A DNA stretch of 64,000 bases from Eubacterium ventriosum (GTDB taxonomy: Bacteria > Bacillota > Clostridia > Lachnospirales > Lachnospiraceae): the NCBI RefSeq assembly GCF_025150745.1, contig NZ_CP102282.1, positions 1,871,501 to 1,935,500 on the forward strand. Reading direction: 5' to 3'. Below the pieces are notes generated by a model. That model ran no database searches, was not told the DNA's origin, and worked only from the letters and a program-made list of their open reading frames with translations. This document shows, in pieces, positions 1 to 64,000 of the stretch; the first letter of the stretch is position 1, and every line of letters begins with the position of its first letter. Both the position numbers and the translations under genes were made by a program.

Positions 1-61
1 AATAATAATGGATGATTTCCGAGCAGGAAAACTTGGAAGAATCACATTGGACAAGCTATAA
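1..61 (+). CDS. rbgA: Ribosome biogenesis GTPase YlqF/RbgA, C-terminal end (partial)
   Basis: Only the last 19 codons are in the window, read from base 2 to a TAA at 59-61. The peptide contains DDFRAGKLGRITLD, which resembles the usual tail of RbgA/YlqF, a circularly permuted GTPase acting in late 50S assembly. Its position directly before rnhB is the common Firmicute order (rbgA-rnhB), which supports the call. Too little is visible to check the GTPase motifs. Confidence 0.7.
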   Translation, partial: IIMDDFRAGKLGRITLDKL

Positions 62-159
62 AATACAAAGTCTGATAATTAAATGATTATTATATAAAGA
101 TGACATTATTGTTTAATTCAGATAGATAATTTTGATTTAAATCGAAAGCGAAAATTAAA

Positions 160-915
160 ATGGAAAGTATAAACAACATAAAAGACATATTCAATAATAC
201 ACCTGAGAACAAACTGCAGATGTTTATTGAACAATACAAAGATGATAGCCATCAGGGAGTTGCAAATCTTGTGAAAAGAGCTGCAAAAAAGATTGATGAT
301 TATAATAAAGAAATTGAAAGAACATATAAATTAAGCGAATTTGAAAGAAAATACTCAGATTACGAATTTATATGTGGAATAGACGAAGTAGGCCGTGGAC
401 CATTGGCAGGACCTGTTGTCGCAGGGGCTGTAATATTACCAAAAAATTGTGACATATTATACATTAATGACTCAAAGAAGCTTTCAGCCAAGAAAAGAGA
501 AGAGTTATATGAAGTGATAATGGAGAAAGCAGTCTGCGCAAAAACAGCAGTTGTAAGTCCTAAAGTAATAGACGAAATAAACATACTTCAGGCAACTTAT
601 GAAGCAATGCGTCAGGCAATATCAATGTTAGAGCCACAGCCAACATTGCTTCTAAATGATGCAGTAAACATCCCCGGAGTACCAATGAAACAGGTATCCA
701 TAATAAAAGGCGATGCAAAAAGTATCTCAATAGGTGCAGCAAGCATCATTGCGAAAGTAACAAGAGATGCAATGATGGTGGAATACGACAAAATATATCC
801 TGAATATGATTTTGCATCAAACAAAGGATATGGTTCAGCTAAACATATAGAAGCTTTGAAGAAATACGGACCATGTCCAATTCATAGAAAATCGTTTATT
901 CATAACTTTATTTAG
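160..915 (+). CDS. rnhB: Ribonuclease HII
   Basis: Removes ribonucleotides from RNA-DNA hybrids in the cytoplasm. At 251 aa it matches the longer Bacillus-type RnhB, with an N-terminal extension of about 70 residues before the catalytic domain. The signature GIDEVGRGPLAGPVVAGA holds the acidic pair D75-E76. A further acidic residue lies in LLNDAVNIP, and SIGAASIIAKVTRD supplies the last carboxylate. The ATG at 160 has only a weak purine-rich ribosome site (gaaagcgaaaa). It follows the rbgA remnant by about 100 bases and is followed by a large hairpin element, which probably ends this transcript or separates it from yraN. Confidence 0.95.
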   Translation: MESINNIKDIFNNTPENKLQMFIEQYKDDSHQGVANLVKRAAKKIDDYNKEIERTYKLSEFERKYSDYEFICGIDEVGRGPLAGPVVAGAVILPKNCDILYINDSKKLSAKKREELYEVIMEKAVCAKTAVVSPKVIDEINILQATYEAMRQAISMLEPQPTLLLNDAVNIPGVPMKQVSIIKGDAKSISIGAASIIAKVTRDAMMVEYDKIYPEYDFASNKGYGSAKHIEALKKYGPCPIHRKSFIHNFI

Positions 916-932
916 TTGTGTATCGGTTGGTT

Positions 933-1083
933 CCTTGTGAGCAGTTATATAATCCTCGAAAGCACGCTCCCGCTGCCTTCAGCTCGTAGCGGTACTAAGA
1001 AGCTATGGCAGCTTCGCTCCCCTACCTTCTAAGGACCGACGGCTTCAGAGCACTTTCTTAGGATGATATAACTGCTCACAAGG
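933..1083. repeat. Large imperfect-palindrome element (hairpin, possibly MITE-like or structured RNA)
   Basis: Two 24-base arms at 933-956 (begins CCTTGTGAGCAGTTATATAA) and 1060-1083 (ends ATAACTGCTCACAAGG) are reverse complements with one mismatch. They enclose about 100 bases that are clearly richer in G and C than the surroundings. Pairing continues inward loosely (GAAAGCACGCTC against GAGCACTTTC), and an inner GCTGCC/GGCAGC hairpin is present. No open reading frame of note fills it. It could be a small non-autonomous mobile element, a terminator-like repeat or a structured RNA. Only one copy was seen in this window. Confidence 0.6.
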
Positions 1084-1121
1084 ATAAGCGACAGGGGAAA
1101 AAAGATTATGAATGACTGACA

Positions 1122-1526
1122 ATGAATTGGCGGTGGAATTTTTTAGAAAAATTAAGATTTGATTATGAGGGGGAGCTTTTGAACAAAAGAGGAAGAGGAA
1201 GTTTTTATGAAGATGTTTGTGTTGAATATCTTATTAAAAACGGATTTGATATTTTACATAGGAATTATAGATGTAAGTTAGGTGAGATTGATATTATAGC
1301 TAAGAAGGATGACATTATCCGTTTTATTGAGGTTAAGTTTAGAGGCAGTGACAGTTATGGCTCTGCTTTGGAGGCTGTTGATTTTAGAAAACAGCGCAGG
1401 ATTATGAGAGCAGCATCATGGTTTTTGAATGAGTATGGATTAAATGATGTTCAGTGCAGTTTTGATGTGATGACTGTTGAAAATAATGAGGCAAGGTATT
1501 ATTTTAATTGTTATGGAGGAATATAA
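1122..1526 (+). CDS. YraN family (UPF0102) nuclease-fold protein
   Basis: A 134-aa member of the YraN/UPF0102 family, which has a restriction-endonuclease-like fold; its cellular role is not firmly known. The core is GEIDIIAKKDDIIRFIEVKFR, with the E-x-D...E-V-K pattern of that fold. The ATG at 1122 has no good ribosome site and adds 19 residues that are unusual for the family. A TTG at 1179 is preceded by TGAGGGGGAG (1166-1175) and would give a typical start (MNKRGRGSFYEDVCVEYL), so the true start may be 1179. The stop overlaps the next start by one base (TAATG), indicating coupling to pgeF. Confidence 0.85.
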   Translation: MNWRWNFLEKLRFDYEGELLNKRGRGSFYEDVCVEYLIKNGFDILHRNYRCKLGEIDIIAKKDDIIRFIEVKFRGSDSYGSALEAVDFRKQRRIMRAASWFLNEYGLNDVQCSFDVMTVENNEARYYFNCYGGI

Positions 1527-2374
1527 TGGAATATATTCAGTTAAATAAGGAAAGTGGAAGTACCACAAGGATTAATTTTAATAATGGTGTTCCGTATATT
1601 AGTTATAGAATTTTAGATGATATTCCATGGCTTAAGAATGCTGTTTCTACCAGATTAGGTGGTGTTAGCAAGGATTACCTTGCCAGTATGAATTTGGGCT
1701 TTAACCGAGGGGATTTAGATGAAAATGTCATTAGAAACCATGAAATTTTTGCTAATGCCATTGGTGTCAATCCTAAGAATATTGTTACAGGCAATCAGAC
1801 TCACACAACTAATGTTAAGGTTGTTACTAAAGACGATTGTGGAAAGGGCATATATAGAGATAGAAATTATACGGATATAGATGGTCTTATTACTAATGAA
1901 AAAGGTATTGTCCTTGCAACTTATTATGCAGATTGTGTGCCTCTTCTTATTGTGGATACTAAGAATAAAGCCATTGGGCTTTCTCATTCCGGTTGGCGTG
2001 GAACTGTTGGAAAGATTGGAAAAGTTACAATAGAGAAGATGGGAGAACTTTACGGTACAAAACCGGAAGATATCGTGGCATGTATTGGCCCGTCAATTTG
2101 TCAGAAATGTTATGAAATAAGTGAAGAAGTTGCAGTTCAGTTTAAGGAAGCATTCCCTGATAATATTAAGGAGATTCTTATTGATAAAGGCAATGGAAAA
2201 TATCAGCTTGATTTGTGGGAATGCAATAGAATTAATTTTAAAGAAGCAGGTGTTTTACCTGAAAATATAAAGGTGACAGATATATGTACCTGTCATAACA
2301 CAGATGTGTTGTTTTCACATAGAGGACATAACGGTAAGCGTGGAAACTTAGGTGCATTTTTATCAATTGTATAA
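1526..2374 (+). CDS. pgeF: Peptidoglycan editing factor / purine nucleoside phosphorylase-like (PgeF, YfiH/YlmD family)
   Basis: A 282-aa protein of the YfiH/LACC1 family. Members have been linked to removal of mis-incorporated amino acids in peptidoglycan precursors and to purine nucleoside cleavage. Metal-site residues are visible in ADCVPLL (Cys), HSGWRGT (His) and CHNTDVLFSHRG (Cys/His). The start at 1526 follows GGAGGA (1515-1520) and overlaps the yraN stop by one base. A longer reading from 1508 exists but lacks this spacing. In Bacillus this gene (ylmD) sits by yggS-sepF; here those genes lie 43 kb away. Confidence 0.9.
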   Translation: MEYIQLNKESGSTTRINFNNGVPYISYRILDDIPWLKNAVSTRLGGVSKDYLASMNLGFNRGDLDENVIRNHEIFANAIGVNPKNIVTGNQTHTTNVKVVTKDDCGKGIYRDRNYTDIDGLITNEKGIVLATYYADCVPLLIVDTKNKAIGLSHSGWRGTVGKIGKVTIEKMGELYGTKPEDIVACIGPSICQKCYEISEEVAVQFKEAFPDNIKEILIDKGNGKYQLDLWECNRINFKEAGVLPENIKVTDICTCHNTDVLFSHRGHNGKRGNLGAFLSIV

Positions 2375-2408
2375 ATGGGACAATAAAGTTAAAGATATTT
2401 GGAAGATG

Positions 2409-2437
2409 TTTACAAATATGTACTAATATTGTAAAAT
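2409..2437 (+). promoter_or_regulatory. Sigma-A-type promoter for the der operon
   Basis: TTTACA (2409-2414), a 17-base spacer and TAAAAT (2432-2437), lying 22 bases before the der start. It falls in the 84-base gap after pgeF, so der-plsY-gpsA can be transcribed independently of the upstream genes. Confidence 0.6.
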
Positions 2438-2458
2438 CTAGTGATAAAGGAGAAAAAT

Positions 2459-3784
2459 ATGAGTAAACCAATAGTAGCAATAGTAGGTAGACCAAATGTT
2501 GGAAAATCTACTTTATTTAATGCTTTAGCAGGAAAAAAGATTTCCATAGTAAAAGATACTCCGGGTGTTACAAGAGATAGAATACACGCGGATATTGACT
2601 GGCTTGACCATAAATTTACAATGATTGACACAGGTGGCATTGAGCCGGACAGTAATGATATTATTCTCTCACAGATGAGAGAACAGGCGCAGATTGCCAT
2701 TGACACAGCAGATGTTATTATTTTTATGACAGATGTTAAGCAGGGACTTGTAGATTCAGATGCAAAAGTTGCAGATATGTTAAGACGAAGCCATAAGCCT
2801 GTTATTCTTGTAGTAAACAAGGTAGACAATTTTAACAAAATGATGGCAGATGTGTATGAGTTCTATAATTTGGGAATAGGTGATCCTGTTCCTATTTCAG
2901 CGTCACAGCGTAGTGGTCTTGGTGATATGCTCGATAAGGTTGTAAGTTATTTTGCTGACTTAAATTTAGAGCAAGAAGAAGATGACAGACCAAGAATAGC
3001 AATCGTAGGAAAACCTAACGTAGGTAAGTCTTCCATTATCAATAAGATTACAGGAGAAAGCCGTGTTATTGTTTCAAATATTGCAGGAACAACAAGAGAT
3101 GCCATCGATACTGACGTCAAATGGAACGGCAAGGATTATGTATTTATTGATACAGCCGGACTTAGAAGAAAGTCTAAGGTTAAGGAAGAGATAGAAAAAT
3201 ACAGTATTATCAGAACGGTAACTGCAGTTGAAAGAGCAGATGTTGTTATTATTGTAATAGATGCTGTTGAAGGCGTTACAGAGCAGGATGCCAAGATTGC
3301 AGGAATTGCTCACGAAAATGGCAAGGGTATAATTATTGCAGTAAATAAGTGGGATGCAATTGAGAAAAATGATAAGACAGTCTATGAATACACTAATAAG
3401 GTTAGAGATATTTTATCATTTATGCCATATGCAGAGATTATGTTTATTTCTGCCAAGACAGGTCAGAGATTGCCTAAACTTTTTGATATGATTGATTTTG
3501 TAATTGCTAATCATGCAATGAGAATTGAAACAGGTGTTGTTAACGAAATTATGGCGGAAGCTGTTGCATTACAGCAACCACCTTCAGATAAGGGGAAGAG
3601 ACTTAAACTTTATTATATTACACAGGTTTCTGTTAAACCGCCTACATTTGTTATTTTTGTAAATGATAAGCAGTTAATGCATTTTTCATATACAAGATAC
3701 ATTGAAAACAAAATAAGAGAAGCTTTCGGATTTAAAGGAACACCTCTCAGATTTATTATACGTGAAAGAAAGGAAGACAAGTAA
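2459..3784 (+). CDS. der: Ribosome-associated GTPase Der (EngA)
   Basis: Tandem-GTPase factor for 50S subunit maturation, 441 aa, the normal size. The first G domain shows GRPNVGKS (10-17), [12 protein letters not shown] and NKVD (120-123). The second shows GKPNVGKS (184-191), DTAG and NKWD, followed by the KH-like C-terminal domain. The start at 2459 follows AAAGGAG with good spacing; an in-frame GTG at 2441 lies upstream of that ribosome site and is unlikely. The stop overlaps the plsY start by one base. Confidence 0.97.
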
Positions 3785-4446
3785 TGATCTGGCAAAAGAT
3801 AGTATGTGTTTTAATCGGATATGTTTTTGGACTGTTTCAAACAGGGTTTATTATAGGAAAGATGAAACACATTGACATAAGAGATTATGGAAGTGGAAAT
3901 TCAGGAACAACTAATGCAATGCGTACATTAGGAAAGAAAGATGGATTTATAACATTTTTTGGTGATGCACTAAAGGCTGTTTTTGCCATGATGCTTACAT
4001 ATTTTCTGTTTAGAAATGGTGTATGTAAGGACCATATGTTTATAATAGCTTTATATACGGGAATTGGTGCAATCCTTGGACATAATTTTCCTTTTTATAT
4101 GAACTTTAAAGGTGGAAAGGGTATTGCAGCATCAGCAGGATTAATTTTTGCACTTGCATTTTTTGACTGGAAGTTTTTAGCATTAGGTTTTTGTACATTT
4201 TTTATAGCATTAATAATTACAAAATATGTTTCTTTTAGTTCATTGTGCCTTATGACAGGTTTTTTTATTGAATTTATTGTTTGGGGGCAGCTTGGTATGG
4301 TGCATAACCTTGAAAGCCAGGATAAAGTGGAAGCATATATTCTTGTTGGATTTTTGACAGCATTGTCATATATCAGACATAAAGAAAACATAAAGAGACT
4401 GATTAACGGAACGGAAAGAAAAATCGGTCAAAAGAAGGAGGCGTAA
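3784..4446 (+). CDS. plsY: Glycerol-3-phosphate acyltransferase PlsY
   Basis: Integral membrane enzyme that moves an acyl group from acyl-phosphate to glycerol-3-phosphate, the first step of phospholipid synthesis. Family motifs are GSGNSGTTNAMR (36-47) and GHNFPFYMNFKGGKGIA. The 220 residues form several hydrophobic segments and end in a basic tail. It starts within the der stop (TAATG) and is followed two bases later by gpsA, which makes its substrate. Confidence 0.95.
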   Translation: MIWQKIVCVLIGYVFGLFQTGFIIGKMKHIDIRDYGSGNSGTTNAMRTLGKKDGFITFFGDALKAVFAMMLTYFLFRNGVCKDHMFIIALYTGIGAILGHNFPFYMNFKGGKGIAASAGLIFALAFFDWKFLALGFCTFFIALIITKYVSFSSLCLMTGFFIEFIVWGQLGMVHNLESQDKVEAYILVGFLTALSYIRHKENIKRLINGTERKIGQKKEA

Positions 4447-4447
4447 T

Positions 4448-5458
4448 ATGTCTAAAGTAACTGTTTTAGGTGGTGGCGGTTGGGCCATTGCCTTGGCGAA
4501 GGTATTAAATGAAAATGGTCACAATGTAACATTATGGTCTGCACTTGAAAGGGAAGTTGAAGCTCTTACAAAAGAAAGAGAAAATAAGGTTGGACTTCCG
4601 GGAGTTAAAATTCCTGAGGAAATCAAGATTACGAATGATATTAAAGAAGCTGTAAAGGATTCAAAAATGATAGTTATGGCAGTTGCATCATCTTTTGTAA
4701 GAAGTACTTCAGAACTTCTTAAAGATATTGTTCCAGACGGTCAGATTATTGTTGACGTGGCAAAGGGAATTGAAGATGGAACATTCTATACAATGACAGA
4801 AGTTATTGAAGATGTAATTCCTACAGTTAATGCTGTAGTTTTATCTGGTCCAAGTCATGCGGAAGAAGTAGGTTTACAGGTTCCTACAGCAGTTGTTGTT
4901 GGAGCTAAGACATTTGAAACAGCAAGCTTTGTTCAGAGACTTTTCTCAAATGATTATTTTAGAGCATATACAAGTCCTGACAGAAAGAGCATTGAACTTG
5001 GTGGCTCTTTAAAGAATGTTATTGCCCTTGCAGCAGGTATTGCTGACGGTTTAGGATATGGCGATAATACTGAGGCTGCTCTTATGACAAGAGGTATTAA
5101 GGAAATAACACAGCTTGGTGTAGCCATGGGTGGTCATTCAAGAACGTTCCATGGTCTTTCTGGAATCGGTGATCTTATTGTTACATGCGGAAGTAAACAT
5201 TCACGTAACAGAAGAGCAGGTATTCTCATTGGAAAAGGCTATACTTTAGATGAAGCGGTTAAGGAAGTTAATATGGTTGTTGAAGGTGCAGTTTCAGCCA
5301 AGGCAGCTCTTGAACTTGCACACAAATATAACGTGGATATGCCTTTGGTAGAAAGTGTTAATCAGGTATTATTTGAAAACAAGCCTGCAAAGGAAGCTAT
5401 GAGAGATATTATGAAGAGAGATTTAACACATGAATTTCCTGATTTGGTTTGGGAGTAG
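4448..5458 (+). CDS. gpsA: NAD(P)H-dependent glycerol-3-phosphate dehydrogenase
   Basis: Reduces dihydroxyacetone phosphate to sn-glycerol-3-phosphate for PlsY. At 336 aa it is the usual length. The N-terminal Rossmann loop reads GGGGWAIALA (8-17), so the usual W-G in GxGxWG is W-A. SGPSHAEEV and GGSLKNVIALAAGIADGLGY carry the catalytic and substrate-binding region. AAGGAGG lies just before the start. The neighbours plsY, the alarmone synthetase and cls suggest one phospholipid unit. Confidence 0.96.
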   Translation: MSKVTVLGGGGWAIALAKVLNENGHNVTLWSALEREVEALTKERENKVGLPGVKIPEEIKITNDIKEAVKDSKMIVMAVASSFVRSTSELLKDIVPDGQIIVDVAKGIEDGTFYTMTEVIEDVIPTVNAVVLSGPSHAEEVGLQVPTAVVVGAKTFETASFVQRLFSNDYFRAYTSPDRKSIELGGSLKNVIALAAGIADGLGYGDNTEAALMTRGIKEITQLGVAMGGHSRTFHGLSGIGDLIVTCGSKHSRNRRAGILIGKGYTLDEAVKEVNMVVEGAVSAKAALELAHKYNVDMPLVESVNQVLFENKPAKEAMRDIMKRDLTHEFPDLVWE

Positions 5459-5461
5459 GAT

Positions 5462-6127
5462 ATGAATGATTTAAATGCAAAAAAAGAAGAACTTGTAAAA
5501 CAGTTTGAAGGTTTGGATTCCACTTTTTCTGAAATAAAAATGCTTATGACTTATTACGAGTGTGCCATTTTGGAAGTAAAAACCAAACTTGATGTTTTAA
5601 ATAAAGAATTTCAGGCTAACGAGCTTAGAAATCCAATAGAAACAATAAAAACACGTATAAAGTCTCCTGCAAGCATAATGGAGAAATTAGAAAGAAAAGG
5701 TTTTGAACTTTCTGTTCAGTCAATAAAGGATAATCTTGATGATGTGGCAGGAATAAGAGTTATCTGTTCTTTTGTAGATGATATATACAAGGTTGCAGAT
5801 ATGCTGACTAATCAGGATGATATTAAGATTTTATCTAAAAAGGATTATATTAGAAATCCAAAGAAGAATGGATATAGAAGTCTTCACCTTGTTGTTGAAA
5901 TACCTATTTTTCTTTCAAATGAGAAGAAACCAATGCGTGTGGAAGTTCAGATTAGAACAATTGCAATGGACTTTTGGGCAAGTCTTGAGCATGAAATACA
6001 TTATAAAAAGTTTTCAAATTCAAATGTGGAAGCCGTAAAACAGCTTACGGAATGTGCAGATGTAATTTATGAAACAGATATGAAGATGTTAAAGATTAGA
6101 AAAAATCTTTTAGATGAAGAGGATTAG
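5462..6127 (+). CDS. Small alarmone synthetase, RelA/SpoT nucleotidyltransferase domain
   Basis: A 221-aa stand-alone (p)ppGpp synthetase of the RelQ/YjbM type. It has no hydrolase HD domain and no TGS/ACT regulatory part. Visible motifs are RIKSPASIMEKL, DDVAGIRVIC (93-102), YRSLH (138-142), EVQIRT (161-166) and FWASLEH (171-177), all expected for an active synthetase. It starts three bases after the gpsA stop, behind AGTAGGA, and is followed by cls after 18 bases, so it is very likely co-transcribed with phospholipid genes. Whether it is RelP- or RelQ-like cannot be settled here. Confidence 0.92.
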   Translation: MNDLNAKKEELVKQFEGLDSTFSEIKMLMTYYECAILEVKTKLDVLNKEFQANELRNPIETIKTRIKSPASIMEKLERKGFELSVQSIKDNLDDVAGIRVICSFVDDIYKVADMLTNQDDIKILSKKDYIRNPKKNGYRSLHLVVEIPIFLSNEKKPMRVEVQIRTIAMDFWASLEHEIHYKKFSNSNVEAVKQLTECADVIYETDMKMLKIRKNLLDEED

Positions 6128-6145
6128 AAAATAAGGAGTTTATTA

Positions 6146-7714
6146 ATGTCAGCCAAGAGAGTTCTTTCACAAAAACATAAAGGCAAAAAAGGATTGGCAG
6201 CCTTTTTATTCAGTCGTTTCTTTTTATTCGGCTTAATGGTTGTCCTTCAGGTACTAATGTTTGTATTTTTTGCCTATAATGCGTCTGTAGAAAAAAATCT
6301 TAATTATGTAATAATGGTATTACAGTTTGTACTTATTATTTACATTGCAAACGATAAATCGGATCCTACAATGAAACTGGTTTGGATAATGTTTATTATG
6401 TTTGTACCGGCTATTGGCTGTATGATGTATCTTTATTTTATGCTTCAACCGGGTTCTCTTATGCTAAAAAAGAGACTTGAACATATTAATCTTAATTCAG
6501 GTAAATACTTAGATCCTGACCAGAACATATATAATGAATTACAAATACTGGATAAGCAGGTTTCATCTCTTACAAAATATGTATATGAAAAAACAGGTTG
6601 CCCGGTGTACAAAAATACGGATGTTACATATTTAGAAAGTGGAGAGAAAAAATACGGAATCCTTCTTGATGAATTAAAGAAAGCAAAGAATTTTATTTTT
6701 CTTGAATACTTTATAATAGAGCAGGGAGAAGTATGGGACTCTGTTCTTGAAGTATTATGTGAAAAGATAAGAGAGGGTGTTGAAGTAAGGGTAATGTATG
6801 ACGGACTATGTTCCTTGTCTAAACTACCAATAGGATATTTTAAAAAGTTAAGGGAATTAGGTATTAAGTCTAAACCATTTGCGCCTGCAAGACCCTTTTT
6901 TACAACACAGCAGAATAACAGAGATCATAGAAAGATTTTGGTTATTGACGGTAAAGTTGCTTTTACAGGTGGAATAAATCTGGCTGATGAGTATATGAAC
7001 ATTGTGGAAAGATTCGGTTACTGGAAAGATACAGGTGTAATGCTTAAGGGAGATGCAGTAAGAAGCTTCACACTTTTGTTCTTACAGATGTGGAATGTTA
7101 CCGAAAAGAATATTGAAGGTTATAGCAGATATTTAAATATTGCCATACCTACACCTGAAACGTCAGATGGTTATGTAATGGGCTATGGAGATGATCCGTA
7201 TGGCAAAGAGCGTGTTGGCGAGTCTGTATACTTACATATGATTAATACGGCTACTAAATATCTTCATATAGTATCGCCATATCTGGTTATAGATAATGTT
7301 ATGATGTCATCATTAAAGTTTGCGGCTAAGCGTGGCGTTGATGTAAAAATTATTATGCCGGGGATCCCCGACAAGGAATATGCTTATTGTCTTGCAAGAA
7401 CATATTATGCAGAGCTTATAGAGGCAGGAGTTGAAATTTATGAATTTACTCCGGGATTTACTCATGCAAAGATGTTTATTAGTGATGATGAAAAGGCAAC
7501 AGTAGGAACAATAAATCTAGACTATAGAAGTTTGTTTCTTCATTTTGAGGATGGTTGCTTTATTTACAAAAATAAGGTTATAAATCGAATAGAGGAAGAC
7601 TATCAGAAGATGCTTAGTGCATCAAAGAGAGTCTCTCTTATGGATTGTAGGAACAGACCTACATATTACAAAATATGTGGAATGCTTTTAAGACTTTTGG
7701 CACCGTTAATGTAG
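6146..7714 (+). CDS. cls: Cardiolipin synthase
   Basis: Membrane phospholipase-D-superfamily enzyme joining two phosphatidylglycerols into cardiolipin. The 522 residues begin with a basic stretch and two or three membrane segments (about 22-45, 53-69 and 78-100). Two HKD motifs follow: H261-K263-D268 and H440-K442-D447. The ribosome site AAGGAG precedes the ATG. It is the last gene before a strong terminator and so closes the plsY-gpsA-alarmone synthetase unit. Confidence 0.95.
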   Translation: MSAKRVLSQKHKGKKGLAAFLFSRFFLFGLMVVLQVLMFVFFAYNASVEKNLNYVIMVLQFVLIIYIANDKSDPTMKLVWIMFIMFVPAIGCMMYLYFMLQPGSLMLKKRLEHINLNSGKYLDPDQNIYNELQILDKQVSSLTKYVYEKTGCPVYKNTDVTYLESGEKKYGILLDELKKAKNFIFLEYFIIEQGEVWDSVLEVLCEKIREGVEVRVMYDGLCSLSKLPIGYFKKLRELGIKSKPFAPARPFFTTQQNNRDHRKILVIDGKVAFTGGINLADEYMNIVERFGYWKDTGVMLKGDAVRSFTLLFLQMWNVTEKNIEGYSRYLNIAIPTPETSDGYVMGYGDDPYGKERVGESVYLHMINTATKYLHIVSPYLVIDNVMMSSLKFAAKRGVDVKIIMPGIPDKEYAYCLARTYYAELIEAGVEIYEFTPGFTHAKMFISDDEKATVGTINLDYRSLFLHFEDGCFIYKNKVINRIEEDYQKMLSASKRVSLMDCRNRPTYYKICGMLLRLLAPLM

Positions 7715-7762
7715 GTAATCAAACTTTTAATGTTTAGAAATTTTAATCAATATAAGAAAAAC

Positions 7763-7819
7763 AAAGACAAATATATGGTTTTAGTTAAAAATAAAACTGG
7801 TATATTTGTCTTTTTTTCG
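7763..7819 (+). terminator. Rho-independent terminator after cls
   Basis: Arms AAAGACAAATATA (7763-7775) and TATATTTGTCTTT (7801-7813) are exact reverse complements, with an inner hairpin (GGTTTTAGTT against AAAACT) and a T-run to 7817. It ends the phospholipid operon. Confidence 0.8.
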
Positions 7820-7867
7820 CATATATATTAATAGTCACATGGGAATAATAAAATATGGGGGTAGGCT

Positions 7868-9334
7868 ATGGACTTTAACGTATACAAAGATATTGAAAAG
7901 AGAACTAACGGTGAGATTTACATAGGTGTTGTAGGCCCTGTAAGAACAGGAAAATCTACTTTTATTAAGAATTTTATGGATATTGCAGTTGTGCCTAATA
8001 TAAAAGATGAGAATGAAGTGAGAAGAACCATGGATGAACTTCCACAATCTTCAGCAGGAAAAACAATTATGACTACTGAGCCTAAATTTATACCTAACAA
8101 GGCAGTTAATATTAAATTAGGTGAAAAGGCTGACCTGAAAGTAAGATTAATTGACTGTGTAGGCTTTATGGTTGAGGGCGCAACAGGTCATATGGAAGAG
8201 GATAAAGAGAGAATGGTAAAAACCCCTTGGTTTGATTATGATATTCCTTTCTCAAAAGCGGCGGAAATTGGTACTGAAAAAGTAATTTCCGAACATTCAA
8301 CAATAGGAATTGTTATAACTTCTGATGGTAGTTTTACGGATTTAGATGTGGAAGAATATAACAAGGCACTTGATAAAACAGTAAATGAGCTAAAAAACAT
8401 AAATAAGCCTTTTATAATTTTGGTAAATTCAATTAATCCTGATTCAATGGAATGCAAAATGCTTCGTGACCAAATAGCAGAAAAATATAATGTGTCAACA
8501 TTATCTATTAACTGTCTGCGTTTAACGGAGAAAGATGTAACAGATATTTTAGAAAATATTTTGTTTGAATTTCCAATAAGTGAAATAATATTTAATGTGC
8601 CTAAATGGTTGGAAATAATAGGCACAGAGCACAAATTAATGAAGTATATTATTGAATATTCCCAGAGAATATTAGAATCTTTCATAAAAATAAAAGATAT
8701 AAAAACATTAAACTTAAACCCTGACAAAGAATATGTAAAAAGCGTTCAAATGACAGCCATAGAATTGTCAACAGGCAGACTTATATTAAATTATGACATT
8801 GATGAAAGTTATTATTATGAAACTTTATCTGAAATGGCAGGCACAAAAATCGAAAATCAGCTTCAATTGATTAAAATGGTAAAAGAATTATCAATGGAGA
8901 AAAACACATATATAAAAGTTAATGAGGCAATTAACAAGGTAAAAACCACCGGTTACGGAATAGTAATACCTGATAAGGAAGACATTGTTTTGGAAAATCC
9001 TGAGCTGATTAAAAGTGGAAATAAGTTTGGAGTGAAAATTAAGGCAACTGCACCGTCAATTCATTTTGTTAAGGCTAACATTCTTACAGAAATTTCGCCA
9101 ATAATAGGAAGCGAGGAACAGGCAAGAGATTTAATAGGATTTATTAATGAAAAAGAACAGGACTCTAATGTTTGGGAAACTAATATTTTCGGAAAAACCA
9201 TTGGGGAAATCGTTGATGAGGGAATAATTAATAAAATAAATAATCTGACTGCCGAAACACAGTCAAGAATGCAGGGAACCATTGAAAAAATCACAAATGA
9301 CCAAAGCAGAGGTGTAATATGCATCGTTTTATAA
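7868..9334 (+). CDS. spoIVA: Stage IV sporulation protein A (spore coat morphogenetic ATPase)
   Basis: Made in the mother cell and assembled with ATP hydrolysis into the basement layer of the spore coat. The Walker A motif is GPVRTGKST (23-31), and LIDCVGFMVEGATGHMEEDKERMV is characteristic of SpoIVA. The 488 residues match the family and end in GVICIVL, close to the conserved hydrophobic tail. It stands alone between a terminator and the tyrS promoter. A sigma-E promoter is expected, but only a weak candidate (around 7819-7846) is visible. Its presence shows the organism has sporulation genes. Confidence 0.96.
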   Translation: MDFNVYKDIEKRTNGEIYIGVVGPVRTGKSTFIKNFMDIAVVPNIKDENEVRRTMDELPQSSAGKTIMTTEPKFIPNKAVNIKLGEKADLKVRLIDCVGFMVEGATGHMEEDKERMVKTPWFDYDIPFSKAAEIGTEKVISEHSTIGIVITSDGSFTDLDVEEYNKALDKTVNELKNINKPFIILVNSINPDSMECKMLRDQIAEKYNVSTLSINCLRLTEKDVTDILENILFEFPISEIIFNVPKWLEIIGTEHKLMKYIIEYSQRILESFIKIKDIKTLNLNPDKEYVKSVQMTAIELSTGRLILNYDIDESYYYETLSEMAGTKIENQLQLIKMVKELSMEKNTYIKVNEAINKVKTTGYGIVIPDKEDIVLENPELIKSGNKFGVKIKATAPSIHFVKANILTEISPIIGSEEQARDLIGFINEKEQDSNVWETNIFGKTIGEIVDEGIINKINNLTAETQSRMQGTIEKITNDQSRGVICIVL

Positions 9335-9397
9335 AAAACGTTACATTATCTTAGAACATTACATTTATATTTATGCCTTTAATATGGGGCTATAGCC

Positions 9398-9426
9398 TTG
9401 AAAAATAAAAATTACTATGCTAAAAT
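9398..9426 (+). promoter_or_regulatory. Sigma-A promoter for tyrS
   Basis: TTGAAA (9398-9403), a 17-base spacer and TAAAAT (9421-9426), 32 bases before the tyrS start. The 124-base gap is too short for a T-box leader, so tyrS does not appear to be tRNA-controlled here. Confidence 0.65.
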
Positions 9427-9458
9427 ATTTTATTGAGTTTTATTGAAGGAGATATGTT

Positions 9459-10685
9459 ATGAATACTTACGAAGAATTAAAAGCTCGAGGTCTTATAGCC
9501 CAGGTTACTGACGAAGAGCGAATTAGTGATTTAATTAATAAAGGAGAAGCAGTATTTTATATTGGGTTCGACCCAACAGCGGATAGTCTTCATGTAGGTC
9601 ATTTTATGGCGTTATGTTTAATGAAGAGACTTCAGATGGCAGGTAATAAGCCGATTGCCTTAATTGGTGGAGGAACAGCTATGATTGGTGATCCATCAGG
9701 TAAGACAGACATGAGAAAGATGATGACTAAGGAAACAATTAACCACAACGTTGAATGTTTCAAGAAGCAGATGAGTAAGTTTATTGATTTCTCAGACGGA
9801 AAGGCATTACTTGTAAACAATGCTGACTGGCTTTTAGATTTAAACTATATAGATGTTTTAAGAGAGGTAGGTCCTCATTTTAGTGTTAACAGAATGCTTA
9901 CGGCAGAATGTTACAAACAGAGAATGGAAAGAGGCTTAAGCTTCCTTGAATTTAATTATATGATTATGCAGAGTTATGACTTCTACAGATTATATAAAGA
10001 TTACGGATGTAATTTACAGTTTGGTGGTGATGACCAGTGGAGTAACATGCTTGGCGGTACAGAACTTATCAGACGTAAGCTTGGCGAAGATGCTTCAGCT
10101 ATGACTATTACTTTACTTCTTAACTCAGAAGGCAAGAAGATGGGTAAAACAGTTAGTGGTGCTGTTTGGCTTGATGCTGAAAAGACATCACCATTTGAAT
10201 TTTACCAGTACTGGAGAAATGTTGATGATGCAGATGTTGTTAAGTGCTTAAAGATGCTTACATTCCTTCCTTTAGAAGAAATCGAGAAGATGGAACAGTG
10301 GCAGGGAAGTGAACTTAATAAGGCTAAGGAAATTCTTGCTTATGAACATACTAAACTTGTTCATGGTGAAGAAGAAGCTGAAAAAGCACAGATTGCATCA
10401 AGAAACCTTTTTGCAGGAGGTGGAGTTACAGGCGACATTCCTACAACAACATATGCTAAGGCAGATTTAGATGAAGGAAAAGATATCTTGACACTTTTAG
10501 TTGATACAAAACTTGCAGCTTCAAGAGGCGAGGCAAGACGTCTTGTTCAGCAGGGTGGTGTTTCTGTTAATGGTGAAAAGGTTGCAGCAATTGATAAAAC
10601 ATTCACAACTGCAGAATTTAACGAAGAAGCAGCATTACTTATCAAAAAAGGTAAAAAATCATACCATCAGATTAAAGCTGACTAA
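9459..10685 (+). CDS. tyrS: Tyrosyl-tRNA synthetase
   Basis: Class I aminoacyl-tRNA synthetase charging tRNA-Tyr, 408 aa. The HIGH motif is HVGH (45-48), the substrate region is YDFYRLYKDYGCNLQFGGDDQW, and the KMSKS loop is KMGKT. A C-terminal S4 RNA-binding domain begins near residue 340 (LAASRGEARRLVQQGGVSVNG). GAAGGAG precedes the ATG. alaS follows within about 37 bases of its likely start, suggesting a two-gene synthetase unit. Confidence 0.97.
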   Translation: MNTYEELKARGLIAQVTDEERISDLINKGEAVFYIGFDPTADSLHVGHFMALCLMKRLQMAGNKPIALIGGGTAMIGDPSGKTDMRKMMTKETINHNVECFKKQMSKFIDFSDGKALLVNNADWLLDLNYIDVLREVGPHFSVNRMLTAECYKQRMERGLSFLEFNYMIMQSYDFYRLYKDYGCNLQFGGDDQWSNMLGGTELIRRKLGEDASAMTITLLLNSEGKKMGKTVSGAVWLDAEKTSPFEFYQYWRNVDDADVVKCLKMLTFLPLEEIEKMEQWQGSELNKAKEILAYEHTKLVHGEEEAEKAQIASRNLFAGGGVTGDIPTTTYAKADLDEGKDILTLLVDTKLAASRGEARRLVQQGGVSVNGEKVAAIDKTFTTAEFNEEAALLIKKGKKSYHQIKAD

Positions 10686-10722
10686 GTTTAATATTGGTTA
10701 GATGTATAAATTGGAGGACAAA

Positions 10723-13362
10723 ATGAAACAATACGGATTAAATGAATTAAGAAAAATGTTCTTAGATTTCTTTGAATCAAAGGGACATCTTGTGATGAAG
10801 AGTTTTTCTTTAGTTCCACATAATGATAACAGTTTATTACTCATAAACGCAGGTATGGCTCCTTTAAAACCATACTTTACAGGACAGGAAATACCACCAA
10901 GAACAAGAGTGGCAACATGTCAGAAGTGCATTAGAACAGGTGATATCGAAAATATCGGAAAAACTGCAAGACACGGTACATTTTTTGAAATGCTTGGTAA
11001 CTTCTCTTTTGGTGATTATTTTAAAAGAGAAGCAATTCATTGGTCATGGGAGTTTTTGACAGAAGTTGTAGGACTTGAAGCTGACAGATTATATCCATCA
11101 GTTTACTTAGAAGATGATGAAGCTTTTGATATTTGGAATAAGGAAATGGGAATCCCTGCTGAAAGAATTTTTAAGTTCGGTAAGGAAGATAATTTCTGGG
11201 AGCATGGTGCAGGACCTTGTGGTCCTTGTTCTGAAATTTACTATGACCGTGGTGCAAAATATGGTTGTGGTAAGCCGGGTTGTACTGTAGGATGCGAATG
11301 TGACAGATATATTGAAATCTGGAATAACGTATTTACACAGTTTGAAAATGACGGAAACGGCAATTATACAACATTAAAACAGAAGAACATTGATACAGGT
11401 ATGGGACTTGAAAGACTTGCAACTGTAGTTCAGGATGTGGATTCTATTTTTGATGTTGACACAATTAAAGCTTTAAGAGATAAAGTTTGTGAACTTGCAA
11501 ACAAGGAATATAAGAAAGAATATAAATGGGATGTTTCAATCAGAATTGTAACAGACCATATCAGATCAGCTACATTTATGATTTCTGACGGTATTATGCC
11601 ATCAAATGAAGGCAGAGGATATGTATTAAGAAGATTAATCAGACGTGCTGCAAGACATGGCAAACTGCTTGGAATCGATGGAAGGTTCCTTTCAACACTT
11701 TCAGAAACAGTTATTGAAAGTTCAAAGGACGGATATCCTGAATTAGAAGAAAAGAAAAGCATGATTTTCAAGGTATTATCTGAAGAAGAAAATAAGTTTA
11801 ACAAGACTATTGATACAGGTCTTAACATTCTTGCAGATATGGAAGAAGAAATGAAGAAAAATAACCAGACTCAGTTGTCAGGCGAAAATGCATTTAAGCT
11901 TTATGACACATATGGTTTCCCTCTTGATTTAACAGAAGAAATTCTTGAAGAAAAAGGATTTGGTGTAGATGAAGACGGTTTTAAGGAAGCTATGGAAGTT
12001 CAGAGAAAAAAAGCAAGAAGTGCACGTAAGAAGACTAACTATATGGGTGCAGATGCTACTGTATATGAACAGCTGGACAAAGCTCTTACAACTAAGTTTG
12101 TAGGTTATGATAAATTAATTTCAGATACCGTTGTAACAGCGCTTACAACAGAAAAAGAAGTTGTACAGGCTTTAGTTGATGGTGACAAGGGAACAATTGT
12201 TACTGAAGAAACACCATTCTACGGCACAATGGGTGGCCAGGTAGGCGATAAAGGTATCATTGTAACAAACGGTGGAGAATTTAAGGTAGAAGAAACAATT
12301 CATCTTTTAGGTGGAAAGATTGGACATGTTGGTACAGTTGTAAAGGGTATGATTCAGGTAGGCGACAAGGCTACTATGAAGGTTGACTCAGCATTTCGTG
12401 CTGATACATCAAAGAATCATAGCGCAACTCATCTTTTACAGAAAGCATTAAAGACTGTTCTTGGTGAACATGTTGAACAGGCAGGTTCATATGTAGATGC
12501 TGACAGATTAAGATTTGACTTTACTCACTTCCAGGCAATGACTAAGGAAGAAATCGAAAAAGTTGAAAATCTTGTTAATGAACAGATTGCTACAGGATTA
12601 GATGTTATAACTAAGGAAATGTCTTTGGATGAAGCAAAGGAAACAGGAGCGATGGCTTTATTTGGTGAAAAGTATGGCGAAAAGGTTAGAGTTGTTTCAA
12701 TGGGAGATTATTCGATTGAACTTTGTGGTGGTACTCACGTATCTAACACAAATGTTATTTCATCATTTAAGATTATTTCAGAATCAGGTGTTGCTGCAGG
12801 AGTAAGAAGAATTGAAGCTTTAACTTCTACAGGACTTATGAAACACTATAAAGAATCTGAAAATGTTTTAAATCAGGCTGCAAAACTTGCAAAATCTGAA
12901 CCTGTTGCTTTAGTTGAAAAGATTCAGGCTCTTTATGATGAAATTAAAGAATTATCTAAAGAAAATGAAAAATTAAAAGCTAAATTGGCAAATGAAGCTG
13001 TTGGTGACGTACTTAGTCAGGTAGTTGAAGTTAAGGGAGTTAAGTTACTTGCTACTCATGTTGAAGGAGTTGGAATGAACGAACTTAGAAACCTTGGTGA
13101 CCAGCTTAAGGAAAAAATGGGCGGAGGCGTTGTTGTTATTGTTTCTACACAGGATGGCAAGGCTAATGTCATTGTTATGGCTGATGAAGATGCTATTAGC
13201 AAAGGTGCTCACGCAGGAAATATGATTAAGGAAATTGCTAAGCTTGTTGGCGGTGGCGGCGGTGGCCGTCCAAATATGGCTCAGGCAGGTGGAAAGAATC
13301 CTGCAGGAGCAAAGGATGCAGTAGAGGCTGCTAAAACTATTCTTGAAGGTCAGCTTAAATAA
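10723..13362 (+). CDS. alaS: Alanyl-tRNA synthetase
   Basis: Class II synthetase, 879 aa from the ATG at 10723, which sits five bases after GGAGG (10713-10717). An in-frame ATG at 10702 lies before that site and is less likely. Catalytic motifs include RTGDIENIGKTARHGTFFEM and GRGYVLRRLIRRAARHGK. The editing domain has HSATHLLQKALK and CGGTHV, the zinc/editing site that removes mischarged Ser and Gly. A coiled linker (IKELSKENEKLKAKL) leads to the C-Ala domain ending in a glycine-rich GGGGGGRPNMAQAGG. Confidence 0.97.
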   Translation: MKQYGLNELRKMFLDFFESKGHLVMKSFSLVPHNDNSLLLINAGMAPLKPYFTGQEIPPRTRVATCQKCIRTGDIENIGKTARHGTFFEMLGNFSFGDYFKREAIHWSWEFLTEVVGLEADRLYPSVYLEDDEAFDIWNKEMGIPAERIFKFGKEDNFWEHGAGPCGPCSEIYYDRGAKYGCGKPGCTVGCECDRYIEIWNNVFTQFENDGNGNYTTLKQKNIDTGMGLERLATVVQDVDSIFDVDTIKALRDKVCELANKEYKKEYKWDVSIRIVTDHIRSATFMISDGIMPSNEGRGYVLRRLIRRAARHGKLLGIDGRFLSTLSETVIESSKDGYPELEEKKSMIFKVLSEEENKFNKTIDTGLNILADMEEEMKKNNQTQLSGENAFKLYDTYGFPLDLTEEILEEKGFGVDEDGFKEAMEVQRKKARSARKKTNYMGADATVYEQLDKALTTKFVGYDKLISDTVVTALTTEKEVVQALVDGDKGTIVTEETPFYGTMGGQVGDKGIIVTNGGEFKVEETIHLLGGKIGHVGTVVKGMIQVGDKATMKVDSAFRADTSKNHSATHLLQKALKTVLGEHVEQAGSYVDADRLRFDFTHFQAMTKEEIEKVENLVNEQIATGLDVITKEMSLDEAKETGAMALFGEKYGEKVRVVSMGDYSIELCGGTHVSNTNVISSFKIISESGVAAGVRRIEALTSTGLMKHYKESENVLNQAAKLAKSEPVALVEKIQALYDEIKELSKENEKLKAKLANEAVGDVLSQVVEVKGVKLLATHVEGVGMNELRNLGDQLKEKMGGGVVVIVSTQDGKANVIVMADEDAISKGAHAGNMIKEIAKLVGGGGGGRPNMAQAGGKNPAGAKDAVEAAKTILEGQLK

Positions 13363-13425
13363 TAACTGATAATCAGGAGGTTAATAATAAATCGTGAAAA
13401 ACACGAAAAAGTATCTTAAAACATA

Positions 13426-13453
13426 TTGACGATATAGAAAAATATGTTATAAT
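13426..13453 (+). promoter_or_regulatory. Strong sigma-A promoter for rpsU
   Basis: TTGACG (13426-13431), a 16-base spacer and a perfect TATAAT (13448-13453). The transcript would begin about 60 bases before rpsU. Confidence 0.75.
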
Positions 13454-13519
13454 ATTTTAAGTGTTTTAACACAAATACCTACAGTTTTAGGAATCCATAA
13501 CTGGAGGGAGGTCAGGAAA

Positions 13520-13696
13520 ATGTCAAGCGTTATCGTAAAAGAAAACGAATCAATCGACAGTGCTTTACGTAGATTCAAGAGAAATTGCGCAAAGGCTGGT
13601 ATCCAGCAGGAAATTCGTAAGAGAGAACACTACGAAAAGCCAAGCGTTAAGCGTAAGAAGAAATCAGAAGCTGCAAGAAAGCGCAAATATAATTAA
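13520..13696 (+). CDS. rpsU: 30S ribosomal protein S21
   Basis: A 58-codon gene beginning [20 protein letters not shown] and ending [13 protein letters not shown], the standard short basic S21 sequence. It is translated from AGGGAGGTCAGG a few bases before the ATG. It has its own promoter (13426) and terminator (13714), so it is a single-gene transcript. S21 helps the 30S subunit engage messages. Confidence 0.96.
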
Positions 13697-13713
13697 TTTT
13701 AATTTTTTAAAAT

Positions 13714-13751
13714 AAAAGTTCGGAACGTAAGTTCCGGACTTTTGTTTTTTT
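13714..13751 (+). terminator. Rho-independent terminator after rpsU
   Basis: AAAAGTTCGGAAC (13714-13726), loop GTAA, then GTTCCGGACTTTT (13731-13743), pairing except for one G-T, followed by a T-run. Confidence 0.88.
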
Positions 13752-13758
13752 GAAAAGA

Positions 13759-13786
13759 TATATTCTTAAAGTTCTATTCATAAAAC
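13759..13786 (+). promoter_or_regulatory. Possible sigma-E promoter for yqfC
   Basis: TATATT (13759-13764, in the context GATATATT) and CATAAAAC (13779-13786) are 14 bases apart. They fit the mother-cell sigma-E pattern of an ATATT-type -35 and a CATACAnT-type -10. Family knowledge (Bacillus yqfC-yqfD is in the sigma-E regulon) supports it, but the match is imperfect. Confidence 0.4.
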
Positions 13787-13832
13787 ATAAAAATATACTA
13801 TAAAAGCATAAAGAATTTTATAGAGGATTTTT

Positions 13833-14090
13833 ATGTTTAATGTAGACAATGATTTGGATATGCCAAGAGATGTTATTCATGGAGAATGCCTGTGTCAGAT
13901 AATCGGCAGAAACGAGATTGTAATTGAGAATTATAAATGTATTAAGAGCATTACGGACACCGATATAGAAATTGTATGTAAAAAATATAAAATAATCATT
14001 AATGGAACAGGTTTAAACATAAAATATTATAACAATCAATCAATGGCCATAGGTGGATATATTTGTGAAATTTCATTTTTACAGAATTAA
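13833..14090 (+). CDS. yqfC: Sporulation protein YqfC (YabP/YqfC family)
   Basis: An 85-aa protein with the YabP/YqfC fold pattern (GRNEIVIENYKCIKSITDTDIEIVCKKY, then a glycine and a hydrophobic strand GYICEISF). It works with YqfD in the mother cell; the biochemical role is unknown. The start follows TAGAGGA with normal spacing. yqfD begins inside its 3' end. Confidence 0.88.
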   Translation: MFNVDNDLDMPRDVIHGECLCQIIGRNEIVIENYKCIKSITDTDIEIVCKKYKIIINGTGLNIKYYNNQSMAIGGYICEISFLQN

Positions 14091-15258
14091 AATTAATAGT
14101 AAACATATATATAGATTGCTTAACTGCTGCAGAAATAATGAAATAAGAGATGTTGAACTAGACAAAGACTATGCCGGTTTTTCAATAAATTATAATCAAT
14201 ATAGTGATCTTGAAAAAATATTAAAAGAAAATAATATTGAAATAGTAAACAGGCAGGAATTGGGTATATATACAAAGATTACAAACTTACAATTTATAAA
14301 AAGTGTTATATATATTTTTGCAATTTTTATTTTATTATTAATTGCAAATTCAGCTTTTATTTGGAAAATAACTATAAAAGGAAACTATTCCTATACAGCT
14401 GAACAAATGATTGATTATGTCCATAAAAAAGGCGTTAAAGAGGGGGCTCTAAAAGAAAGCATTGATACGGAAAGCTTGGAAAAATCCATACGAAAGAATT
14501 TTGGTGACATAAGCTGGGTATGCGTTGAGGTAAAAGGCACAAATCTGATTATACATATAAAAGAAAATTACATTACGGAAATAAGTGTAAAGGAAGATAA
14601 ACCATACGACCTGGTGGCAGAATGTGACTGCACAATTGTTTCAGCACTTGTAAGAAGAGGCAAGCTTAACGTCAATCCTAAAGAAAAGGTTAAAAAAGGT
14701 CAGGTTTTAATTACCGGTGTTGTGGATGTTACAGATGAATCGGGGCAGTTGCTTTTTAATGAATATTGCAATGCGGACGGAGAAATAATAGGCCAAATAA
14801 AAGAAAAATACGAAGAAAAGTTAAACATAAAATATCAGGATAAAAAAACGGAAAAAAGTACTAAAATTATAGTTCCGTCTTTTTTGGAATATAAATGGAT
14901 TAAAAACAAGGGGAAGAATAGGGAATTAACCTGTGAAGAAACAAAAATGAAATTCTTCGGTGACTATTATTTGCCAATATCAATGCAGAAATACACCATA
15001 AAAAAATACAAAATAACAGAGAAAAATTATTCCAAAGAACAGGCAGAAAAAATACTAAATAATAAATTTAATAATAAAATGTTTGTTATGGAACAAAAAG
15101 GCTACAAAATAATACAAAAAAATGTTAAAATGAAAAAGACTATGGACTCCTATGCATTATGTGGAAAAATAACATATAACAAACCCATAGGTAAAGTTTC
15201 ATACATTGACGTAAAAAAAATAGAGGAGGAAACAGTCAGTATAAATGAGCGTAATTGA
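14065..15258 (+). CDS. yqfD: Sporulation protein YqfD
   Basis: About 397 aa. A basic N-terminal domain is followed by one membrane segment near residues 78-98 (FIKSVIYIFAIFILLLIAN) and a large outside domain with FtsQ/POTRA-like character (ITIKGNYSYTAEQMIDYV). A GTG at 14065 preceded by AGGTGG (14051-14056) is the likely start; a GTG at 14053 would add four residues. It overlaps yqfC by 26 bases and phoH by 14 bases, so the three genes are tightly coupled. Confidence 0.88.
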   Translation: MKFHFYRIKINSKHIYRLLNCCRNNEIRDVELDKDYAGFSINYNQYSDLEKILKENNIEIVNRQELGIYTKITNLQFIKSVIYIFAIFILLLIANSAFIWKITIKGNYSYTAEQMIDYVHKKGVKEGALKESIDTESLEKSIRKNFGDISWVCVEVKGTNLIIHIKENYITEISVKEDKPYDLVAECDCTIVSALVRRGKLNVNPKEKVKKGQVLITGVVDVTDESGQLLFNEYCNADGEIIGQIKEKYEEKLNIKYQDKKTEKSTKIIVPSFLEYKWIKNKGKNRELTCEETKMKFFGDYYLPISMQKYTIKKYKITEKNYSKEQAEKILNNKFNNKMFVMEQKGYKIIQKNVKMKKTMDSYALCGKITYNKPIGKVSYIDVKKIEEETVSINERN

Positions 15259-16243
15259 GAATATTATGAATATACCTGCTGAACATGAAAAAAACGTATT
15301 TGGCAGTTTTGATGGAAATATTAAAAAAATAGAGAGGACACTTCATGTAACAGTTATTGCAAGAGATTCTCAGGTAAAGATTATAGGTAGTGATGTTGCA
15401 GCAAAAAGAGCCAGAAGTGTTTTTGAGCAGTTGATTGAATTGTCTAAAAGAGGAAATACAATAACAGAGCAGAATGTAGATTATGCACTTTCTCTCTCTT
15501 ATGATAATAAAGAATCAGCCATTGTGGACTTAGATGATAATATTATATGTCGCACAGTTATGGGAAAACCTGTTAAGCCTAAAACATTGGGTCAGAAGAA
15601 ATATGTTGACCAAATAAGGGAAAGAATGATTGTTTTTGGTATAGGTCCTGCAGGAACAGGTAAAACATATCTTGCAATGGCAATGGCAATTACAGCACTT
15701 AAAAATAACGAAGTAAACAAGATTATTCTTACAAGACCTGCAATTGAGGCGGGAGAGAATCTTGGCTTTTTGCCGGGAGATTTGCAGAGCAAGGTAGATC
15801 CTTACTTAAGACCTCTTTATGATGCTTTATATCAGATTATGGGAGCTGAAAGCTTTATATCAAACAGCGAAAAGGGAATTATAGAAGTTGCACCTTTAGC
15901 TTACATGCGAGGCAGAACTTTAGATAATGCTTTTATTATTCTTGATGAGGCACAGAACACAACACCTGCACAGATGAAAATGTTCCTTACAAGAATAGGT
16001 TTTGGCTCGAAAGTAATTGTAACAGGTGACAGAACTCAGAAAGACCTTCCAAGAGATCAGGTATCAGGCTTGGATGTTGCAATGAAAGTCTTAAAAGATG
16101 TTGAAGACATAAGTTTTGTATTCTTAGATAATAACGATGTAGTAAGACATCCTCTTGTACAGAAGATTGTAAAAGCTTATGAAGAATATGACAAGAAAAT
16201 GAGCAACAGAAATTCTAATAGAAACAAGTCAAGGGAAAAATAA
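15245..16243 (+). CDS. phoH: PhoH family ATPase (YbeZ/PhoH-like)
   Basis: A 332-aa cytosolic ATPase with Walker A GPAGTGKT (134-141) and Walker B/DEAQ LDEAQNTTPAQMKMFLTRIG. It is related to superfamily 1 helicases and usually paired with YbeY in ribosome and RNA quality control. An N-terminal KH-like region (about 10-75) precedes the ATPase. GAGGAGG lies about 15 bases before the ATG, inside yqfD, a longer spacing than normal. Its position between yqfD and ybeY is the common Firmicute arrangement. Confidence 0.93.
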   Translation: MSVIENIMNIPAEHEKNVFGSFDGNIKKIERTLHVTVIARDSQVKIIGSDVAAKRARSVFEQLIELSKRGNTITEQNVDYALSLSYDNKESAIVDLDDNIICRTVMGKPVKPKTLGQKKYVDQIRERMIVFGIGPAGTGKTYLAMAMAITALKNNEVNKIILTRPAIEAGENLGFLPGDLQSKVDPYLRPLYDALYQIMGAESFISNSEKGIIEVAPLAYMRGRTLDNAFIILDEAQNTTPAQMKMFLTRIGFGSKVIVTGDRTQKDLPRDQVSGLDVAMKVLKDVEDISFVFLDNNDVVRHPLVQKIVKAYEEYDKKMSNRNSNRNKSREK

Positions 16244-16299
16244 AAGAGTAATTATATTGACGAAACCCATTAAGAAAATATATTGCAAAGGAATAGAAA

Positions 16300-16800
16300 A
16301 TGAATATATACATAGAAAATGAATATGACAGGGAAATAGATGTTGATTATACAGATATAATTAATAAAGTAGTTTGCCAGGCAGTTGATTTTATAAAGTG
16401 TCCTTATGAATGTGAGGTTAATGTTACAATTGTTGACAATAATACTATTCACGAAATAAACAGGGAACAAAGAAAAATTGACAGACCTACAGATGTTTTG
16501 TCATTCCCAATGTTAGATTATGAAGTTGCCGGAGATTTCTCTATGGCAGAGGATGACATAAGTAACTTTAATCCTGATTCGGGAGAACTTATTTTAGGAG
16601 ATATTGTGATTTCCTATGACAAAGTTATTGAACAGGCAGCTGAATATAATCATTCAAGAAAGAGAGAATTAGCTTTTCTTGTGGCACATAGTATGTTACA
16701 TTTATTTGGATTTGATCATATGGTTGATGATGAAAGAATCGAAATGGAAGAAAAGCAGAACATTATTTTAAATAATCTGGGGATTACAAGAGAAAACTAG
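16300..16800 (+). CDS. ybeY: Endoribonuclease/rRNA maturation factor YbeY
   Basis: A 166-aa metal-dependent hydrolase acting in 16S rRNA 3'-end processing and ribosome quality control. The zinc site is HSMLHLFGFDH (H130, H134, H140). The family motif RPTDVLSFPM is also present. It starts 56 bases after phoH behind AAAGGA and probably shares its transcript. Confidence 0.95.
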   Translation: MNIYIENEYDREIDVDYTDIINKVVCQAVDFIKCPYECEVNVTIVDNNTIHEINREQRKIDRPTDVLSFPMLDYEVAGDFSMAEDDISNFNPDSGELILGDIVISYDKVIEQAAEYNHSRKRELAFLVAHSMLHLFGFDHMVDDERIEMEEKQNIILNNLGITREN

Positions 16801-16854
16801 CATGGAAACTTACAAGAAAAAATGCAAAAGAAAGAAAAAAAGGGAGATTAGAAA

Positions 16855-17943
16855 ATGGAAAAAAACAAGAAAATCATTGCCGGCATTGCAGGTGCAGTAG
16901 CTCTTATCGCTATTGTAGCAGTATGTATTTTTGCTTTTGGCAGTGGTAAAGAGAAAAAGATAACAGAAAACAAAGAAACAACAACAGTTGCTGAAACAAC
17001 TACAGTACCTGAAACTACAGCACAGCCTAAAGGTATCAGTATGCTTACAGGAGAGCATATAAGTGAAAAGCTTGCTGAAAAAAGACCTGTTGCAGTTATG
17101 TACAATAATATTATTAATGCCATTCCACATTCAGGTATTGATAATGCAGGGATTGTATATGAAGCACCTGTTGAGGGAAGCATAACAAGACTTATGGCTC
17201 TTTTTGAGAATTATGGTAAGCTTAAAAAGATTGGCTCAGTTAGAAGCTGCAGACTTTATTATTGCTATTTCGCTTTGGAATGGGATGCAATTTATTGCCA
17301 TTTCGGACAGTCAAAATATGCTTTAGATTTCTTGAAAAGTGACGCAATTGACAACGTAGGCTCATTTAATGCTGAAAGCGGTTATTACAGAACATCGGAC
17401 AGAGTTGCTCCACATAACTGTTTTACCAGTGCGAAGGGAATTGACAGTTCAATTAAGAAACTTGGTTACAGAAGAAAATATAAGAATGGATACAAATCAC
17501 ACTTTAGTTTTGCTACTGACAATGAAAAGATTTCTCTTCAGTCAACAAAGCAGGCAAACAAAGTTAAACTTGGATATCCTGTAAATAAACCTTGGTTTGA
17601 GTATAATCAGAAAGACGGACAGTATTACAGATTCCAGTATGGAAAAAAACATATTGATGACCAGAACAATAAACAGCTTCACTGCTCAAACATTATAATT
17701 CAGTTTGTTAATGCTACTTTATATCCTGATGGAAAAAGCCTTAATATGACTTTAACAGGAAGTGGAAACGGCTGGTTTATTACAAATGGAAAAGCTGAAA
17801 AAATCACTTGGAAGAAAGACCAGAAAAAGGGCAGAACAACATACTTAGATAAGTCAGGTAAGGAAATAGTTTTAAATCAGGGAAAAACATGGATTTGTAT
17901 GGTTCAGAATGAATATTCAAATGATGTAAAAATTTCTAAATAA
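16855..17943 (+). CDS. DUF3048 domain membrane-anchored protein (YerB-like)
   Basis: A 362-aa protein with a short basic start and one membrane segment (about 7-29), then a Thr/Glu-rich spacer (TTTVAETTTVPETT) and a DUF3048 domain. Typical features are RPVAVMYNNI, PHSGIDNAGIVYEAPVEGSITRLMALF and KIGSVRSCRLYY. The single N-terminal segment lacks a clear lipobox, so a membrane anchor facing outward is more likely than a lipoprotein. Function is unknown. It occupies the place where many Firmicutes carry dgkA between ybeY and cdd. Confidence 0.85.
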   Translation: MEKNKKIIAGIAGAVALIAIVAVCIFAFGSGKEKKITENKETTTVAETTTVPETTAQPKGISMLTGEHISEKLAEKRPVAVMYNNIINAIPHSGIDNAGIVYEAPVEGSITRLMALFENYGKLKKIGSVRSCRLYYCYFALEWDAIYCHFGQSKYALDFLKSDAIDNVGSFNAESGYYRTSDRVAPHNCFTSAKGIDSSIKKLGYRRKYKNGYKSHFSFATDNEKISLQSTKQANKVKLGYPVNKPWFEYNQKDGQYYRFQYGKKHIDDQNNKQLHCSNIIIQFVNATLYPDGKSLNMTLTGSGNGWFITNGKAEKITWKKDQKKGRTTYLDKSGKEIVLNQGKTWICMVQNEYSNDVKISK

Positions 17944-17975
17944 TTATTTGAGTTGTTATCAAAAGGCTATCCGGA

Positions 17976-18004
17976 TTGTTATTTCCAAAGTTATTATGTT
18001 AAAT
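17976..18004 (+). promoter_or_regulatory. Candidate sigma-A promoter for cdd
   Basis: TTGTTA (17976-17981), 17 bases, TTAAAT (17999-18004), placed 39 bases before cdd in a 99-base gap. The match to consensus is moderate. Confidence 0.4.
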
Positions 18005-18042
18005 ACAAATTGGATCTTGAAAAATATTTAGAGGTATGTTAA

Positions 18043-18432
18043 ATGGATAACAGAAAATTGATTGATAAGGCCTTAGAGGCAATGAATTACGCATATGCTC
18101 CATATAGTAAATTTAAAGTTGGAGCGGCACTTATTACAGATGGAGTTGTTTATACCGGTTGCAATATTGAAAATAGTTCTTTTGGAGCTACAATTTGTGC
18201 AGAAAGATGTGCAATTTCAAAAGCTGTAAGTGAAGGCCATAAAAATATTCAAAAAATAGCCATTGTAAGTTCATCAGGAGATTTCACTCCACCTTGTGGT
18301 ATTTGCCGTCAGGTTATGGAAGAATTTATGGCTGATGGAACAGTTGTCCTTAGTAATGGCAAAGAAATTAAAGAATATACAGTAAGAGAGCTTCTTCCGG
18401 CGGGATTTTCTGCGGAGGATATGAAAGGGTAA
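18043..18432 (+). CDS. cdd: Cytidine deaminase
   Basis: A 129-aa homotetrameric zinc enzyme that deaminates cytidine and deoxycytidine in pyrimidine salvage. The zinc and catalytic residues are in CAERC (C52, E54) and PCGICRQ (C85, C88). Length and motifs match the short Bacillus-type enzyme. The next gene begins four bases after its stop. Confidence 0.96.
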   Translation: MDNRKLIDKALEAMNYAYAPYSKFKVGAALITDGVVYTGCNIENSSFGATICAERCAISKAVSEGHKNIQKIAIVSSSGDFTPPCGICRQVMEEFMADGTVVLSNGKEIKEYTVRELLPAGFSAEDMKG

Positions 18433-18436
18433 TAAA

Positions 18437-20089
18437 ATGGGACGAAAATCAAAAAACAGTTTTGTAATTCAGGGAAGTATACTGGCTTTTGCAGGAATAT
18501 TAGTAAGAATTATAGGCTTAATTTATAGAATACCGTTAACAAGAATTTTAGGAGATGAAGGTAACGGATATTATTCTACAGCATATGACATTTACAATGT
18601 TTTAATTTTGCTGTCATCTCAGAGTATGCCTTTGGCAGTATCAAAAATAGTATCAGAAAAGTTAGAGCGAAGACAGTATAAGAACGCTTATAAAATTTTT
18701 AAGGGGGCATTGTTTTACGGTGCAGTTTTAGGTGTTTCATTTGGTCTGTTTGCTTTCCTTGGAGCCGACTGGCTTGCAACTTCAGTTTATAAGAGCCAGC
18801 CTGCAGCAGTTGCACTTAAAGTTTTGGCACCTACACTTACTGTTGCCTGCATTCTTGGTGTAATGCGTGGATATTTCCAGGGAATGGGAAATATGATTCC
18901 AACAGCAATATCACAGGTTTTTGAGCAGATTGTCAATGCGGTTGTCAGCGTAATTGCAGCATATGAACTTACGGTTTACGGTATATCAATTAGCAAAATG
19001 TCAAAACTTGGTGAGTCGGCAGGTCCTGCATATGGAGCAGCAGGTGGTACATTAGGTACTTTAACAGGTGCCATTGCGGCATTAATAGTTGTAGTTATTG
19101 TATTTTGGAACTCATATGGAAATATAAAGAAACCTGTAAGAAAAGACAAAACAAAGGTAGAGGACAGTTACGCAACAATAACAAAAGTTATTATATTTAC
19201 AATTACACCTGTATTAATAAGCAGTACAATTTATAACATCAGCAATCTTCTTGACAATCCTATATACGGAAATATTGTCACGGGAATTTTTGATGTTTCA
19301 TCAAAAACAAGAGCTGAATTATGGGGTGTATACAGTGCTAAATATAGGGTGCTTACAACAATGCCTATAGCAATTGCTTCATCATTATCTACAGCAATTG
19401 TTCCTGCAATGGTAAGATCCTATATAGCAAAAGACAAACAGGGAATGGAGAACAAAGTTTCACTGGCATTAAAGTTTTCAATGCTTATAGCTTTCCCTTG
19501 TGGTATGGGATTATCAGTTTTAGGTGGACCGATTAACCAGTTATTATTTGGAGATGGAAGCAAGAGAACGGCAACAATTATGATTTTTAGTTTACTTACA
19601 GTAGTTGTTTTCTCACTTTCAACTATAAGTAATGCTATTTTACAGGGAATAGACAAGCTTAACATACCAATTAAAAATTCAGCAATATCACTTGTGCTTC
19701 ATTTGATAATATTGCCTGTTTTATTAATTGTGTTTAGATTGGATATTTACGCAGTTGTTATTGGGGATATTACTTTTGGTCTTACAGTTTCAATATTAAA
19801 TGCTTTTTCAATTAAGAAACATATGGGTTACAGCCATGATTTAAGGGAAACATTCCTGAGACCTTTTATTTGTTCAGCAGCAATGGGGATTATGTGTTAT
19901 CTTGCATATTGGTTAACTTCAAAAATTATACCAATTAATGCATTATGTACATTATTTGCCATTATGGTAGCTGTTATTGTGTATGCTGTTGTTCTTATTA
20001 TTTCGGGAACAGTTACAGAAAATGAACTTATGAGTGTTCCAAAGGGAACAATGTTAATCAGACTTTTGAAAAAAGTTCGTTTATTATAG
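18437..20089 (+). CDS. SpoVB/MurJ-type polysaccharide (lipid II) flippase, MATE-like
   Basis: A 550-aa integral membrane protein with about 14 hydrophobic segments, in the MVF/oligosaccharide flippase superfamily. The start (SFVIQGSILAFAGILVRIIGLIYRIPLTRILGDEGNGYY) is the SpoVB/YtgP pattern, and RGYFQGMGNMIPTAISQ is also typical. Members move lipid-linked peptidoglycan precursors; SpoVB acts in spore cortex synthesis and YtgP is the Bacillus MurJ. Which role applies here cannot be told from one copy. It is close behind cdd and ahead of a small membrane-anchored protein. Confidence 0.88.
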   Translation: MGRKSKNSFVIQGSILAFAGILVRIIGLIYRIPLTRILGDEGNGYYSTAYDIYNVLILLSSQSMPLAVSKIVSEKLERRQYKNAYKIFKGALFYGAVLGVSFGLFAFLGADWLATSVYKSQPAAVALKVLAPTLTVACILGVMRGYFQGMGNMIPTAISQVFEQIVNAVVSVIAAYELTVYGISISKMSKLGESAGPAYGAAGGTLGTLTGAIAALIVVVIVFWNSYGNIKKPVRKDKTKVEDSYATITKVIIFTITPVLISSTIYNISNLLDNPIYGNIVTGIFDVSSKTRAELWGVYSAKYRVLTTMPIAIASSLSTAIVPAMVRSYIAKDKQGMENKVSLALKFSMLIAFPCGMGLSVLGGPINQLLFGDGSKRTATIMIFSLLTVVVFSLSTISNAILQGIDKLNIPIKNSAISLVLHLIILPVLLIVFRLDIYAVVIGDITFGLTVSILNAFSIKKHMGYSHDLRETFLRPFICSAAMGIMCYLAYWLTSKIIPINALCTLFAIMVAVIVYAVVLIISGTVTENELMSVPKGTMLIRLLKKVRLL

Positions 20090-20136
20090 TATAAAATTAC
20101 AGAATATGTAAAAAATATATGCAAGGAGTTGAAAAA

Positions 20137-20487
20137 ATGAGTAAACGTGCATATATTTTTTATTTACTGGTATTAATTATAGGTTTTGGAATTGCTTATG
20201 TATCAGGAATTAGATTTGGAACAAACAATAATGTAAATAAATACACCGAAAATAAGTCTATTAATACTAATTCATTAACAGATGAAAATTCTGAAGTAGA
20301 AGGTTATTGGATTATAGCTGTAGACAATAAATTAAATGTTTACAAAAAAGACAAGAAAACAATCATGGCTGAAACAGATATAGATATTTCAGACTTTTCC
20401 TTAAAGGAAAAAAACATGTTACAAAACGGAGTTTATTACGAAAACGCAGAGGAGTTGTTTAAGTATCTTGAGTCAAATACCAGCTGA
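20137..20487 (+). CDS. Hypothetical membrane-anchored protein with BofC-like C-terminal pattern
   Basis: A 116-aa protein from the ATG at 20137 (AAGGAG at 20123-20128); an in-frame ATG at 20119 precedes that site. One membrane segment (about 5-25) is followed by an Asn/Ser-rich spacer and a compact domain from EGYWIIAVDNKLNVYK to LLQNGVYYENAEELFKYLES-like text. The layout of a short strand pair followed by a G-V/I...EEL tail resembles the BofC C-terminal domain. That is pattern inference, not a firm assignment. It follows the flippase by 47 bases. Confidence 0.6.
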   Translation: MSKRAYIFYLLVLIIGFGIAYVSGIRFGTNNNVNKYTENKSINTNSLTDENSEVEGYWIIAVDNKLNVYKKDKKTIMAETDIDISDFSLKEKNMLQNGVYYENAEELFKYLESNTS

Positions 20488-20558
20488 TACTACAATGCCT
20501 AACATATAAAGCTTGAAAATGAATATATAAAGATAACAATAAAAAATAAGGATGAAAT

Positions 20559-21776
20559 ATGGATGTAATAATAATAGGTGCCGGTGCTTCCGGACTTATG
20601 GCTGCGATTACTGCTGCAAATCAGGGAGCAAAGGTTACTGTAATAGAACATGAAAATAAGCCGGGCAAGAAGATTCTTGTTACAGGTAATGGAAAATGTA
20701 ATATTACAAATACAAAAATGAATGAAGAGTGCTTTTATGGCAACAAAAATTTTATAAAAAATGTATTAGACAACTTTGGATATAAAGACACCATTGAATT
20801 TTTTATGTCATTGGGAATGAGAACTAAGGATAAGAACGGATATATTTATCCTGCAGGAGAACAGGCAGCAACAGTTCTTGAAATTTTAAGAATTACCGCT
20901 GAAAATCTTGGGGTGAAAATTAAAACAAATAATAATGTTAATTCTGTAAAATATAGGGATAGAAAGTTTTTGGTAGATATAGGAATTGAATTACAGTGTG
21001 ATAAGCTTATTGTTGCCACTGGAGGAATGGCTGCTCCAAAAACAGGATCCACAGGATTAGGATATCCTTTGGCTGAACAGTTTGGTCATACAATTGTTGA
21101 AACAAAGCCTGCACTTACAGCTTTAATTACTGAAAAAGACTTACTTAATAAGGCGGCAGGTGTAAGAACAACAGCCAATATATGGTTTGAAAATAGTGCC
21201 AGGAAAAAAGACGAAAATTCTAATGAGGCTAATAAATATTCTGAAACAGGGGAATTACAGATTACAGATTATGGCATATCCGGAATACCTGTTTTTAACA
21301 TAAGCAGAATGGCCACTAAGGGAACATTAATACATATTGATTTTATTCCTGATTATTCAATAAATGACATTGTTGAATATTGGGCAAAAACATCTGATTA
21401 CAATCCTAAAATTCAGTTAGGCACAGTAATGGATGGAATGTTAAATACAAAGATTACAGCAGTTATGCTTGAAAAAGCATGTATAAAATATAATTGTTTG
21501 CTTGGAGAGTTACATTTAGATGAAACCCTTAATTTGCTTAAATTGTTAAAGGATTATCAGATTGTTGTAAATAAGCCAAGAGATTTTAATTTTGCTCAGG
21601 TTACGGCTGGCGGAGTAAGCACGGAAGAGGTTAATAGTCTGACTATGGAATCAAAAAAACAGCCGGGATTATATTTTGCAGGAGAAATACTTGATGTAGA
21701 TGGCATATGCGGAGGCTATAATTTACAGTTTGCCTGGGCAACAGGAGCTACTGCCGGAAGGAATTGTGTAGAATGA
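20559..21776 (+). CDS. NAD(P)/FAD-dependent oxidoreductase, HI0933/YhiN family
   Basis: A 405-aa flavoprotein. The N-terminal FAD dinucleotide fold is DVIIIGAGASGLMAAITAA, and PGKKILVTGNGKCNITN is the family signature. It ends with an FAD-binding tail GLYFAGEILDVDGICGGYNLQFAWATG. Substrate and physiological role are not established for the family. Its TGA overlaps the next start by four bases (ATGA), so the two flavoproteins are translationally coupled. Confidence 0.9.
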   Translation: MDVIIIGAGASGLMAAITAANQGAKVTVIEHENKPGKKILVTGNGKCNITNTKMNEECFYGNKNFIKNVLDNFGYKDTIEFFMSLGMRTKDKNGYIYPAGEQAATVLEILRITAENLGVKIKTNNNVNSVKYRDRKFLVDIGIELQCDKLIVATGGMAAPKTGSTGLGYPLAEQFGHTIVETKPALTALITEKDLLNKAAGVRTTANIWFENSARKKDENSNEANKYSETGELQITDYGISGIPVFNISRMATKGTLIHIDFIPDYSINDIVEYWAKTSDYNPKIQLGTVMDGMLNTKITAVMLEKACIKYNCLLGELHLDETLNLLKLLKDYQIVVNKPRDFNFAQVTAGGVSTEEVNSLTMESKKQPGLYFAGEILDVDGICGGYNLQFAWATGATAGRNCVE

Positions 21777-23365
21777 AATTTATAAAAGTATCAAATATTA
21801 AAATTAACGTGGACGAAAGCGTGGATAAAGCTTTTGAAAAAGCAATTAAGGAAGCAGGAATCAATAACAAAGACATTATTGAGCAAAAAATAGTTAAATA
21901 TTCAATTGATGCAAGACATAAAGATAGTATTAAAAAGTTATATACAATAGGTTTTAAAATAAAAAAATATAACAAGAATAGGAAAAATGTTGTTGTCCTT
22001 GACAGGGAACCTGAATATGAATTTGTGCCAACAGGAACAGAAAAACTAAAAAACAGACCTGTTATTGTAGGCTTTGGCCCTGCAGGAATGTTTTGCGGAT
22101 ATATGCTTGCAATGTATGGTTACAAGCCAATTATTGTTGAAAGAGGAAGTAAGGTTGACCAAAGACTTAAGAAAATAGAAGAATTCTGGTCTACAGGAAA
22201 ACTTGATGAAAATTCAAATGTTCAGTTTGGAGAAGGCGGTGCAGGAACCTTTTCAGATGGCAAATTAAATACGGGAATAAAGGATAAAGAAAATAGAATA
22301 AATTTAGTTTTGAAAACTTTTGTGGAAAATGGAGCAAAAGAAAACATTCTCTATGATGCAAAACCACACGTAGGCACGGACATACTTTCAGTTGTTGTAA
22401 AAAATATGCGTAAATATATTGAAAGTAAAGGCGGGACATTTTTTTTTGACACTGAAATGACTGATTTTACAACAGAAAATAATGTTCTAAAGGCTGTTAA
22501 ACTTAGCAATGGGGAAGAAATAGAAACAAATATTTGTGTACTTGCCATAGGGCATAGTGCAAGAGATACCTTTGAAATGATTTTCAATAAAGGCATAAAT
22601 ATGGAACAGAAACCTTTTGCCATAGGTGTAAGAGTTGAACATCCTCAGGAAAAGATAAACAAAAGTCAGTACGGCTTTAATGATAACCGTTTAGGAGCTG
22701 CAAGCTACAAACTTACATATAAAACGGACAACGGACGTGGAGTTTACTCTTTCTGTATGTGCCCCGGAGGATTTGTTGTAAATGCAGCTTCTGAAAAGGA
22801 AACATGCGTAGTTAACGGAATGAGTTATAGTAAGCGTGACAGCAGAAATGCCAACAGTGCCATTGTAACAACTGTAACACCACAGGATTATCCATCAAAA
22901 CATCCTTTGGCAGGAGTGGAATTTCAAAGAAAATTAGAGAGAAAAGCTTTTGCTGAAGGAAATGGAAATATTCCAATTCAAAGACTGGAAGATTTTAGAA
23001 ATAATAAAAAAACAGAGGCACTTGGAAAAATCACCCCTGAAATAAAAGGAAAATATTCTTTTGGTAATTTAAATAATGTATTGCCTGAATATGTTTGTAA
23101 ATCCATAAGTGATGCAATGGAATATTTTGAAAGAAAGATAGAGGGCTTTAATGACAATGACACAATAATGTCAGCAGTTGAAAGCAGAACATCATCCCCT
23201 GTAAGAATAATAAGAGATGAAAATTACCAGTCAAATGTTAGGGGACTTATTCCTGCAGGCGAGGGTGCAGGATATGCGGGAGGAATAACATCTGCTGCAA
23301 TAGATGGGATAAAAATATTTGAATTTATTGGCAAAAATTTTCACAAACCGGAAGATTTTTGTTAG
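21773..23365 (+). CDS. Uncharacterised FAD-dependent dehydrogenase (COG2509-type)
   Basis: A 530-aa protein from the ATG at 21773, inside the previous stop. Residues 1-75 form a small basic N-terminal domain, then RPVIVGFGPAGMFCGYMLA gives the FAD fold, followed by SNVQFGEGGAGTFSDGKLNTG and a C-terminal GLIPAGEGAGYAGGITSAAIDG. All are characteristic of a conserved family of soluble flavoproteins without an assigned reaction. An upstream in-frame ATG at 21764 is possible but would sit further inside the preceding gene. Confidence 0.88.
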   Translation: MKFIKVSNIKINVDESVDKAFEKAIKEAGINNKDIIEQKIVKYSIDARHKDSIKKLYTIGFKIKKYNKNRKNVVVLDREPEYEFVPTGTEKLKNRPVIVGFGPAGMFCGYMLAMYGYKPIIVERGSKVDQRLKKIEEFWSTGKLDENSNVQFGEGGAGTFSDGKLNTGIKDKENRINLVLKTFVENGAKENILYDAKPHVGTDILSVVVKNMRKYIESKGGTFFFDTEMTDFTTENNVLKAVKLSNGEEIETNICVLAIGHSARDTFEMIFNKGINMEQKPFAIGVRVEHPQEKINKSQYGFNDNRLGAASYKLTYKTDNGRGVYSFCMCPGGFVVNAASEKETCVVNGMSYSKRDSRNANSAIVTTVTPQDYPSKHPLAGVEFQRKLERKAFAEGNGNIPIQRLEDFRNNKKTEALGKITPEIKGKYSFGNLNNVLPEYVCKSISDAMEYFERKIEGFNDNDTIMSAVESRTSSPVRIIRDENYQSNVRGLIPAGEGAGYAGGITSAAIDGIKIFEFIGKNFHKPEDFC

Positions 23366-23374
23366 GGCATAATA

Positions 23375-23403
23375 ATGACTTTTTCGTGAAAATGTAGTAT
23401 TAT
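23375..23403 (+). promoter_or_regulatory. Candidate sigma-A promoter
   Basis: ATGACT (23375-23380), 17 bases, TATTAT (23398-23403), in the gap after the flavoprotein pair. It would drive the unidentified gene at 23480 and the following DUF896/cyclo-ligase genes. Confidence 0.45.
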
Positions 23404-23479
23404 ATAAAGATGTATTTTTCTTGTGTAAGGCAAGATATAAATGGAACGCATTAGAGAGAACTTAATTAAGGAGAGTTTA

Positions 23480-24664
23480 ATGAATATACGTTTTTTGGCA
23501 CAGTCTGAATATTTTAATGGAATCCACATAAAGGATGACATTATTTTAGAAAAAGAATATGAACAGGGACGTTTTACAAATCTTCCAAGAGTCAGATATT
23601 ATCTGTATTATCTGGAAGAGAACGTAAGAAAGGAGGTTATGCCTCATTCTGAAAAGGTTGATGTATTTGAACTTACTGATTGTCAATATGAACCTGAATA
23701 TCTTTATTTTACAGAAATAGATGATATGTTAGATGGCAGACAGACTTTCAATATTATTAAATACAATATTACGGATCATACTCATACAAAGATTATTTCA
23801 CTTAAAGACAATATGGAACTGTATCCTGACCAGAAGCAGATTAAGATTTTTATTTTGGATGACTCTAATTTGATTATTCAGAGAGCAACATTAAAAGAAT
23901 TTGAATCAGGATATAAGGAATTTTTCAATTATTCTCATCTGCTTTTTAATTTTGTAAAGAACAAGCAGATTCCAATTAGCGATGAAAATATTGCTCATAA
24001 CGGTATTGATTATATGTTTCCGTTTAATGAAACAAGCTGTGTAATGAAGACGGGAAATTCTTTATTTAAACATAACAGACATGATAGAATTTCAAAGGAT
24101 GAGGCACCTGTTGAGTCACTTTATGTTATAAATATTCAGCAGTTTATAAGTGACTTACAGCTTGAACAACCGAACCTTGTTTTAAGTGCAATTGACCAGT
24201 CTTTTTATGATGCAACACTTATTCGTTCAAAAAAGATTGACAAATACTTAATATATTCAAAATATAATTATGATAAAAATGACGAAACAGTTATTTTTTA
24301 CAATATTGAAACAAAGGAAAATTTTACTTGCATAAATAAGACAACTAAGGACCATTCCTTGCTGAAAAATGCGACGGTAATAGAGGGCATCCCATATATG
24401 ATTACTGAAAATTCATCAGGAACCCAGTTCTTTAATCTTATTTCAAATGAAATTGATACAACTTATACGGATGAATATAAGATTCGATACATTAACGATA
24501 CAACAATTGTATCCACATTTATAGAAAAAAGTTTGTTTGGCAAGGAGAAAGAGTATGTAACAATACATAAGTATCCGTCAAAGAGAGTTATTGTTCAGGA
24601 GAAGGGGCAATATATCGGAGCAATTTCTTCGAACAACCAGACAACGTATATTTTCTTAAAATAA
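23480..24664 (+). CDS. Hypothetical protein, possible beta-propeller-like
   Basis: Not recognised. 394 aa from the ATG at 23480, which follows AAGGAG (23468-23473); an in-frame ATG at 23441 lacks such a site. There is no signal peptide or membrane segment, so it should be cytosolic. The sequence is rich in short strand-like pieces with recurring pattern: a Tyr-rich strand, an acidic turn, then an I-x-Y-N-I strand (for example TFNIIKYNITDHTHTKIISL and TVIFYNIETKENFTCI). This suggests repeated four-strand blades. No catalytic motif is evident. The neighbours are flavoproteins and a DUF896 gene. Confidence 0.6.
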   Translation: MNIRFLAQSEYFNGIHIKDDIILEKEYEQGRFTNLPRVRYYLYYLEENVRKEVMPHSEKVDVFELTDCQYEPEYLYFTEIDDMLDGRQTFNIIKYNITDHTHTKIISLKDNMELYPDQKQIKIFILDDSNLIIQRATLKEFESGYKEFFNYSHLLFNFVKNKQIPISDENIAHNGIDYMFPFNETSCVMKTGNSLFKHNRHDRISKDEAPVESLYVINIQQFISDLQLEQPNLVLSAIDQSFYDATLIRSKKIDKYLIYSKYNYDKNDETVIFYNIETKENFTCINKTTKDHSLLKNATVIEGIPYMITENSSGTQFFNLISNEIDTTYTDEYKIRYINDTTIVSTFIEKSLFGKEKEYVTIHKYPSKRVIVQEKGQYIGAISSNNQTTYIFLK

Positions 24665-24686
24665 ATATAATGAAATGGAGAAAGCA

Positions 24687-24914
24687 ATGGATAAGTTAAA
24701 GATAGCAAGAATAAATGAATTATACAAAAAATCTAAAACAGAAGGTTTAACAGAGACAGAAAAGGAAGAGCAGAAACAGCTTCGTAATGAATATAGAATG
24801 GCCGTTATTAATAATCTTCACTCATCACTTAATAATGTAAGTATTGAAAATGAAGATGGAACAATAACAGAATTAAAAACAAAAGTAATAACAAAAGAGA
24901 TTAGAAATAATTAA
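24687..24914 (+). CDS. DUF896 (UPF0291/YnzC) family protein
   Basis: A 75-aa basic helical protein. The KIARINELYKKSKTEGLTETEKEEQKQLRNEYR segment, with its tail of SLNNVSIENEDGT, is the DUF896 pattern. In Bacillus the relative ynzC lies in the SOS operon yneA-yneB-ynzC; here the yneA-like gene is 27 kb away. The start at 24687 uses GGAG at 24679-24682 or nearby; an ATG at 24675 overlaps that site. Role unknown. Confidence 0.85.
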   Translation: MDKLKIARINELYKKSKTEGLTETEKEEQKQLRNEYRMAVINNLHSSLNNVSIENEDGTITELKTKVITKEIRNN

Positions 24915-24926
24915 AAGGACACTAAA

Positions 24927-25454
24927 ATGACAGATAAAAAGCAGCTTAGGAAAGAGCTTATTGCAAAAAGAAAAAAAATGACTGATGAAGAATTTTCAAA
25001 GAAAAGTCTTCGTATATGTAACAGACTTTTAAATAATAGTCAGTATTTAAAAAGCAAAGTAATATATTGTTATTATAGTGTAAATAAAGAGGTTGATTTA
25101 TTGCCTTTTATAAAGCAGGCTTTAGAAGATGGAAAGATTATAGCTTTTCCTAAAGTAAAAGGACAAAATATGGACTTTTTTGAAGTCAAATCTTTAGAAG
25201 AATTAGAACCGGGATATTTTAATATTCCGGAGCCACCAGAAACCACCCCGGCTCCAAAAGGAGACTTGATTATTGTACCGGGAGTGGCTTTTTCTAAGAA
25301 AGGGGAAAGACTTGGATATGGTGGTGGCTTTTATGACCGTTTTTTGGAACATCATAAGGTTTATACTATTGGAGTAGCATATGATTTTCAAATTATGAAC
25401 AGCCTGCCAACAGAAGAACACGACAGGAAACTTAACGAAATAATAACCAATTAA
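24927..25454 (+). CDS. 5-formyltetrahydrofolate cyclo-ligase
   Basis: A 175-aa ATP-dependent enzyme converting 5-formyl-THF to 5,10-methenyl-THF in one-carbon metabolism. An N-terminal KKQLRKELIAKRKKM helix is followed by the nucleotide/folate motif RLGYGGGFYDRFL and an R-K-L tail (EEHDRKLNEIITN). It starts 12 bases after the DUF896 gene behind AAAAGGAC. It is slightly short at the C terminus compared with most members, but the conserved part is complete. Confidence 0.92.
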   Translation: MTDKKQLRKELIAKRKKMTDEEFSKKSLRICNRLLNNSQYLKSKVIYCYYSVNKEVDLLPFIKQALEDGKIIAFPKVKGQNMDFFEVKSLEELEPGYFNIPEPPETTPAPKGDLIIVPGVAFSKKGERLGYGGGFYDRFLEHHKVYTIGVAYDFQIMNSLPTEEHDRKLNEIITN

Positions 25455-25502
25455 AATAATTGTATTAGATATAAAAAGAAAAAATAGAAATAGGAGAGAA
25501 AC

Positions 25503-26909
25503 ATGAGTTTTACCAACGAAACAGACAAGCAGAAATACTATATAGAAAAGTGCAGGGAACTTATTGCAGCCAAGGAACAGAAACTTGGAAGAAAGTTAAC
25601 TGCCTGTGTTGTAACATTCGGATGTCAGATGAATTTTAAGGATTCAGAGAAATTAATGGGAATTTTAAGCCAGATAGGATATCAGGAAACAGATGATGAA
25701 CATGCTGATCTTGTTTTATACAACACATGTACAGTAAGAGAAAATGCCAATCTTAAGATTTATGGCAGATTAGGTTATTTATCTAAAATAAAAGAGAAAA
25801 ATCCTGAAATGATTATTGGTTTATGTGGTTGTATGATGCAGGAACCACAGGTTGTTGAAAAGCTAAATAAAAGTTATAGATTTGTGGATATTATTTTTGG
25901 AACACATAATGTTTTCCAGTTAGCTGAACTTTTATATGACAGATTAATTGGAGGACATAGGATTGAGGATATTTGGGATGGAACAACAGAAATAGTTGAA
26001 GACCTTCCAACAATAAGAAAATATGACTTTAAATCAGGTGTAAATATTATGTATGGATGTAATAACTTCTGCAGTTACTGTATTGTTCCATATGTAAGAG
26101 GAAGGGAAAGAAGCCGTAATCCTGAAGACATTGTTAAAGAAGTTGAAGAACTTGTATCTAACGGTGTTGTTGAAGTAATGCTTTTAGGACAGAATGTTAA
26201 CTCTTATGGTAAAACTTTGGATAATCCTATTTCATTTGCCAAGCTTCTTGAAATGGTTGAACAGGTAGAAGGTCTTGAAAGAATCAGATTTATGACTTCT
26301 CATCCAAAGGATTTGTCAGATGAATTAATAGAAGTTATGGCAAAATCAAAAAAGATTTGTAAACAGATGCATCTTCCTCTTCAGTCAGGAAGCAGCAGAT
26401 TGTTAAAGATAATGAACAGACATTATGATAAGGAACAGTATCTTACTTTAGTTGACAAATTAAGAGCGGCTATTCCTGACATTGGAATTTCAACAGATAT
26501 TATTGTTGGTTTTCCGGGAGAAACAGATGAAGACTTTGAGGAAACTCTTGATGTTGTAAGAAAAGCAAGATACGACTCAGCATTTACATTTATTTATTCA
26601 AAGCGTTCAGGTACACCTGCGGCTACAATGCCTGATCAGGTTCCTGAAGATGTAGTAAAAGAGAGATTTGACAGACTTTTAAATCTTGTAAATGAGATTT
26701 CAAGGGAGAAAACTAAACATTTAGAAGGAACTGTACAATCAGTTCTTGTTGAGGAATTAAATAAGAAGATTCCGGGATATGTAACAGGTAGATTAAGCAA
26801 CAACAGTGTTGTTCATTTTGAAGGTTGTAAGGAACTTATTGGAAAAATAGTAGACGTTAATTTAAAAGAGGCAAAAGGCTTCTATTATATGGGAGAAATG
26901 GTGAAATAA
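25503..26909 (+). CDS. miaB: tRNA-2-methylthio-N6-dimethylallyladenosine synthase MiaB
   Basis: Radical-SAM methylthiotransferase modifying A37 of tRNAs, 468 aa. The N-terminal UPF0004 domain carries three cysteines (TFGCQMNFKDSE, YNTCTVRENA, LCGCMMQEP). The radical-SAM cluster motif is CNNFCSYC in YGCNNFCSYCIVPYVRGRERSR, and a C-terminal TRAM domain ends the protein. miaA, which supplies the isopentenyl group, lies in the same cluster at 31762. mutS starts two bases after its stop. Confidence 0.97.
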   Translation: MSFTNETDKQKYYIEKCRELIAAKEQKLGRKLTACVVTFGCQMNFKDSEKLMGILSQIGYQETDDEHADLVLYNTCTVRENANLKIYGRLGYLSKIKEKNPEMIIGLCGCMMQEPQVVEKLNKSYRFVDIIFGTHNVFQLAELLYDRLIGGHRIEDIWDGTTEIVEDLPTIRKYDFKSGVNIMYGCNNFCSYCIVPYVRGRERSRNPEDIVKEVEELVSNGVVEVMLLGQNVNSYGKTLDNPISFAKLLEMVEQVEGLERIRFMTSHPKDLSDELIEVMAKSKKICKQMHLPLQSGSSRLLKIMNRHYDKEQYLTLVDKLRAAIPDIGISTDIIVGFPGETDEDFEETLDVVRKARYDSAFTFIYSKRSGTPAATMPDQVPEDVVKERFDRLLNLVNEISREKTKHLEGTVQSVLVEELNKKIPGYVTGRLSNNSVVHFEGCKELIGKIVDVNLKEAKGFYYMGEMVK

Positions 26910-26910
26910 A

Positions 26911-29604
26911 ATGGCTTTACCAAAAATGATGCAGGATGTATGGGATAATCATCTTGATTCCCTTACGCCAATGATGAAAATGTATTTAGAAACGAAGAAA
27001 CAGCATGATGATTGCATAATTTTCTATAGATTAGGTGATTTCTATGAAATGTTTTTTGATGATGCTACAACTGCTTCTAAGGAAATGGAAATTACATTAA
27101 CAGGAAAAAGCTGTGGTTTGGAAGAAAGAGCACCAATGTGTGGTGTTCCGTATCATGCAGTTGATTCATATATTAACCGACTTGTAACAAAAGGATATAA
27201 GGTTTGTATTGTTGAACAGACCGAGGATCCGGCACAGGCTAAGGGACTTGTAAAACGTGAAGTTGTGAGAATCGTTACACCGGGTACTAATCTTAACACT
27301 GCCGCAATGGATGAGGGGAGAAATAATTACATTATGTCCATAGCATATATAGGCGGTAAGTTTGGGATTTCCATAGCAGATGTTACAACAGGTGATTATT
27401 ATGTTACGGAAGTTACAACTGAAAGAAATGTAGTTGATGAAATTAATAAGTTTATGCCAAGCGAAATAATATGCAATCATTCATTTTTGATGAGTGGTAT
27501 GGATATAGATGATTTAAAAGACCGACTTTCAATATCAGTTTTTGAATTGGAAGAATGGTATTTTGATGAAGAAATCTGTAGTGATGTTTTAAAAGAACAC
27601 TTTGGAATGGTTGATTTGGCAGGACTTGGTATTTCAAATATGAGCCTTGGAATCATTGCTTCAGGTTCACTTCTTAAGTATTTATATGAAACACAGAAAA
27701 ATTCCCTGTCACATATGACTAAGCTTATTCCTTATTCAACAAGTACATTTATGATTCTTGATACTTCAACAAGAAGAAATTTGGAATTATGCGAAACATT
27801 AAGAGAGAAGCAAAAGAAAGGTTCTCTGCTTTGGGTTTTGGATAAAACAAAAACGGCGATGGGAGCAAGAACTTTAAGAAATTATATTGAACAGCCTCTT
27901 ATTTCAAAAGAAGAAATTATAAACAGACAGAAAGTTATTGAAGAATTAAACAAGTCTATGATTACAAGAGATGAGTTAAGAGAATATCTTGCACCAATTT
28001 ATGACTTGGAAAGACTTTTAAGCAAGATTTCTTACCGTTCAGCCAATCCTAGAGATTTAATTGCTTTTAAAACATCTCTTTCAATGTTGCCACATATTAA
28101 GAATATAATAATGGATTTCAAATCTCCATTGTTTAAAGATATATATAACAGATTAGATGTTCTTGAAGATATTACAACGCTTATAAGTGAGTCAATTATG
28201 GATGATCCACCAATTAATATTAAGGAAGGTGGAATTATAAGAACAGGCTATAATGAAGAAATTGACAGATTAAGAAATGCAAAAACAGAAGGTAAAACCT
28301 GGCTTGCAGAAATGGAAGCGTCTGAGAAAGAAAGTACAGGCATTAAGAACCTTAAAATTAAATATAATAAAGTTTTTGGATATTACATAGAGGTTTCTAA
28401 TTCCTTTAAGGACCAAGTTCCTGATTATTATGTAAGAAAACAGACTTTAACTAACGCAGAAAGATATACAACTGACAAGTTAAAAGAACTTGAAGATGTT
28501 ATTATGGGGGCTGAGGATAAGTTATTCTCTTTGGAATACAATATTTTTACTGCAATTAGAGATGAAATATTTAATCAGATTAACAGAATTCAGCAAACAG
28601 CAAAAGCTGTTGCACAGATTGATGTTTTTGCATCTCTTGCATTTGTGGCTGACAGAAATCATTATGTTAAGCCTAAAATAAATGAAAAAGGTGTTATAGA
28701 TATTAAGGACGGCAGACATCCTGTTGTTGAAAAAATGATGCCTGACAATACATTTATTGCTAATAATACATTTCTTGACATGAATAATAACAGACTTGCA
28801 ATTATAACAGGCCCTAACATGGCAGGAAAGTCTACATATATGCGTCAGACAGCATTAATTGTACTTATGGCCCAGATTGGTTCTTTTGTTCCTGCAAAAT
28901 ATGCAAATATATCAATATGCGATAAGATTTTTACAAGAGTAGGTGCATCAGATGACTTGGCAAGTGGTCAGAGTACATTTATGGTAGAAATGACAGAAGT
29001 TGCAAATATACTTAGAAATGCTACAGCCAACAGCCTTCTTATTTTGGATGAAATAGGTCGTGGCACAAGTACTTTTGACGGTTTAAGTATTGCCTGGGCT
29101 GTTGTTGAGCATATTTGTGATAAAAAATTATTAGGTGCAAAAACATTATTTGCCACACATTATCACGAACTTACAGAACTTGAAGGAACTTTACCGGGAG
29201 TGAACAACTATTGTATAAGTGTTAAGGAACAGGGAGATGATATTGTTTTCTTAAGAAAGATTGTGGCTGGTGGCGCTGATAAGAGTTATGGCATTCAGGT
29301 TGCAAAACTTGCAGGTGTGCCTGAGTCTGTTTTAAACAGAGCAAAGGAACTTGTTAATGAATTAAGCAATGCTGACATAACTGTTAAGGCTAAAGAGATT
29401 GCAGCAAATCTTCAACCGGGAAATAATGTTCTTCCTACCATGAATGACGATTTAGAAGCTCATCAGATGACGTTGTTTGATACAGTAAGGGAAGATGATA
29501 TTATAAAGGAATTACAGGAAATAGACCTTGGAACCATGACACCTATTGAGGGGTTGAATTATTTATATAAACTTCAAAACCAGCTAAAAAACAGATGGCA
29601 GTAA
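26911..29604 (+). CDS. mutS: DNA mismatch repair protein MutS
   Basis: Mismatch-recognition ATPase, 897 aa. The mispair-reading Phe-x-Glu is F44-Y45-E46 in RLGDFYEMFFDD. The Walker A is TGPNMAGKST near residue 634, followed by DEIGRGTSTFDGLSIAWA and FATHYHEL. An N-terminal extension of about 20 residues precedes domain I, and the tail (MTLFD...LNYLYKLQNQL) holds the clamp/tetramer region. It is followed by mutL after 78 bases. Confidence 0.97.
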   Translation: MALPKMMQDVWDNHLDSLTPMMKMYLETKKQHDDCIIFYRLGDFYEMFFDDATTASKEMEITLTGKSCGLEERAPMCGVPYHAVDSYINRLVTKGYKVCIVEQTEDPAQAKGLVKREVVRIVTPGTNLNTAAMDEGRNNYIMSIAYIGGKFGISIADVTTGDYYVTEVTTERNVVDEINKFMPSEIICNHSFLMSGMDIDDLKDRLSISVFELEEWYFDEEICSDVLKEHFGMVDLAGLGISNMSLGIIASGSLLKYLYETQKNSLSHMTKLIPYSTSTFMILDTSTRRNLELCETLREKQKKGSLLWVLDKTKTAMGARTLRNYIEQPLISKEEIINRQKVIEELNKSMITRDELREYLAPIYDLERLLSKISYRSANPRDLIAFKTSLSMLPHIKNIIMDFKSPLFKDIYNRLDVLEDITTLISESIMDDPPINIKEGGIIRTGYNEEIDRLRNAKTEGKTWLAEMEASEKESTGIKNLKIKYNKVFGYYIEVSNSFKDQVPDYYVRKQTLTNAERYTTDKLKELEDVIMGAEDKLFSLEYNIFTAIRDEIFNQINRIQQTAKAVAQIDVFASLAFVADRNHYVKPKINEKGVIDIKDGRHPVVEKMMPDNTFIANNTFLDMNNNRLAIITGPNMAGKSTYMRQTALIVLMAQIGSFVPAKYANISICDKIFTRVGASDDLASGQSTFMVEMTEVANILRNATANSLLILDEIGRGTSTFDGLSIAWAVVEHICDKKLLGAKTLFATHYHELTELEGTLPGVNNYCISVKEQGDDIVFLRKIVAGGADKSYGIQVAKLAGVPESVLNRAKELVNELSNADITVKAKEIAANLQPGNNVLPTMNDDLEAHQMTLFDTVREDDIIKELQEIDLGTMTPIEGLNYLYKLQNQLKNRWQ

Positions 29605-29682
29605 TAATAACTAATCAGGCAGTATAAGAGTAAAGTTGGAACAAGGACAGGATAAAGGCTAAGATTAAGTAGGAGACAAGGT

Positions 29683-31746
29683 ATGAGTAAAATTCATGTT
29701 TTAGATCAAAATACAATAAACCAGATAGCAGCAGGCGAGGTGATTGACAGACCTGCATCTATTGTTAAGGAACTTATGGAAAATGCAATAGATGCAGGAG
29801 CTACAATGATATCCGTTGAAATTAAAGATGGTGGTACATCATTAATAAGAATTACCGATAACGGTTCAGGCATTGAAAAAGATGATATTAAAGTGGCTTT
29901 TTTAAGACATGCCACAAGTAAGATTAAAACAGCTCTTGACCTTATAAGTGTATCATCCCTTGGATTTAGAGGTGAGGCATTATCAAGTATTGCTTCTGTT
30001 TGTCAGGTTGAACTTATAACAAAGACTGAAGATGCCATAACAGGTATCAGATACAAAATCGAAGGTGGAAAAGAAGTAACTTTCGAAGAAATAGGTGCAC
30101 CTGAGGGAACAACTTTTATTGTAAAGAATATATTCTTTAACACTCCTGCCAGAAGAAAATTTTTAAAAACTGCCCAGACAGAAGCAGGTTACATTTCTGA
30201 AATAGTAGAAAAGATAGCTTTATCACATCCTGAAATATCAATTAGTTTTATTAATAATAATCAAACTAAGATTCATACATCAGGCAATGGTAATTTAAAA
30301 GATGTTATTTATAATATTTACGGAAGAGATATTGCAAACAATCTGTTAGAAATAAACTGCAGTAATGAATTTATTAAGATGACAGGCTATATTGGCAAGG
30401 CAATAATCTCAAAAGGTAATAGAAGTTTTGAAAACTATTTTATAAATGGCAGATATATTAAAAATAATATTATTTCAAAGGCAATTGAAGATGGTTACAA
30501 GTTTATTCTAATGCAGCATAAGTATCCCTTTACAGCAATTAATTTTGAAATAGACCAGGATTTGTTAGATGTTAATGTGCATCCGGCAAAAATGGAATTG
30601 CGTTTTAGAAAAGGTGAGGCGATTTATCCTTTTATTATGGATAGCATTCACGATACTCTTGTTGAAAAGCCTAATATAATTAAGGTTGAGTTAAATGAGG
30701 AAAAGCCTAATGAAGAAAAAATAGCCAGAGCACCGGAACCTTTTGAAAAAACAAGAACAGAGATAAATCATATTCTTGGCGATGTACCTGATTACAAAAT
30801 GGCTGAAAATTTTATAAAAAGTATTAACGATGAAAACATTAAAATCGAAGATATTAAGAAACAAAATATTAGAGAAGAAAATAATTATGCTGTTGATACA
30901 CGAAAAGAAAAAACAGAACAAAAATCAGATATTCTGACGGAAATCAATGATGTAGTTATAAAAAATAATAATCAGGAAACAAAAAATACACATTTTTCTG
31001 ATATAAGTAAAAATATTGAAGAAAATTCAAATTTATCAGAAGGTTCGGAAATTAAAAATATAGGAAATGAAATAAAGGAACCTGAAAATATAAAGGAAGA
31101 AAAAAAATCAAAGCCTATCCAACAGGAACTTTCAGGAGTATACGATGACTTTCTTACAAATGTGGCAAGACCGTCTCATAGATTGGTAGGTCAGGTTTTT
31201 GAAACATATTGGATAGTTGAGTATGATGGCAAGATGTATATTATTGACCAGCATGCAGCCCATGAGAAAGTAATGTTTGAAAAGCTTATGGACAGGCTTT
31301 CTAAGAAAGAAGTTTCATCACAGATGATTAATCCGCCTATTATTTTGAATTTGTCTTTAAATGAGGCAAATCTTATAAATAAATATATGGATAACTTTAA
31401 AGAGATAGGCTTTGAAATCGAAGCTTTTGGTGGACAGGATTTTGCAGTCAGGGCCGTACCGGCAGATTTATATACTTTGGACAGTTACGATGTTTTAATG
31501 CAGATTATTGATAACTTGTCTAATGAAAATGGAAGAATGGTTCCTGATATGATTACCGAAAAAATAGCTTCAATGTCATGTAAGGCAGCAGTAAAGGGAA
31601 ACAATAAAATGTCTACACAGGAGGCAAATGCATTAATAGACCAGTTGCTTTCATTGGAGAATCCTTATAACTGTCCTCATGGAAGACCTACAATTATATC
31701 AATGAGTCATTATGAATTGGACAAAAAATTCAAGAGAATTGTATAG
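29683..31746 (+). CDS. mutL: DNA mismatch repair protein MutL
   Basis: GHKL ATPase, 687 aa. N-terminal motifs are ENAIDAGA, DNGSGI and LGFRGEALSS. A Glu/Asn/Lys-rich linker spans roughly 330-475. The C-terminal domain has the endonuclease metal motif DQHAAHEKVMFE (near residue 522) and CPHGRP, so this is a nicking MutL as expected where no MutH exists. TAGGAGAC precedes the ATG. Confidence 0.97.
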   Translation: MSKIHVLDQNTINQIAAGEVIDRPASIVKELMENAIDAGATMISVEIKDGGTSLIRITDNGSGIEKDDIKVAFLRHATSKIKTALDLISVSSLGFRGEALSSIASVCQVELITKTEDAITGIRYKIEGGKEVTFEEIGAPEGTTFIVKNIFFNTPARRKFLKTAQTEAGYISEIVEKIALSHPEISISFINNNQTKIHTSGNGNLKDVIYNIYGRDIANNLLEINCSNEFIKMTGYIGKAIISKGNRSFENYFINGRYIKNNIISKAIEDGYKFILMQHKYPFTAINFEIDQDLLDVNVHPAKMELRFRKGEAIYPFIMDSIHDTLVEKPNIIKVELNEEKPNEEKIARAPEPFEKTRTEINHILGDVPDYKMAENFIKSINDENIKIEDIKKQNIREENNYAVDTRKEKTEQKSDILTEINDVVIKNNNQETKNTHFSDISKNIEENSNLSEGSEIKNIGNEIKEPENIKEEKKSKPIQQELSGVYDDFLTNVARPSHRLVGQVFETYWIVEYDGKMYIIDQHAAHEKVMFEKLMDRLSKKEVSSQMINPPIILNLSLNEANLINKYMDNFKEIGFEIEAFGGQDFAVRAVPADLYTLDSYDVLMQIIDNLSNENGRMVPDMITEKIASMSCKAAVKGNNKMSTQEANALIDQLLSLENPYNCPHGRPTIISMSHYELDKKFKRIV

Positions 31747-31761
31747 GAGCCTAAAATAAAA

Positions 31762-32712
31762 ATGAACAATTTAGTAATAATAACAGGACCTACCGCTGTT
31801 GGAAAAACAGAAATATCAATTGAACTTGCCAAGGCCATAAACGGCGAAATTATAAGTGCAGATTCCATTCAGGTATATAAATATATGGATATAGGTTCTG
31901 CCAAAATAAAAAAAGAAGAAATGCATGGCATAAAGCATTATCTTATAGATGAATTTGAGCCTGATGATGAATTTAATGTTAATGTATTCCAAAAGCTTAC
32001 AAAGAAATACATTAATGAAATTTATGAAAAAGGGAAAACGCCTATTATAGTAGGTGGAACAGGTTTTTATATTCAGTCTGTTTTGTATGACATTGATTTT
32101 GACGAAACAGAAGATAATCATGAATATAGAAAGACTTTGGAACAGATTTATAAAGATAAAGGTGTCCAATATCTTTATAATATGCTTAAAGAGGTTGATG
32201 AAGAATCAGCCAAGGCAATACATTATAATAATGTTAAAAGAGTAATAAGGGCTCTTGAATATAATCATCAGACAGGAAAGAAGATTTCAGACCATAATAA
32301 AGAACAGCGTGAACATGCTTCTCCATATAATTTTAAATATTTTGTTTTAAATGATAAGAGAGAGCTACTTTATTCACGAATAAATAAAAGAGTTGATTTT
32401 ATGATTAAGGAAGGTCTTGTGGATGAAGTAAAAAGTCTTTTGGATAAAGGCTATGACAGAAATCTTGTATCAATGCAGGGCATTGGTTATAAAGAGATTA
32501 TTGAATATTTAGACGGAAAGATTTCATTGGATGAGGCAGTGGAATTAATAAAGAAGAACACAAGGCATTTTGCGAAAAGACAGTTGACCTGGTTTAGGCG
32601 TGAAAAAACAGTTACCATGGTAAACTGGGATGAATATGATTATGACAAAAATAAGTTATTGGCATGTATGCTTAAAGACTTAAGAGAAATTAATATAATA
32701 AAGGATAAATAA
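31762..32712 (+). CDS. miaA: tRNA dimethylallyltransferase MiaA
   Basis: Transfers a dimethylallyl group to A37 of tRNAs reading U-starting codons, 316 aa. GPTAVGKTE is the P-loop, DSIQVYKYMDIGSAK and VGGTGFYIQSV are family motifs, and RHFAKRQLTWFRRE closes the conserved part. It follows mutL by 15 bases. In many Firmicutes hfq comes next; here the following gene begins one base after the stop, so hfq is not in this cluster. Confidence 0.97.
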   Translation: MNNLVIITGPTAVGKTEISIELAKAINGEIISADSIQVYKYMDIGSAKIKKEEMHGIKHYLIDEFEPDDEFNVNVFQKLTKKYINEIYEKGKTPIIVGGTGFYIQSVLYDIDFDETEDNHEYRKTLEQIYKDKGVQYLYNMLKEVDEESAKAIHYNNVKRVIRALEYNHQTGKKISDHNKEQREHASPYNFKYFVLNDKRELLYSRINKRVDFMIKEGLVDEVKSLLDKGYDRNLVSMQGIGYKEIIEYLDGKISLDEAVELIKKNTRHFAKRQLTWFRREKTVTMVNWDEYDYDKNKLLACMLKDLREINIIKDK

Positions 32713-32713
32713 A

Positions 32714-34003
32714 ATGATTAATAAGATTAAAGAAATGTATAAGCAGCAGGGAATATCTGAACAGGTTTATGATTTTTCAGAAAAAATTTGTGCTGATTTG
32801 GAAGAAAGATTTAAGAAAGTAGACAAGATTGCAGAATATAATCAGTTAAAAGTTATTGGTGCCATGCAGAAAAATAAAGTTGCCGAAGCACATTTTAATA
32901 CTACAACAGGTTATGGATATAATGATTTAGGAAGAGAAACTTTAGAAAAAGTTTATGCAGATGTTTTTCATACAGAGGATGCATTAGTAAGACCACAGAT
33001 TACATGTGGAACTCACGCATTGGCACTTGCCCTTTCTGCTAATTTAAGACCAAATGACAAATTAGTATATATTTCAGGAAAGCCTTACGACACACTGGAA
33101 GAAGTTATTGGAATCAGACCTTCCAACGGCAGTCTTGCAGAATATGGTGTCAAATATGATCAGGTTGACCTTTTAGAAAATGGTGAATTTGATTTTGAAG
33201 GAATTAAAGAGAAAATTACTAACGATGTTAAAGTTGTAGGAATCCAGCGTTCAAAGGGTTATGCCACAAGACCAACATTATCTGTTGAAAAAATAGGTCA
33301 GGCAATTAAAGCTGTTAAAGAAATTAATCCAAACATTATTGTTATGGTAGATAACTGTTATGGAGAGTTCGTAGAAGAAATAGAGCCATCAGATGTTGGA
33401 GCAGACATGATTGTCGGCTCTCTTATAAAAAATCCGGGTGGCGGGCTTGCTCCTATTGGTGGATATATTTGTGGAACAAAACAGTGTATTGAAAATTGCT
33501 CATATAGACTTACAACACCGGGACTTGGAAAAGAAGTTGGAGCAAACCTCGGTGTAATGAGTTCATTTTATCAGGGACTTTTCCTTGCACCAAATGTAGT
33601 TGCATCAGCTTTGAAGGGTGCAATATTTGCTGCAAACTTATTTGAAAAGTTTAATTTTAATGTCATTCCTGACGGAAAAGAGTCAAGACACGATATTATT
33701 CAGGCAATTGAATTTGGAAATCCTGATTGCGTAATTGCTTTTTGCAAGGGAATTCAGGCAGCGGCCCCTGTTGACAGCTATCTGACTCCTGAACCTTGGG
33801 ATATGCCGGGATATGATGCACCGGTAATTATGGCAGCAGGTGCTTTTGTGTCAGGTTCATCAATTGAACTTAGTGCAGATGGACCTATTAAACCACCATA
33901 TGCAGTGTATTTCCAGGGCGGTTTGACATGGCATCATGCAAAACTTGGAATACTAAAAGCTTTCCAGAATATGGTTGATGACGGATTAATTACATTAAAG
34001 TAA
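32714..34003 (+). CDS. PLP-dependent methionine gamma-lyase/aluminium-resistance family protein
   Basis: A 429-aa fold-type I PLP enzyme of the family often annotated as aluminium resistance or cystathionine beta-lyase-like (COG4100). The conserved start is HFNTTTGYGYNDLGRETLEKVYADVF, the cofactor Asp region is MVDNCYGEFVE, and GSLIKNPGGGLAPIGGYICG carries the probable Schiff-base lysine. The true substrate is not established. It is contiguous with miaA and probably ends that transcript. Confidence 0.88.
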   Translation: MINKIKEMYKQQGISEQVYDFSEKICADLEERFKKVDKIAEYNQLKVIGAMQKNKVAEAHFNTTTGYGYNDLGRETLEKVYADVFHTEDALVRPQITCGTHALALALSANLRPNDKLVYISGKPYDTLEEVIGIRPSNGSLAEYGVKYDQVDLLENGEFDFEGIKEKITNDVKVVGIQRSKGYATRPTLSVEKIGQAIKAVKEINPNIIVMVDNCYGEFVEEIEPSDVGADMIVGSLIKNPGGGLAPIGGYICGTKQCIENCSYRLTTPGLGKEVGANLGVMSSFYQGLFLAPNVVASALKGAIFAANLFEKFNFNVIPDGKESRHDIIQAIEFGNPDCVIAFCKGIQAAAPVDSYLTPEPWDMPGYDAPVIMAAGAFVSGSSIELSADGPIKPPYAVYFQGGLTWHHAKLGILKAFQNMVDDGLITLK

Positions 34004-34039
34004 CATTTTTGAATTAACTGTCTTTTATTGTAAAAAACG

Positions 34040-34068
34040 TATACACAACTTTTTTATTGTGCTAATAT
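34040..34068 (+). promoter_or_regulatory. Candidate sigma-A promoter for radC
   Basis: TATACA (34040-34045), 17 bases, TAATAT (34063-34068), 41 bases before the radC start. The -35 matches four of six consensus bases. Confidence 0.4.
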
Positions 34069-34108
34069 ATATGGGTGCCTTGTATTTGGAGAGAAGGAAT
34101 GGAGGCAT

Positions 34109-34804
34109 ATGAACAATATAAAAGATTTACCGGTTAATGACAGACCTTATGAGAAGTGTTTTGCAAAAGGTCCTGAATATTTAACTGACGTGGAGTTACT
34201 TGCAGTAATTTTGAGAACAGGAACAAATGGCATCAGTTCATTTGAATTATCCAAAGATATTTTGTCACACAAATCTCAAAATGGTAAACAGGATTTGCTG
34301 GCAATAATGCATATGACAAAGGAACAACTTCTGAGTATTAAGGGAGTTGGCATGGTTAAGGCAGTTCAGATTATGTGTGTAAGGGAACTTGTAAGACGCA
34401 TATCATCAGTAAAGGCAAAGGATTCTATCCAATATAATATTCCGTCAACAATTGCAGATTATTATATGGAACAGCTAAGACATTTAGAACAGGAGAATCT
34501 TGTTGTAATGTTTTTGGATACTAAATGCCATTTAATTAAGGATATGACAATAACTAAAGGAACAGTTAATCAGTCCCTGATTTCGTCAAGGGAGATTTTT
34601 GTTGAGGCTTTAAGATGCGATGCTGTGAATATTATACTTATACATAATCATCCAAGTGGAGACTGTACTCCAAGCAGAGATGACATGGCAAGCACATTAG
34701 CAATTAGTAAAGCAGGCAAAATTATAGGAATTAACGTTTTAGATCACATTATAATAGGGGACAGAAGTTATTCAAGTCTAAGAGAATTAAAACTTATGAA
34801 ATAA
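34109..34804 (+). CDS. radC: RadC family (JAB/MPN domain) protein
   Basis: A 231-aa protein with an N-terminal helix-hairpin-helix-like region (LLSIKGVGMVKAVQI) and a C-terminal JAMM metalloprotease-like domain, HNHPSGDCTPSRDD, with a complete metal motif. The name is historical: a role in repair is not supported for most members and the function is unsettled. It directly precedes mreB, a conserved order in many bacteria. GGAGG lies just before the ATG. Confidence 0.94.
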   Translation: MNNIKDLPVNDRPYEKCFAKGPEYLTDVELLAVILRTGTNGISSFELSKDILSHKSQNGKQDLLAIMHMTKEQLLSIKGVGMVKAVQIMCVRELVRRISSVKAKDSIQYNIPSTIADYYMEQLRHLEQENLVVMFLDTKCHLIKDMTITKGTVNQSLISSREIFVEALRCDAVNIILIHNHPSGDCTPSRDDMASTLAISKAGKIIGINVLDHIIIGDRSYSSLRELKLMK

Positions 34805-34828
34805 CTTCTTAAAATGAAAGGACAGATT

Positions 34829-35860
34829 ATGAGTCGTAGTGTTTTTGGAATTGATTTTGGTACAAGCACCATAAAAATTTACAATGGTTTAACCAAAACA
34901 GTAATAACAGAAAAAGACATAATAGCTATAAAGAATAAAACACAATTATTTGAGTTTGGTGATGAGGCATTGAAAATGTATGAAAAAACACCACCTAACA
35001 TTAACATTATTTTTCCAATTAAGTATGGAGTTATAGCAGATTTAAAGAATATGAAGCTTTTGTTTGAAAGCTTTTACAAGAAGATAACTAAGGCAAGCGG
35101 TAGCAAGATGGGAAGATTTTGTATTGCAGTACCTACAGACATTACAGAAGTTGAAAAAAGAGCTTTTTACGATGTGGTCGCAAAGTCTGACATTAAAGCA
35201 CGCGAAATAAAAATTGTTGAAAAACCTATTGCAGATGCAGTAGGATTACAGATAGACATGAACAGCCAGAAGGGAAATCTTATAGTAAACATAGGGGCAG
35301 ATACAACTGAGATTTCCGTTATTTCAATGGGAGGTATTGTTGTCAGCAGAATAATTAAATTAGGTGGAAACAATATTGACCAGATGATTTGTGATGTTGT
35401 AAAAAGAAGATACAATATATATATTGGATTAAGGACAGCAGAAAAGATAAAGATTGCATTGGCTGATGCTATTTATTCAGAAGATGAAAATAACGAAAAT
35501 GATATTTTATATGTTTTTGGAAGAAATGTTATTACAGGACTTCCATCTGAAAGAGCTGTTGCAAAGGATACAATTTGCGAGGCAATTAAACCGTTTTTTG
35601 ATGAGATGGTTGATTCCATAAAGACTATATTGGAAAGAACACCACCTGAACTTTCAGCTGATATACTTGAAACAGGAATGTACTTAACAGGAGGCTCAGC
35701 ATCAATTAGAAATTTAGACAAGCTTATTGCACAGGAAACTGACTTAAAGGTTAATACAGTTAAGAATCCTGAAGCGTCAGTTATAAGAGGAATTTCCTTA
35801 ATTGTATCAGACTCACAGTATAAGAAGTTAATGTATGAGCCAAAACAGAGTTCATTCTAG
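34829..35860 (+). CDS. mreB: Rod-shape determining actin homologue MreB
   Basis: A 343-aa bacterial actin that organises lateral wall synthesis. VFGIDFGTSTIKIY is the phosphate-1 loop, and LTGGSASIRNLDKLI and the C-terminal helix fit the family. The phosphate-2 loop reads VNIGADTTEISVIS where most MreBs have DIGGGTTE. The ATG at 34829 follows AAAGGACA; an in-frame ATG at 34814 is less likely. It is the first gene of mreB-mreC-mreD-PBP2. Confidence 0.93.
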   Translation: MSRSVFGIDFGTSTIKIYNGLTKTVITEKDIIAIKNKTQLFEFGDEALKMYEKTPPNINIIFPIKYGVIADLKNMKLLFESFYKKITKASGSKMGRFCIAVPTDITEVEKRAFYDVVAKSDIKAREIKIVEKPIADAVGLQIDMNSQKGNLIVNIGADTTEISVISMGGIVVSRIIKLGGNNIDQMICDVVKRRYNIYIGLRTAEKIKIALADAIYSEDENNENDILYVFGRNVITGLPSERAVAKDTICEAIKPFFDEMVDSIKTILERTPPELSADILETGMYLTGGSASIRNLDKLIAQETDLKVNTVKNPEASVIRGISLIVSDSQYKKLMYEPKQSSF

Positions 35861-35890
35861 AAAGATAAAATATAAAGGATATGATTGATT

Positions 35891-36742
35891 ATGAAAAAAC
35901 CATCTAACTTTAAAGTAAAACCAAAAATTTTAATATCACTTTTAACATTATTATGTGTTGTATGCTTAATTTTGTCGGCCATTGTTCCGTCATTTTCAAA
36001 GCCTTTTAAGTTTGCTACGGGAATTATGGTAGTTCCTTTGCAGGAAGGTGTAAACAGAATCGGCACATGGTTTACTGACAAGGAAGAATTAATGAAGTCA
36101 GTAAAGAAACTTAAAAGTGAAAATAAAAAATTAAATGAAAAGGTAGACGAATTAACAGAAGAAAACAGTCTTTTAGCACAGAATAAGTACAAGTTAGACA
36201 GATTGGAAGAGTTATACAATCTTGATAATGAATATTCAAAGTATAAAAAAGTGGCTGCTTCTGTTATTGGAAAAGACACAGGTAATTATTTTAATATTTT
36301 CACAATTGATAAAGGTTCTTCTGATGGAATACAGGAGGGTATGAATGTTATAAGTGGTGGTGGCCTTGTTGGTATAGTTTCCGATGTAGGGCGTAACTAT
36401 GCTAAGGTTAGAGCCATAATTGATGATGAAAGTGGTGTTAGTGCTTCATTTGCAAATACTTCTGACTCAGCCATTGTAAGTGGTGACTTGAAGAAGATTG
36501 ATGAGGGGCTAATTAATATTACTGGAATTGACATTAATGCTGAAGTTTCAGCAGGAGACATGGTTGTTACATCACAAATAAGTGATAAGTTTCTTCCCGG
36601 AATACTTATTGGTTATGTGAAATCAGTATCAAAGGATTCTACAGGACTTACAAAGTCAGGAACTTTAATACCTGTAGTTGACTTTAAACATATAAATGAG
36701 GTACTTGTTATAAAACAGCTTAAAGAAAGTTTGAAGGACTAA
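35891..36742 (+). CDS. mreC: Rod shape-determining protein MreC
   Basis: A 283-aa bitopic membrane protein. A membrane segment (about 13-32) is followed by a coiled coil (KKLKSENKKLNEKVDELTEENSLL) and the beta-barrel MreC domain (VIGKDTGNYFNIFTIDKGSSDGIQEGMNVI). It links MreB to outside wall enzymes. The ATG at 35891 is preferred over a TTG at 35885 because of the spacing from AAAGGA. Confidence 0.94.
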   Translation: MKKPSNFKVKPKILISLLTLLCVVCLILSAIVPSFSKPFKFATGIMVVPLQEGVNRIGTWFTDKEELMKSVKKLKSENKKLNEKVDELTEENSLLAQNKYKLDRLEELYNLDNEYSKYKKVAASVIGKDTGNYFNIFTIDKGSSDGIQEGMNVISGGGLVGIVSDVGRNYAKVRAIIDDESGVSASFANTSDSAIVSGDLKKIDEGLINITGIDINAEVSAGDMVVTSQISDKFLPGILIGYVKSVSKDSTGLTKSGTLIPVVDFKHINEVLVIKQLKESLKD

Positions 36743-36744
36743 AT

Positions 36745-37278
36745 ATGAAACGTAGAGTATTGAACATTGTAATTACAGGTGCAATTATTATTGTATCATT
36801 TGTTCTTCAAAGCTATTTGTCATTAGTCAGCGGACAGTCTTTTGTAGTACCTAATCTACTATTAATTGTAACAAGCATATTTGGATTCATAAAGGGGTCA
36901 AACTATGGAAGTGTTACAGGATTGTTCTGCGGTCTTTTGGTAGACGTGGCTTTTGGAGATGTAATAGGATTGTTTGCACTTATATACATGTATATAGGAT
37001 TTATAAGTGGTGTCTTTAAGAAGATATTATATAGTGACCATATATTTATGCCAATGCTTGTAGTATTTGTAAACGATTTTTTATATAATCTTGCATATTA
37101 TGTGTTTAGATTTTTACTGAGAAATAAGTTAGACTTTTCATATTATTTTGAAAAAGTAATTTTACCAGAAATGATTTTTACAACATTTCTAACACTAATT
37201 TTCTATAAACTATTTTGTTTATTAGATGAAAAAATATTGAGAGAAAAACAGGAGAATAGGTTTAGTTTTGATAAGTGA
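36745..37278 (+). CDS. mreD: Rod shape-determining protein MreD
   Basis: A 177-aa integral membrane protein with about five hydrophobic segments and the weakly conserved MreD pattern (GSNYGSVTGLFCGLLVDVAFGDVIGLFALIY). It starts two bases after mreC and overlaps the likely start of the PBP2 gene by 11 bases. Confidence 0.9.
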   Translation: MKRRVLNIVITGAIIIVSFVLQSYLSLVSGQSFVVPNLLLIVTSIFGFIKGSNYGSVTGLFCGLLVDVAFGDVIGLFALIYMYIGFISGVFKKILYSDHIFMPMLVVFVNDFLYNLAYYVFRFLLRNKLDFSYYFEKVILPEMIFTTFLTLIFYKLFCLLDEKILREKQENRFSFDK

Positions 37279-40093
37279 TTTTTTTTATACGATATCTAAA
37301 ATTATAAAATCAAGAATTTTTATTGTAAGTCTATTTATAATAGGGCTGTTTGCCGTACTTTTATATAGAGTATTCGATTTACAGATTATAAACGAGAATT
37401 ACTATATGAGTACCTACATTCAGAAAACAGAGAAAACAATATACAAATCAGGAACAAGAGGAAAAATTCTTGACAAAAGCGGTAAAGTATTGGCATATGA
37501 TGCTTTGTCTTATGCAGTTACTATTGAAGATAAAATTGACAGTTCAGATACAAAAAATTCCCAGCTTAATCACATTGTAAGTCAGACCATCGATATTATT
37601 GAAAAATATGGTGACAAGGTTACTGTTGATTTTCCAATAAGTCTTACAAAGGATGGCAAATGGGAATACAATATTACCTCCGAAGCAGGAATACTTCGCT
37701 TTAAAAAGAATGTTACAAGTAATGACTGCAAAGTTAAGGATGTAGACTATACTAATGCAACAGCTCCGGAAATGATGAACTATTTAAAAAATCAGTTCTT
37801 TGAAGTTACAGGTGATGTGGATAATGATAAACTTTTAAAAATCATCTCAATCCGTTATAACATTTATCTGCATTCCGGGCAGAAATATATAACAACGACA
37901 GTTGCTCAGAATGTTTCAAAGGAAACAATGGTTGCAATTCAGGAAAACGCTTCCACATTAAAAGGTGTTAAGGCTGAAGAACAGAACATTAGAAAATATA
38001 ATGACAGCCTGTACTATGCACCAATTCTTGGATATACAGGAACAATTTCTGAAACTCAGCTTGAAGAATTTAATGCTCAGGGAAAAAACTATATTAGTAG
38101 CGATGTTGTTGGTAAGGCTGGTTTAGAGTCTGCTTATGAAGATTATCTTCAGGGAACCCGTGGGGAACAGAAAGTTTTTATAGATAGTACAGGTAAGGTG
38201 CTTAGTACAGTGTCTGAGAAAGATTCCACGGAAGGTAATGATGTATATCTGACAATAGACAGCAAACTTCAGAAAGCAACATATAAACTTTTGGAAAAGA
38301 AGATTGCTTCAATTCTTATTTCTGAAATAGTTAATTATGATGTTAATGAAGATGCCGAAACAGACGATGACATTCATTACATTCCTGTTAAGAAAGTTTA
38401 TTCACAGCTTGTGGCTAATAATGTTGTAAGTCTTAAGAAACTTTCAAGGAAGTCAGCTACATCTAATGAAAAGAAAGTAAATAAAGAATATAAAAAAGCA
38501 GTATCAGATGTTGTGAAGGTTATTAAGTCCCAGTTAAATTCTGACAAAGGCAAAGTATACAATGATGCAAGCAAAGAGTATCAGGAATACTATGATTATA
38601 TTTATGACCTTTTAAAGAATGATGGAATACTTCTTACATCATCTATTGATAAAAAGGATAAAACATATAATAACTATGTTGATGGAAAAATAAGCATAAA
38701 TGAGTTTATTAAATATTCAATAAAGAAGAATTGGATTAATATTGAAGGACTTCATGTAAGCGATGCTTATTTGTCTGCAGATGAAACTTATAATCTTTTA
38801 AGGGATTATATAGTTGAAGATATGAGTAGTAACACTTCTTTTGGTAAGAAAGTTATGTATTACAGAATATATGACGGCACAATTCACAGTAGCGAAATAT
38901 TAATGCTTCTGTTTGATCAAAACATTTTACAGGAAGATGAACAAGCGTACAGCCAGTTACAGACATATAATTCAACGTATAATTATAGTTTCATTATTAA
39001 ACAGATTAAAAAGCTGAATATTACACCTGCTCAGATTGCACTTGATCCGTGTTCAGGCTCAATTGTTGTAACTGATCCTAATAACGGACAGATAAGAGCT
39101 CTTGTAACATACCCAAGTTATGATAACAACATGCTTTCAGGTACAGTTGATCCTGATTACTGGCAGCAACTTGTTGAGGATCAGTCAGATCCTTTATATA
39201 ACAGGGCCACACAAGGTGCAACAGCCCCGGGTTCAACATTCAAGATGACAACGACTATGGCAGCTATGGAAAACGATGTGGTGGGTCAGTATGAAACAGT
39301 AGTTGATAAAGGCAAGTTTGAAAAAGTAACACCTTCACCTAAGTGTTGGATTTATCCGTCAGCACATGGCGCTGAAAATGTTATGAATGCCATTGCAGAT
39401 TCATGTAACTATTTCTTTTACGAAATGGGTTACAGACTTGGAACAGTAAATGGAAAATATGACAGTGCAACAGGACTTAAAAAGATTGAACCATATGCAA
39501 CAAAGCTTGGTCTTAATATGAAGTCAGGTGTAGAAATCACAGAAAGAGAACCACATTTTTCGACAGAAAGTGCTATTCATTCCGCTATTGGACAGGGCAG
39601 TAATGCATATACACCGGTGCAGCTTGCAAGATATGTTTCAACAATAGCCAACGGTGGAAAGAATTACAGCCTTACATTAATAAATAAAGTTGTAGATAAA
39701 GATGGCAAAACAGTATACAAGAAGAAAGCGGAATTAACTAATACAGTTAAAGCTTCAAGTAGTACATGGGATGCCATTCATACAGGTATGAGAGAAGTAG
39801 TTACAGTTGGAACGGTACGTAATTATTTTACTGATACAAAGATTAAGATTGCCGGAAAATCCGGTACAGCTCAGGAAAACTTACACAGAAACTCTCATTC
39901 ATTATTTGTGGCATATGCACCTTACAATAAACCTAAACTTGGTGTAGTTGCCATAATTCCTTTTGGCAATTCGTCACATGATTCTGCTGAGCTTGCAAAA
40001 AATGTGATTCAGTATTATTATGGTGAATTAAAAGATAAAGATTTAAATAAAGATGTACAAAAGCAGGATATTAAGAACACAACTCAAGACTAA
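37268..40093 (+). CDS. mrdA: Penicillin-binding protein 2 (elongasome transpeptidase) with large internal insertion
   Basis: Class B transpeptidase paired with RodA. At 941 aa it is far longer than the usual 600-720. One N-terminal membrane segment (about 17-37) and a dimerisation domain (RGKILDKSGKVLAYD) come first. The transpeptidase domain has the SxxK motif at S656-K659 (PGSTFK), SCN at S712-N714 and KSGT at 864-867. Between KLQKATYKLLEKK (about 330) and ITPAQIALDPCSGSIVV (about 585) lies roughly 235 extra, mainly helical, Lys/Tyr-rich residues. The start is a TTG at 37268 behind AGGAGAATAGG, overlapping mreD. Confidence 0.93.
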   Translation: MISDFFYTISKIIKSRIFIVSLFIIGLFAVLLYRVFDLQIINENYYMSTYIQKTEKTIYKSGTRGKILDKSGKVLAYDALSYAVTIEDKIDSSDTKNSQLNHIVSQTIDIIEKYGDKVTVDFPISLTKDGKWEYNITSEAGILRFKKNVTSNDCKVKDVDYTNATAPEMMNYLKNQFFEVTGDVDNDKLLKIISIRYNIYLHSGQKYITTTVAQNVSKETMVAIQENASTLKGVKAEEQNIRKYNDSLYYAPILGYTGTISETQLEEFNAQGKNYISSDVVGKAGLESAYEDYLQGTRGEQKVFIDSTGKVLSTVSEKDSTEGNDVYLTIDSKLQKATYKLLEKKIASILISEIVNYDVNEDAETDDDIHYIPVKKVYSQLVANNVVSLKKLSRKSATSNEKKVNKEYKKAVSDVVKVIKSQLNSDKGKVYNDASKEYQEYYDYIYDLLKNDGILLTSSIDKKDKTYNNYVDGKISINEFIKYSIKKNWINIEGLHVSDAYLSADETYNLLRDYIVEDMSSNTSFGKKVMYYRIYDGTIHSSEILMLLFDQNILQEDEQAYSQLQTYNSTYNYSFIIKQIKKLNITPAQIALDPCSGSIVVTDPNNGQIRALVTYPSYDNNMLSGTVDPDYWQQLVEDQSDPLYNRATQGATAPGSTFKMTTTMAAMENDVVGQYETVVDKGKFEKVTPSPKCWIYPSAHGAENVMNAIADSCNYFFYEMGYRLGTVNGKYDSATGLKKIEPYATKLGLNMKSGVEITEREPHFSTESAIHSAIGQGSNAYTPVQLARYVSTIANGGKNYSLTLINKVVDKDGKTVYKKKAELTNTVKASSSTWDAIHTGMREVVTVGTVRNYFTDTKIKIAGKSGTAQENLHRNSHSLFVAYAPYNKPKLGVVAIIPFGNSSHDSAELAKNVIQYYYGELKDKDLNKDVQKQDIKNTTQD

Positions 40094-40153
40094 CCAGTCA
40101 TTCCTGACTGAAAATACTAAAGATAATAGTCATTAATATTTTAGGAGGGAAAA

Positions 40154-40951
40154 ATGAGTGAAGTAATTGTTGTTACATCAGGCAAGGGTGGTGTTGGAAA
40201 AACAACCATAACCGCAAACTTAAGCATTGCACTTTCAAAATTAGGGAAGAAAGTTATTGCAATTGATACTGATATTGGTCTTAGAAACTTAGATGTTGTC
40301 ATGGGACTTGAAAATCACATAATTTACAATATTGTTGATGTTATAGAAGGTAATTGCAGATTACATCAGGCGATTATAAAGGACAGAAAACATAGTAATC
40401 TTTACCTTCTTCCAAGTGCCCAGTCTAAGGATAAGGATGCCATTAATCCTAACCAAATGGTGAATCTTGTGGAAAAGTTAAAAACACAGTATGATTATAT
40501 TCTTATTGACTGTCCTGCAGGAATAGAACAGGGATTTAGAAATGCAATTGCCGCCGCAACAACGGCTGTGGTTGTAACTACACCTGAAGTTTCTGCAATA
40601 AGGGATGCAGACAGAATAATAGGTTTACTTGAAAAAGACGGTATGGCTTCAATATACCTGCTTGTAAATAAGCTTAGACCTGATTTAGTTAAAAAGGGAG
40701 ATATGATGTCTTCGGAAGATGTTTCAGAAATATTGGGTTCTGAAATTATCGGTTGTATTAATGATGATGTTAATGTGGTAATTGCAACTAACAGAGGTGA
40801 AGCTTTAGTAGACCAGAATACATCAACAGGAAAGTCCTTAACCCACATAGCAGAAAAGTTAACAGGGGAAAAGATTTATATGGACAAGGACGAAAGAAGA
40901 TTTTCTCTTCTGTTTTTTAGAAACATATTCAGCAGGGGGGAGATAAAATGA
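40154..40951 (+). CDS. minD: Septum-site determining ATPase MinD
   Basis: A 265-aa ParA-type ATPase with the deviant Walker A KGGVGKT (11-17). A basic amphipathic tail (DERRFSLLFFRNIFSRG) serves as membrane-targeting helix. It places division-site inhibition together with MinE. TTAGGAGGG precedes the start. minC is usually next to minD, but only 60 bases separate this gene from PBP2 and no minC is present in the window. Confidence 0.96.
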   Translation: MSEVIVVTSGKGGVGKTTITANLSIALSKLGKKVIAIDTDIGLRNLDVVMGLENHIIYNIVDVIEGNCRLHQAIIKDRKHSNLYLLPSAQSKDKDAINPNQMVNLVEKLKTQYDYILIDCPAGIEQGFRNAIAAATTAVVVTTPEVSAIRDADRIIGLLEKDGMASIYLLVNKLRPDLVKKGDMMSSEDVSEILGSEIIGCINDDVNVVIATNRGEALVDQNTSTGKSLTHIAEKLTGEKIYMDKDERRFSLLFFRNIFSRGEIK

Positions 40952-41193
40952 TTTTTAGAAAATTATTTAAAAGAAGAAGATCTGGAACAATTGCAAGAGA
41001 AAGATTGCAGATTCTTCTTGTAACAGATAGAATAGGATGCAACCCCAATACAACAGAATCAATAAAAAATGATATTATTAATACTATTTCAAAGTATATT
41101 GATATTGATGTTGAAAATTGTATTGTAGAAATAAGACAGGAATCAGGGCCTTGCCTTATGGCAAGCATTCCAATCAAAGAGATTAAATGCTAA
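40948..41193 (+). CDS. minE: Cell division topological specificity factor MinE
   Basis: An 81-aa protein overlapping minD by four bases (ATGA). The start FRKLFKRRRSGTIARERLQILLVTDR is the membrane and MinD-binding segment, followed by the dimerisation strands. It stimulates MinD ATPase and drives its redistribution. Length and order are typical. Confidence 0.94.
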   Translation: MIFRKLFKRRRSGTIARERLQILLVTDRIGCNPNTTESIKNDIINTISKYIDIDVENCIVEIRQESGPCLMASIPIKEIKC

Positions 41194-41228
41194 AAATGTG
41201 AAATATGCAAAAAAGAGGAAAAACATAA

Positions 41229-42380
41229 ATGTTAAAAAAAGCCATTAATTTTATGAAAAATTACAAATTATCCAATTTTAATTTTAGATTATTTATATAT
41301 GTTCTCGCTGTAACTGCAGTTGGAATATATGCAATAGGTAATGCAGCCGAGGCTGAAGGCTATCAGCTTAAACAGATTATAGGTTTGGTATTAAGTTTGG
41401 TAGTGCTTACAATATTCACGCTTATAAGTTACAAGTTTGTATTTAAATTTTACTGGGTTATATATGGAGTAATGATATTTTTCCTATTATTGGTTATGCT
41501 ATTTGGTGAAACAAACCTTGGAGCAAAAAGATGGATTGATTTAGGTTTTACTCAATTTCAGCCATCGGAACTGGCAAAAATATTTCTGATTATTTTTATG
41601 GCAACGTATATTTACAAACATCAGGAAACTTTAAACACCTTTAAAACGTTAGCTACGGTTGTAGTTTTTTCAATAATTCCTATAGGTTTTATATATAAAC
41701 AGCCGGATTTATCAACAACAATAGTTATTTTTATAACTTTTTGTGCTATAATGTTTCTATCGGGTGTTCATTATAAGATTATTACCGGAGTGTTGGTAAC
41801 AACAATTCCGATAGCATTAGTAGTGGGATATATAGTTTTACAGCCAAGTAGTGGTATTTTGGCAGATTACCAGTATCAGAGAATCGAAAGCTTTTTAAAT
41901 AAGGACAGTGATTCCCAGTCATCTAAGGATGATAAATGGCAACAGGAGAACTCTATTCTTGCCATTGGCTCAGGGGGCTTAACTGGTAAGGGTTTTAATG
42001 ACAATGGAAATGTTCTTTCTGTAAAAGAAGGCAATTTCCTTCCTGAATCACATACCGACTTTATCTTCGCAATTGTAGGTGAAGAGTTAGGATTTGTGGG
42101 AGCTGCAGCTGTAATATTATTGTTATTTGCCATAGTTGTTGAATGTTTTATTACCGGTTCCAGGGCACCGACACTGCATGGAAGACTGTTTTGTTTCGGA
42201 TTTGGTGTACTTTTGGGAGTGCAATCATTTGTTAACATAGCAGTTACAACTATGATTTTACCAAATACAGGTTTACCATTGCCTTTTGTAAGTTATGGAT
42301 TGACATCATTAGTAAGTATGTACTGCGGAATAGGAATTGTACTTAACATAGGATTACAGAGAAATAAGGCACTTGTATAG
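41229..42380 (+). CDS. rodA: Rod shape-determining peptidoglycan polymerase RodA (SEDS family)
   Basis: A 383-aa polytopic membrane protein, about ten hydrophobic segments. GAKRWIDLGFTQFQPSELAKI is the SEDS signature with the key E/S region, and ESHTDFIFAIVGEELGFVGA contains the conserved Asp loop. It polymerises glycan strands with PBP2, which lies four genes upstream in the same operon. Confidence 0.94.
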   Translation: MLKKAINFMKNYKLSNFNFRLFIYVLAVTAVGIYAIGNAAEAEGYQLKQIIGLVLSLVVLTIFTLISYKFVFKFYWVIYGVMIFFLLLVMLFGETNLGAKRWIDLGFTQFQPSELAKIFLIIFMATYIYKHQETLNTFKTLATVVVFSIIPIGFIYKQPDLSTTIVIFITFCAIMFLSGVHYKIITGVLVTTIPIALVVGYIVLQPSSGILADYQYQRIESFLNKDSDSQSSKDDKWQQENSILAIGSGGLTGKGFNDNGNVLSVKEGNFLPESHTDFIFAIVGEELGFVGAAAVILLLFAIVVECFITGSRAPTLHGRLFCFGFGVLLGVQSFVNIAVTTMILPNTGLPLPFVSYGLTSLVSMYCGIGIVLNIGLQRNKALV

Positions 42381-42394
42381 ATAGGAGGAGATTT

Positions 42395-42793
42395 ATGAAT
42401 ATTGGATTAATTGCACATGATTCAAAGAAGAAATTAATGCAGAATTTTTGTATTGCGTATAGGGGGATTTTGTGTAAGCACACACTATATGCAACAGGTA
42501 CTACAGGAAGATTAATTGAAGAAGCTGCAAATTTATCAGTGTATAAATATCTTGCAGGACATTTAGGTGGGGAACAACAGATGGCTTCACAGATTGAACA
42601 AAATCAGTTGGATTTACTTATTTTCTTAAGAGATCCACTTAATCCGAAGCGCCATGAACCTGATGTTCACAAGGCTGTACAGTTATGTGACATGCACAAT
42701 ATTCCACTTGCAACAAATGTTGCTACAGCTGAATTATTAATTAAGTCACTTGACAGAGGCGATTTGGAATGGCGTGAAATATATCGTGGCTAA
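42395..42793 (+). CDS. mgsA: Methylglyoxal synthase
   Basis: A 132-aa enzyme turning dihydroxyacetone phosphate into methylglyoxal and phosphate. The family features are IGLIAHDSKKKLM, ATGTTG (phosphate binding), GHLGGEQQMASQI and FLRDPLNPKRHEPDV, with the catalytic Asp in the last. ATAGGAGGAG precedes it, 14 bases after rodA. It closes the shape operon before a perfect terminator. Confidence 0.96.
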   Translation: MNIGLIAHDSKKKLMQNFCIAYRGILCKHTLYATGTTGRLIEEAANLSVYKYLAGHLGGEQQMASQIEQNQLDLLIFLRDPLNPKRHEPDVHKAVQLCDMHNIPLATNVATAELLIKSLDRGDLEWREIYRG

Positions 42794-42831
42794 TTCCTAT
42801 GCTTAAATAGAAAATAAGTCATTAAAATATA

Positions 42832-42878
42832 AAAGAGGTATTAATCTAATAATCATTTCATTAGATTAATACCTCTTT
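42832..42878. terminator. Bidirectional terminator between mgsA and the DUF378 gene
   Basis: A 19-base perfect inverted repeat: 42832-42850 (AAAGAGGTATTAATCTAAT) against 42860-42878, loop of nine bases. A-rich and T-rich flanks serve both directions, and the genes on each side converge. Confidence 0.85.
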
Positions 42879-42891
42879 GTGTCGAGGAACC

Positions 42892-43104
42892 TTATTCCTC
42901 TCCAAAAGCAGAAATTCTGCCAAAAAGACTAATAAGATACAAGCCACATAGTCCGATAATGGCATATATTACTCTTGAAAGCCAAGTCATCTGTCCAAAT
43001 AGAAAAGCCACAAGATCGAATTTAAAAAATCCAATCAGCCCCCAGTTTATTGCACCAATAATTACAAGGGTTAACATTGTATAATCAAAACATTTGGATT
43101 TCAT
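42892..43104 (-). CDS. DUF378 family small membrane protein
   Basis: A 70-aa protein with two membrane segments, from the ATG at 43104 behind AGGAGGT. TMLTLVIIGAINWGLIGFFKFDLVAFLFG is the DUF378 signature and is followed by WLSRVIYAIIGLCGLYLI. Function is unknown. It is a lone minus-strand gene between two plus-strand operons. Confidence 0.9.
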   Translation of the reverse strand: MKSKCFDYTMLTLVIIGAINWGLIGFFKFDLVAFLFGQMTWLSRVIYAIIGLCGLYLISLFGRISAFGEE

Positions 43105-43255
43105 TTTATTACCTCCTATGATTATATGTTCTTTTAGTATTTTTACCACAATTGATAAAAAAATACATAAAAATAAAATTTAATAAAACAATTGAAAAAC
43201 TATGAAAAACTAATTAGAAAATCCACTAAAAAACTATTAAAAACGGTGGAAAATA

Positions 43256-43284
43256 TTGACTAACCATTTAAATTATAAGATAAT
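43256..43284 (+). promoter_or_regulatory. Sigma-A promoter for the HlyD-yggS-sepF unit
   Basis: TTGACT (43256-43261), 17 bases, GATAAT (43279-43284), 27 bases before the start at 43312. Confidence 0.65.
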
Positions 43285-43311
43285 TAAGGTTAGGTTTAAG
43301 GAGCATGTTAT

Positions 43312-44697
43312 ATGAAGAAAAAGAACAAAAGGGTTGTCAGATATAAATCCCATATTAATTTAAATGCGGGCATAGTTATATTTGGACTTATTTCAATTTA
43401 TCTGCTTGTAAATATTGTTATTTATTTTACAACAGAACGAACTGCTTTTTATGAAGTTATTTCAGGCTCAAATGCACAGGAGGCCAATGTTTCATATAAT
43501 GGAATAGCCATAAGGAACGAGATTGTACAGAGTGCCCAGGATTCAGGATATATAGATTATTATGTAAGAGAAGGTTCCAGAGTATCTTTAAATACTACTC
43601 TTTACAGCATAGATTCCACAGGAGAGCTTAATAATCTTTTAAGTGAGGCAAGCAAGAAGAATCCTAAATTAAGCAGTGATAATATAGATACACTTGCAGG
43701 ATTAATTTCAGATTATTGTAATAATTACAATGAAATGAATTATTCTGAAATATACAATTTTAAAACAAGTTTAAAGGGAACAGTTGTTGACCTTATTAAT
43801 ATGAACTCTTTGGAAAATATTGCCAAGGAGGAGGGGAACACCTTTTCAATTAACAATTCAGCCTCAACAGGCATTGTATTATATAGAATTGACAACTACG
43901 AAAATTTAAAACCAAAGAATTTAAAGGCAAGTTTATTTGACAAAAATTCATATGTTGATGTTAAATTTTCTTCAGGAACAAAAACTGAAAAAGGTAATCC
44001 TATTTATAAAACAGTTAATGATGAAGAATGGAGTATTGCTGTTCAGTTTACGAAGAAAGAAGCAAAGAAATATAAGAAAGTTAACGGTGTAAAAATAAAA
44101 TTCTTAAAAGACGGTCTTACCACAACAGCCAATATTAAAGTTGTAAAAGGTCAGGACAGGAAATATTACGGAATAATTACACTTTCAAAATATATGATCA
44201 GATATGTTACAGACAGATTTATTAATATTCAGATTATTGATGATGTATCTAAAGGTTTAAAAATACCGAAAACCTCACTTGTTTCCAAGAGTTTGTATGT
44301 TATTCCTAAATCTTACGGTGCTGAAGGTGGAAATTCCGATAAGATTGGTTTTAACAGACAGGTTAAGGTAGAAGGAAAGATAACTAACGAGTTTTATTAC
44401 CCTACAATAGCTTATTCTGATAAAGATAATTATTATGTTTCCACAGCACTTTTTGAAAACGGAGATGTATTAACGGCAATTGATTCAAGCGAACAATATA
44501 TTATTGGAAAAACACAGGATTTTGTAGGTGTATATAATATAAATAATGGTTATACCGTTTTTGTCAGAGTTAATATATTAGAAAGCACTGACGAATATTA
44601 TATTGTTAAACAGGGAGACATATATGGATTGTCTCTTTATGACAGGATTGTTTTAGATGGTTCAACAGTTTCTGAAAATCAGATTATTTTTCAATAA
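43312..44697 (+). CDS. HlyD-like membrane protein of the ylm/sepF cluster
   Basis: A 461-aa protein with a basic start, one membrane segment (about 19-40) and a long outside part. SGYIDYYVREGSRVSLNTTLYSID is the split lipoyl/biotinyl-like half of HlyD adaptors, and the return half lies near KGLKIPKTSLVSKSLYVIP. No partner transporter is nearby. Its place before yggS-sepF suggests a role in envelope or division. That is inference from context. Confidence 0.7.
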   Translation: MKKKNKRVVRYKSHINLNAGIVIFGLISIYLLVNIVIYFTTERTAFYEVISGSNAQEANVSYNGIAIRNEIVQSAQDSGYIDYYVREGSRVSLNTTLYSIDSTGELNNLLSEASKKNPKLSSDNIDTLAGLISDYCNNYNEMNYSEIYNFKTSLKGTVVDLINMNSLENIAKEEGNTFSINNSASTGIVLYRIDNYENLKPKNLKASLFDKNSYVDVKFSSGTKTEKGNPIYKTVNDEEWSIAVQFTKKEAKKYKKVNGVKIKFLKDGLTTTANIKVVKGQDRKYYGIITLSKYMIRYVTDRFINIQIIDDVSKGLKIPKTSLVSKSLYVIPKSYGAEGGNSDKIGFNRQVKVEGKITNEFYYPTIAYSDKDNYYVSTALFENGDVLTAIDSSEQYIIGKTQDFVGVYNINNGYTVFVRVNILESTDEYYIVKQGDIYGLSLYDRIVLDGSTVSENQIIFQ

Positions 44698-44712
44698 ATA
44701 GGAGGCATACTT

Positions 44713-45405
44713 ATGATAGTAGAAAACATAAAACAGGTTGAAGAAAACATAAAACAGGCATGTGAAAAGGTAGGAAGAAATCCTGAAGAAGTTACACTAA
44801 TTGCAGTAAGCAAAACAAAACCTTACACTGCAATTGAAGAAGCTTTACCTTCAGGCATTTTGGACTATGGTGAAAATAAAGTACAGGAACTTTGTGATAA
44901 GTTCGATATTTTACCTAAAAATATCAGATGGCATATGATTGGACATCTTCAGAGAAATAAGGTTAAATATCTTGTTGGAAAAGTTCAATTAATTCATTCG
45001 GTTGATTCTTTAAGATTGGCAGAACAGATTGAAAAAGAGTTTGCAAAAGCTGATGAAATTGCTAATGTTTTAATTGAAGTAAATATGGCACAGGAAGAAA
45101 GCAAATTCGGAATTACTTCACAGGAAACAGAAGAATTAATCCGTGAAATTGCAAAATTACCACACGTAAGAATACAGGGATTAATGACTATTGCACCATT
45201 TACTGACAATCCTGAAACAAACAGGGTATATTTTAAAAATATGAAGAAATTATCAGTTGACATAAACAATAAAAACATTGATAATGTTAGTATGAATGTT
45301 CTTTCAATGGGAATGACTGGAGACTATCAGGTAGCTGTGGAAGAGGGGGCTACAATGGTAAGAGTCGGTACAGGAATATTTGGTGAAAGAAATTATAATA
45401 TATAG
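44713..45405 (+). CDS. PLP homeostasis protein YggS (YlmE/PROSC family)
   Basis: A 230-aa single-domain PLP-binding protein with no known reaction; it buffers PLP and affects amino-acid balance. The lysine is in LIAVSKTKPY (K36). HMIGHLQRNK, IEVNMAQEESKFG and LSMGMTGDYQVAVEEGATMVRVGTGIFG are family signatures. AGGAGG precedes it, 15 bases after the previous gene. Confidence 0.94.
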   Translation: MIVENIKQVEENIKQACEKVGRNPEEVTLIAVSKTKPYTAIEEALPSGILDYGENKVQELCDKFDILPKNIRWHMIGHLQRNKVKYLVGKVQLIHSVDSLRLAEQIEKEFAKADEIANVLIEVNMAQEESKFGITSQETEELIREIAKLPHVRIQGLMTIAPFTDNPETNRVYFKNMKKLSVDINNKNIDNVSMNVLSMGMTGDYQVAVEEGATMVRVGTGIFGERNYNI

Positions 45406-45421
45406 TATTTAGGAGAATAAC

Positions 45422-46057
45422 ATGTCAAAATTTACAGATAGAATAAAGAATGTTTTCACAGTTGATTATGATGATTACGATGAGGATTATTATGACGATT
45501 ATGAAGACGACGATATGGGTTTAGAGCCTGAAAAGCCTGAGAAAAAGGAACGTGCAACAAAGAGCAGATCTGAACGTTTTTCAGCAAGAAGGGCTGCTAC
45601 AAGAAGTGATGACGACATTATAGATGACTATGATGAAGTTACTGCTGAGCATGAGGAAGAACCGGCTCCACATGTAAAAACACGTGCCACAGCCAGAGCT
45701 GTCAAGAATTCAAGAAGCTCAAGAAATCACAAGGTTGTTCCAATGAAAAGCAGTAGCGAGATGGAAGTTTGTGTGATTAAACCTTCATATTATGAGAATA
45801 CAAGAGACATTATTGATACTCTTTTAGAAGGAAAGTCTGTTGTATTAAATTTAGAAGGAATGAAGTTAGACCTTGCACAGCGTATTGTTGATTCAGTTTC
45901 AGGCGGATGTTATGCAATTCAGGGAAATCTTCAGAAGATAAGCGGATATATTTATCTTGTAACACCTCATTCTGTAGACATAACAGGTGATTTTCAGGAT
46001 TTAGTTCATGATTCATCAGATTATTCATCTACAGCATATTCAAGAAGAAATTATTAA
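45422..46057 (+). CDS. sepF: Cell division protein SepF
   Basis: A 211-aa FtsZ-binding membrane anchor. The N-terminal amphipathic helix (MSKFTDRIKNVF) is followed by a very acidic Asp/Tyr stretch and a basic linker. The SepF core (residues about 115-195) begins CVIKPSYYENTRDIIDTLLEGKSVVLNLEG and continues ALQRIVDSVSGG-like text to YLVTPHSVDI. It sits in the yggS-sepF-ylmH order common to Firmicutes. Confidence 0.95.
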   Translation: MSKFTDRIKNVFTVDYDDYDEDYYDDYEDDDMGLEPEKPEKKERATKSRSERFSARRAATRSDDDIIDDYDEVTAEHEEEPAPHVKTRATARAVKNSRSSRNHKVVPMKSSSEMEVCVIKPSYYENTRDIIDTLLEGKSVVLNLEGMKLDLAQRIVDSVSGGCYAIQGNLQKISGYIYLVTPHSVDITGDFQDLVHDSSDYSSTAYSRRNY

Positions 46058-46075
46058 AGCTAGGGTGGATTTAAT

Positions 46076-46831
46076 ATGGATAAGGAAGAAAGTTTTTTAA
46101 AAAACAGATTTTCGGACTTGGCAAATTCATCTTATAACCGCAATATATATACATATACGGACTTTTTGAATTTAAATGAAATTAGTATATTAAATTCTTA
46201 TAAGAATCAGTTACCTCCTGTTAATGTAGAATTAGCAGGAGGTAATGATTATGCAGAAAGAAGAATTGCAGTATTTTCACCTGAGGATATTTATTATACT
46301 CAGGATTTACCAATAAAGCTTATAGAAATTGCACCAATTAATTCCCATTATGCTGACAAACTCTCACATAGGGATGTATTAGGTGCTATTTTAAATTTAG
46401 GCATTGTTCGAAATAAAATAGGTGATATTTTCTTAAAAGATAATCAGGCATATGTTTATTGTATAGATGATATAAGTGGCTACATTGCTGAGAATTTAAA
46501 GAAAATCAAACATACAATTGTTAAGTGTACAGTTAAGTATATGGAAGCTGTTAATATTACACCTGAATTTAAAATTATTAAGGGCACTATTTCAAATATT
46601 AGGCTTGACAGCCTTATTGCAACAGCTTTTGGAACATCCAGAAGCAGCATTATATCTTTTATAGAGTCAGGAAAGGTCTTTGTTAATGGTAAGATGGTTA
46701 CATCTAACGGACACCAGCCAAAACCTGATGATATTATTTCCGTTAGGGGAAAAGGCAGGTTTATTTTTGAAGGACAACTTGGAGTAACAAAGAAAGGCAG
46801 AAATTTAATTTCCATTAAGTTGTACATTTAG
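46076..46831 (+). CDS. YlmH family S4-domain RNA-binding protein
   Basis: A 251-aa protein with an N-terminal YlmH domain, GGNDYAERRIAVFSPEDI and HRDVLGAILNLGIVRNKIGDI being typical. A C-terminal S4 domain follows (RLDSLIATAFGTSRSSIISFIESGKVFVNGK). Relatives act on stalled large ribosomal subunits and are linked to cell division by gene order. ylmG, often between sepF and ylmH, is missing here. Confidence 0.92.
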   Translation: MDKEESFLKNRFSDLANSSYNRNIYTYTDFLNLNEISILNSYKNQLPPVNVELAGGNDYAERRIAVFSPEDIYYTQDLPIKLIEIAPINSHYADKLSHRDVLGAILNLGIVRNKIGDIFLKDNQAYVYCIDDISGYIAENLKKIKHTIVKCTVKYMEAVNITPEFKIIKGTISNIRLDSLIATAFGTSRSSIISFIESGKVFVNGKMVTSNGHQPKPDDIISVRGKGRFIFEGQLGVTKKGRNLISIKLYI

Positions 46832-46880
46832 AAATGATATAAAGAATAAATTTTAAAAAATAATATATTAAAGTATATAA

Positions 46881-46926
46881 AAGGAGGTACATCCGATATT
46901 CAGATTGTCGGATTATCAAAAAAATG
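46881..46926 (+). promoter_or_regulatory. aroB translation start region: ribosome site separated from ATG by a hairpin
   Basis: AAGGAGGT (46881-46888) is followed by ATCCGA (46891-46896), an 11-base loop and TCGGAT (46908-46913), then the ATG at 46924. The linear distance from GGAGG to ATG is 36 bases. Folding the hairpin reduces it to about 13. Confidence 0.5.
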
Positions 46927-48036
46927 ATTAAGGCATTAGAGAATTTATCAGACAGAATAACAGTAAATTATGAGGGAGAGCCTTGTTATGACATAGTTTT
47001 TTCAAAGGATTTTTCAGAAATAGGTAACGAATTAAAGAAATTTAATATTGAAAATAAGAAATTATGTATTGTAACAGAGTCAAATGTGGGTCCTTTATAT
47101 GCAGAACAGTTAAAGAATGAACTTGAGCCTTTGTGTAAAAAGATTATCATTCACGAATTTAAAGCCGGTGAAGAAAATAAGCACGTGGGAACTGTTGAAG
47201 ATATTTATGAAACGTTAATTGTAAATAAGTTTGACAGAAACGATATGCTTTTAGCTTTAGGCGGAGGTGTTACAGGAGACATAACAGGCTTTGCTGCAGC
47301 TACATATTTAAGAGGTATTGATTTTGTTCAGGTTCCAACTACTTTATTATCTCAGGTTGATTCAAGTATAGGTGGAAAAACAGGTGTTGATTTTAAGGCT
47401 TACAAGAATATGGTTGGAGCTTTCTATATGCCAAAACTTGTATATATGAATCTTTCAACTCTTAATTCATTGCCTGAAAGAGAATATCTTGAAGGTATGG
47501 GAGAAATAATAAAACACGGTTTAATAAGAGATAAGGAATATTTCTATTGGCTTAAGGAAAATAAAGACAAAATTATTTCAAGAGATTACGAAACAGTTAA
47601 GAAAATGATTTTTGTAAGTTGTAACATTAAGCGTGTAGTTGTTGAAAATGATCCTAAAGAAAAAGGTGAAAGAGCTGTTCTTAATTTCGGTCACACAATT
47701 GGCCATGCAGTTGAAAAGGCAAAGAATTTTAGCCTTTTACACGGTGAATGTGTTGCCATTGGTATGGCTGCCGCAACATATATTTCTTTAAAGAAGGGAA
47801 ATATTGCAGAGAAAGAATATAATGAAATTAATAATGTTATTTCTGACTTTAAATTACCTGTATATACAACAGGAATATTAGCTTCTGACGTGGTTAAAGC
47901 TACTAAAAATGACAAAAAAATGGACTCAGGTGTAATTAAGTTTATCACCCTTGAGAAAAATGGCCATGCAATAATTGACAGAACTATTAGTGAAGAATTA
48001 CTTTTGGAAGCAACAGAAACAGTAATAAGAGGTTAA
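46924..48036 (+). CDS. aroB: 3-dehydroquinate synthase
   Basis: Second step of the shikimate pathway, 370 aa, NAD- and zinc-dependent. ALGGGVTGDITGFAAATYLRG, QVPTTLLSQVDSSIGGKTGVD and the metal region EIIKHGLI...FGHTIGHAVEKA are complete. No other aro gene is near. Its ribosome site is oddly far from the ATG (see 46881-46926). lspA follows after eight bases. Confidence 0.96.
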   Translation: MIKALENLSDRITVNYEGEPCYDIVFSKDFSEIGNELKKFNIENKKLCIVTESNVGPLYAEQLKNELEPLCKKIIIHEFKAGEENKHVGTVEDIYETLIVNKFDRNDMLLALGGGVTGDITGFAAATYLRGIDFVQVPTTLLSQVDSSIGGKTGVDFKAYKNMVGAFYMPKLVYMNLSTLNSLPEREYLEGMGEIIKHGLIRDKEYFYWLKENKDKIISRDYETVKKMIFVSCNIKRVVVENDPKEKGERAVLNFGHTIGHAVEKAKNFSLLHGECVAIGMAAATYISLKKGNIAEKEYNEINNVISDFKLPVYTTGILASDVVKATKNDKKMDSGVIKFITLEKNGHAIIDRTISEELLLEATETVIRG

Positions 48037-48043
48037 ATTAACT

Positions 48044-48583
48044 ATGAAAAAAAAGACTTTATTATATTTAAAGATGATTGCTTTTGTGGTTATTTTGGTT
48101 ATATTGGACCAGATAAGCAAGTTTGTGGCAACAGCTAATTTAATGGGAAAATCAAAATATATTGTTATAAAAGGTTTACTGTCCTTTAATTATCTCGAAG
48201 GTGGTAACAAAGGAGCTGCCTGGGGAATTTTTTCAGGCAAAATTCTTATGTTTGTAATTATAACAATAATTGCAATTGTAATTATAAGCATTTTTATACG
48301 AAACATTACAGGAATAATGTGCAATGAAGGCAAGAGCGCTACATTAATGGTTCTCCAGTATACATTTGGAATGTTAATGGCAGGAGCAGTAGGAAACTTA
48401 ATTGATAGAGTGGTTAACGGTTCTGTAGTTGACTTTATTTGTTTTGAGTTTATTGATTTCCCAATTTTTAATGTGGCAGACTGCTATGTTACAGTTTCAT
48501 GCGTTTTAATCGTAGTTATGTGCCTGTTAAAATTAAAAGAAGAAGACTTTAATAAGATTTTCACAATAAAAAAGAATTATTGA
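48044..48583 (+). CDS. lspA: Lipoprotein signal peptidase (signal peptidase II)
   Basis: A 179-aa membrane aspartic peptidase that cleaves prolipoprotein signal peptides. It has four hydrophobic segments. The two catalytic aspartates are in GNLIDR and FNVADCYV, and the N-terminal ILDQISKF is conserved. rluD follows, as in many bacteria. Confidence 0.94.
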   Translation: MKKKTLLYLKMIAFVVILVILDQISKFVATANLMGKSKYIVIKGLLSFNYLEGGNKGAAWGIFSGKILMFVIITIIAIVIISIFIRNITGIMCNEGKSATLMVLQYTFGMLMAGAVGNLIDRVVNGSVVDFICFEFIDFPIFNVADCYVTVSCVLIVVMCLLKLKEEDFNKIFTIKKNY

Positions 48584-48651
48584 AATTAATATAAAGAAAA
48601 TATTTAATATTTTGAAATTCAAACTATCAAATTAATAAGGAAAATACATTT

Positions 48652-49557
48652 ATGAATAATTTGTTTATAGTAGACGAAGAGCTTTTTGATATAAGAATTG
48701 ACAGGTATTTAAGTGAATTATTACCGGATGTATCAAGAAGTTTTATTCAGAAATTATTAAAGGATAATGAAATATTATTAAATGATAAGCCGGTAAAGGC
48801 TAATTATAAGGTTCAGCCAAGCGATAAAATTAATATTAATATACCTAAACCGGTTGAGGCTAATATTGTCGCGGAAAATATACCATTGGACATTATTTAT
48901 GAAGATGATGATTTTCTAATTGTAAATAAACCTAAGGATATGGTTGTTCATCCGGCTCCAGGACATTATACAGGAACATTGGTTAACGGATTAATGTATC
49001 ATTGCAAGAATCATTTATCTAATATTAACGGTGTTTTAAGACCGGGAATTGTTCATCGAATTGATAAAGATACCACAGGAGCTTTAATAATATGTAAAAA
49101 TGATTACAGCCACAATTTTATTGCCGAACAGCTTAAAGTACATTCAATAACAAGAAAATACGTTGGGATTGTTCAGGGTGTTGTAAAGGATGAATCAGGT
49201 ACAATTAATGCACCAATAGGCAGACATCCGGTTAACCGCAAAGAAATGGCAATTAATCATAAAAACGGTAAAGAGGCAGTTACACATTATAAGGTGCTTA
49301 AACGTTTTGATAAGTATACATTTATGGAGTTTCAATTAGAAACAGGTCGAACTCACCAGATTAGAGTTCATATGGCAAGCATACATCACCCGTTGCTTGG
49401 AGACACGGTTTATAATCACAATAAATGTCCGTTTAAACTTGAAGGACAATGCCTACATGCCAAAACAATAGGTTTTATACATCCAACAACTAAGGAATAT
49501 GTAGAGTTTGAAGCACCAATTCCTGAATATATGGAACATTTATTGAAGATTCTTTAA
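48652..49557 (+). CDS. rluD: RluD-type 23S rRNA pseudouridine synthase
   Basis: A 301-aa RluA-family enzyme. An N-terminal S4 domain (RIDRYLSELLPDVSRSFIQKLLKDNEILLN) precedes the synthase domain with the catalytic Asp in HRIDKDTTGAL. LETGRTHQIRVHMASIHHPLLGD is the RluA/RluD signature. Which uridines it modifies cannot be read from sequence. AAGGA precedes the start, 68 bases after lspA. Confidence 0.93.
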   Translation: MNNLFIVDEELFDIRIDRYLSELLPDVSRSFIQKLLKDNEILLNDKPVKANYKVQPSDKININIPKPVEANIVAENIPLDIIYEDDDFLIVNKPKDMVVHPAPGHYTGTLVNGLMYHCKNHLSNINGVLRPGIVHRIDKDTTGALIICKNDYSHNFIAEQLKVHSITRKYVGIVQGVVKDESGTINAPIGRHPVNRKEMAINHKNGKEAVTHYKVLKRFDKYTFMEFQLETGRTHQIRVHMASIHHPLLGDTVYNHNKCPFKLEGQCLHAKTIGFIHPTTKEYVEFEAPIPEYMEHLLKIL

Positions 49558-49647
49558 ATAGTTATTCGTTAAACTTGTCTTTTGCGAATAGTTAGATATT
49601 ACAAAATCTACTATTACTTTGAAAAAATTAATAAGGAGGTGCCAATT

Positions 49648-50352
49648 ATGAAAGCACAACGTTTATTTAGTTACGTTAGACGTGCTACAGATGACTACAA
49701 TATGATAAATGACGGAGACAAAATTGCTGTTGGTATTTCCGGAGGAAAAGACAGTTTAACTCTATTATATGCATTAAACGGTTTAAAGAGATTTTATCCT
49801 AAAAAGTTTGATGTTGTAGCAATTACAGTCGACTTGGACTTTGGCATTCAGGACTTTTCAAAAATAGAAAAATATTGCAATGACATGGACATTGAATATT
49901 ATGTTGTAAAAACTGAAATTGCTAATGTTGTTTTTAATGAAAGACAGGAATCTAATCCTTGCTCTCTTTGTGCGAAAATGCGAAAAGGTGCATTAAATGA
50001 TTTTGCCAAAAGTATTGGCTGCAACAAGATTGCGTATGCTCACCATAAGGATGATATGATTGAAACAATGTTTCTTTCTCTTATTTATGAGGGAAGGTTC
50101 CACTGCTTCTCTCCTGTTACATACCTTGATAAAATGGAATTAACAGTTATCAGACCTTTAATGTATGTTCCGGAAGCTGACGTTATCGGTTTCACTAACA
50201 AATACGAGCTGCCTGTGGCTAAGAGCAAATGTCCTGTAGACGGTCACACTAAAAGGGAATATGTTAAAAATATTGTTAAACAACTTAATAAAGAAAATCC
50301 TGGCTGTAAAGAAAGATTCTTTAGAGCTGTTTTAAATAAGGGCTTTGATTAA
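49648..50352 (+). CDS. TtcA-family tRNA thiolation protein (PP-loop ATPase)
   Basis: A 234-aa PP-loop enzyme, start at 49648 behind AAGGAGGT; a longer reading from 49582 lacks such a site. SGGKDS (31-36) is the ATP motif. The pair C105-x2-C108 (NPCSLC) and YAHHKDDMIETMFLSLIYEGR match TtcA/TtuA-type proteins that bind an Fe-S cluster. It probably thiolates a tRNA base such as C32, though the exact position is not determined. Confidence 0.85.
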   Translation: MKAQRLFSYVRRATDDYNMINDGDKIAVGISGGKDSLTLLYALNGLKRFYPKKFDVVAITVDLDFGIQDFSKIEKYCNDMDIEYYVVKTEIANVVFNERQESNPCSLCAKMRKGALNDFAKSIGCNKIAYAHHKDDMIETMFLSLIYEGRFHCFSPVTYLDKMELTVIRPLMYVPEADVIGFTNKYELPVAKSKCPVDGHTKREYVKNIVKQLNKENPGCKERFFRAVLNKGFD

Positions 50353-50367
50353 AGTTAGAAACTAGCC

Positions 50368-50391
50368 ATATTTATTATAAATAATAAATAT
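50368..50391. terminator. AT-only palindrome after the ttcA-like gene, possible terminator
   Basis: A 10-base perfect stem around TAAA (50368-50391). It contains only A and T and has no T-run directly behind it, so terminator function is uncertain. Confidence 0.3.
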
Positions 50392-50460
50392 ACAAGAAAA
50401 ATTATAGATGCTAAAATTGTAAAGACATTATTAAAAAAATTAAAAGGAGGGATTTAAGTT

Positions 50461-51516
50461 ATGGCAGGAAATAGAAATTATCATGACCAGGTAATAGTTG
50501 ACAATCAAATAAAGCTTAGAGAACTTCAAAAACAGCTACCAAAGTTCTGTGCAGAGTTTTTCCGTGGTGTTGAGCCTACTACTTCATCCAGAACAAGAAT
50601 AGCTTATTGTTATGATCTTATAGTATTTTTTAATTATATAAAATCTTCTAATCCTGAAATGGCTAATGTTCCTGTTGTGGATTATCCTATGGAATTACTT
50701 GATAAAATTACAGCAACTGATATTGAAGAATATCTCGAATATTTAAGATACTATGTTACGGAAGATGGCAAAGAGCATACTAATGGTGAACGTGGAATTA
50801 TGCGAAAGCTTGCCTGTCTAAGAACATTGTATAGATATTTCTACAAGAAAGAAAGTATTAAGACTAATCCTGCTTCTATTGTGGATATGCCTAAAATACA
50901 CGAAAAAGAAATTGTAAGATTGGATGCAGATGAGGTAAGCGTTCTTCTTGATCAGGTGGAATTAGGCGATAAATTAACTAAGTCCCAGCAGAAATTCCAT
51001 GACAAAACAAAAACAAGGGATATGGCGATTTTAACCCTTCTACTGGGTACTGGAATGCGTGTTTCTGAATGTGTTGGCATAGATATTAATGATATTGACT
51101 TTAAAAACAGTGGCATAAAGATTAGACGAAAAGGTGGTAATGAAACTGTAATCTATTTCGGAGAGGAAGTTGAAAATGCTTTACTTGATTACTTGGAAGA
51201 GAGAAAATTAATAGTTCCACAGGATGGACATGAAAATGCACTATTTCTATCTCTTCAGAAAAGACGTATCGGTGTACGTGCCGTGGAAAATCTTGTAAAG
51301 AAATATTCATCTCTTGTTACAAACTTAAAAAAAATCACCCCTCATAAACTTCGTAGTACATATGGTACTGCTCTTTACAAGGAAACAGGTGATATATACC
51401 TTGTAGCCGACGTTTTGGGACACAAAGATGTAAATACCACTAAAAAGCATTATGCTGCCATTGAAGACGAACGAAGACGTAAGGCACGTAATGCTGTAAA
51501 GCTAAGGAAAGATTAA
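50461..51516 (+). CDS. XerC/XerD-like tyrosine recombinase
   Basis: A 351-aa site-specific recombinase. The N-terminal SAM-like core-binding domain spans roughly 15-140. Catalytic residues are R200 (GTGMRVSE), H295 and R298 (HKLRSTYG), H321 (GHKDVNTTKK) and the nucleophile Y331. It is somewhat longer than chromosomal XerC/D (about 300), and its start is AAAAGGAGGG followed by the ATG at 50461. It may be the dimer-resolution enzyme or a phage-type relative. No dif-like site was recognised next to it. Confidence 0.88.
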   Translation: MAGNRNYHDQVIVDNQIKLRELQKQLPKFCAEFFRGVEPTTSSRTRIAYCYDLIVFFNYIKSSNPEMANVPVVDYPMELLDKITATDIEEYLEYLRYYVTEDGKEHTNGERGIMRKLACLRTLYRYFYKKESIKTNPASIVDMPKIHEKEIVRLDADEVSVLLDQVELGDKLTKSQQKFHDKTKTRDMAILTLLLGTGMRVSECVGIDINDIDFKNSGIKIRRKGGNETVIYFGEEVENALLDYLEERKLIVPQDGHENALFLSLQKRRIGVRAVENLVKKYSSLVTNLKKITPHKLRSTYGTALYKETGDIYLVADVLGHKDVNTTKKHYAAIEDERRRKARNAVKLRKD

Positions 51517-51565
51517 GACTGCTTAACGGTGTTTTCAAAAGCTTATACAATAAAATATTATGTAA

Positions 51566-51608
51566 AAAAGAATGGATTCTCTAAACAAAGTCCATTCTTT
51601 TCTTTTAA
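51566..51608. terminator. Bidirectional terminator between the recombinase and yneA
   Basis: AAAAGAATGGA (51566-51576) pairs exactly with TCCATTCTTTT (51591-51601), loop of 14 bases, with A-rich and T-rich flanks. The genes converge here. Confidence 0.75.
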
Positions 51609-51610
51609 TA

Positions 51611-51627
51611 GAACACAGTGTTCGATT
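51611..51627. repeat. 17-bp repeat with 13-bp palindrome, copy 1 (3' of yneA)
   Basis: GAACACAGTGTTCGATT, identical to 54674-54690. Its first 13 bases are an odd-centred palindrome. It lies 17 bases beyond the yneA stop codon. Confidence 0.85.
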
Positions 51628-51644
51628 CTGGTATTCTTTATATA

Positions 51645-51977
51645 TTATTTCTTCTCGTAAGAATAATATGCAATAATAAGTTTCTTCCCTGATGTTATTT
51701 CGTCGTCTGAAAGCTTGTTGTTCTTCATTACTTCATCTATATAATCTGATGTGCTTACATTAGAATCCTTAATATGCTCCTGAGCAATAGATGTTAATGT
51801 ATCACCGGGCTGAACCTGGTAGCTTGTGTAATATTTATACTTAGCATATTCCTTGCCATTCATTGCGTCCACTTTAGTAAGCTTAATGGATGAGAATACT
51901 GCAACTGCTAATAAAAATGTGATAATTGCTCCGTAGACTAATTTCTTCTCTGACTTAGTATTTCCTGACTTCTTCAT
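51645..51977 (-). CDS. yneA: YneA-like SOS cell-division inhibitor (LysM protein)
   Basis: A 110-aa protein with a basic start, one membrane segment (about 13-32) and a LysM domain (about 50-105, TSYQVQPGDTLTSIAQEHI to KKLIIAYYS). YneA in Bacillus has this exact layout, lies divergent to lexA and delays division after DNA damage. Here the gene also faces lexA, with LexA-type boxes and a promoter at 52085-52166 directly upstream. The start at 51977 follows GGAGGT. Similarity outside LysM is weak, so the call depends on context. Confidence 0.78.
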   Translation of the reverse strand: MKKSGNTKSEKKLVYGAIITFLLAVAVFSSIKLTKVDAMNGKEYAKYKYYTSYQVQPGDTLTSIAQEHIKDSNVSTSDYIDEVMKNNKLSDDEITSGKKLIIAYYSYEKK

Positions 51978-52084
51978 TGTATGTACCTCCAAATTGTTAA
52001 ATTAAATATAATTGAATAATTGTTCTATAGATATTCAAGCTACTGAAAACTGTAAGGTTTATTATTATGTATTAAATAACTATA

Positions 52085-52098
52085 AGAACAAACGTTTG
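52085..52098. promoter_or_regulatory. LexA-type SOS box A
   Basis: AGAACAAACGTTTG fits the Firmicute CGAAC-N4-GTTYG pattern with one change. It lies just downstream of the yneA -10, near the transcription start. Confidence 0.6.
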
Positions 52099-52113
52099 CT
52101 GTCTGATATAGTT

Positions 52114-52142
52114 ATAATATCATCCGAACAAATGTTTGTCAA
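52114..52142 (-). promoter_or_regulatory. Sigma-A promoter of yneA
   Basis: On the minus strand TTGACA (52142-52137), 17 bases and TATTAT (52119-52114). LexA box B overlaps the -35 and spacer, so repressor binding would block it directly. Confidence 0.75.
52125..52138. promoter_or_regulatory. LexA-type SOS box B
   Basis: CGAACAAATGTTTG, a near-consensus match to CGAAC-N4-GTTYG, placed over the yneA -35 region. Confidence 0.75.
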
Positions 52143-52152
52143 TAACTTTTTT

Positions 52153-52166
52153 CGAACAAATATTCG
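52153..52166. promoter_or_regulatory. LexA-type SOS box C
   Basis: CGAACAAATATTCG, palindromic CGAA...TTCG form of the box. It lies ten bases before the plus-strand -35 at 52176, so it is the probable operator for the outward, formerly lexA-directed promoter. Confidence 0.65.
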
Positions 52167-52175
52167 AAAAATTCA

Positions 52176-52204
52176 TTGCTTTATTTTTGCTGTTATGGTA
52201 ATAT
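52176..52204 (+). promoter_or_regulatory. Outward sigma-A promoter, probably the original lexA promoter
   Basis: TTGCTT (52176-52181), 17 bases, TAATAT (52199-52204). It points toward lexA, but the first gene it now meets is the IS30 transposase at 52371. Confidence 0.5.
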
Positions 52205-52270
52205 TAGTATATATTAAGTACCATATTCAGTACTTAGAACTTTAATTTAAGATATTTAATTGCAATTTAA

Positions 52271-52312
52271 ACTGCTAGTTTTTCCATGCTACTACTTTTG
52301 CAAACTAGCAGT
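52271..52312 (+). other. 11-bp stem hairpin ahead of the IS30 element
   Basis: ACTGCTAGTTT (52271-52281) pairs perfectly with AAACTAGCAGT (52302-52312), loop of 20 bases. It lacks a T-run, so it may be a structured leader or translation-blocking hairpin for read-through transcripts. Whether it belongs to the element or the host is unclear. The rest of 52205-52340 shows nothing else recognisable. Confidence 0.5.
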
Positions 52313-52340
52313 TACCTTTGCAAAAGTGTATATTTTAAGT

Positions 52341-53707
52341 AGTCTTTGTTTGATCAGAAAGGAGGCTTTTATGCCAAAACAATTATCCTTATCTGAACGA
52401 ATAATTATTGAACGTATGATTAGTAAAGACTACTCTTTTGCCTCTATTGGTAGAAATCTTGAACGTTCAGCTTCTACCATTTCTAGAGAAGTAATTAAAT
52501 ATCGATGCTTTGTTGATAGAATTCCTCTCCCTGGCGAGAATGATTGTACTCACAAAAACTCTTGCCTAAAGAATTCTATCTGCGATGATGTTGGAGTACA
52601 TGGATGTTATGGATATCGTTGTAAGCGATGTCCTGAAGATCGTATATGCACAAATATTTGCGCTTCTTATGAATCTTCTCAATGTCCTCTTTTAGATAAA
52701 CCTCCTTATGTCTGCACTAATTGTTCTATGCTTAAACAATGTAAACGTAACAAGGCTTACTATACAGCTCACAGAGCTGATGCTGCTCATCACAAAAGCA
52801 TTCGCAATGCTCATTCCGGTGTCAGAAAAACTCCATCTGAATTAAGAGCAATTGCTGATATAATTGAACCTCTTATTGCTAAAGGTCAATCTCTAAATCA
52901 CATTTGTGCTACGCACTTAGATGAATTGGGTATATCAGAGAGAACTCTCTATAATTACATTGACCAGGGTGTTTTTAAGGTTCGTAATATTGACCTTCCT
53001 AAAAAGGTTGTTTACAGGCAACGTAGGCCTAAAAAGGTTCTTACCAAGCTTGAATACCAATATAGACAAGGTCGCACCTATGAAGATTTCAAATCCTTCA
53101 TGGAAGCAAACCCAGATCTACCTGTTGTAGAAATGGATACTGTAAAGGGTGGTCGTAATAAGGGAAAAGTATTTCTTACTATGATTTTTAGAAGGACAAG
53201 TTTTATGCTTATCTTTCTAATGAACGATGGAACTCAGGATAGTGTAATTCAGATTTTTGATTCCTTAACTGAGATTCTTGGAGTCTCTCTATTCAAGAGA
53301 TTATTTCCTGTTATCTTGACCGATAACGGCGTTGAATTCAAAAATCCTCAAGCACTTGAACACACAAGAACAGGGCTTTCCAGAACTCGTGTATTCTTTT
53401 GTGATCCTCAAGCTTCGTGGCAAAAACCACAGGTCGAAAACAACCATCGTTTAATACGAAGAATACTTCCTAAAGGTGTTAGTTTTTCACCCCTCACTGT
53501 TGCTGACGTAACGTTAATCTGTTGTCATATAAACAGTGTTCTTCGTGAAAATTTAGATAACAAAACACCTTTTGATTTAATGGACTCCAAAGACGGAAAA
53601 AAGTTATTGTCTTTGCTACAACTTTCACCTATTCCACCCGATGAAGTTACTTTGAGTCCAAAGCTACTTAAGCGTTAATTAACATTTTAATTGATCAAAC
53701 AAAGACT
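52341..53707 (+). mobile_element. IS30-family insertion sequence
   Basis: Bounded by perfect 16-base terminal inverted repeats, 52341-52356 (AGTCTTTGTTTGATCA) and 53692-53707 (its reverse complement). They enclose a single intact transposase that starts 15 bases after the left repeat and stops 14 bases before the right one. Total 1367 bases. No clear target duplication is visible (left flank ends AAGT, right flank begins CCCA), so the exact ends could be off by a few bases or the flanks have changed. Confidence 0.82.
52371..53678 (+). CDS. IS30-family transposase
   Basis: 435 aa, start at 52371 behind AAAGGAGG. An N-terminal helix-turn-helix (LSLSERIIIERMISKDYSFASIGRNL, STISREV) is followed by an unusual Cys-rich insert at 59-124 with 12 cysteines, probably metal-binding. 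The DDE integrase core has D256 (VEMDTVKGG), D318 (LTDNGVEF) and E356 (KPQVENNHRLIRR). No frameshift or stop interrupts it, so the element may be active. Codons such as CTT, TCT and GCT are more frequent than in neighbouring genes, consistent with recent arrival. Confidence 0.93.
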   Translation: MPKQLSLSERIIIERMISKDYSFASIGRNLERSASTISREVIKYRCFVDRIPLPGENDCTHKNSCLKNSICDDVGVHGCYGYRCKRCPEDRICTNICASYESSQCPLLDKPPYVCTNCSMLKQCKRNKAYYTAHRADAAHHKSIRNAHSGVRKTPSELRAIADIIEPLIAKGQSLNHICATHLDELGISERTLYNYIDQGVFKVRNIDLPKKVVYRQRRPKKVLTKLEYQYRQGRTYEDFKSFMEANPDLPVVEMDTVKGGRNKGKVFLTMIFRRTSFMLIFLMNDGTQDSVIQIFDSLTEILGVSLFKRLFPVILTDNGVEFKNPQALEHTRTGLSRTRVFFCDPQASWQKPQVENNHRLIRRILPKGVSFSPLTVADVTLICCHINSVLRENLDNKTPFDLMDSKDGKKLLSLLQLSPIPPDEVTLSPKLLKR

Positions 53708-54042
53708 CCCATATCTTTTAAAGAAGCGGGGTTGCAGTTATTTTTTCAAAACTAATGTTATGCCGCTTATTAACTATGCACGAAAATATAGCAAAACAAT
53801 AACTTTTTTATTATTATACACCATTTAAAGCTCAATTTTCACCCCATTTAAGGTTTAAAAAATTTGGTGTCAATATGTTCGTGCAGTTGCTTTTTCATTT
53901 AAAGTTTAATTTAAGATTTTTTTTGGAAATTCATATTATATTATTCAGACAGAAAGAATTATTGTGAGTTTTTATTAAAGTCTTAGGAATTTATTTTGAA
54001 ATTTTTTGAGGTTTAAATATATAGATATTGGAGGACGATTAT
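53708..54042 (+). other. Gene-free 335-base stretch between IS30 and lexA
   Basis: AT-rich with no LexA-type box and no convincing sigma-A promoter; the best -10-like words are TATTAT/TATATT near 53934-53943 without a good -35. It contains nested inverted repeats: AACTATGCACGAAAATAT (53772-53789) against the 53872-53888 arm, and inside that ACACCA/TGGTGT. The last 15 bases carry the lexA ribosome site. Confidence 0.55.
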
Positions 54043-54657
54043 ATGCCAGGAAAGATTACACCTAAACAACAGCAGATTTTGGATTATATTAAGGAAGAAA
54101 TTTTATCAAAGGGTTACCCACCAACTGTTCGAGAGATATGTGAGAAGGTAGGTTTAAAGTCTACTTCTTCTGTTCACTCTCATCTTTCAACTTTGGAGAA
54201 TAACGGATACATAAGAAGAGATCCTACTAAGCCTAGGGCTATTGAAATCATGGATGATGAATTTGGTCTTGTAAGACGTGAAATGACTAATATTCCTATT
54301 ATTGGAAGAGTTGCTGCAGGTGCACCTTTACTTGCAGTTGAGAATATTGAAGACTATTTTGCACTACCTACAGAATTTTTGCCTAATGGAGAAGTTTTCA
54401 TTCTTAAGGTGCAGGGAGAAAGCATGATTAATGTTGGCTTCTATGAGGGCGACTATTTAATAATTGAGAAGGCTGCTCAGGCTGACAATGGAGAGATTGT
54501 TGTGGCGTTAATAGATGATTCTGTTACGGTTAAGAGATTTTTCAAAGAAGACGGACACATTAGACTACAGCCGGAGAACGACTTAATGGAACCTATTATA
54601 GTAGATGACTGTGCAATAGTTGGTATTGTCAGAAGTCTTTACAGAAGAATTGTATAG
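54043..54657 (+). CDS. lexA: SOS repressor LexA
   Basis: A 204-aa repressor of the DNA-damage response. An N-terminal winged helix (TPKQQQILDYIKEEILSKGYPPTVREI, TSSVHSHLSTLENNGYI) binds the operator. The self-cleavage site is A92-G93, with the Ser-Lys dyad S127 and K164. The start at 54043 follows TTGGAGG. All functional residues are present. The normal operators beside yneA are separated from it by the IS30 element, and none is seen between the element and this gene. Confidence 0.96.
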   Translation: MPGKITPKQQQILDYIKEEILSKGYPPTVREICEKVGLKSTSSVHSHLSTLENNGYIRRDPTKPRAIEIMDDEFGLVRREMTNIPIIGRVAAGAPLLAVENIEDYFALPTEFLPNGEVFILKVQGESMINVGFYEGDYLIIEKAAQADNGEIVVALIDDSVTVKRFFKEDGHIRLQPENDLMEPIIVDDCAIVGIVRSLYRRIV

Positions 54658-54673
54658 AAGAATATATGATGTC

Positions 54674-54690
54674 GAACACAGTGTTCGATT
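54674..54690. repeat. 17-bp repeat with palindrome, copy 2 (3' of lexA)
   Basis: GAACACAGTGTTCGATT, identical to 51611-51627. Here the palindrome extends to 17 bases (TCGAACACAGTGTTCGA, 54672-54688). It begins 14 bases after the lexA stop. Confidence 0.85.
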
Positions 54691-54701
54691 GTACTATTAA
54701 T

Positions 54702-54769
54702 AAAAAAACAACCTATATTTGGCTACGAACTGAATTAATCAGAACAGTCGAAATATAGGTTGTTTTTTT
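54702..54769. terminator. Bidirectional terminator between lexA and the acyltransferase
   Basis: A 19-base perfect inverted repeat (54702-54720 and 54751-54769) with A7 and T7 ends, so it can terminate both strands. The 30-base loop contains a smaller near-palindrome (CTGAATTAATCAG). Confidence 0.88.
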
Positions 54770-54815
54770 GTTGAAATAAATTATTAGTACTACTGCTATT
54801 TAATCCAAATAGAGA

Positions 54816-55931
54816 TTAATTATCAATCATCTTATTTTTACCAATATTAGAAATTAAACGGTCTACCAAATCCAATATCCAAACAATTGCTTTATTAATC
54901 AGGTATAGTGCAAGTCCGCATATTGAAACAATAACAAGCAGTTTCACGTTAGCCAAAAGCTTGTCGCCGCCTTTTAACAGGTCAGGTAGGATTTTTGTAG
55001 CAATCCATTCCTGAACACAATAAAATTCCAAACTCATCATTCCCCAGAACCCTATTAGTTTATTAAGTCCTTTTCCAATAATGGCAAGTCCCCTAATGCT
55101 ATGTAATTTATCCAATACCTTTGCCATTAATAAAGGTAATGATATTGAAATTAGATAATTAGGAATGCAACAGTTAGATACTGGCAAAATAAGCCCTAAT
55201 CCCTTAAAGTTACTCTGATATGCTAAATACATACCCAATATGAATGTTAAAAGGATAAAAAGCCAATTTCTATGCGTTATTTTTATAGCTTTCTCTTTAC
55301 ACAAATATCCAATAAGGAATCCTGTTACAAATATTGGAATACGGTTGGTGAAGCCGTATAAATCTTCTCTCATAACATTTCTTGCCATAAGTGAAAACAG
55401 TAACCAAAGTTCTATGAATCCAGCAAAGAATAAATATTTATTTTCTGCTTTTTTGAAAAAATTATAAAAAACAGGTGTAAATAAATATAATGTTATAACT
55501 GCAGGAACAAACCATAAGAACAAATAAATATTTGTTTTATAAAAGCTTATTCCTGTTATGATATTAAAATAAAACTCATTGGTCCAATGGTCAATCTGGG
55601 ATACAATACTTGCCATAATTATAAATGGAAAGATAACTCTTTTTAGTCTGTTATAATAAAATCTTGAAACCGGATTTTTTTCAAGGGAATAATATAATCC
55701 CATTCCTGATAGTAATAAAAAGATGTCTACACCACAGAAACCGATTCTTTTTATAAAGTTTTCAGTTACAAAGAAAAAGCTTGTCTCATTAGTTACAATT
55801 TGCCATTCGTGAGTCATTAAAATCCATAATGCAGCAAACCCCATTAAAAATTTTCTGTACTTAAACAATAAGCTTAAGTCATTTTGTGCTTTTGTATTAG
55901 TTTTCTTATTTTCTTTTATATTTTCCTTCAT
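54816..55931 (-). CDS. Acyltransferase family 3 membrane protein
   Basis: A 371-aa polytopic protein, about ten hydrophobic segments, of the OafA/NolL acyltransferase family. The conserved early pattern is KYRKFLMGFAALWILMTHEW, then GFCGVDIFLLLSGMGLYYSL and FYYNRLKRVIFPF with the usual R. The substrate is probably a surface polysaccharide or lipid but cannot be named. AGGAGG lies about 15 bases before the ATG, slightly far. Confidence 0.82.
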   Translation of the reverse strand: MKENIKENKKTNTKAQNDLSLLFKYRKFLMGFAALWILMTHEWQIVTNETSFFFVTENFIKRIGFCGVDIFLLLSGMGLYYSLEKNPVSRFYYNRLKRVIFPFIIMASIVSQIDHWTNEFYFNIITGISFYKTNIYLFLWFVPAVITLYLFTPVFYNFFKKAENKYLFFAGFIELWLLFSLMARNVMREDLYGFTNRIPIFVTGFLIGYLCKEKAIKITHRNWLFILLTFILGMYLAYQSNFKGLGLILPVSNCCIPNYLISISLPLLMAKVLDKLHSIRGLAIIGKGLNKLIGFWGMMSLEFYCVQEWIATKILPDLLKGGDKLLANVKLLVIVSICGLALYLINKAIVWILDLVDRLISNIGKNKMIDN

Positions 55932-55998
55932 AGTTTTAGTTTTCGCCTCCTACTTTAACTTTATGACCTATCCTAAAGCGTGTACATTGCATAAAACA

Positions 55999-56030
55999 GG
56001 GACAGTATCCGAATTTTTGAACACTGTCCC
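55999..56030 (-). terminator. Probable terminator after the CobW gene
   Basis: GGGACAGT (55999-56006) pairs with ACTGTCCC (56023-56030), loop of 16. On the minus strand it is followed by TGTTTTATG, a weak T-tract. Confidence 0.5.
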
Positions 56031-56073
56031 AAAATCAAGCTTTAAAAATGTATATATTATTAGAATATATTTA

Positions 56074-57333
56074 TTAGTAAGCTAAGCAATCATCTAATGA
56101 TTTAATAATAGCTTCCTTGTCCATATCATGGCCAATAAATACTACTTTAATCATTCTGTCGCCTACTTTTTCATCCCAATCCTCAACTAATGTAGGATCT
56201 TCTTTCATCATCTTTGCACGAACTCTTCTAGGAGCTGTAGCAACCCACTGTCCTGCATTTGCAATGTTTATCTGCTTTCCTGCCTGTTCAAACATGTAAG
56301 CATCATTGTTGTTTTCAGCAGCCCAGATAATACCCTTACTTCTGATAATGCCCTTTGGCATTTCATCAAGCCAATCTTCGAATTTCTCTTTGGCAAAAGG
56401 TCTTCTTCTATAGTATACAAATGAGCCGATACCATATTCTTCTGTTTCACCTTCTCCGTGATGGTGATGGTGATGGTGGTGATGATGTCCGTGTCCGTGA
56501 TGTTCATGTTCATCGTGATCGTCGTGGTCGTGATGTTCATGATCGTGGTCATGGTCTTCATTATGTTCATGATGGTGTTCGTCGTGATCATCATCTTCGT
56601 CTAAGTCTGCTTCTTCTAATTCGTGAATCCAACCTGCTGACATACTTGATTTTTCAAAATCAAATCTGTTAGTGTTTAAGATTTCATCTACATCAATCTG
56701 GCCGTAGTTTGTTTCAAACATAACAGCTTCAGGCTGAAGTTTTCTGATAATAGCCTTAACTTTTCCAAGCTGTTCAGGTGTAACTGTATCAACTTTGTTA
56801 AGAATAATTGTATTACAAAATTCAATCTGCTGAATAATAAGGTTTTCAATATCTTCATCATCAATATTGTCTTTTACAAGGTTTTCGCCACAACCAAATT
56901 CATCAGCCATTCTTGCAACGTCAACAACTGAAACAATGTTGTCAAGTCTTGCAATCTGAGCTTTCTTGTCATATGAACCGTCTAACATTGTAATTGACTG
57001 TGCAATTGGAATAGGTTCGCAGATACCACTTGCTTCAATAAGGATGTAGTCAAACTTTCCTGTACCAATAAGGTCAATAATCTGATTGATTAAATCAACC
57101 TTTAAAGTACAGCAGATACATCCGTTCTGAAGAGGTACAAGATTGTCATCTTTCTGAGTAACCTGTCCACCTTTTTCAATAAGTGAAGCATCAATGTTTA
57201 CTTCACCGATATCGTTAACGATAACTGCAACTTTATATCCTTTTTGGTTTGATAAAACCTGATTAAGTAATGTTGTTTTTCCGGCACCTAAATAACCTGT
57301 AAGTAATGTAACCGGCACTAATTTCTTTTCCAT
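56074..57333 (-). CDS. CobW/COG0523 family GTPase with His-rich segment (metal chaperone)
   Basis: A 419-aa G3E-family GTPase. GYLGAGKT (13-20) is the P-loop, GCICCTL (C72, C74, C75) the metal site, and LNKVD the base-recognition motif. A histidine/aspartate run at about 250-292 lies between the G domain and the CobW C-terminal domain. Such proteins deliver zinc, cobalt or other metals; zinc is most likely, but no Zur box was seen. The start at 57333 follows AAAGGAAG; an ATG at 57351 overlaps it. It lies 34 bases downstream of the GH13 gene. Confidence 0.9.
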   Translation of the reverse strand: MEKKLVPVTLLTGYLGAGKTTLLNQVLSNQKGYKVAVIVNDIGEVNIDASLIEKGGQVTQKDDNLVPLQNGCICCTLKVDLINQIIDLIGTGKFDYILIEASGICEPIPIAQSITMLDGSYDKKAQIARLDNIVSVVDVARMADEFGCGENLVKDNIDDEDIENLIIQQIEFCNTIILNKVDTVTPEQLGKVKAIIRKLQPEAVMFETNYGQIDVDEILNTNRFDFEKSSMSAGWIHELEEADLDEDDDHDEHHHEHNEDHDHDHEHHDHDDHDEHEHHGHGHHHHHHHHHHGEGETEEYGIGSFVYYRRRPFAKEKFEDWLDEMPKGIIRSKGIIWAAENNNDAYMFEQAGKQINIANAGQWVATAPRRVRAKMMKEDPTLVEDWDEKVGDRMIKVVFIGHDMDKEAIIKSLDDCLAY

Positions 57334-57367
57334 ATCTATACTTCCTTTCATATATTGTAATCTATTT

Positions 57368-58669
57368 TTATGCTAAAAAATAAGCACTGTATGGAGCCAT
57401 TTTCAAACCGCCATCAAGGTTTATTATAGCACCTGAAAGCAAATCTGTAACCTGATTTTTTTCTGCTCCAAAATAAGCTGTATATTCCTGGTCATCAGCG
57501 TTGATTGCCACATATATTGTTTCATCACCGGTACTTCTTCTAAACACACACTGTTTGTTAGTTAAAACAGTTGATGAAAAATCTCCGTAATTTAATGCTT
57601 TAGAGTTCTTCTTTATATCTGCAAGCTTAGAGATAAATTCGCTTAATTCATTAAATTCCGGTTCTTTAAAAGAAGGTCTAAGAGCCGGATCCCCCTGACT
57701 CTTATCAGCTTTTGCCCCCCATTCACTTCCGTAATATACACAAGGTATGCCCGGCATTCCAAATAATAATGCGTAGATTAAAGGTAAGTGATTTTCGTTA
57801 GTCAGAATACTTGCAACTCTTGTAACATCGTGATTATCAACAAAACACAATAAATGTTTGCCTTTGTATAAAGTCCAGTTTTCAGGACCAAACTGACGAA
57901 GTAATGAATGATTAATTTCAAACATATTCATTGAATTAAAACTTGAATAAAGTCCCTTGTAACATTCATAGTTGGTTGCTGAATGTAACATTTCGTCATT
58001 CATTCTCTGATTGTAATCGCCGTGAAGCATTTCTCCCACAAGAAAAAAATCTTTTTTAAGTGAGTCTGTGTGACGTCTTAAACGTTTTAAAAATTCAAAA
58101 TCAAGGCAATAAGCTACATCAAGTCTTATTCCGTCAATGTCAAATTCATTAATCCAGAAACTTACTGCATCCAAAAGGTAATCTACAACTTCCGGGTTAT
58201 AAAGGTTAAGTTTTACAAGGTCGTAATTGCCTTCCCAACCTTCATACCAAAGTCCGTCATTGTAGTTAGAATTGCCATTTAAGTCAATATTAAACCAATG
58301 AAGATATTTAGAGTTCTCTCTATTGGCACATACATCCTGAAATTGAGGAAAACCACGTCCCACGTGATTAAAAACACCGTCTACAACAACTTTTATGCCG
58401 TTGTTGTGTAAATCCTTACAAAGATTCTTAAAATCCTCATTATCGCCTAATCTTACATCAATCTTTTTGTAATCTCTTGTGTTATATCCGTGAGTGTCAG
58501 ATTCGAACAATGGTGAGAAATAAATTGCGTTTGCTCCTAATTTCTTAATGTGTGGAATCCAGTCAGCTATTTTAGTGATTCTATGTTCCAAAACACCGTC
58601 ATTTTCAAATGGTGCACCACAGAATCCTAATGGATATATCTGATAAAAAACACTTTCATATGCCCACAT
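57368..58669 (-). CDS. GH13 alpha-amylase family glycosidase (intracellular)
   Basis: A 433-aa (beta/alpha)8 glycosidase without a signal peptide, so it should act inside the cell on imported oligosaccharides. Conserved GH13 regions are DGVFNHVG, GIRLDVAYCLD (nucleophile D184), LVGEMLHGDY (acid/base E213) and FVDNHDVTR (D281). A short C-terminal beta domain follows. It lacks the N-terminal domain of neopullulanases. The exact substrate is not determinable. AAAGGAGG precedes the start. Confidence 0.9.
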   Translation of the reverse strand: MWAYESVFYQIYPLGFCGAPFENDGVLEHRITKIADWIPHIKKLGANAIYFSPLFESDTHGYNTRDYKKIDVRLGDNEDFKNLCKDLHNNGIKVVVDGVFNHVGRGFPQFQDVCANRENSKYLHWFNIDLNGNSNYNDGLWYEGWEGNYDLVKLNLYNPEVVDYLLDAVSFWINEFDIDGIRLDVAYCLDFEFLKRLRRHTDSLKKDFFLVGEMLHGDYNQRMNDEMLHSATNYECYKGLYSSFNSMNMFEINHSLLRQFGPENWTLYKGKHLLCFVDNHDVTRVASILTNENHLPLIYALLFGMPGIPCVYYGSEWGAKADKSQGDPALRPSFKEPEFNELSEFISKLADIKKNSKALNYGDFSSTVLTNKQCVFRRSTGDETIYVAINADDQEYTAYFGAEKNQVTDLLSGAIINLDGGLKMAPYSAYFLA

Positions 58670-58699
58670 ATTCCAGCCTCCTTTTGTTTTATAATGCGC

Positions 58700-58745
58700 A
58701 AAAAGGAAATCCTACAAAAAGACAAATGCCTAATTTAAGATTTCC
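58700..58745 (-). terminator. Probable terminator after rsfS
   Basis: GGAAATC (58705-58711) pairs with GATTTCC (58739-58745). On the minus strand it is followed by a T-run, and the loop is long (27 bases). Confidence 0.45.
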
Positions 58746-58764
58746 ATTTTGTTAAAATTTATCT

Positions 58765-59112
58765 TTATAGTTCTTCTACATTTACGATTTTTCCGTCACG
58801 CCAGATTCTTTCCAAATCATAGAAAAGTCTGTCATCTTCATTAAATACGTGAACAATAACATCTTCATAATCAATAAGAATCCAGTTGGCGTTAGTATAG
58901 CCCTCTACGTGTTTTGGAGAAAGACCGGTCTTTGCAAATTCATCTTCAACATTGCCTGCCAATGCCTTAACCTGATTCTCGTTAGTTCCGCCAGCGATTA
59001 TGAAATAATCTGCTATTATAGAAATTTCAGAAATATCTATAATAGTAATGTTTACACCCTTTTTGTCATCAAGAGCATTGTATGCAATCTTTGCAAGTTC
59101 TTTTGAAGTCAT
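58765..59112 (-). CDS. rsfS: Ribosomal silencing factor RsfS
   Basis: A 115-aa protein that binds L14 and prevents subunit joining under starvation. SEISIIADYFIIAGGTNENQVKALA and GYTNANWILIDYEDVIVHVF are the RsfS/DUF143 signatures. It begins three bases after the nadD-yqeK gene behind GAGGAGAG. The order nadD-yqeK-rsfS is common in Firmicutes. Confidence 0.95.
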   Translation of the reverse strand: MTSKELAKIAYNALDDKKGVNITIIDISEISIIADYFIIAGGTNENQVKALAGNVEDEFAKTGLSPKHVEGYTNANWILIDYEDVIVHVFNEDDRLFYDLERIWRDGKIVNVEEL

Positions 59113-59115
59113 ATT

Positions 59116-60306
59116 TTATCTCTCCTCAATTAATTTTTTATAGAAATTATAAGCTGTAATAGTATTGTCGTCTATACAATCCAAAGATTTGGCTTTCAAA
59201 TATTCAACTGTATCTTCAAGAATCCTAAATGTAAGCATATCAAGGTCTGATAATGCTATGCTTCTTAATTCTTCAAGATGTGGCTGCTTAGTTCTGCCCG
59301 GCTCAATATAATCTGCACAAAATACTATTTTTTCAAGGTCTGTCATATTATCTTTTCCTGTTGTATGCCATGTTATGGCTGATAATATTTCTTCATCAGT
59401 TATGCCATATTTATTCTTTGCCATAAAAGCACCTACTTTTCCGTGCAAAAGAGAAGGATTTCTCTCTTCGAATACATTAATTGGAAGATTATTGTCCTTG
59501 CATATCTGCAAAAGTTTTTGGTCGCTGAAATTCTTTGCGCAATCGTGTAAAATACCTGCAAAATAAGCTTTGTTAGGATTAACATTAAATGCCTCAGCCA
59601 TATTTTTTGCTGTTTTTGCCACATTTAATGTATGAGTATATCTTGAAGGCTTTAGTTCCTTCTCCAAATCCCGTGTTATTTTGTTAATGGACCAGGCTCT
59701 GTTAACGTTAGTATCAGTATACAAATCATTATCGATAATATATTTATATACTGATTCCGGAACAGCTTTTTTAATCTCTTCGTGACTATGGGTTCTGATA
59801 AAGCCTGAAGAAATATCCATGGCTTTCATATCGATTATGCCAATTGTTGTGTTATAGGTTTTTTCTATTTCTTTGATTTTTGAATCCATTAAATCAAAGC
59901 TTTCGTCATCTCTTCTAACTGTAAGAAGTTTGGCATATTTTAAAATAATGTCAGGTCTGTACCAGCTCAAAAAAGACATAATTGAATCGCTGCCAAGAAT
60001 AAAATAATATTCAATGTCAGGATTTAATTCGTTAAGCAAATATAATGTATCTGCTGTATAAGTTACATCGTGCATATTAATTTCAAAGTCTGAAAATTCA
60101 ATATTTTCATATGGCAAAATTGCAAGCTTAATCATATTAATTCTATGAAAATTAGATGTAATGGTATTCTTGTCTTTGTGAGGTGGGTTTGGTGTTGGCA
60201 TTATCATAACCTTGTCAAGGTTAAACTGGTTAAGTGCAGTCTTTGCTATTTCAATATGAGCATTGTGTATTGGATCAAAAGTGCCACCTAAAATTCCTAC
60301 TTTCAT
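59116..60306 (-). CDS. nadD: NadD-YqeK fusion: nicotinate-nucleotide adenylyltransferase plus HD hydrolase
   Basis: 396 aa. Residues 1 to about 195 are NadD, with GGTFDPIHNAH (7-17) and the ISSGFIR motif, forming deamido-NAD from nicotinate mononucleotide and ATP. Residues about 205-396 are a YqeK HD domain, with H225, HD (254-255) and ITWHTTGK, a family that cleaves Ap4A symmetrically. The two are separate adjacent genes in Bacillus. The fusion is seamless here, without a frameshift. Confidence 0.94.
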   Translation of the reverse strand: MKVGILGGTFDPIHNAHIEIAKTALNQFNLDKVMIMPTPNPPHKDKNTITSNFHRINMIKLAILPYENIEFSDFEINMHDVTYTADTLYLLNELNPDIEYYFILGSDSIMSFLSWYRPDIILKYAKLLTVRRDDESFDLMDSKIKEIEKTYNTTIGIIDMKAMDISSGFIRTHSHEEIKKAVPESVYKYIIDNDLYTDTNVNRAWSINKITRDLEKELKPSRYTHTLNVAKTAKNMAEAFNVNPNKAYFAGILHDCAKNFSDQKLLQICKDNNLPINVFEERNPSLLHGKVGAFMAKNKYGITDEEILSAITWHTTGKDNMTDLEKIVFCADYIEPGRTKQPHLEELRSIALSDLDMLTFRILEDTVEYLKAKSLDCIDDNTITAYNFYKKLIEER

Positions 60307-60336
60307 AACTGTCTCCTATTTATGTCTATGGATTAT

Positions 60337-60630
60337 TTATGGAAGAATTATTTTTCTATTCTTTTCTTCTTTTGCAGGTCTGTATAATACAATTTTTCTT
60401 CCAATAACATGAACAACAGATGAATGTGTTCTATCAGCTAAAACTTCTGCAATTGATCTTGGATCATCAAAACAGTTTTTTAAAACACTTAATTTGATAA
60501 GTTCTCTTTTTTCTAAAGCTTCATCTATGGCTGCTGTAAGTTCAGGTGTAACAGATGACTTACCCACCTGAAAAATAGGAGCTTCCATAGCTGAAATCTT
60601 TCTTAAATAAGCTCTTTGTTTACTATTCAT
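60337..60630 (-). CDS. yhbY: YhbY family RNA-binding protein
   Basis: A 97-aa CRM-domain protein associated with 50S precursors. KQRAYLRKIS, VGKSSVTPELTAAIDEALEKRELIKLSVL and HVIGRKIVLYRPAKE are the family features. It sits between obgE and nadD, the standard Firmicute order. Confidence 0.94.
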   Translation of the reverse strand: MNSKQRAYLRKISAMEAPIFQVGKSSVTPELTAAIDEALEKRELIKLSVLKNCFDDPRSIAEVLADRTHSSVVHVIGRKIVLYRPAKEEKNRKIILP

Positions 60631-60656
60631 TTATTTTCTCCAATTATTAAACTATA

Positions 60657-61940
60657 TTATTTATAGTAATCAAACTGGTGACCGTAAATTTTTACTGTAT
60701 CACCATCTTCAATTCCAAGTTCCTCTAATTCTTCAAGGATACCGTTGTTCTTCATAAAGTTCTGGAAGAACATAAAGCCCTTTTCTGAATCAATATTAGT
60801 ATAACCAAGCATTCTCTCAATTCTTGGTCCTTCAACAGAATATAATCCGTCTTCAACTTTTTCAACAGTATATGGAAGTGATTCATTATCCTGGAATTCA
60901 AATGGGTCATATTCCTGTTCGTAAACAACAGGTTCGTCACCGAATTCATCTAAAAGACTTCTTACATAGAAAAGAAGTTCTTTTAATCCTTTACCACTAA
61001 CTGCTGAAATTGGAAATACCTTAATGTCAGGCTCAAACTCTTTTTTTATGCCATCGATAACTTCGTTAGTATCACCGTAAATTGCGTCAATTTTATTAGC
61101 TGCAATAACCTGTGGTCTCTTTAAAAGATCAGGGTTATAAGCCTCTAATTCTTTGTTGATTGCCTTAATGTCAGCTATAGGATCACGTCCTTCTACTGAA
61201 GCGGCATCAATCATGTGGATTATAACTTTTGTTCTTTCAATGTGCTTTAAGAACTTGTGACCAAGTCCAACACCTTCAGAAGCTCCTTCAATAAGTCCCG
61301 GAATATCTGCAATAACAAACCCTTTACCGCCGTCTAAGTCTACAACACCAAGATTAGGATTTAAAGTTGTAAAGTGATAGTTGGCAATCTTAGGATCTGC
61401 ATTAGTCACACGAGATAAAAGTGTTGACTTACCAACGTTAGGAAATCCTACAAGGCCAACGTCTGCAATACTCTTTAATTCTAATGTTACATTAAGTTCC
61501 ATTGCTTTCTGTCCCGGCTGGGCATATTTTGGAACCTGCATTGTTGCTGTTGCATAATGTTGGTTACCCTTTCCGCCACGACCGCCTTTTAGGACTACAG
61601 CTCTCTGATTATCACCACTCATGTCAGCAACAATCTTTCCTGTTTCAGCTTCTCTGATAATTGTTCCTTCAGGAACTTTTATAATAAGGTCTTCACCGTT
61701 TTTTCCTGTTTTATTCTGCTTACCGCCCTCCTGACCCGGTTCTGCTTTGTAATTGTGGTTATGTCTAAATTCATAAAGTGTATTTAAACCTTTATCTACC
61801 TGAAAAATAATGTCGCCACCTTTTCCACCGTCACCACCGTTTGGACCGCCATTTGGAACGTATAATTCACGACGGAATGAAACGTGTCCGTCGCCACCTT
61901 TTCCTGATTTTATATAAATTTTTGCGAAATCTGCAAACAT
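60657..61940 (-). CDS. obgE: GTPase Obg (CgtA)
   Basis: 427 aa. A glycine-rich Obg fold (RGGKGNQHYATATMQVPK) occupies residues 1-158. The G domain has [10 protein letters not shown] and NKID, and a C-terminal OCT domain follows (from about 350). It acts in 50S assembly and stress/ppGpp signalling. It is preceded by a hairpin that may reduce read-through from rpmA. Confidence 0.97.
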   Translation of the reverse strand: MFADFAKIYIKSGKGGDGHVSFRRELYVPNGGPNGGDGGKGGDIIFQVDKGLNTLYEFRHNHNYKAEPGQEGGKQNKTGKNGEDLIIKVPEGTIIREAETGKIVADMSGDNQRAVVLKGGRGGKGNQHYATATMQVPKYAQPGQKAMELNVTLELKSIADVGLVGFPNVGKSTLLSRVTNADPKIANYHFTTLNPNLGVVDLDGGKGFVIADIPGLIEGASEGVGLGHKFLKHIERTKVIIHMIDAASVEGRDPIADIKAINKELEAYNPDLLKRPQVIAANKIDAIYGDTNEVIDGIKKEFEPDIKVFPISAVSGKGLKELLFYVRSLLDEFGDEPVVYEQEYDPFEFQDNESLPYTVEKVEDGLYSVEGPRIERMLGYTNIDSEKGFMFFQNFMKNNGILEELEELGIEDGDTVKIYGHQFDYYK

Positions 61941-61994
61941 GTAATACCTCCAATCTTAGGGGTTAAAAACTGTAATGGGAGTTATCCCTGTTAT

Positions 61995-62034
61995 ATAAAA
62001 GAATAGGCTCCAAATCAGAAATGACTTGAAGCCT
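61995..62034 (-). terminator. Terminator or attenuator between rpmA and obgE
   Basis: AGGCTCCAAA (62005-62014) against CTTGAAGCCT (62025-62034) forms about a 10-bp stem with G-T pairs. The minus-strand tail ATTCTTTTAT is a modest T-tract. Confidence 0.5.
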
Positions 62035-62051
62035 GTTGTTACTTGTTTAAA

Positions 62052-62336
62052 TTATTCAGCTACTGGATATACAGAAACCTGTTTCTTGTCTCTGCCCTTT
62101 CTTTCGAATCTAACGATACCATCTGATGTAGCAAATAATGTATCATCACCACCACGGCCTACATTGATACCAGGGTGAATCTTTGTACCACGCTGTCTGT
62201 AAAGAATGTTTCCAGCCTTAACAAACTGTCCGTCTGCTCTTTTAGCACCAAGTCTCTTTGATTCTGAGTCTCTACCGTTCTTTGTAGAACCCATACCTTT
62301 TTTATGAGCGAAGAACTGAAGGTTCATCTTCATCAT
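62052..62336 (-). CDS. rpmA: 50S ribosomal protein L27 (precursor with cleavable N terminus)
   Basis: 94 aa. The start [14 protein letters not shown] carries the short extension seen in Firmicutes that is cut after the FF by Prp before L27 enters the ribosome. The mature start is [15 protein letters not shown]. The protease gene prp is directly upstream, with a two-base gap. AAGGAGGT sets the ATG at 62336. Confidence 0.97.
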
Positions 62337-62338
62337 AG

Positions 62339-62662
62339 CTATACCTCCTTATAATCTAATGATATAAAATCTCTGTTTTCTTCATATAAATCATTTAACC
62401 CTAAGGCCAAAGACTTAAATAATAGTTGGGATTGTTCTGACGATTTAGACTTGAACTTAAATTCAATTAATGCCTTATCAGGATTCTCATTTAAAATGAA
62501 CTTGTCATTTGTAAAAGAATCAACGGAATTAATAAAATTAATTGTCAAAACCGAAATCCCCGCACAAACAATGTCACTGCCCTCTTCAGCGTATCCGGAA
62601 TGTCCTAAAACTCTGAAACCAACAAATGAATTATTTGTTTTATAAAAAGTTATATTAGTCAT
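62339..62662 (-). CDS. prp: Ribosomal-processing cysteine protease Prp
   Basis: A 107-aa protease that removes the N-terminal extension of L27. The catalytic His is in [20 protein letters not shown] and the Cys follows in the same segment. It is located between rplU and rpmA, as is normal for organisms with extended L27. Confidence 0.93.
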
Positions 62663-62676
62663 ACAACCACCTTCAA

Positions 62677-62985
62677 TTAAGCGTTGATCTTGTCAATCTT
62701 AACTTCTGTGTACTGCTGTCTGTGACCATTCTTTTTATGATAACCTGTTTTTCTCTTATACTTGTAAACGATAACTTTCTTAGCCTTGCCATCACCTACT
62801 ACTGTAGCTTCAACGCTTGCTCCGTCAACTGTTGGTTCACCAACCTTAACGTCATCACCGCCAACTAAAAGAACCTGGTCAAAAGTAAACTTGCTTCCAG
62901 CTTCAACACCAAGCTTTTCAACTCTGATTGTCTGGCCTTCTTCAACTTTATACTGTTTACCACCTGTTGCTATAATTGCGTACAT
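62677..62985 (-). CDS. rplU: 50S ribosomal protein L21
   Basis: 102 aa, starting [17 protein letters not shown] and ending [21 protein letters not shown], both typical. The ATG at 62985 follows TAGGAGGT; a GTG at 62994 overlaps that site. It is first in rplU-prp-rpmA and is preceded by an L21 leader. Confidence 0.96.
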
Positions 62986-63010
62986 TATGGGCACCTCCTA
63001 TTACTCATTA

Positions 63011-63067
63011 CTCGCCAGTTTCGGTGACTGCTATTGCAGTACTTATAACCACACTGAGCGGCATACT
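63011..63067 (-). ncRNA. Ribosomal protein L21 leader (cis-regulatory RNA)
   Basis: The transcribed strand from about 63067 reads GCCGCTCAGTGTGG, an ACTGC-aata-GCAGT hairpin, then CACCGAAACTGGCGAG. GCC...CAGT pairs with ACTGGC, enclosing the central hairpin. This matches the known Firmicute L21 leader, which probably binds L21 for autoregulation. Confidence 0.7.
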
Positions 63068-63073
63068 ATAGTA

Positions 63074-63102
63074 TAGTATCACAGGTATTTGCTCTTGTCA
63101 AA
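63074..63102 (-). promoter_or_regulatory. Strong sigma-A promoter for rplU-prp-rpmA
   Basis: Minus strand TTGACA (63102-63097), 17 bases, TACTAT (63079-63074). Confidence 0.78.
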
Positions 63103-63191
63103 CAAATTTTTTCATATTATAGAAATAATCTATAGAATTCTTTTTATTATTCATATTGTGAGAGGTTTAGCAATTATATAATCAGGTAATC

Positions 63192-64000
63192 TTATTTTAT
63201 CATTACATTATCATTATCAGTTAATGGAATTACAACGCAAGGCTGTCCGTCTATTGTTTCCTGGCGGATTAATTCTTTCTTGCCTGAGTTGACTTTTATG
63301 ATAATGTCACTTTCTCCCAGCTCTTCACCACTTTGTTCTTCTGTTATAGTGGCAATCTTTCTGTTTAATTCTTTAATTTCTTCTTTAAGGAGATACTTTT
63401 CGTTATTATCTTTCACAATTTTTGCGGCTTTATTAGGAACGATATCTCCAATCAAAGGAATCTCCTCATTGTTAATAGATGTCATATATTTGTCGCCAAT
63501 AGATTCGGCTTTGTTTTCCTGAATGCCGGCATATTCCAAGGCACTTTTTATGTGTGTTTTAGAAATAGTTGATTCAGGCTCATCTTCTGAAATTTGGGCA
63601 AGCTCAATATTCACTGATTCCATTACTTCTTTAATATTGTCTTCTCCTGTTACTTCCAAAACCATATCATTTAAAACATTCTGCTGCTGGGCATATGTTA
63701 ACTTCTGCCTGCACCCAAGAATGTCTTCAATCATTTCGGTATGAACATTCTTTGAATCGGCTGTATATAAAAGTACAGAATGGATATCACTGCTTCTATC
63801 AATAAATGCAGGGAAAACAAAACCTGTTTCAGGCATTCCAACAAACCACTCCCGGTTTAATGTGCTGATTCTGTTTTTGTCTTTGTTGTAGCCAAGTCCC
63901 GGTTTTGACAGAACCATTGGACAAATGGCACATATTATGTATTCATAAACTTCTTCTGATTCATCTAATTTATTATTGTCAGATGTTTTTGTCATAACGT
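63192..64000 (-). CDS. DUF4317 family protein (5' end outside window)
   Basis: At least 268 residues; the reading frame is open to the window edge, so the N-terminal part (about 130-150 residues in relatives) is missing. EEVYEYIICAICPMVLSKPGLGYN, EWFVGMPETGFVFPAFIDRSSDIHSVLLY and LGCRQKLTYAQQQNVLNDMV match DUF4317, a family of unknown function common in clostridia. The C-terminal part has a coiled segment (EEIKELNRKIATITEEQSG). An internal ATG at 63995 is not the real start. Confidence 0.8.
   Translation of the reverse strand, partial: VMTKTSDNNKLDESEEVYEYIICAICPMVLSKPGLGYNKDKNRISTLNREWFVGMPETGFVFPAFIDRSSDIHSVLLYTADSKNVHTEMIEDILGCRQKLTYAQQQNVLNDMVLEVTGEDNIKEVMESVNIELAQISEDEPESTISKTHIKSALEYAGIQENKAESIGDKYMTSINNEEIPLIGDIVPNKAAKIVKDNNEKYLLKEEIKELNRKIATITEEQSGEELGESDIIIKVNSGKKELIRQETIDGQPCVVIPLTDNDNVMIK

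Follow-up and report, generated by a model that had tools for sequence, protein, structure and literature searches.

An IS30-family insertion in the lexA leader of Eubacterium ventriosum that probably weakens rather than simply removes LexA self-control

In Bacillus, yneA and lexA form a divergent pair with common LexA boxes between them. Feedback on lexA governs both the depth and the shut-off of the SOS response. LexA boxes at -51 and -91 have been reported for lexA of C. difficile (PMC4234289), and in E. coli lost lexA feedback was reported, in outline, to give more LexA and a slower SOS turn-on, and too little LexA to mimic a lexA deletion (PMC7440846). Insertion sequences (IS) near genes are described as changing the expression of those genes (PMC9333248), LexA as repressing ISCR transposases (PMC13393415), and IS elements as interrupting genes in the prophage-like region of lexA2 in Leptospira (PMC3789691). 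An IS in a lexA leader was not found among the matches listed in a search of open-licence literature covering titles and abstract starts.

The locus described here lies within a 64,000-nucleotide stretch of the Eubacterium ventriosum genome (the window), and it has the same kinds of genes and boxes as the Bacillus yneA-lexA pair but differs in being interrupted by an IS. Its likeness to the E. coli lexA without autoregulation is a perturbed lexA negative feedback; there, as reported, the operators were mutated and the promoter adjoined lexA, whereas here both are intact and distance and a gene have been added (PMC7440846). With the reported IS-near-gene cases it shares an IS lying between a gene and its promoter in the same direction, and it differs in that the target is lexA, the SOS master repressor, which is itself predicted to control the promoter before the transposase (PMC9333248). 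As in the ISCR report a transposase gene stands downstream of a LexA-controlled promoter, but in ISCR the LexA site is part of the element, whereas here it would belong to the host lexA promoter and be gained by position (PMC13393415). The host genome is a single contig of 2,856,089 bases and is 99.97% complete; the closest named relatives of its lexA come from records of Eubacterium sp. and uncultured Lachnospiraceae bacterium. The features of the locus, in window positions, are as follows.

51645 to 51977, minus strand: yneA-like gene for a LysM protein of the SOS cell-division-suppressor type (Pfam LysM, 33.2 bits)
52085 to 52098, no strand: LexA box 1, AGAACAAACGTTTG (16 of 17 same-genus loci have a third box at the corresponding position)
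52114 to 52142, minus strand: predicted yneA promoter, TTGACA-17-TATTAT, with box 2 in its spacer (11/12; conserved in the alignment by eye)
52125 to 52138, no strand: LexA box 2, CGAACAAATGTTTG (all 17 same-genus loci have a box at this position)
52153 to 52166, no strand: LexA box 3, CGAACAAATATTCG (reads CGAATATTTGTTCG in 17 of 17 same-genus loci)
52176 to 52204, plus strand: lexA promoter predicted from conservation, TTGCTT-17-TAATAT, its -10 extended by a preceding TG
52241 to 52253, plus strand: target-site duplication, left copy, TTTAATTTAAGAT, from comparison of copies
52254 to 53904, plus strand: IS30-family insertion sequence, 1651 bp, ends set by identical full copies
52371 to 53678, plus strand: IS30 transposase of 435 aa, oriented like lexA (NF033563, 119 bits, cut-off 80; Pfam HTH_38)
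53905 to 53917, plus strand: target-site duplication, right copy, TTTAATTTAAGAT, from comparison of copies
53918 to 54042, plus strand: promoter-distal native lexA leader, containing the ribosome-binding site TTGGAGG and no LexA box, from alignment with 17 relatives
54043 to 54657, plus strand: lexA, 204 aa (TIGR00498, 234 bits, cut-off 110.95; LexA_DNA_bind PF01726 and Peptidase_S24 PF00717)
54699 to 54772, plus strand: intrinsic-terminator-like hairpin 3' of lexA (22-nt arms, 95% complementary, T-run; -24.8 kcal/mol)

Profile searches found both the DNA-binding domain and the S24 peptidase domain in the LexA translation, and the gene is intact. The motifs AAG, GESM and VKRF were seen in it by eye, as candidates for the Ala-Gly cleavage site and the motifs of the Ser/Lys dyad. 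The gene at 54043 is the sole full-length lexA match in the host genome. A fragment resembling the LexA DNA-binding domain and carrying an in-frame stop was also observed (G000:C1:1024032-1024232, 48% identity across residues 6-72), and similar fragments occur in G013. The start of the yneA-like gene was placed at ATG 51977, picked by eye from the preceding GGAGG, and its protein scored 58.1 bits against the NCBIfam YneA model, just under the cut-off of 60. Beyond it, positions 50461-51516 encode a XerS-like tyrosine recombinase (192.8 bits, below the cut-off of 267). The palindrome GAACACAGTGTTCGA occurs exactly twice genome-wide, at 51611-51625 after yneA and at 54674-54688 after lexA; it was absent from the 15 relatives scanned, with a similar palindrome at 8106 in L057. 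It was rejected by eye as a LexA box, its spacing being one base too long.

The original prediction had placed three LexA boxes and two divergent promoters next to the yneA-like gene; the boxes at 52085-52166 were confirmed and both promoters are predicted. Across the window as a whole, box matches with two mismatches or fewer were at chance level (12 against an expected 11.8), and it is their clustering and conservation, rather than their number, that speak for the boxes. The lexA promoter at 52176-52204 was not among the sites returned by the promoter scan and is likewise predicted from conservation. With the usual spacing, lexA transcription would start near 52211, and the element begins approximately 43 nt past this predicted start, inside the leader and oriented like lexA. 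Upstream of the element the three boxes and the two predicted promoters are all complete, which leaves the LexA boxes approximately 1.9 kb upstream of lexA at an intact predicted promoter. The claim that the element separates lexA from its SOS control region stood as to location, but the predicted promoter and boxes are intact and point toward lexA. In the 17 same-genus loci box 3 has the opposite orientation, CGAATATTTGTTCG being the reverse complement of CGAACAAATATTCG, as if the core had been flipped between the palindromic arms. Just past the predicted lexA start lies another palindrome, AAGTAC-N8-GTACTT (52216-52235), possibly a 5' hairpin or an operator; of 91 loci tested, 12 have a GTAC-N6-10-GTAC pair no more than 130 nt from lexA, 11 of them in the closest relatives (77-85% LexA identity).

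An intact IS30 element before lexA had also been predicted, and this was confirmed by the NF033563 match and by a full 1651-bp copy extending beyond the transposase gene on both sides. A search of the host's own genome found two further full copies (G000:C1:2310817 and 2635164), identical over 1651 bp in a base-by-base comparison, making three in all with the one at lexA. The direct repeat around the lexA copy is 13 bp, perfect and specific to that site, and each of the other two copies has its own, differing 12-base target repeat. The ends of the element share an imperfect pattern, TTTAA.TG.AA....AACTGC (by eye), and a perfect 16-bp inverted pair lies inside it (52341-52356 and 53692-53707). 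Longer target duplications occur in the wider IS30 family. The duplications of 12-13 bp at the three full copies differ from the 2 bp given for E. coli IS30 (PMC9333248) and speak against E. coli IS30 as such, while leaving membership of the IS30 family unaffected. Element-like DNA was found in at least 2 of 23 genomes of the genus, namely the host itself and G004 (a partial match, 88%), and in at least 10 of 200 genomes of the family including the host, where the others were partial and at most 86% identical; both counts are lower bounds because few candidates were scored per genome. From the perfect flanking repeat and the identical copies we infer that the element was recently active and that its insertion at lexA is young.

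To place this arrangement among relatives we searched with LexA, which matched in 48 of 60 genomes. Within the same genus 20 of 22 genomes matched, and three of these (G001, G017 and G018) were partial without a locus, leaving 17 loci. Every one of the 17 has both lexA-proximal boxes and 16 have the third; no element separates lexA from these boxes, which lie 103-198 nt upstream of it, and the proximal one starts 103-132 nt before the ATG. The farthest box starts at 198 nt, too close to the ATG for the element to fit between them in these loci. The lexA promoter pattern (TTG and an extended -10, either TAAGAT or TAATAT, with a spacer of 17 bases) was found in 12 of the 17, and the remaining five (L026-L030) read TTGACA-18-TAAGAT in the alignment by eye. 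When the element and one repeat are subtracted, the distance from the -10 to the ATG is approximately 174 nt in the window versus 52-81 nt in the 12 relatives measured, which indicates that the window leader has diverged in another way besides the IS insertion.

A second set of 92 lexA loci (12 more distant and 80 named, some on the same contigs as the 17) was searched by tblastn, and none of these 92 had a homologue of the element transposase. At least 77 of them have a yneA homologue, in support of the original prediction, and at least 57 a xerS-like gene, these counts being lower bounds since some contigs are short; in the relatives yneA and lexA are divergent with the boxes between them. 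For a pooled box test we took 109 loci with a lexA match, set aside L036 (13 nt upstream) and removed duplicates to give 93 distinct loci of the family. A box with one mismatch or none was present within 335 nt of lexA in 92 of the 93, the exception (L035) having two mismatches, and in a control of equal length inside lexA in 6 of 93.

The 335 bases before the window lexA, of which 197 belong to the IS and 138 to the native leader including one repeat copy, contain no LexA box, as had been predicted: the best site has three mismatches and 309 of 500 shuffles did better, with one mismatch or fewer in 34 of 500. Nor was a box present within 53708-54042, where one would have spoken against the original prediction, and the relatives do carry boxes near lexA, so that the other result counting against the prediction was absent too. 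By a definition of autoregulated lexA as having its operator near the gene, with a LexA box within approximately 335 nt upstream, the window lexA falls outside. The loss of a nearby box at this lexA is real and is rare in this set. A replacement LexA box between the IS and lexA was considered as a separate candidate and rejected, none being present.

Whether lexA still responds to LexA depends on transcription across the element. The element, transposase and lexA are all on the plus strand, in the direction of the native lexA promoter. A terminator scan of 51950-54100 (loops of 3-8 nt) gave no plus-strand terminator and one minus-strand site. In a separate scan the best plus-strand hairpin (-18.0 kcal/mol) was in the native leader, ending near 53990; it outscored the top hairpin of all 20 base-shuffled copies (range -4.5 to -16.8) and was weaker than the -24.8 hairpin after lexA. 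The stretch it occupies is AT-rich and 78 nt long, and it is doubtful as a terminator, though it could reduce read-through. The IS right end was rejected as a clear terminator because its folding is little stronger than that of shuffles, of which 20 in 200 did as well (z -1.4). Counted against a persisting LexA control of lexA were the strong folding of the read-in RNA (z -4.8, mostly through a hairpin at the left end of the IS), the 364 untranslated bases after the transposase stop, where Rho could act, the position of box 3 upstream of the lexA promoter -35, which bears on the strength of repression, and the leader length, which exceeds that of relatives even when the IS is discounted. With each of the six transcript starts that were tried, the transposase ribosome site was predicted to be paired, and transposase translation may therefore be weak from any promoter; a hairpin masking this site in the read-in RNA only was rejected, all six starts being alike. 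Promoter-like sites in 51950-54100 were at chance level (10 found, 9.7 expected in shuffles), and a clear new promoter between the IS and lexA was rejected on that ground.

With the predicted promoter kept and both transposase and lexA pointing in its direction, the insertion has lengthened the leader and added a gene rather than destroyed the promoter. We therefore somewhat favour, from the layout of the locus, a reading in which an IS30-family element inserted in the lexA 5' leader along the direction of transcription has created a LexA-controlled transposase-lexA unit. The LexA-repressed lexA promoter would transcribe the transposase first and lexA second in one long unit, and partial read-through reaching lexA would let autoregulation persist in weakened form. 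LexA resynthesis would then be lower or slower, possibly topped up by a weak promoter of the IS itself, and the transposase message of this copy would now be SOS-inducible. Self-control of lexA is thus probably weakened rather than simply removed. The original prediction that the insertion removed it was not borne out as stated; read-through, which it had already named among the options, would keep a LexA response. Less LexA and a slower SOS shut-off, opposite to the operator-loss case, appear the likelier direction of change. The cost in the reported E. coli case came with too much LexA, and too little appears at least as likely here (PMC7440846). We suggest only tentatively that damage induces transposase and LexA together from an operon under LexA, that IS mobility is tied to SOS in this way and that read-through sets the speed of SOS shut-off.

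Outright loss of autoregulation is the main live rival, although we think it unlikely. On this view the sole promoter of lexA would be one independent of LexA, located in the IS right end or the residual leader, and LexA would stay at a constant level; the lack of boxes in the stretch before lexA agrees with it. A weak candidate promoter, TTAAGA-17-TATTAT (53911-53939, 9/12), reads toward lexA, but it straddles the target repeat and the native leader and so predates the insertion. A possible outward -35 close to the right end of the IS, TTGCTT at 53887-53892, was noted by eye, but a good -10 at the right distance from it was not seen by eye. The hairpin near 53990 could cut read-through from upstream, as this rival would have it; against it stand the chance level of promoter-like sites and the natural lexA promoter, which points the right way.

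The three identical copies, the perfect flanking repeat and the single genome of the species would also suit a subclonal insertion in the strain sequenced that is neutral or transient and has no lasting regulatory effect. We regard this as rather improbable, since an arrangement that is near-universal elsewhere (92 of 93 other loci keep the box) has been broken and some effect is expected. Identical copies could in principle also be confused in assembly and one of them joined to the wrong flanks, but the genome is a single, nearly complete contig and the perfect 13-bp duplication is unique to the lexA site, unlike those at the other two full copies, which makes such an error very improbable. 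For the preferred reading, of a weakened feedback through a transposase-lexA unit, the locus is of interest because lexA lies 1.8 kb from its intact predicted promoter with a transposase between, a natural test of the feedback needed; it also tests whether an IS can turn SOS-inducible by position. One young insertion in one genome is a case and not a principle, an event of ordinary kind with an unusual target.

Elsewhere in the genome the exact pattern CGAACNNNNGTTYG has 8 distinct sites, and with counts of 4+5 versus 3+5 for a reversed control it was not enriched, so the sites were read singly. Four of the eight lie beside a likely SOS gene, the yneA/lexA locus among them; at the other four none was recognised by eye. 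For recA, CGAACACAAGTTCG ends 42 bases before the RecA-domain match, and other CGAACNNNNGTTYG sites are 53 bases from a Y-family polymerase gene and 84 bases from sbcD (names by eye). The presence of LexA boxes before recA and some other genes implies that a functional repressor is presumably still made, and as LexA is intact and there is no second full-length lexA, the box-bearing genes would be affected by any change in the supply of LexA.

Further traces of the element were observed in the host genome. At G000:C1:2635164-2637230 (L139) a full copy is followed by 12 bases, the target repeat, and then by a partial second copy, an arrangement in tandem that recalls IS30 dimers. Two other sites, L137 (G000:C1:817458-817526) and L138 (893067-893134), have approximately 69 bases in common with the IS left end and more than 100 further bases in common with each other; they are possibly non-autonomous, and one of the two sits approximately 100 bases from a LexA-like box.
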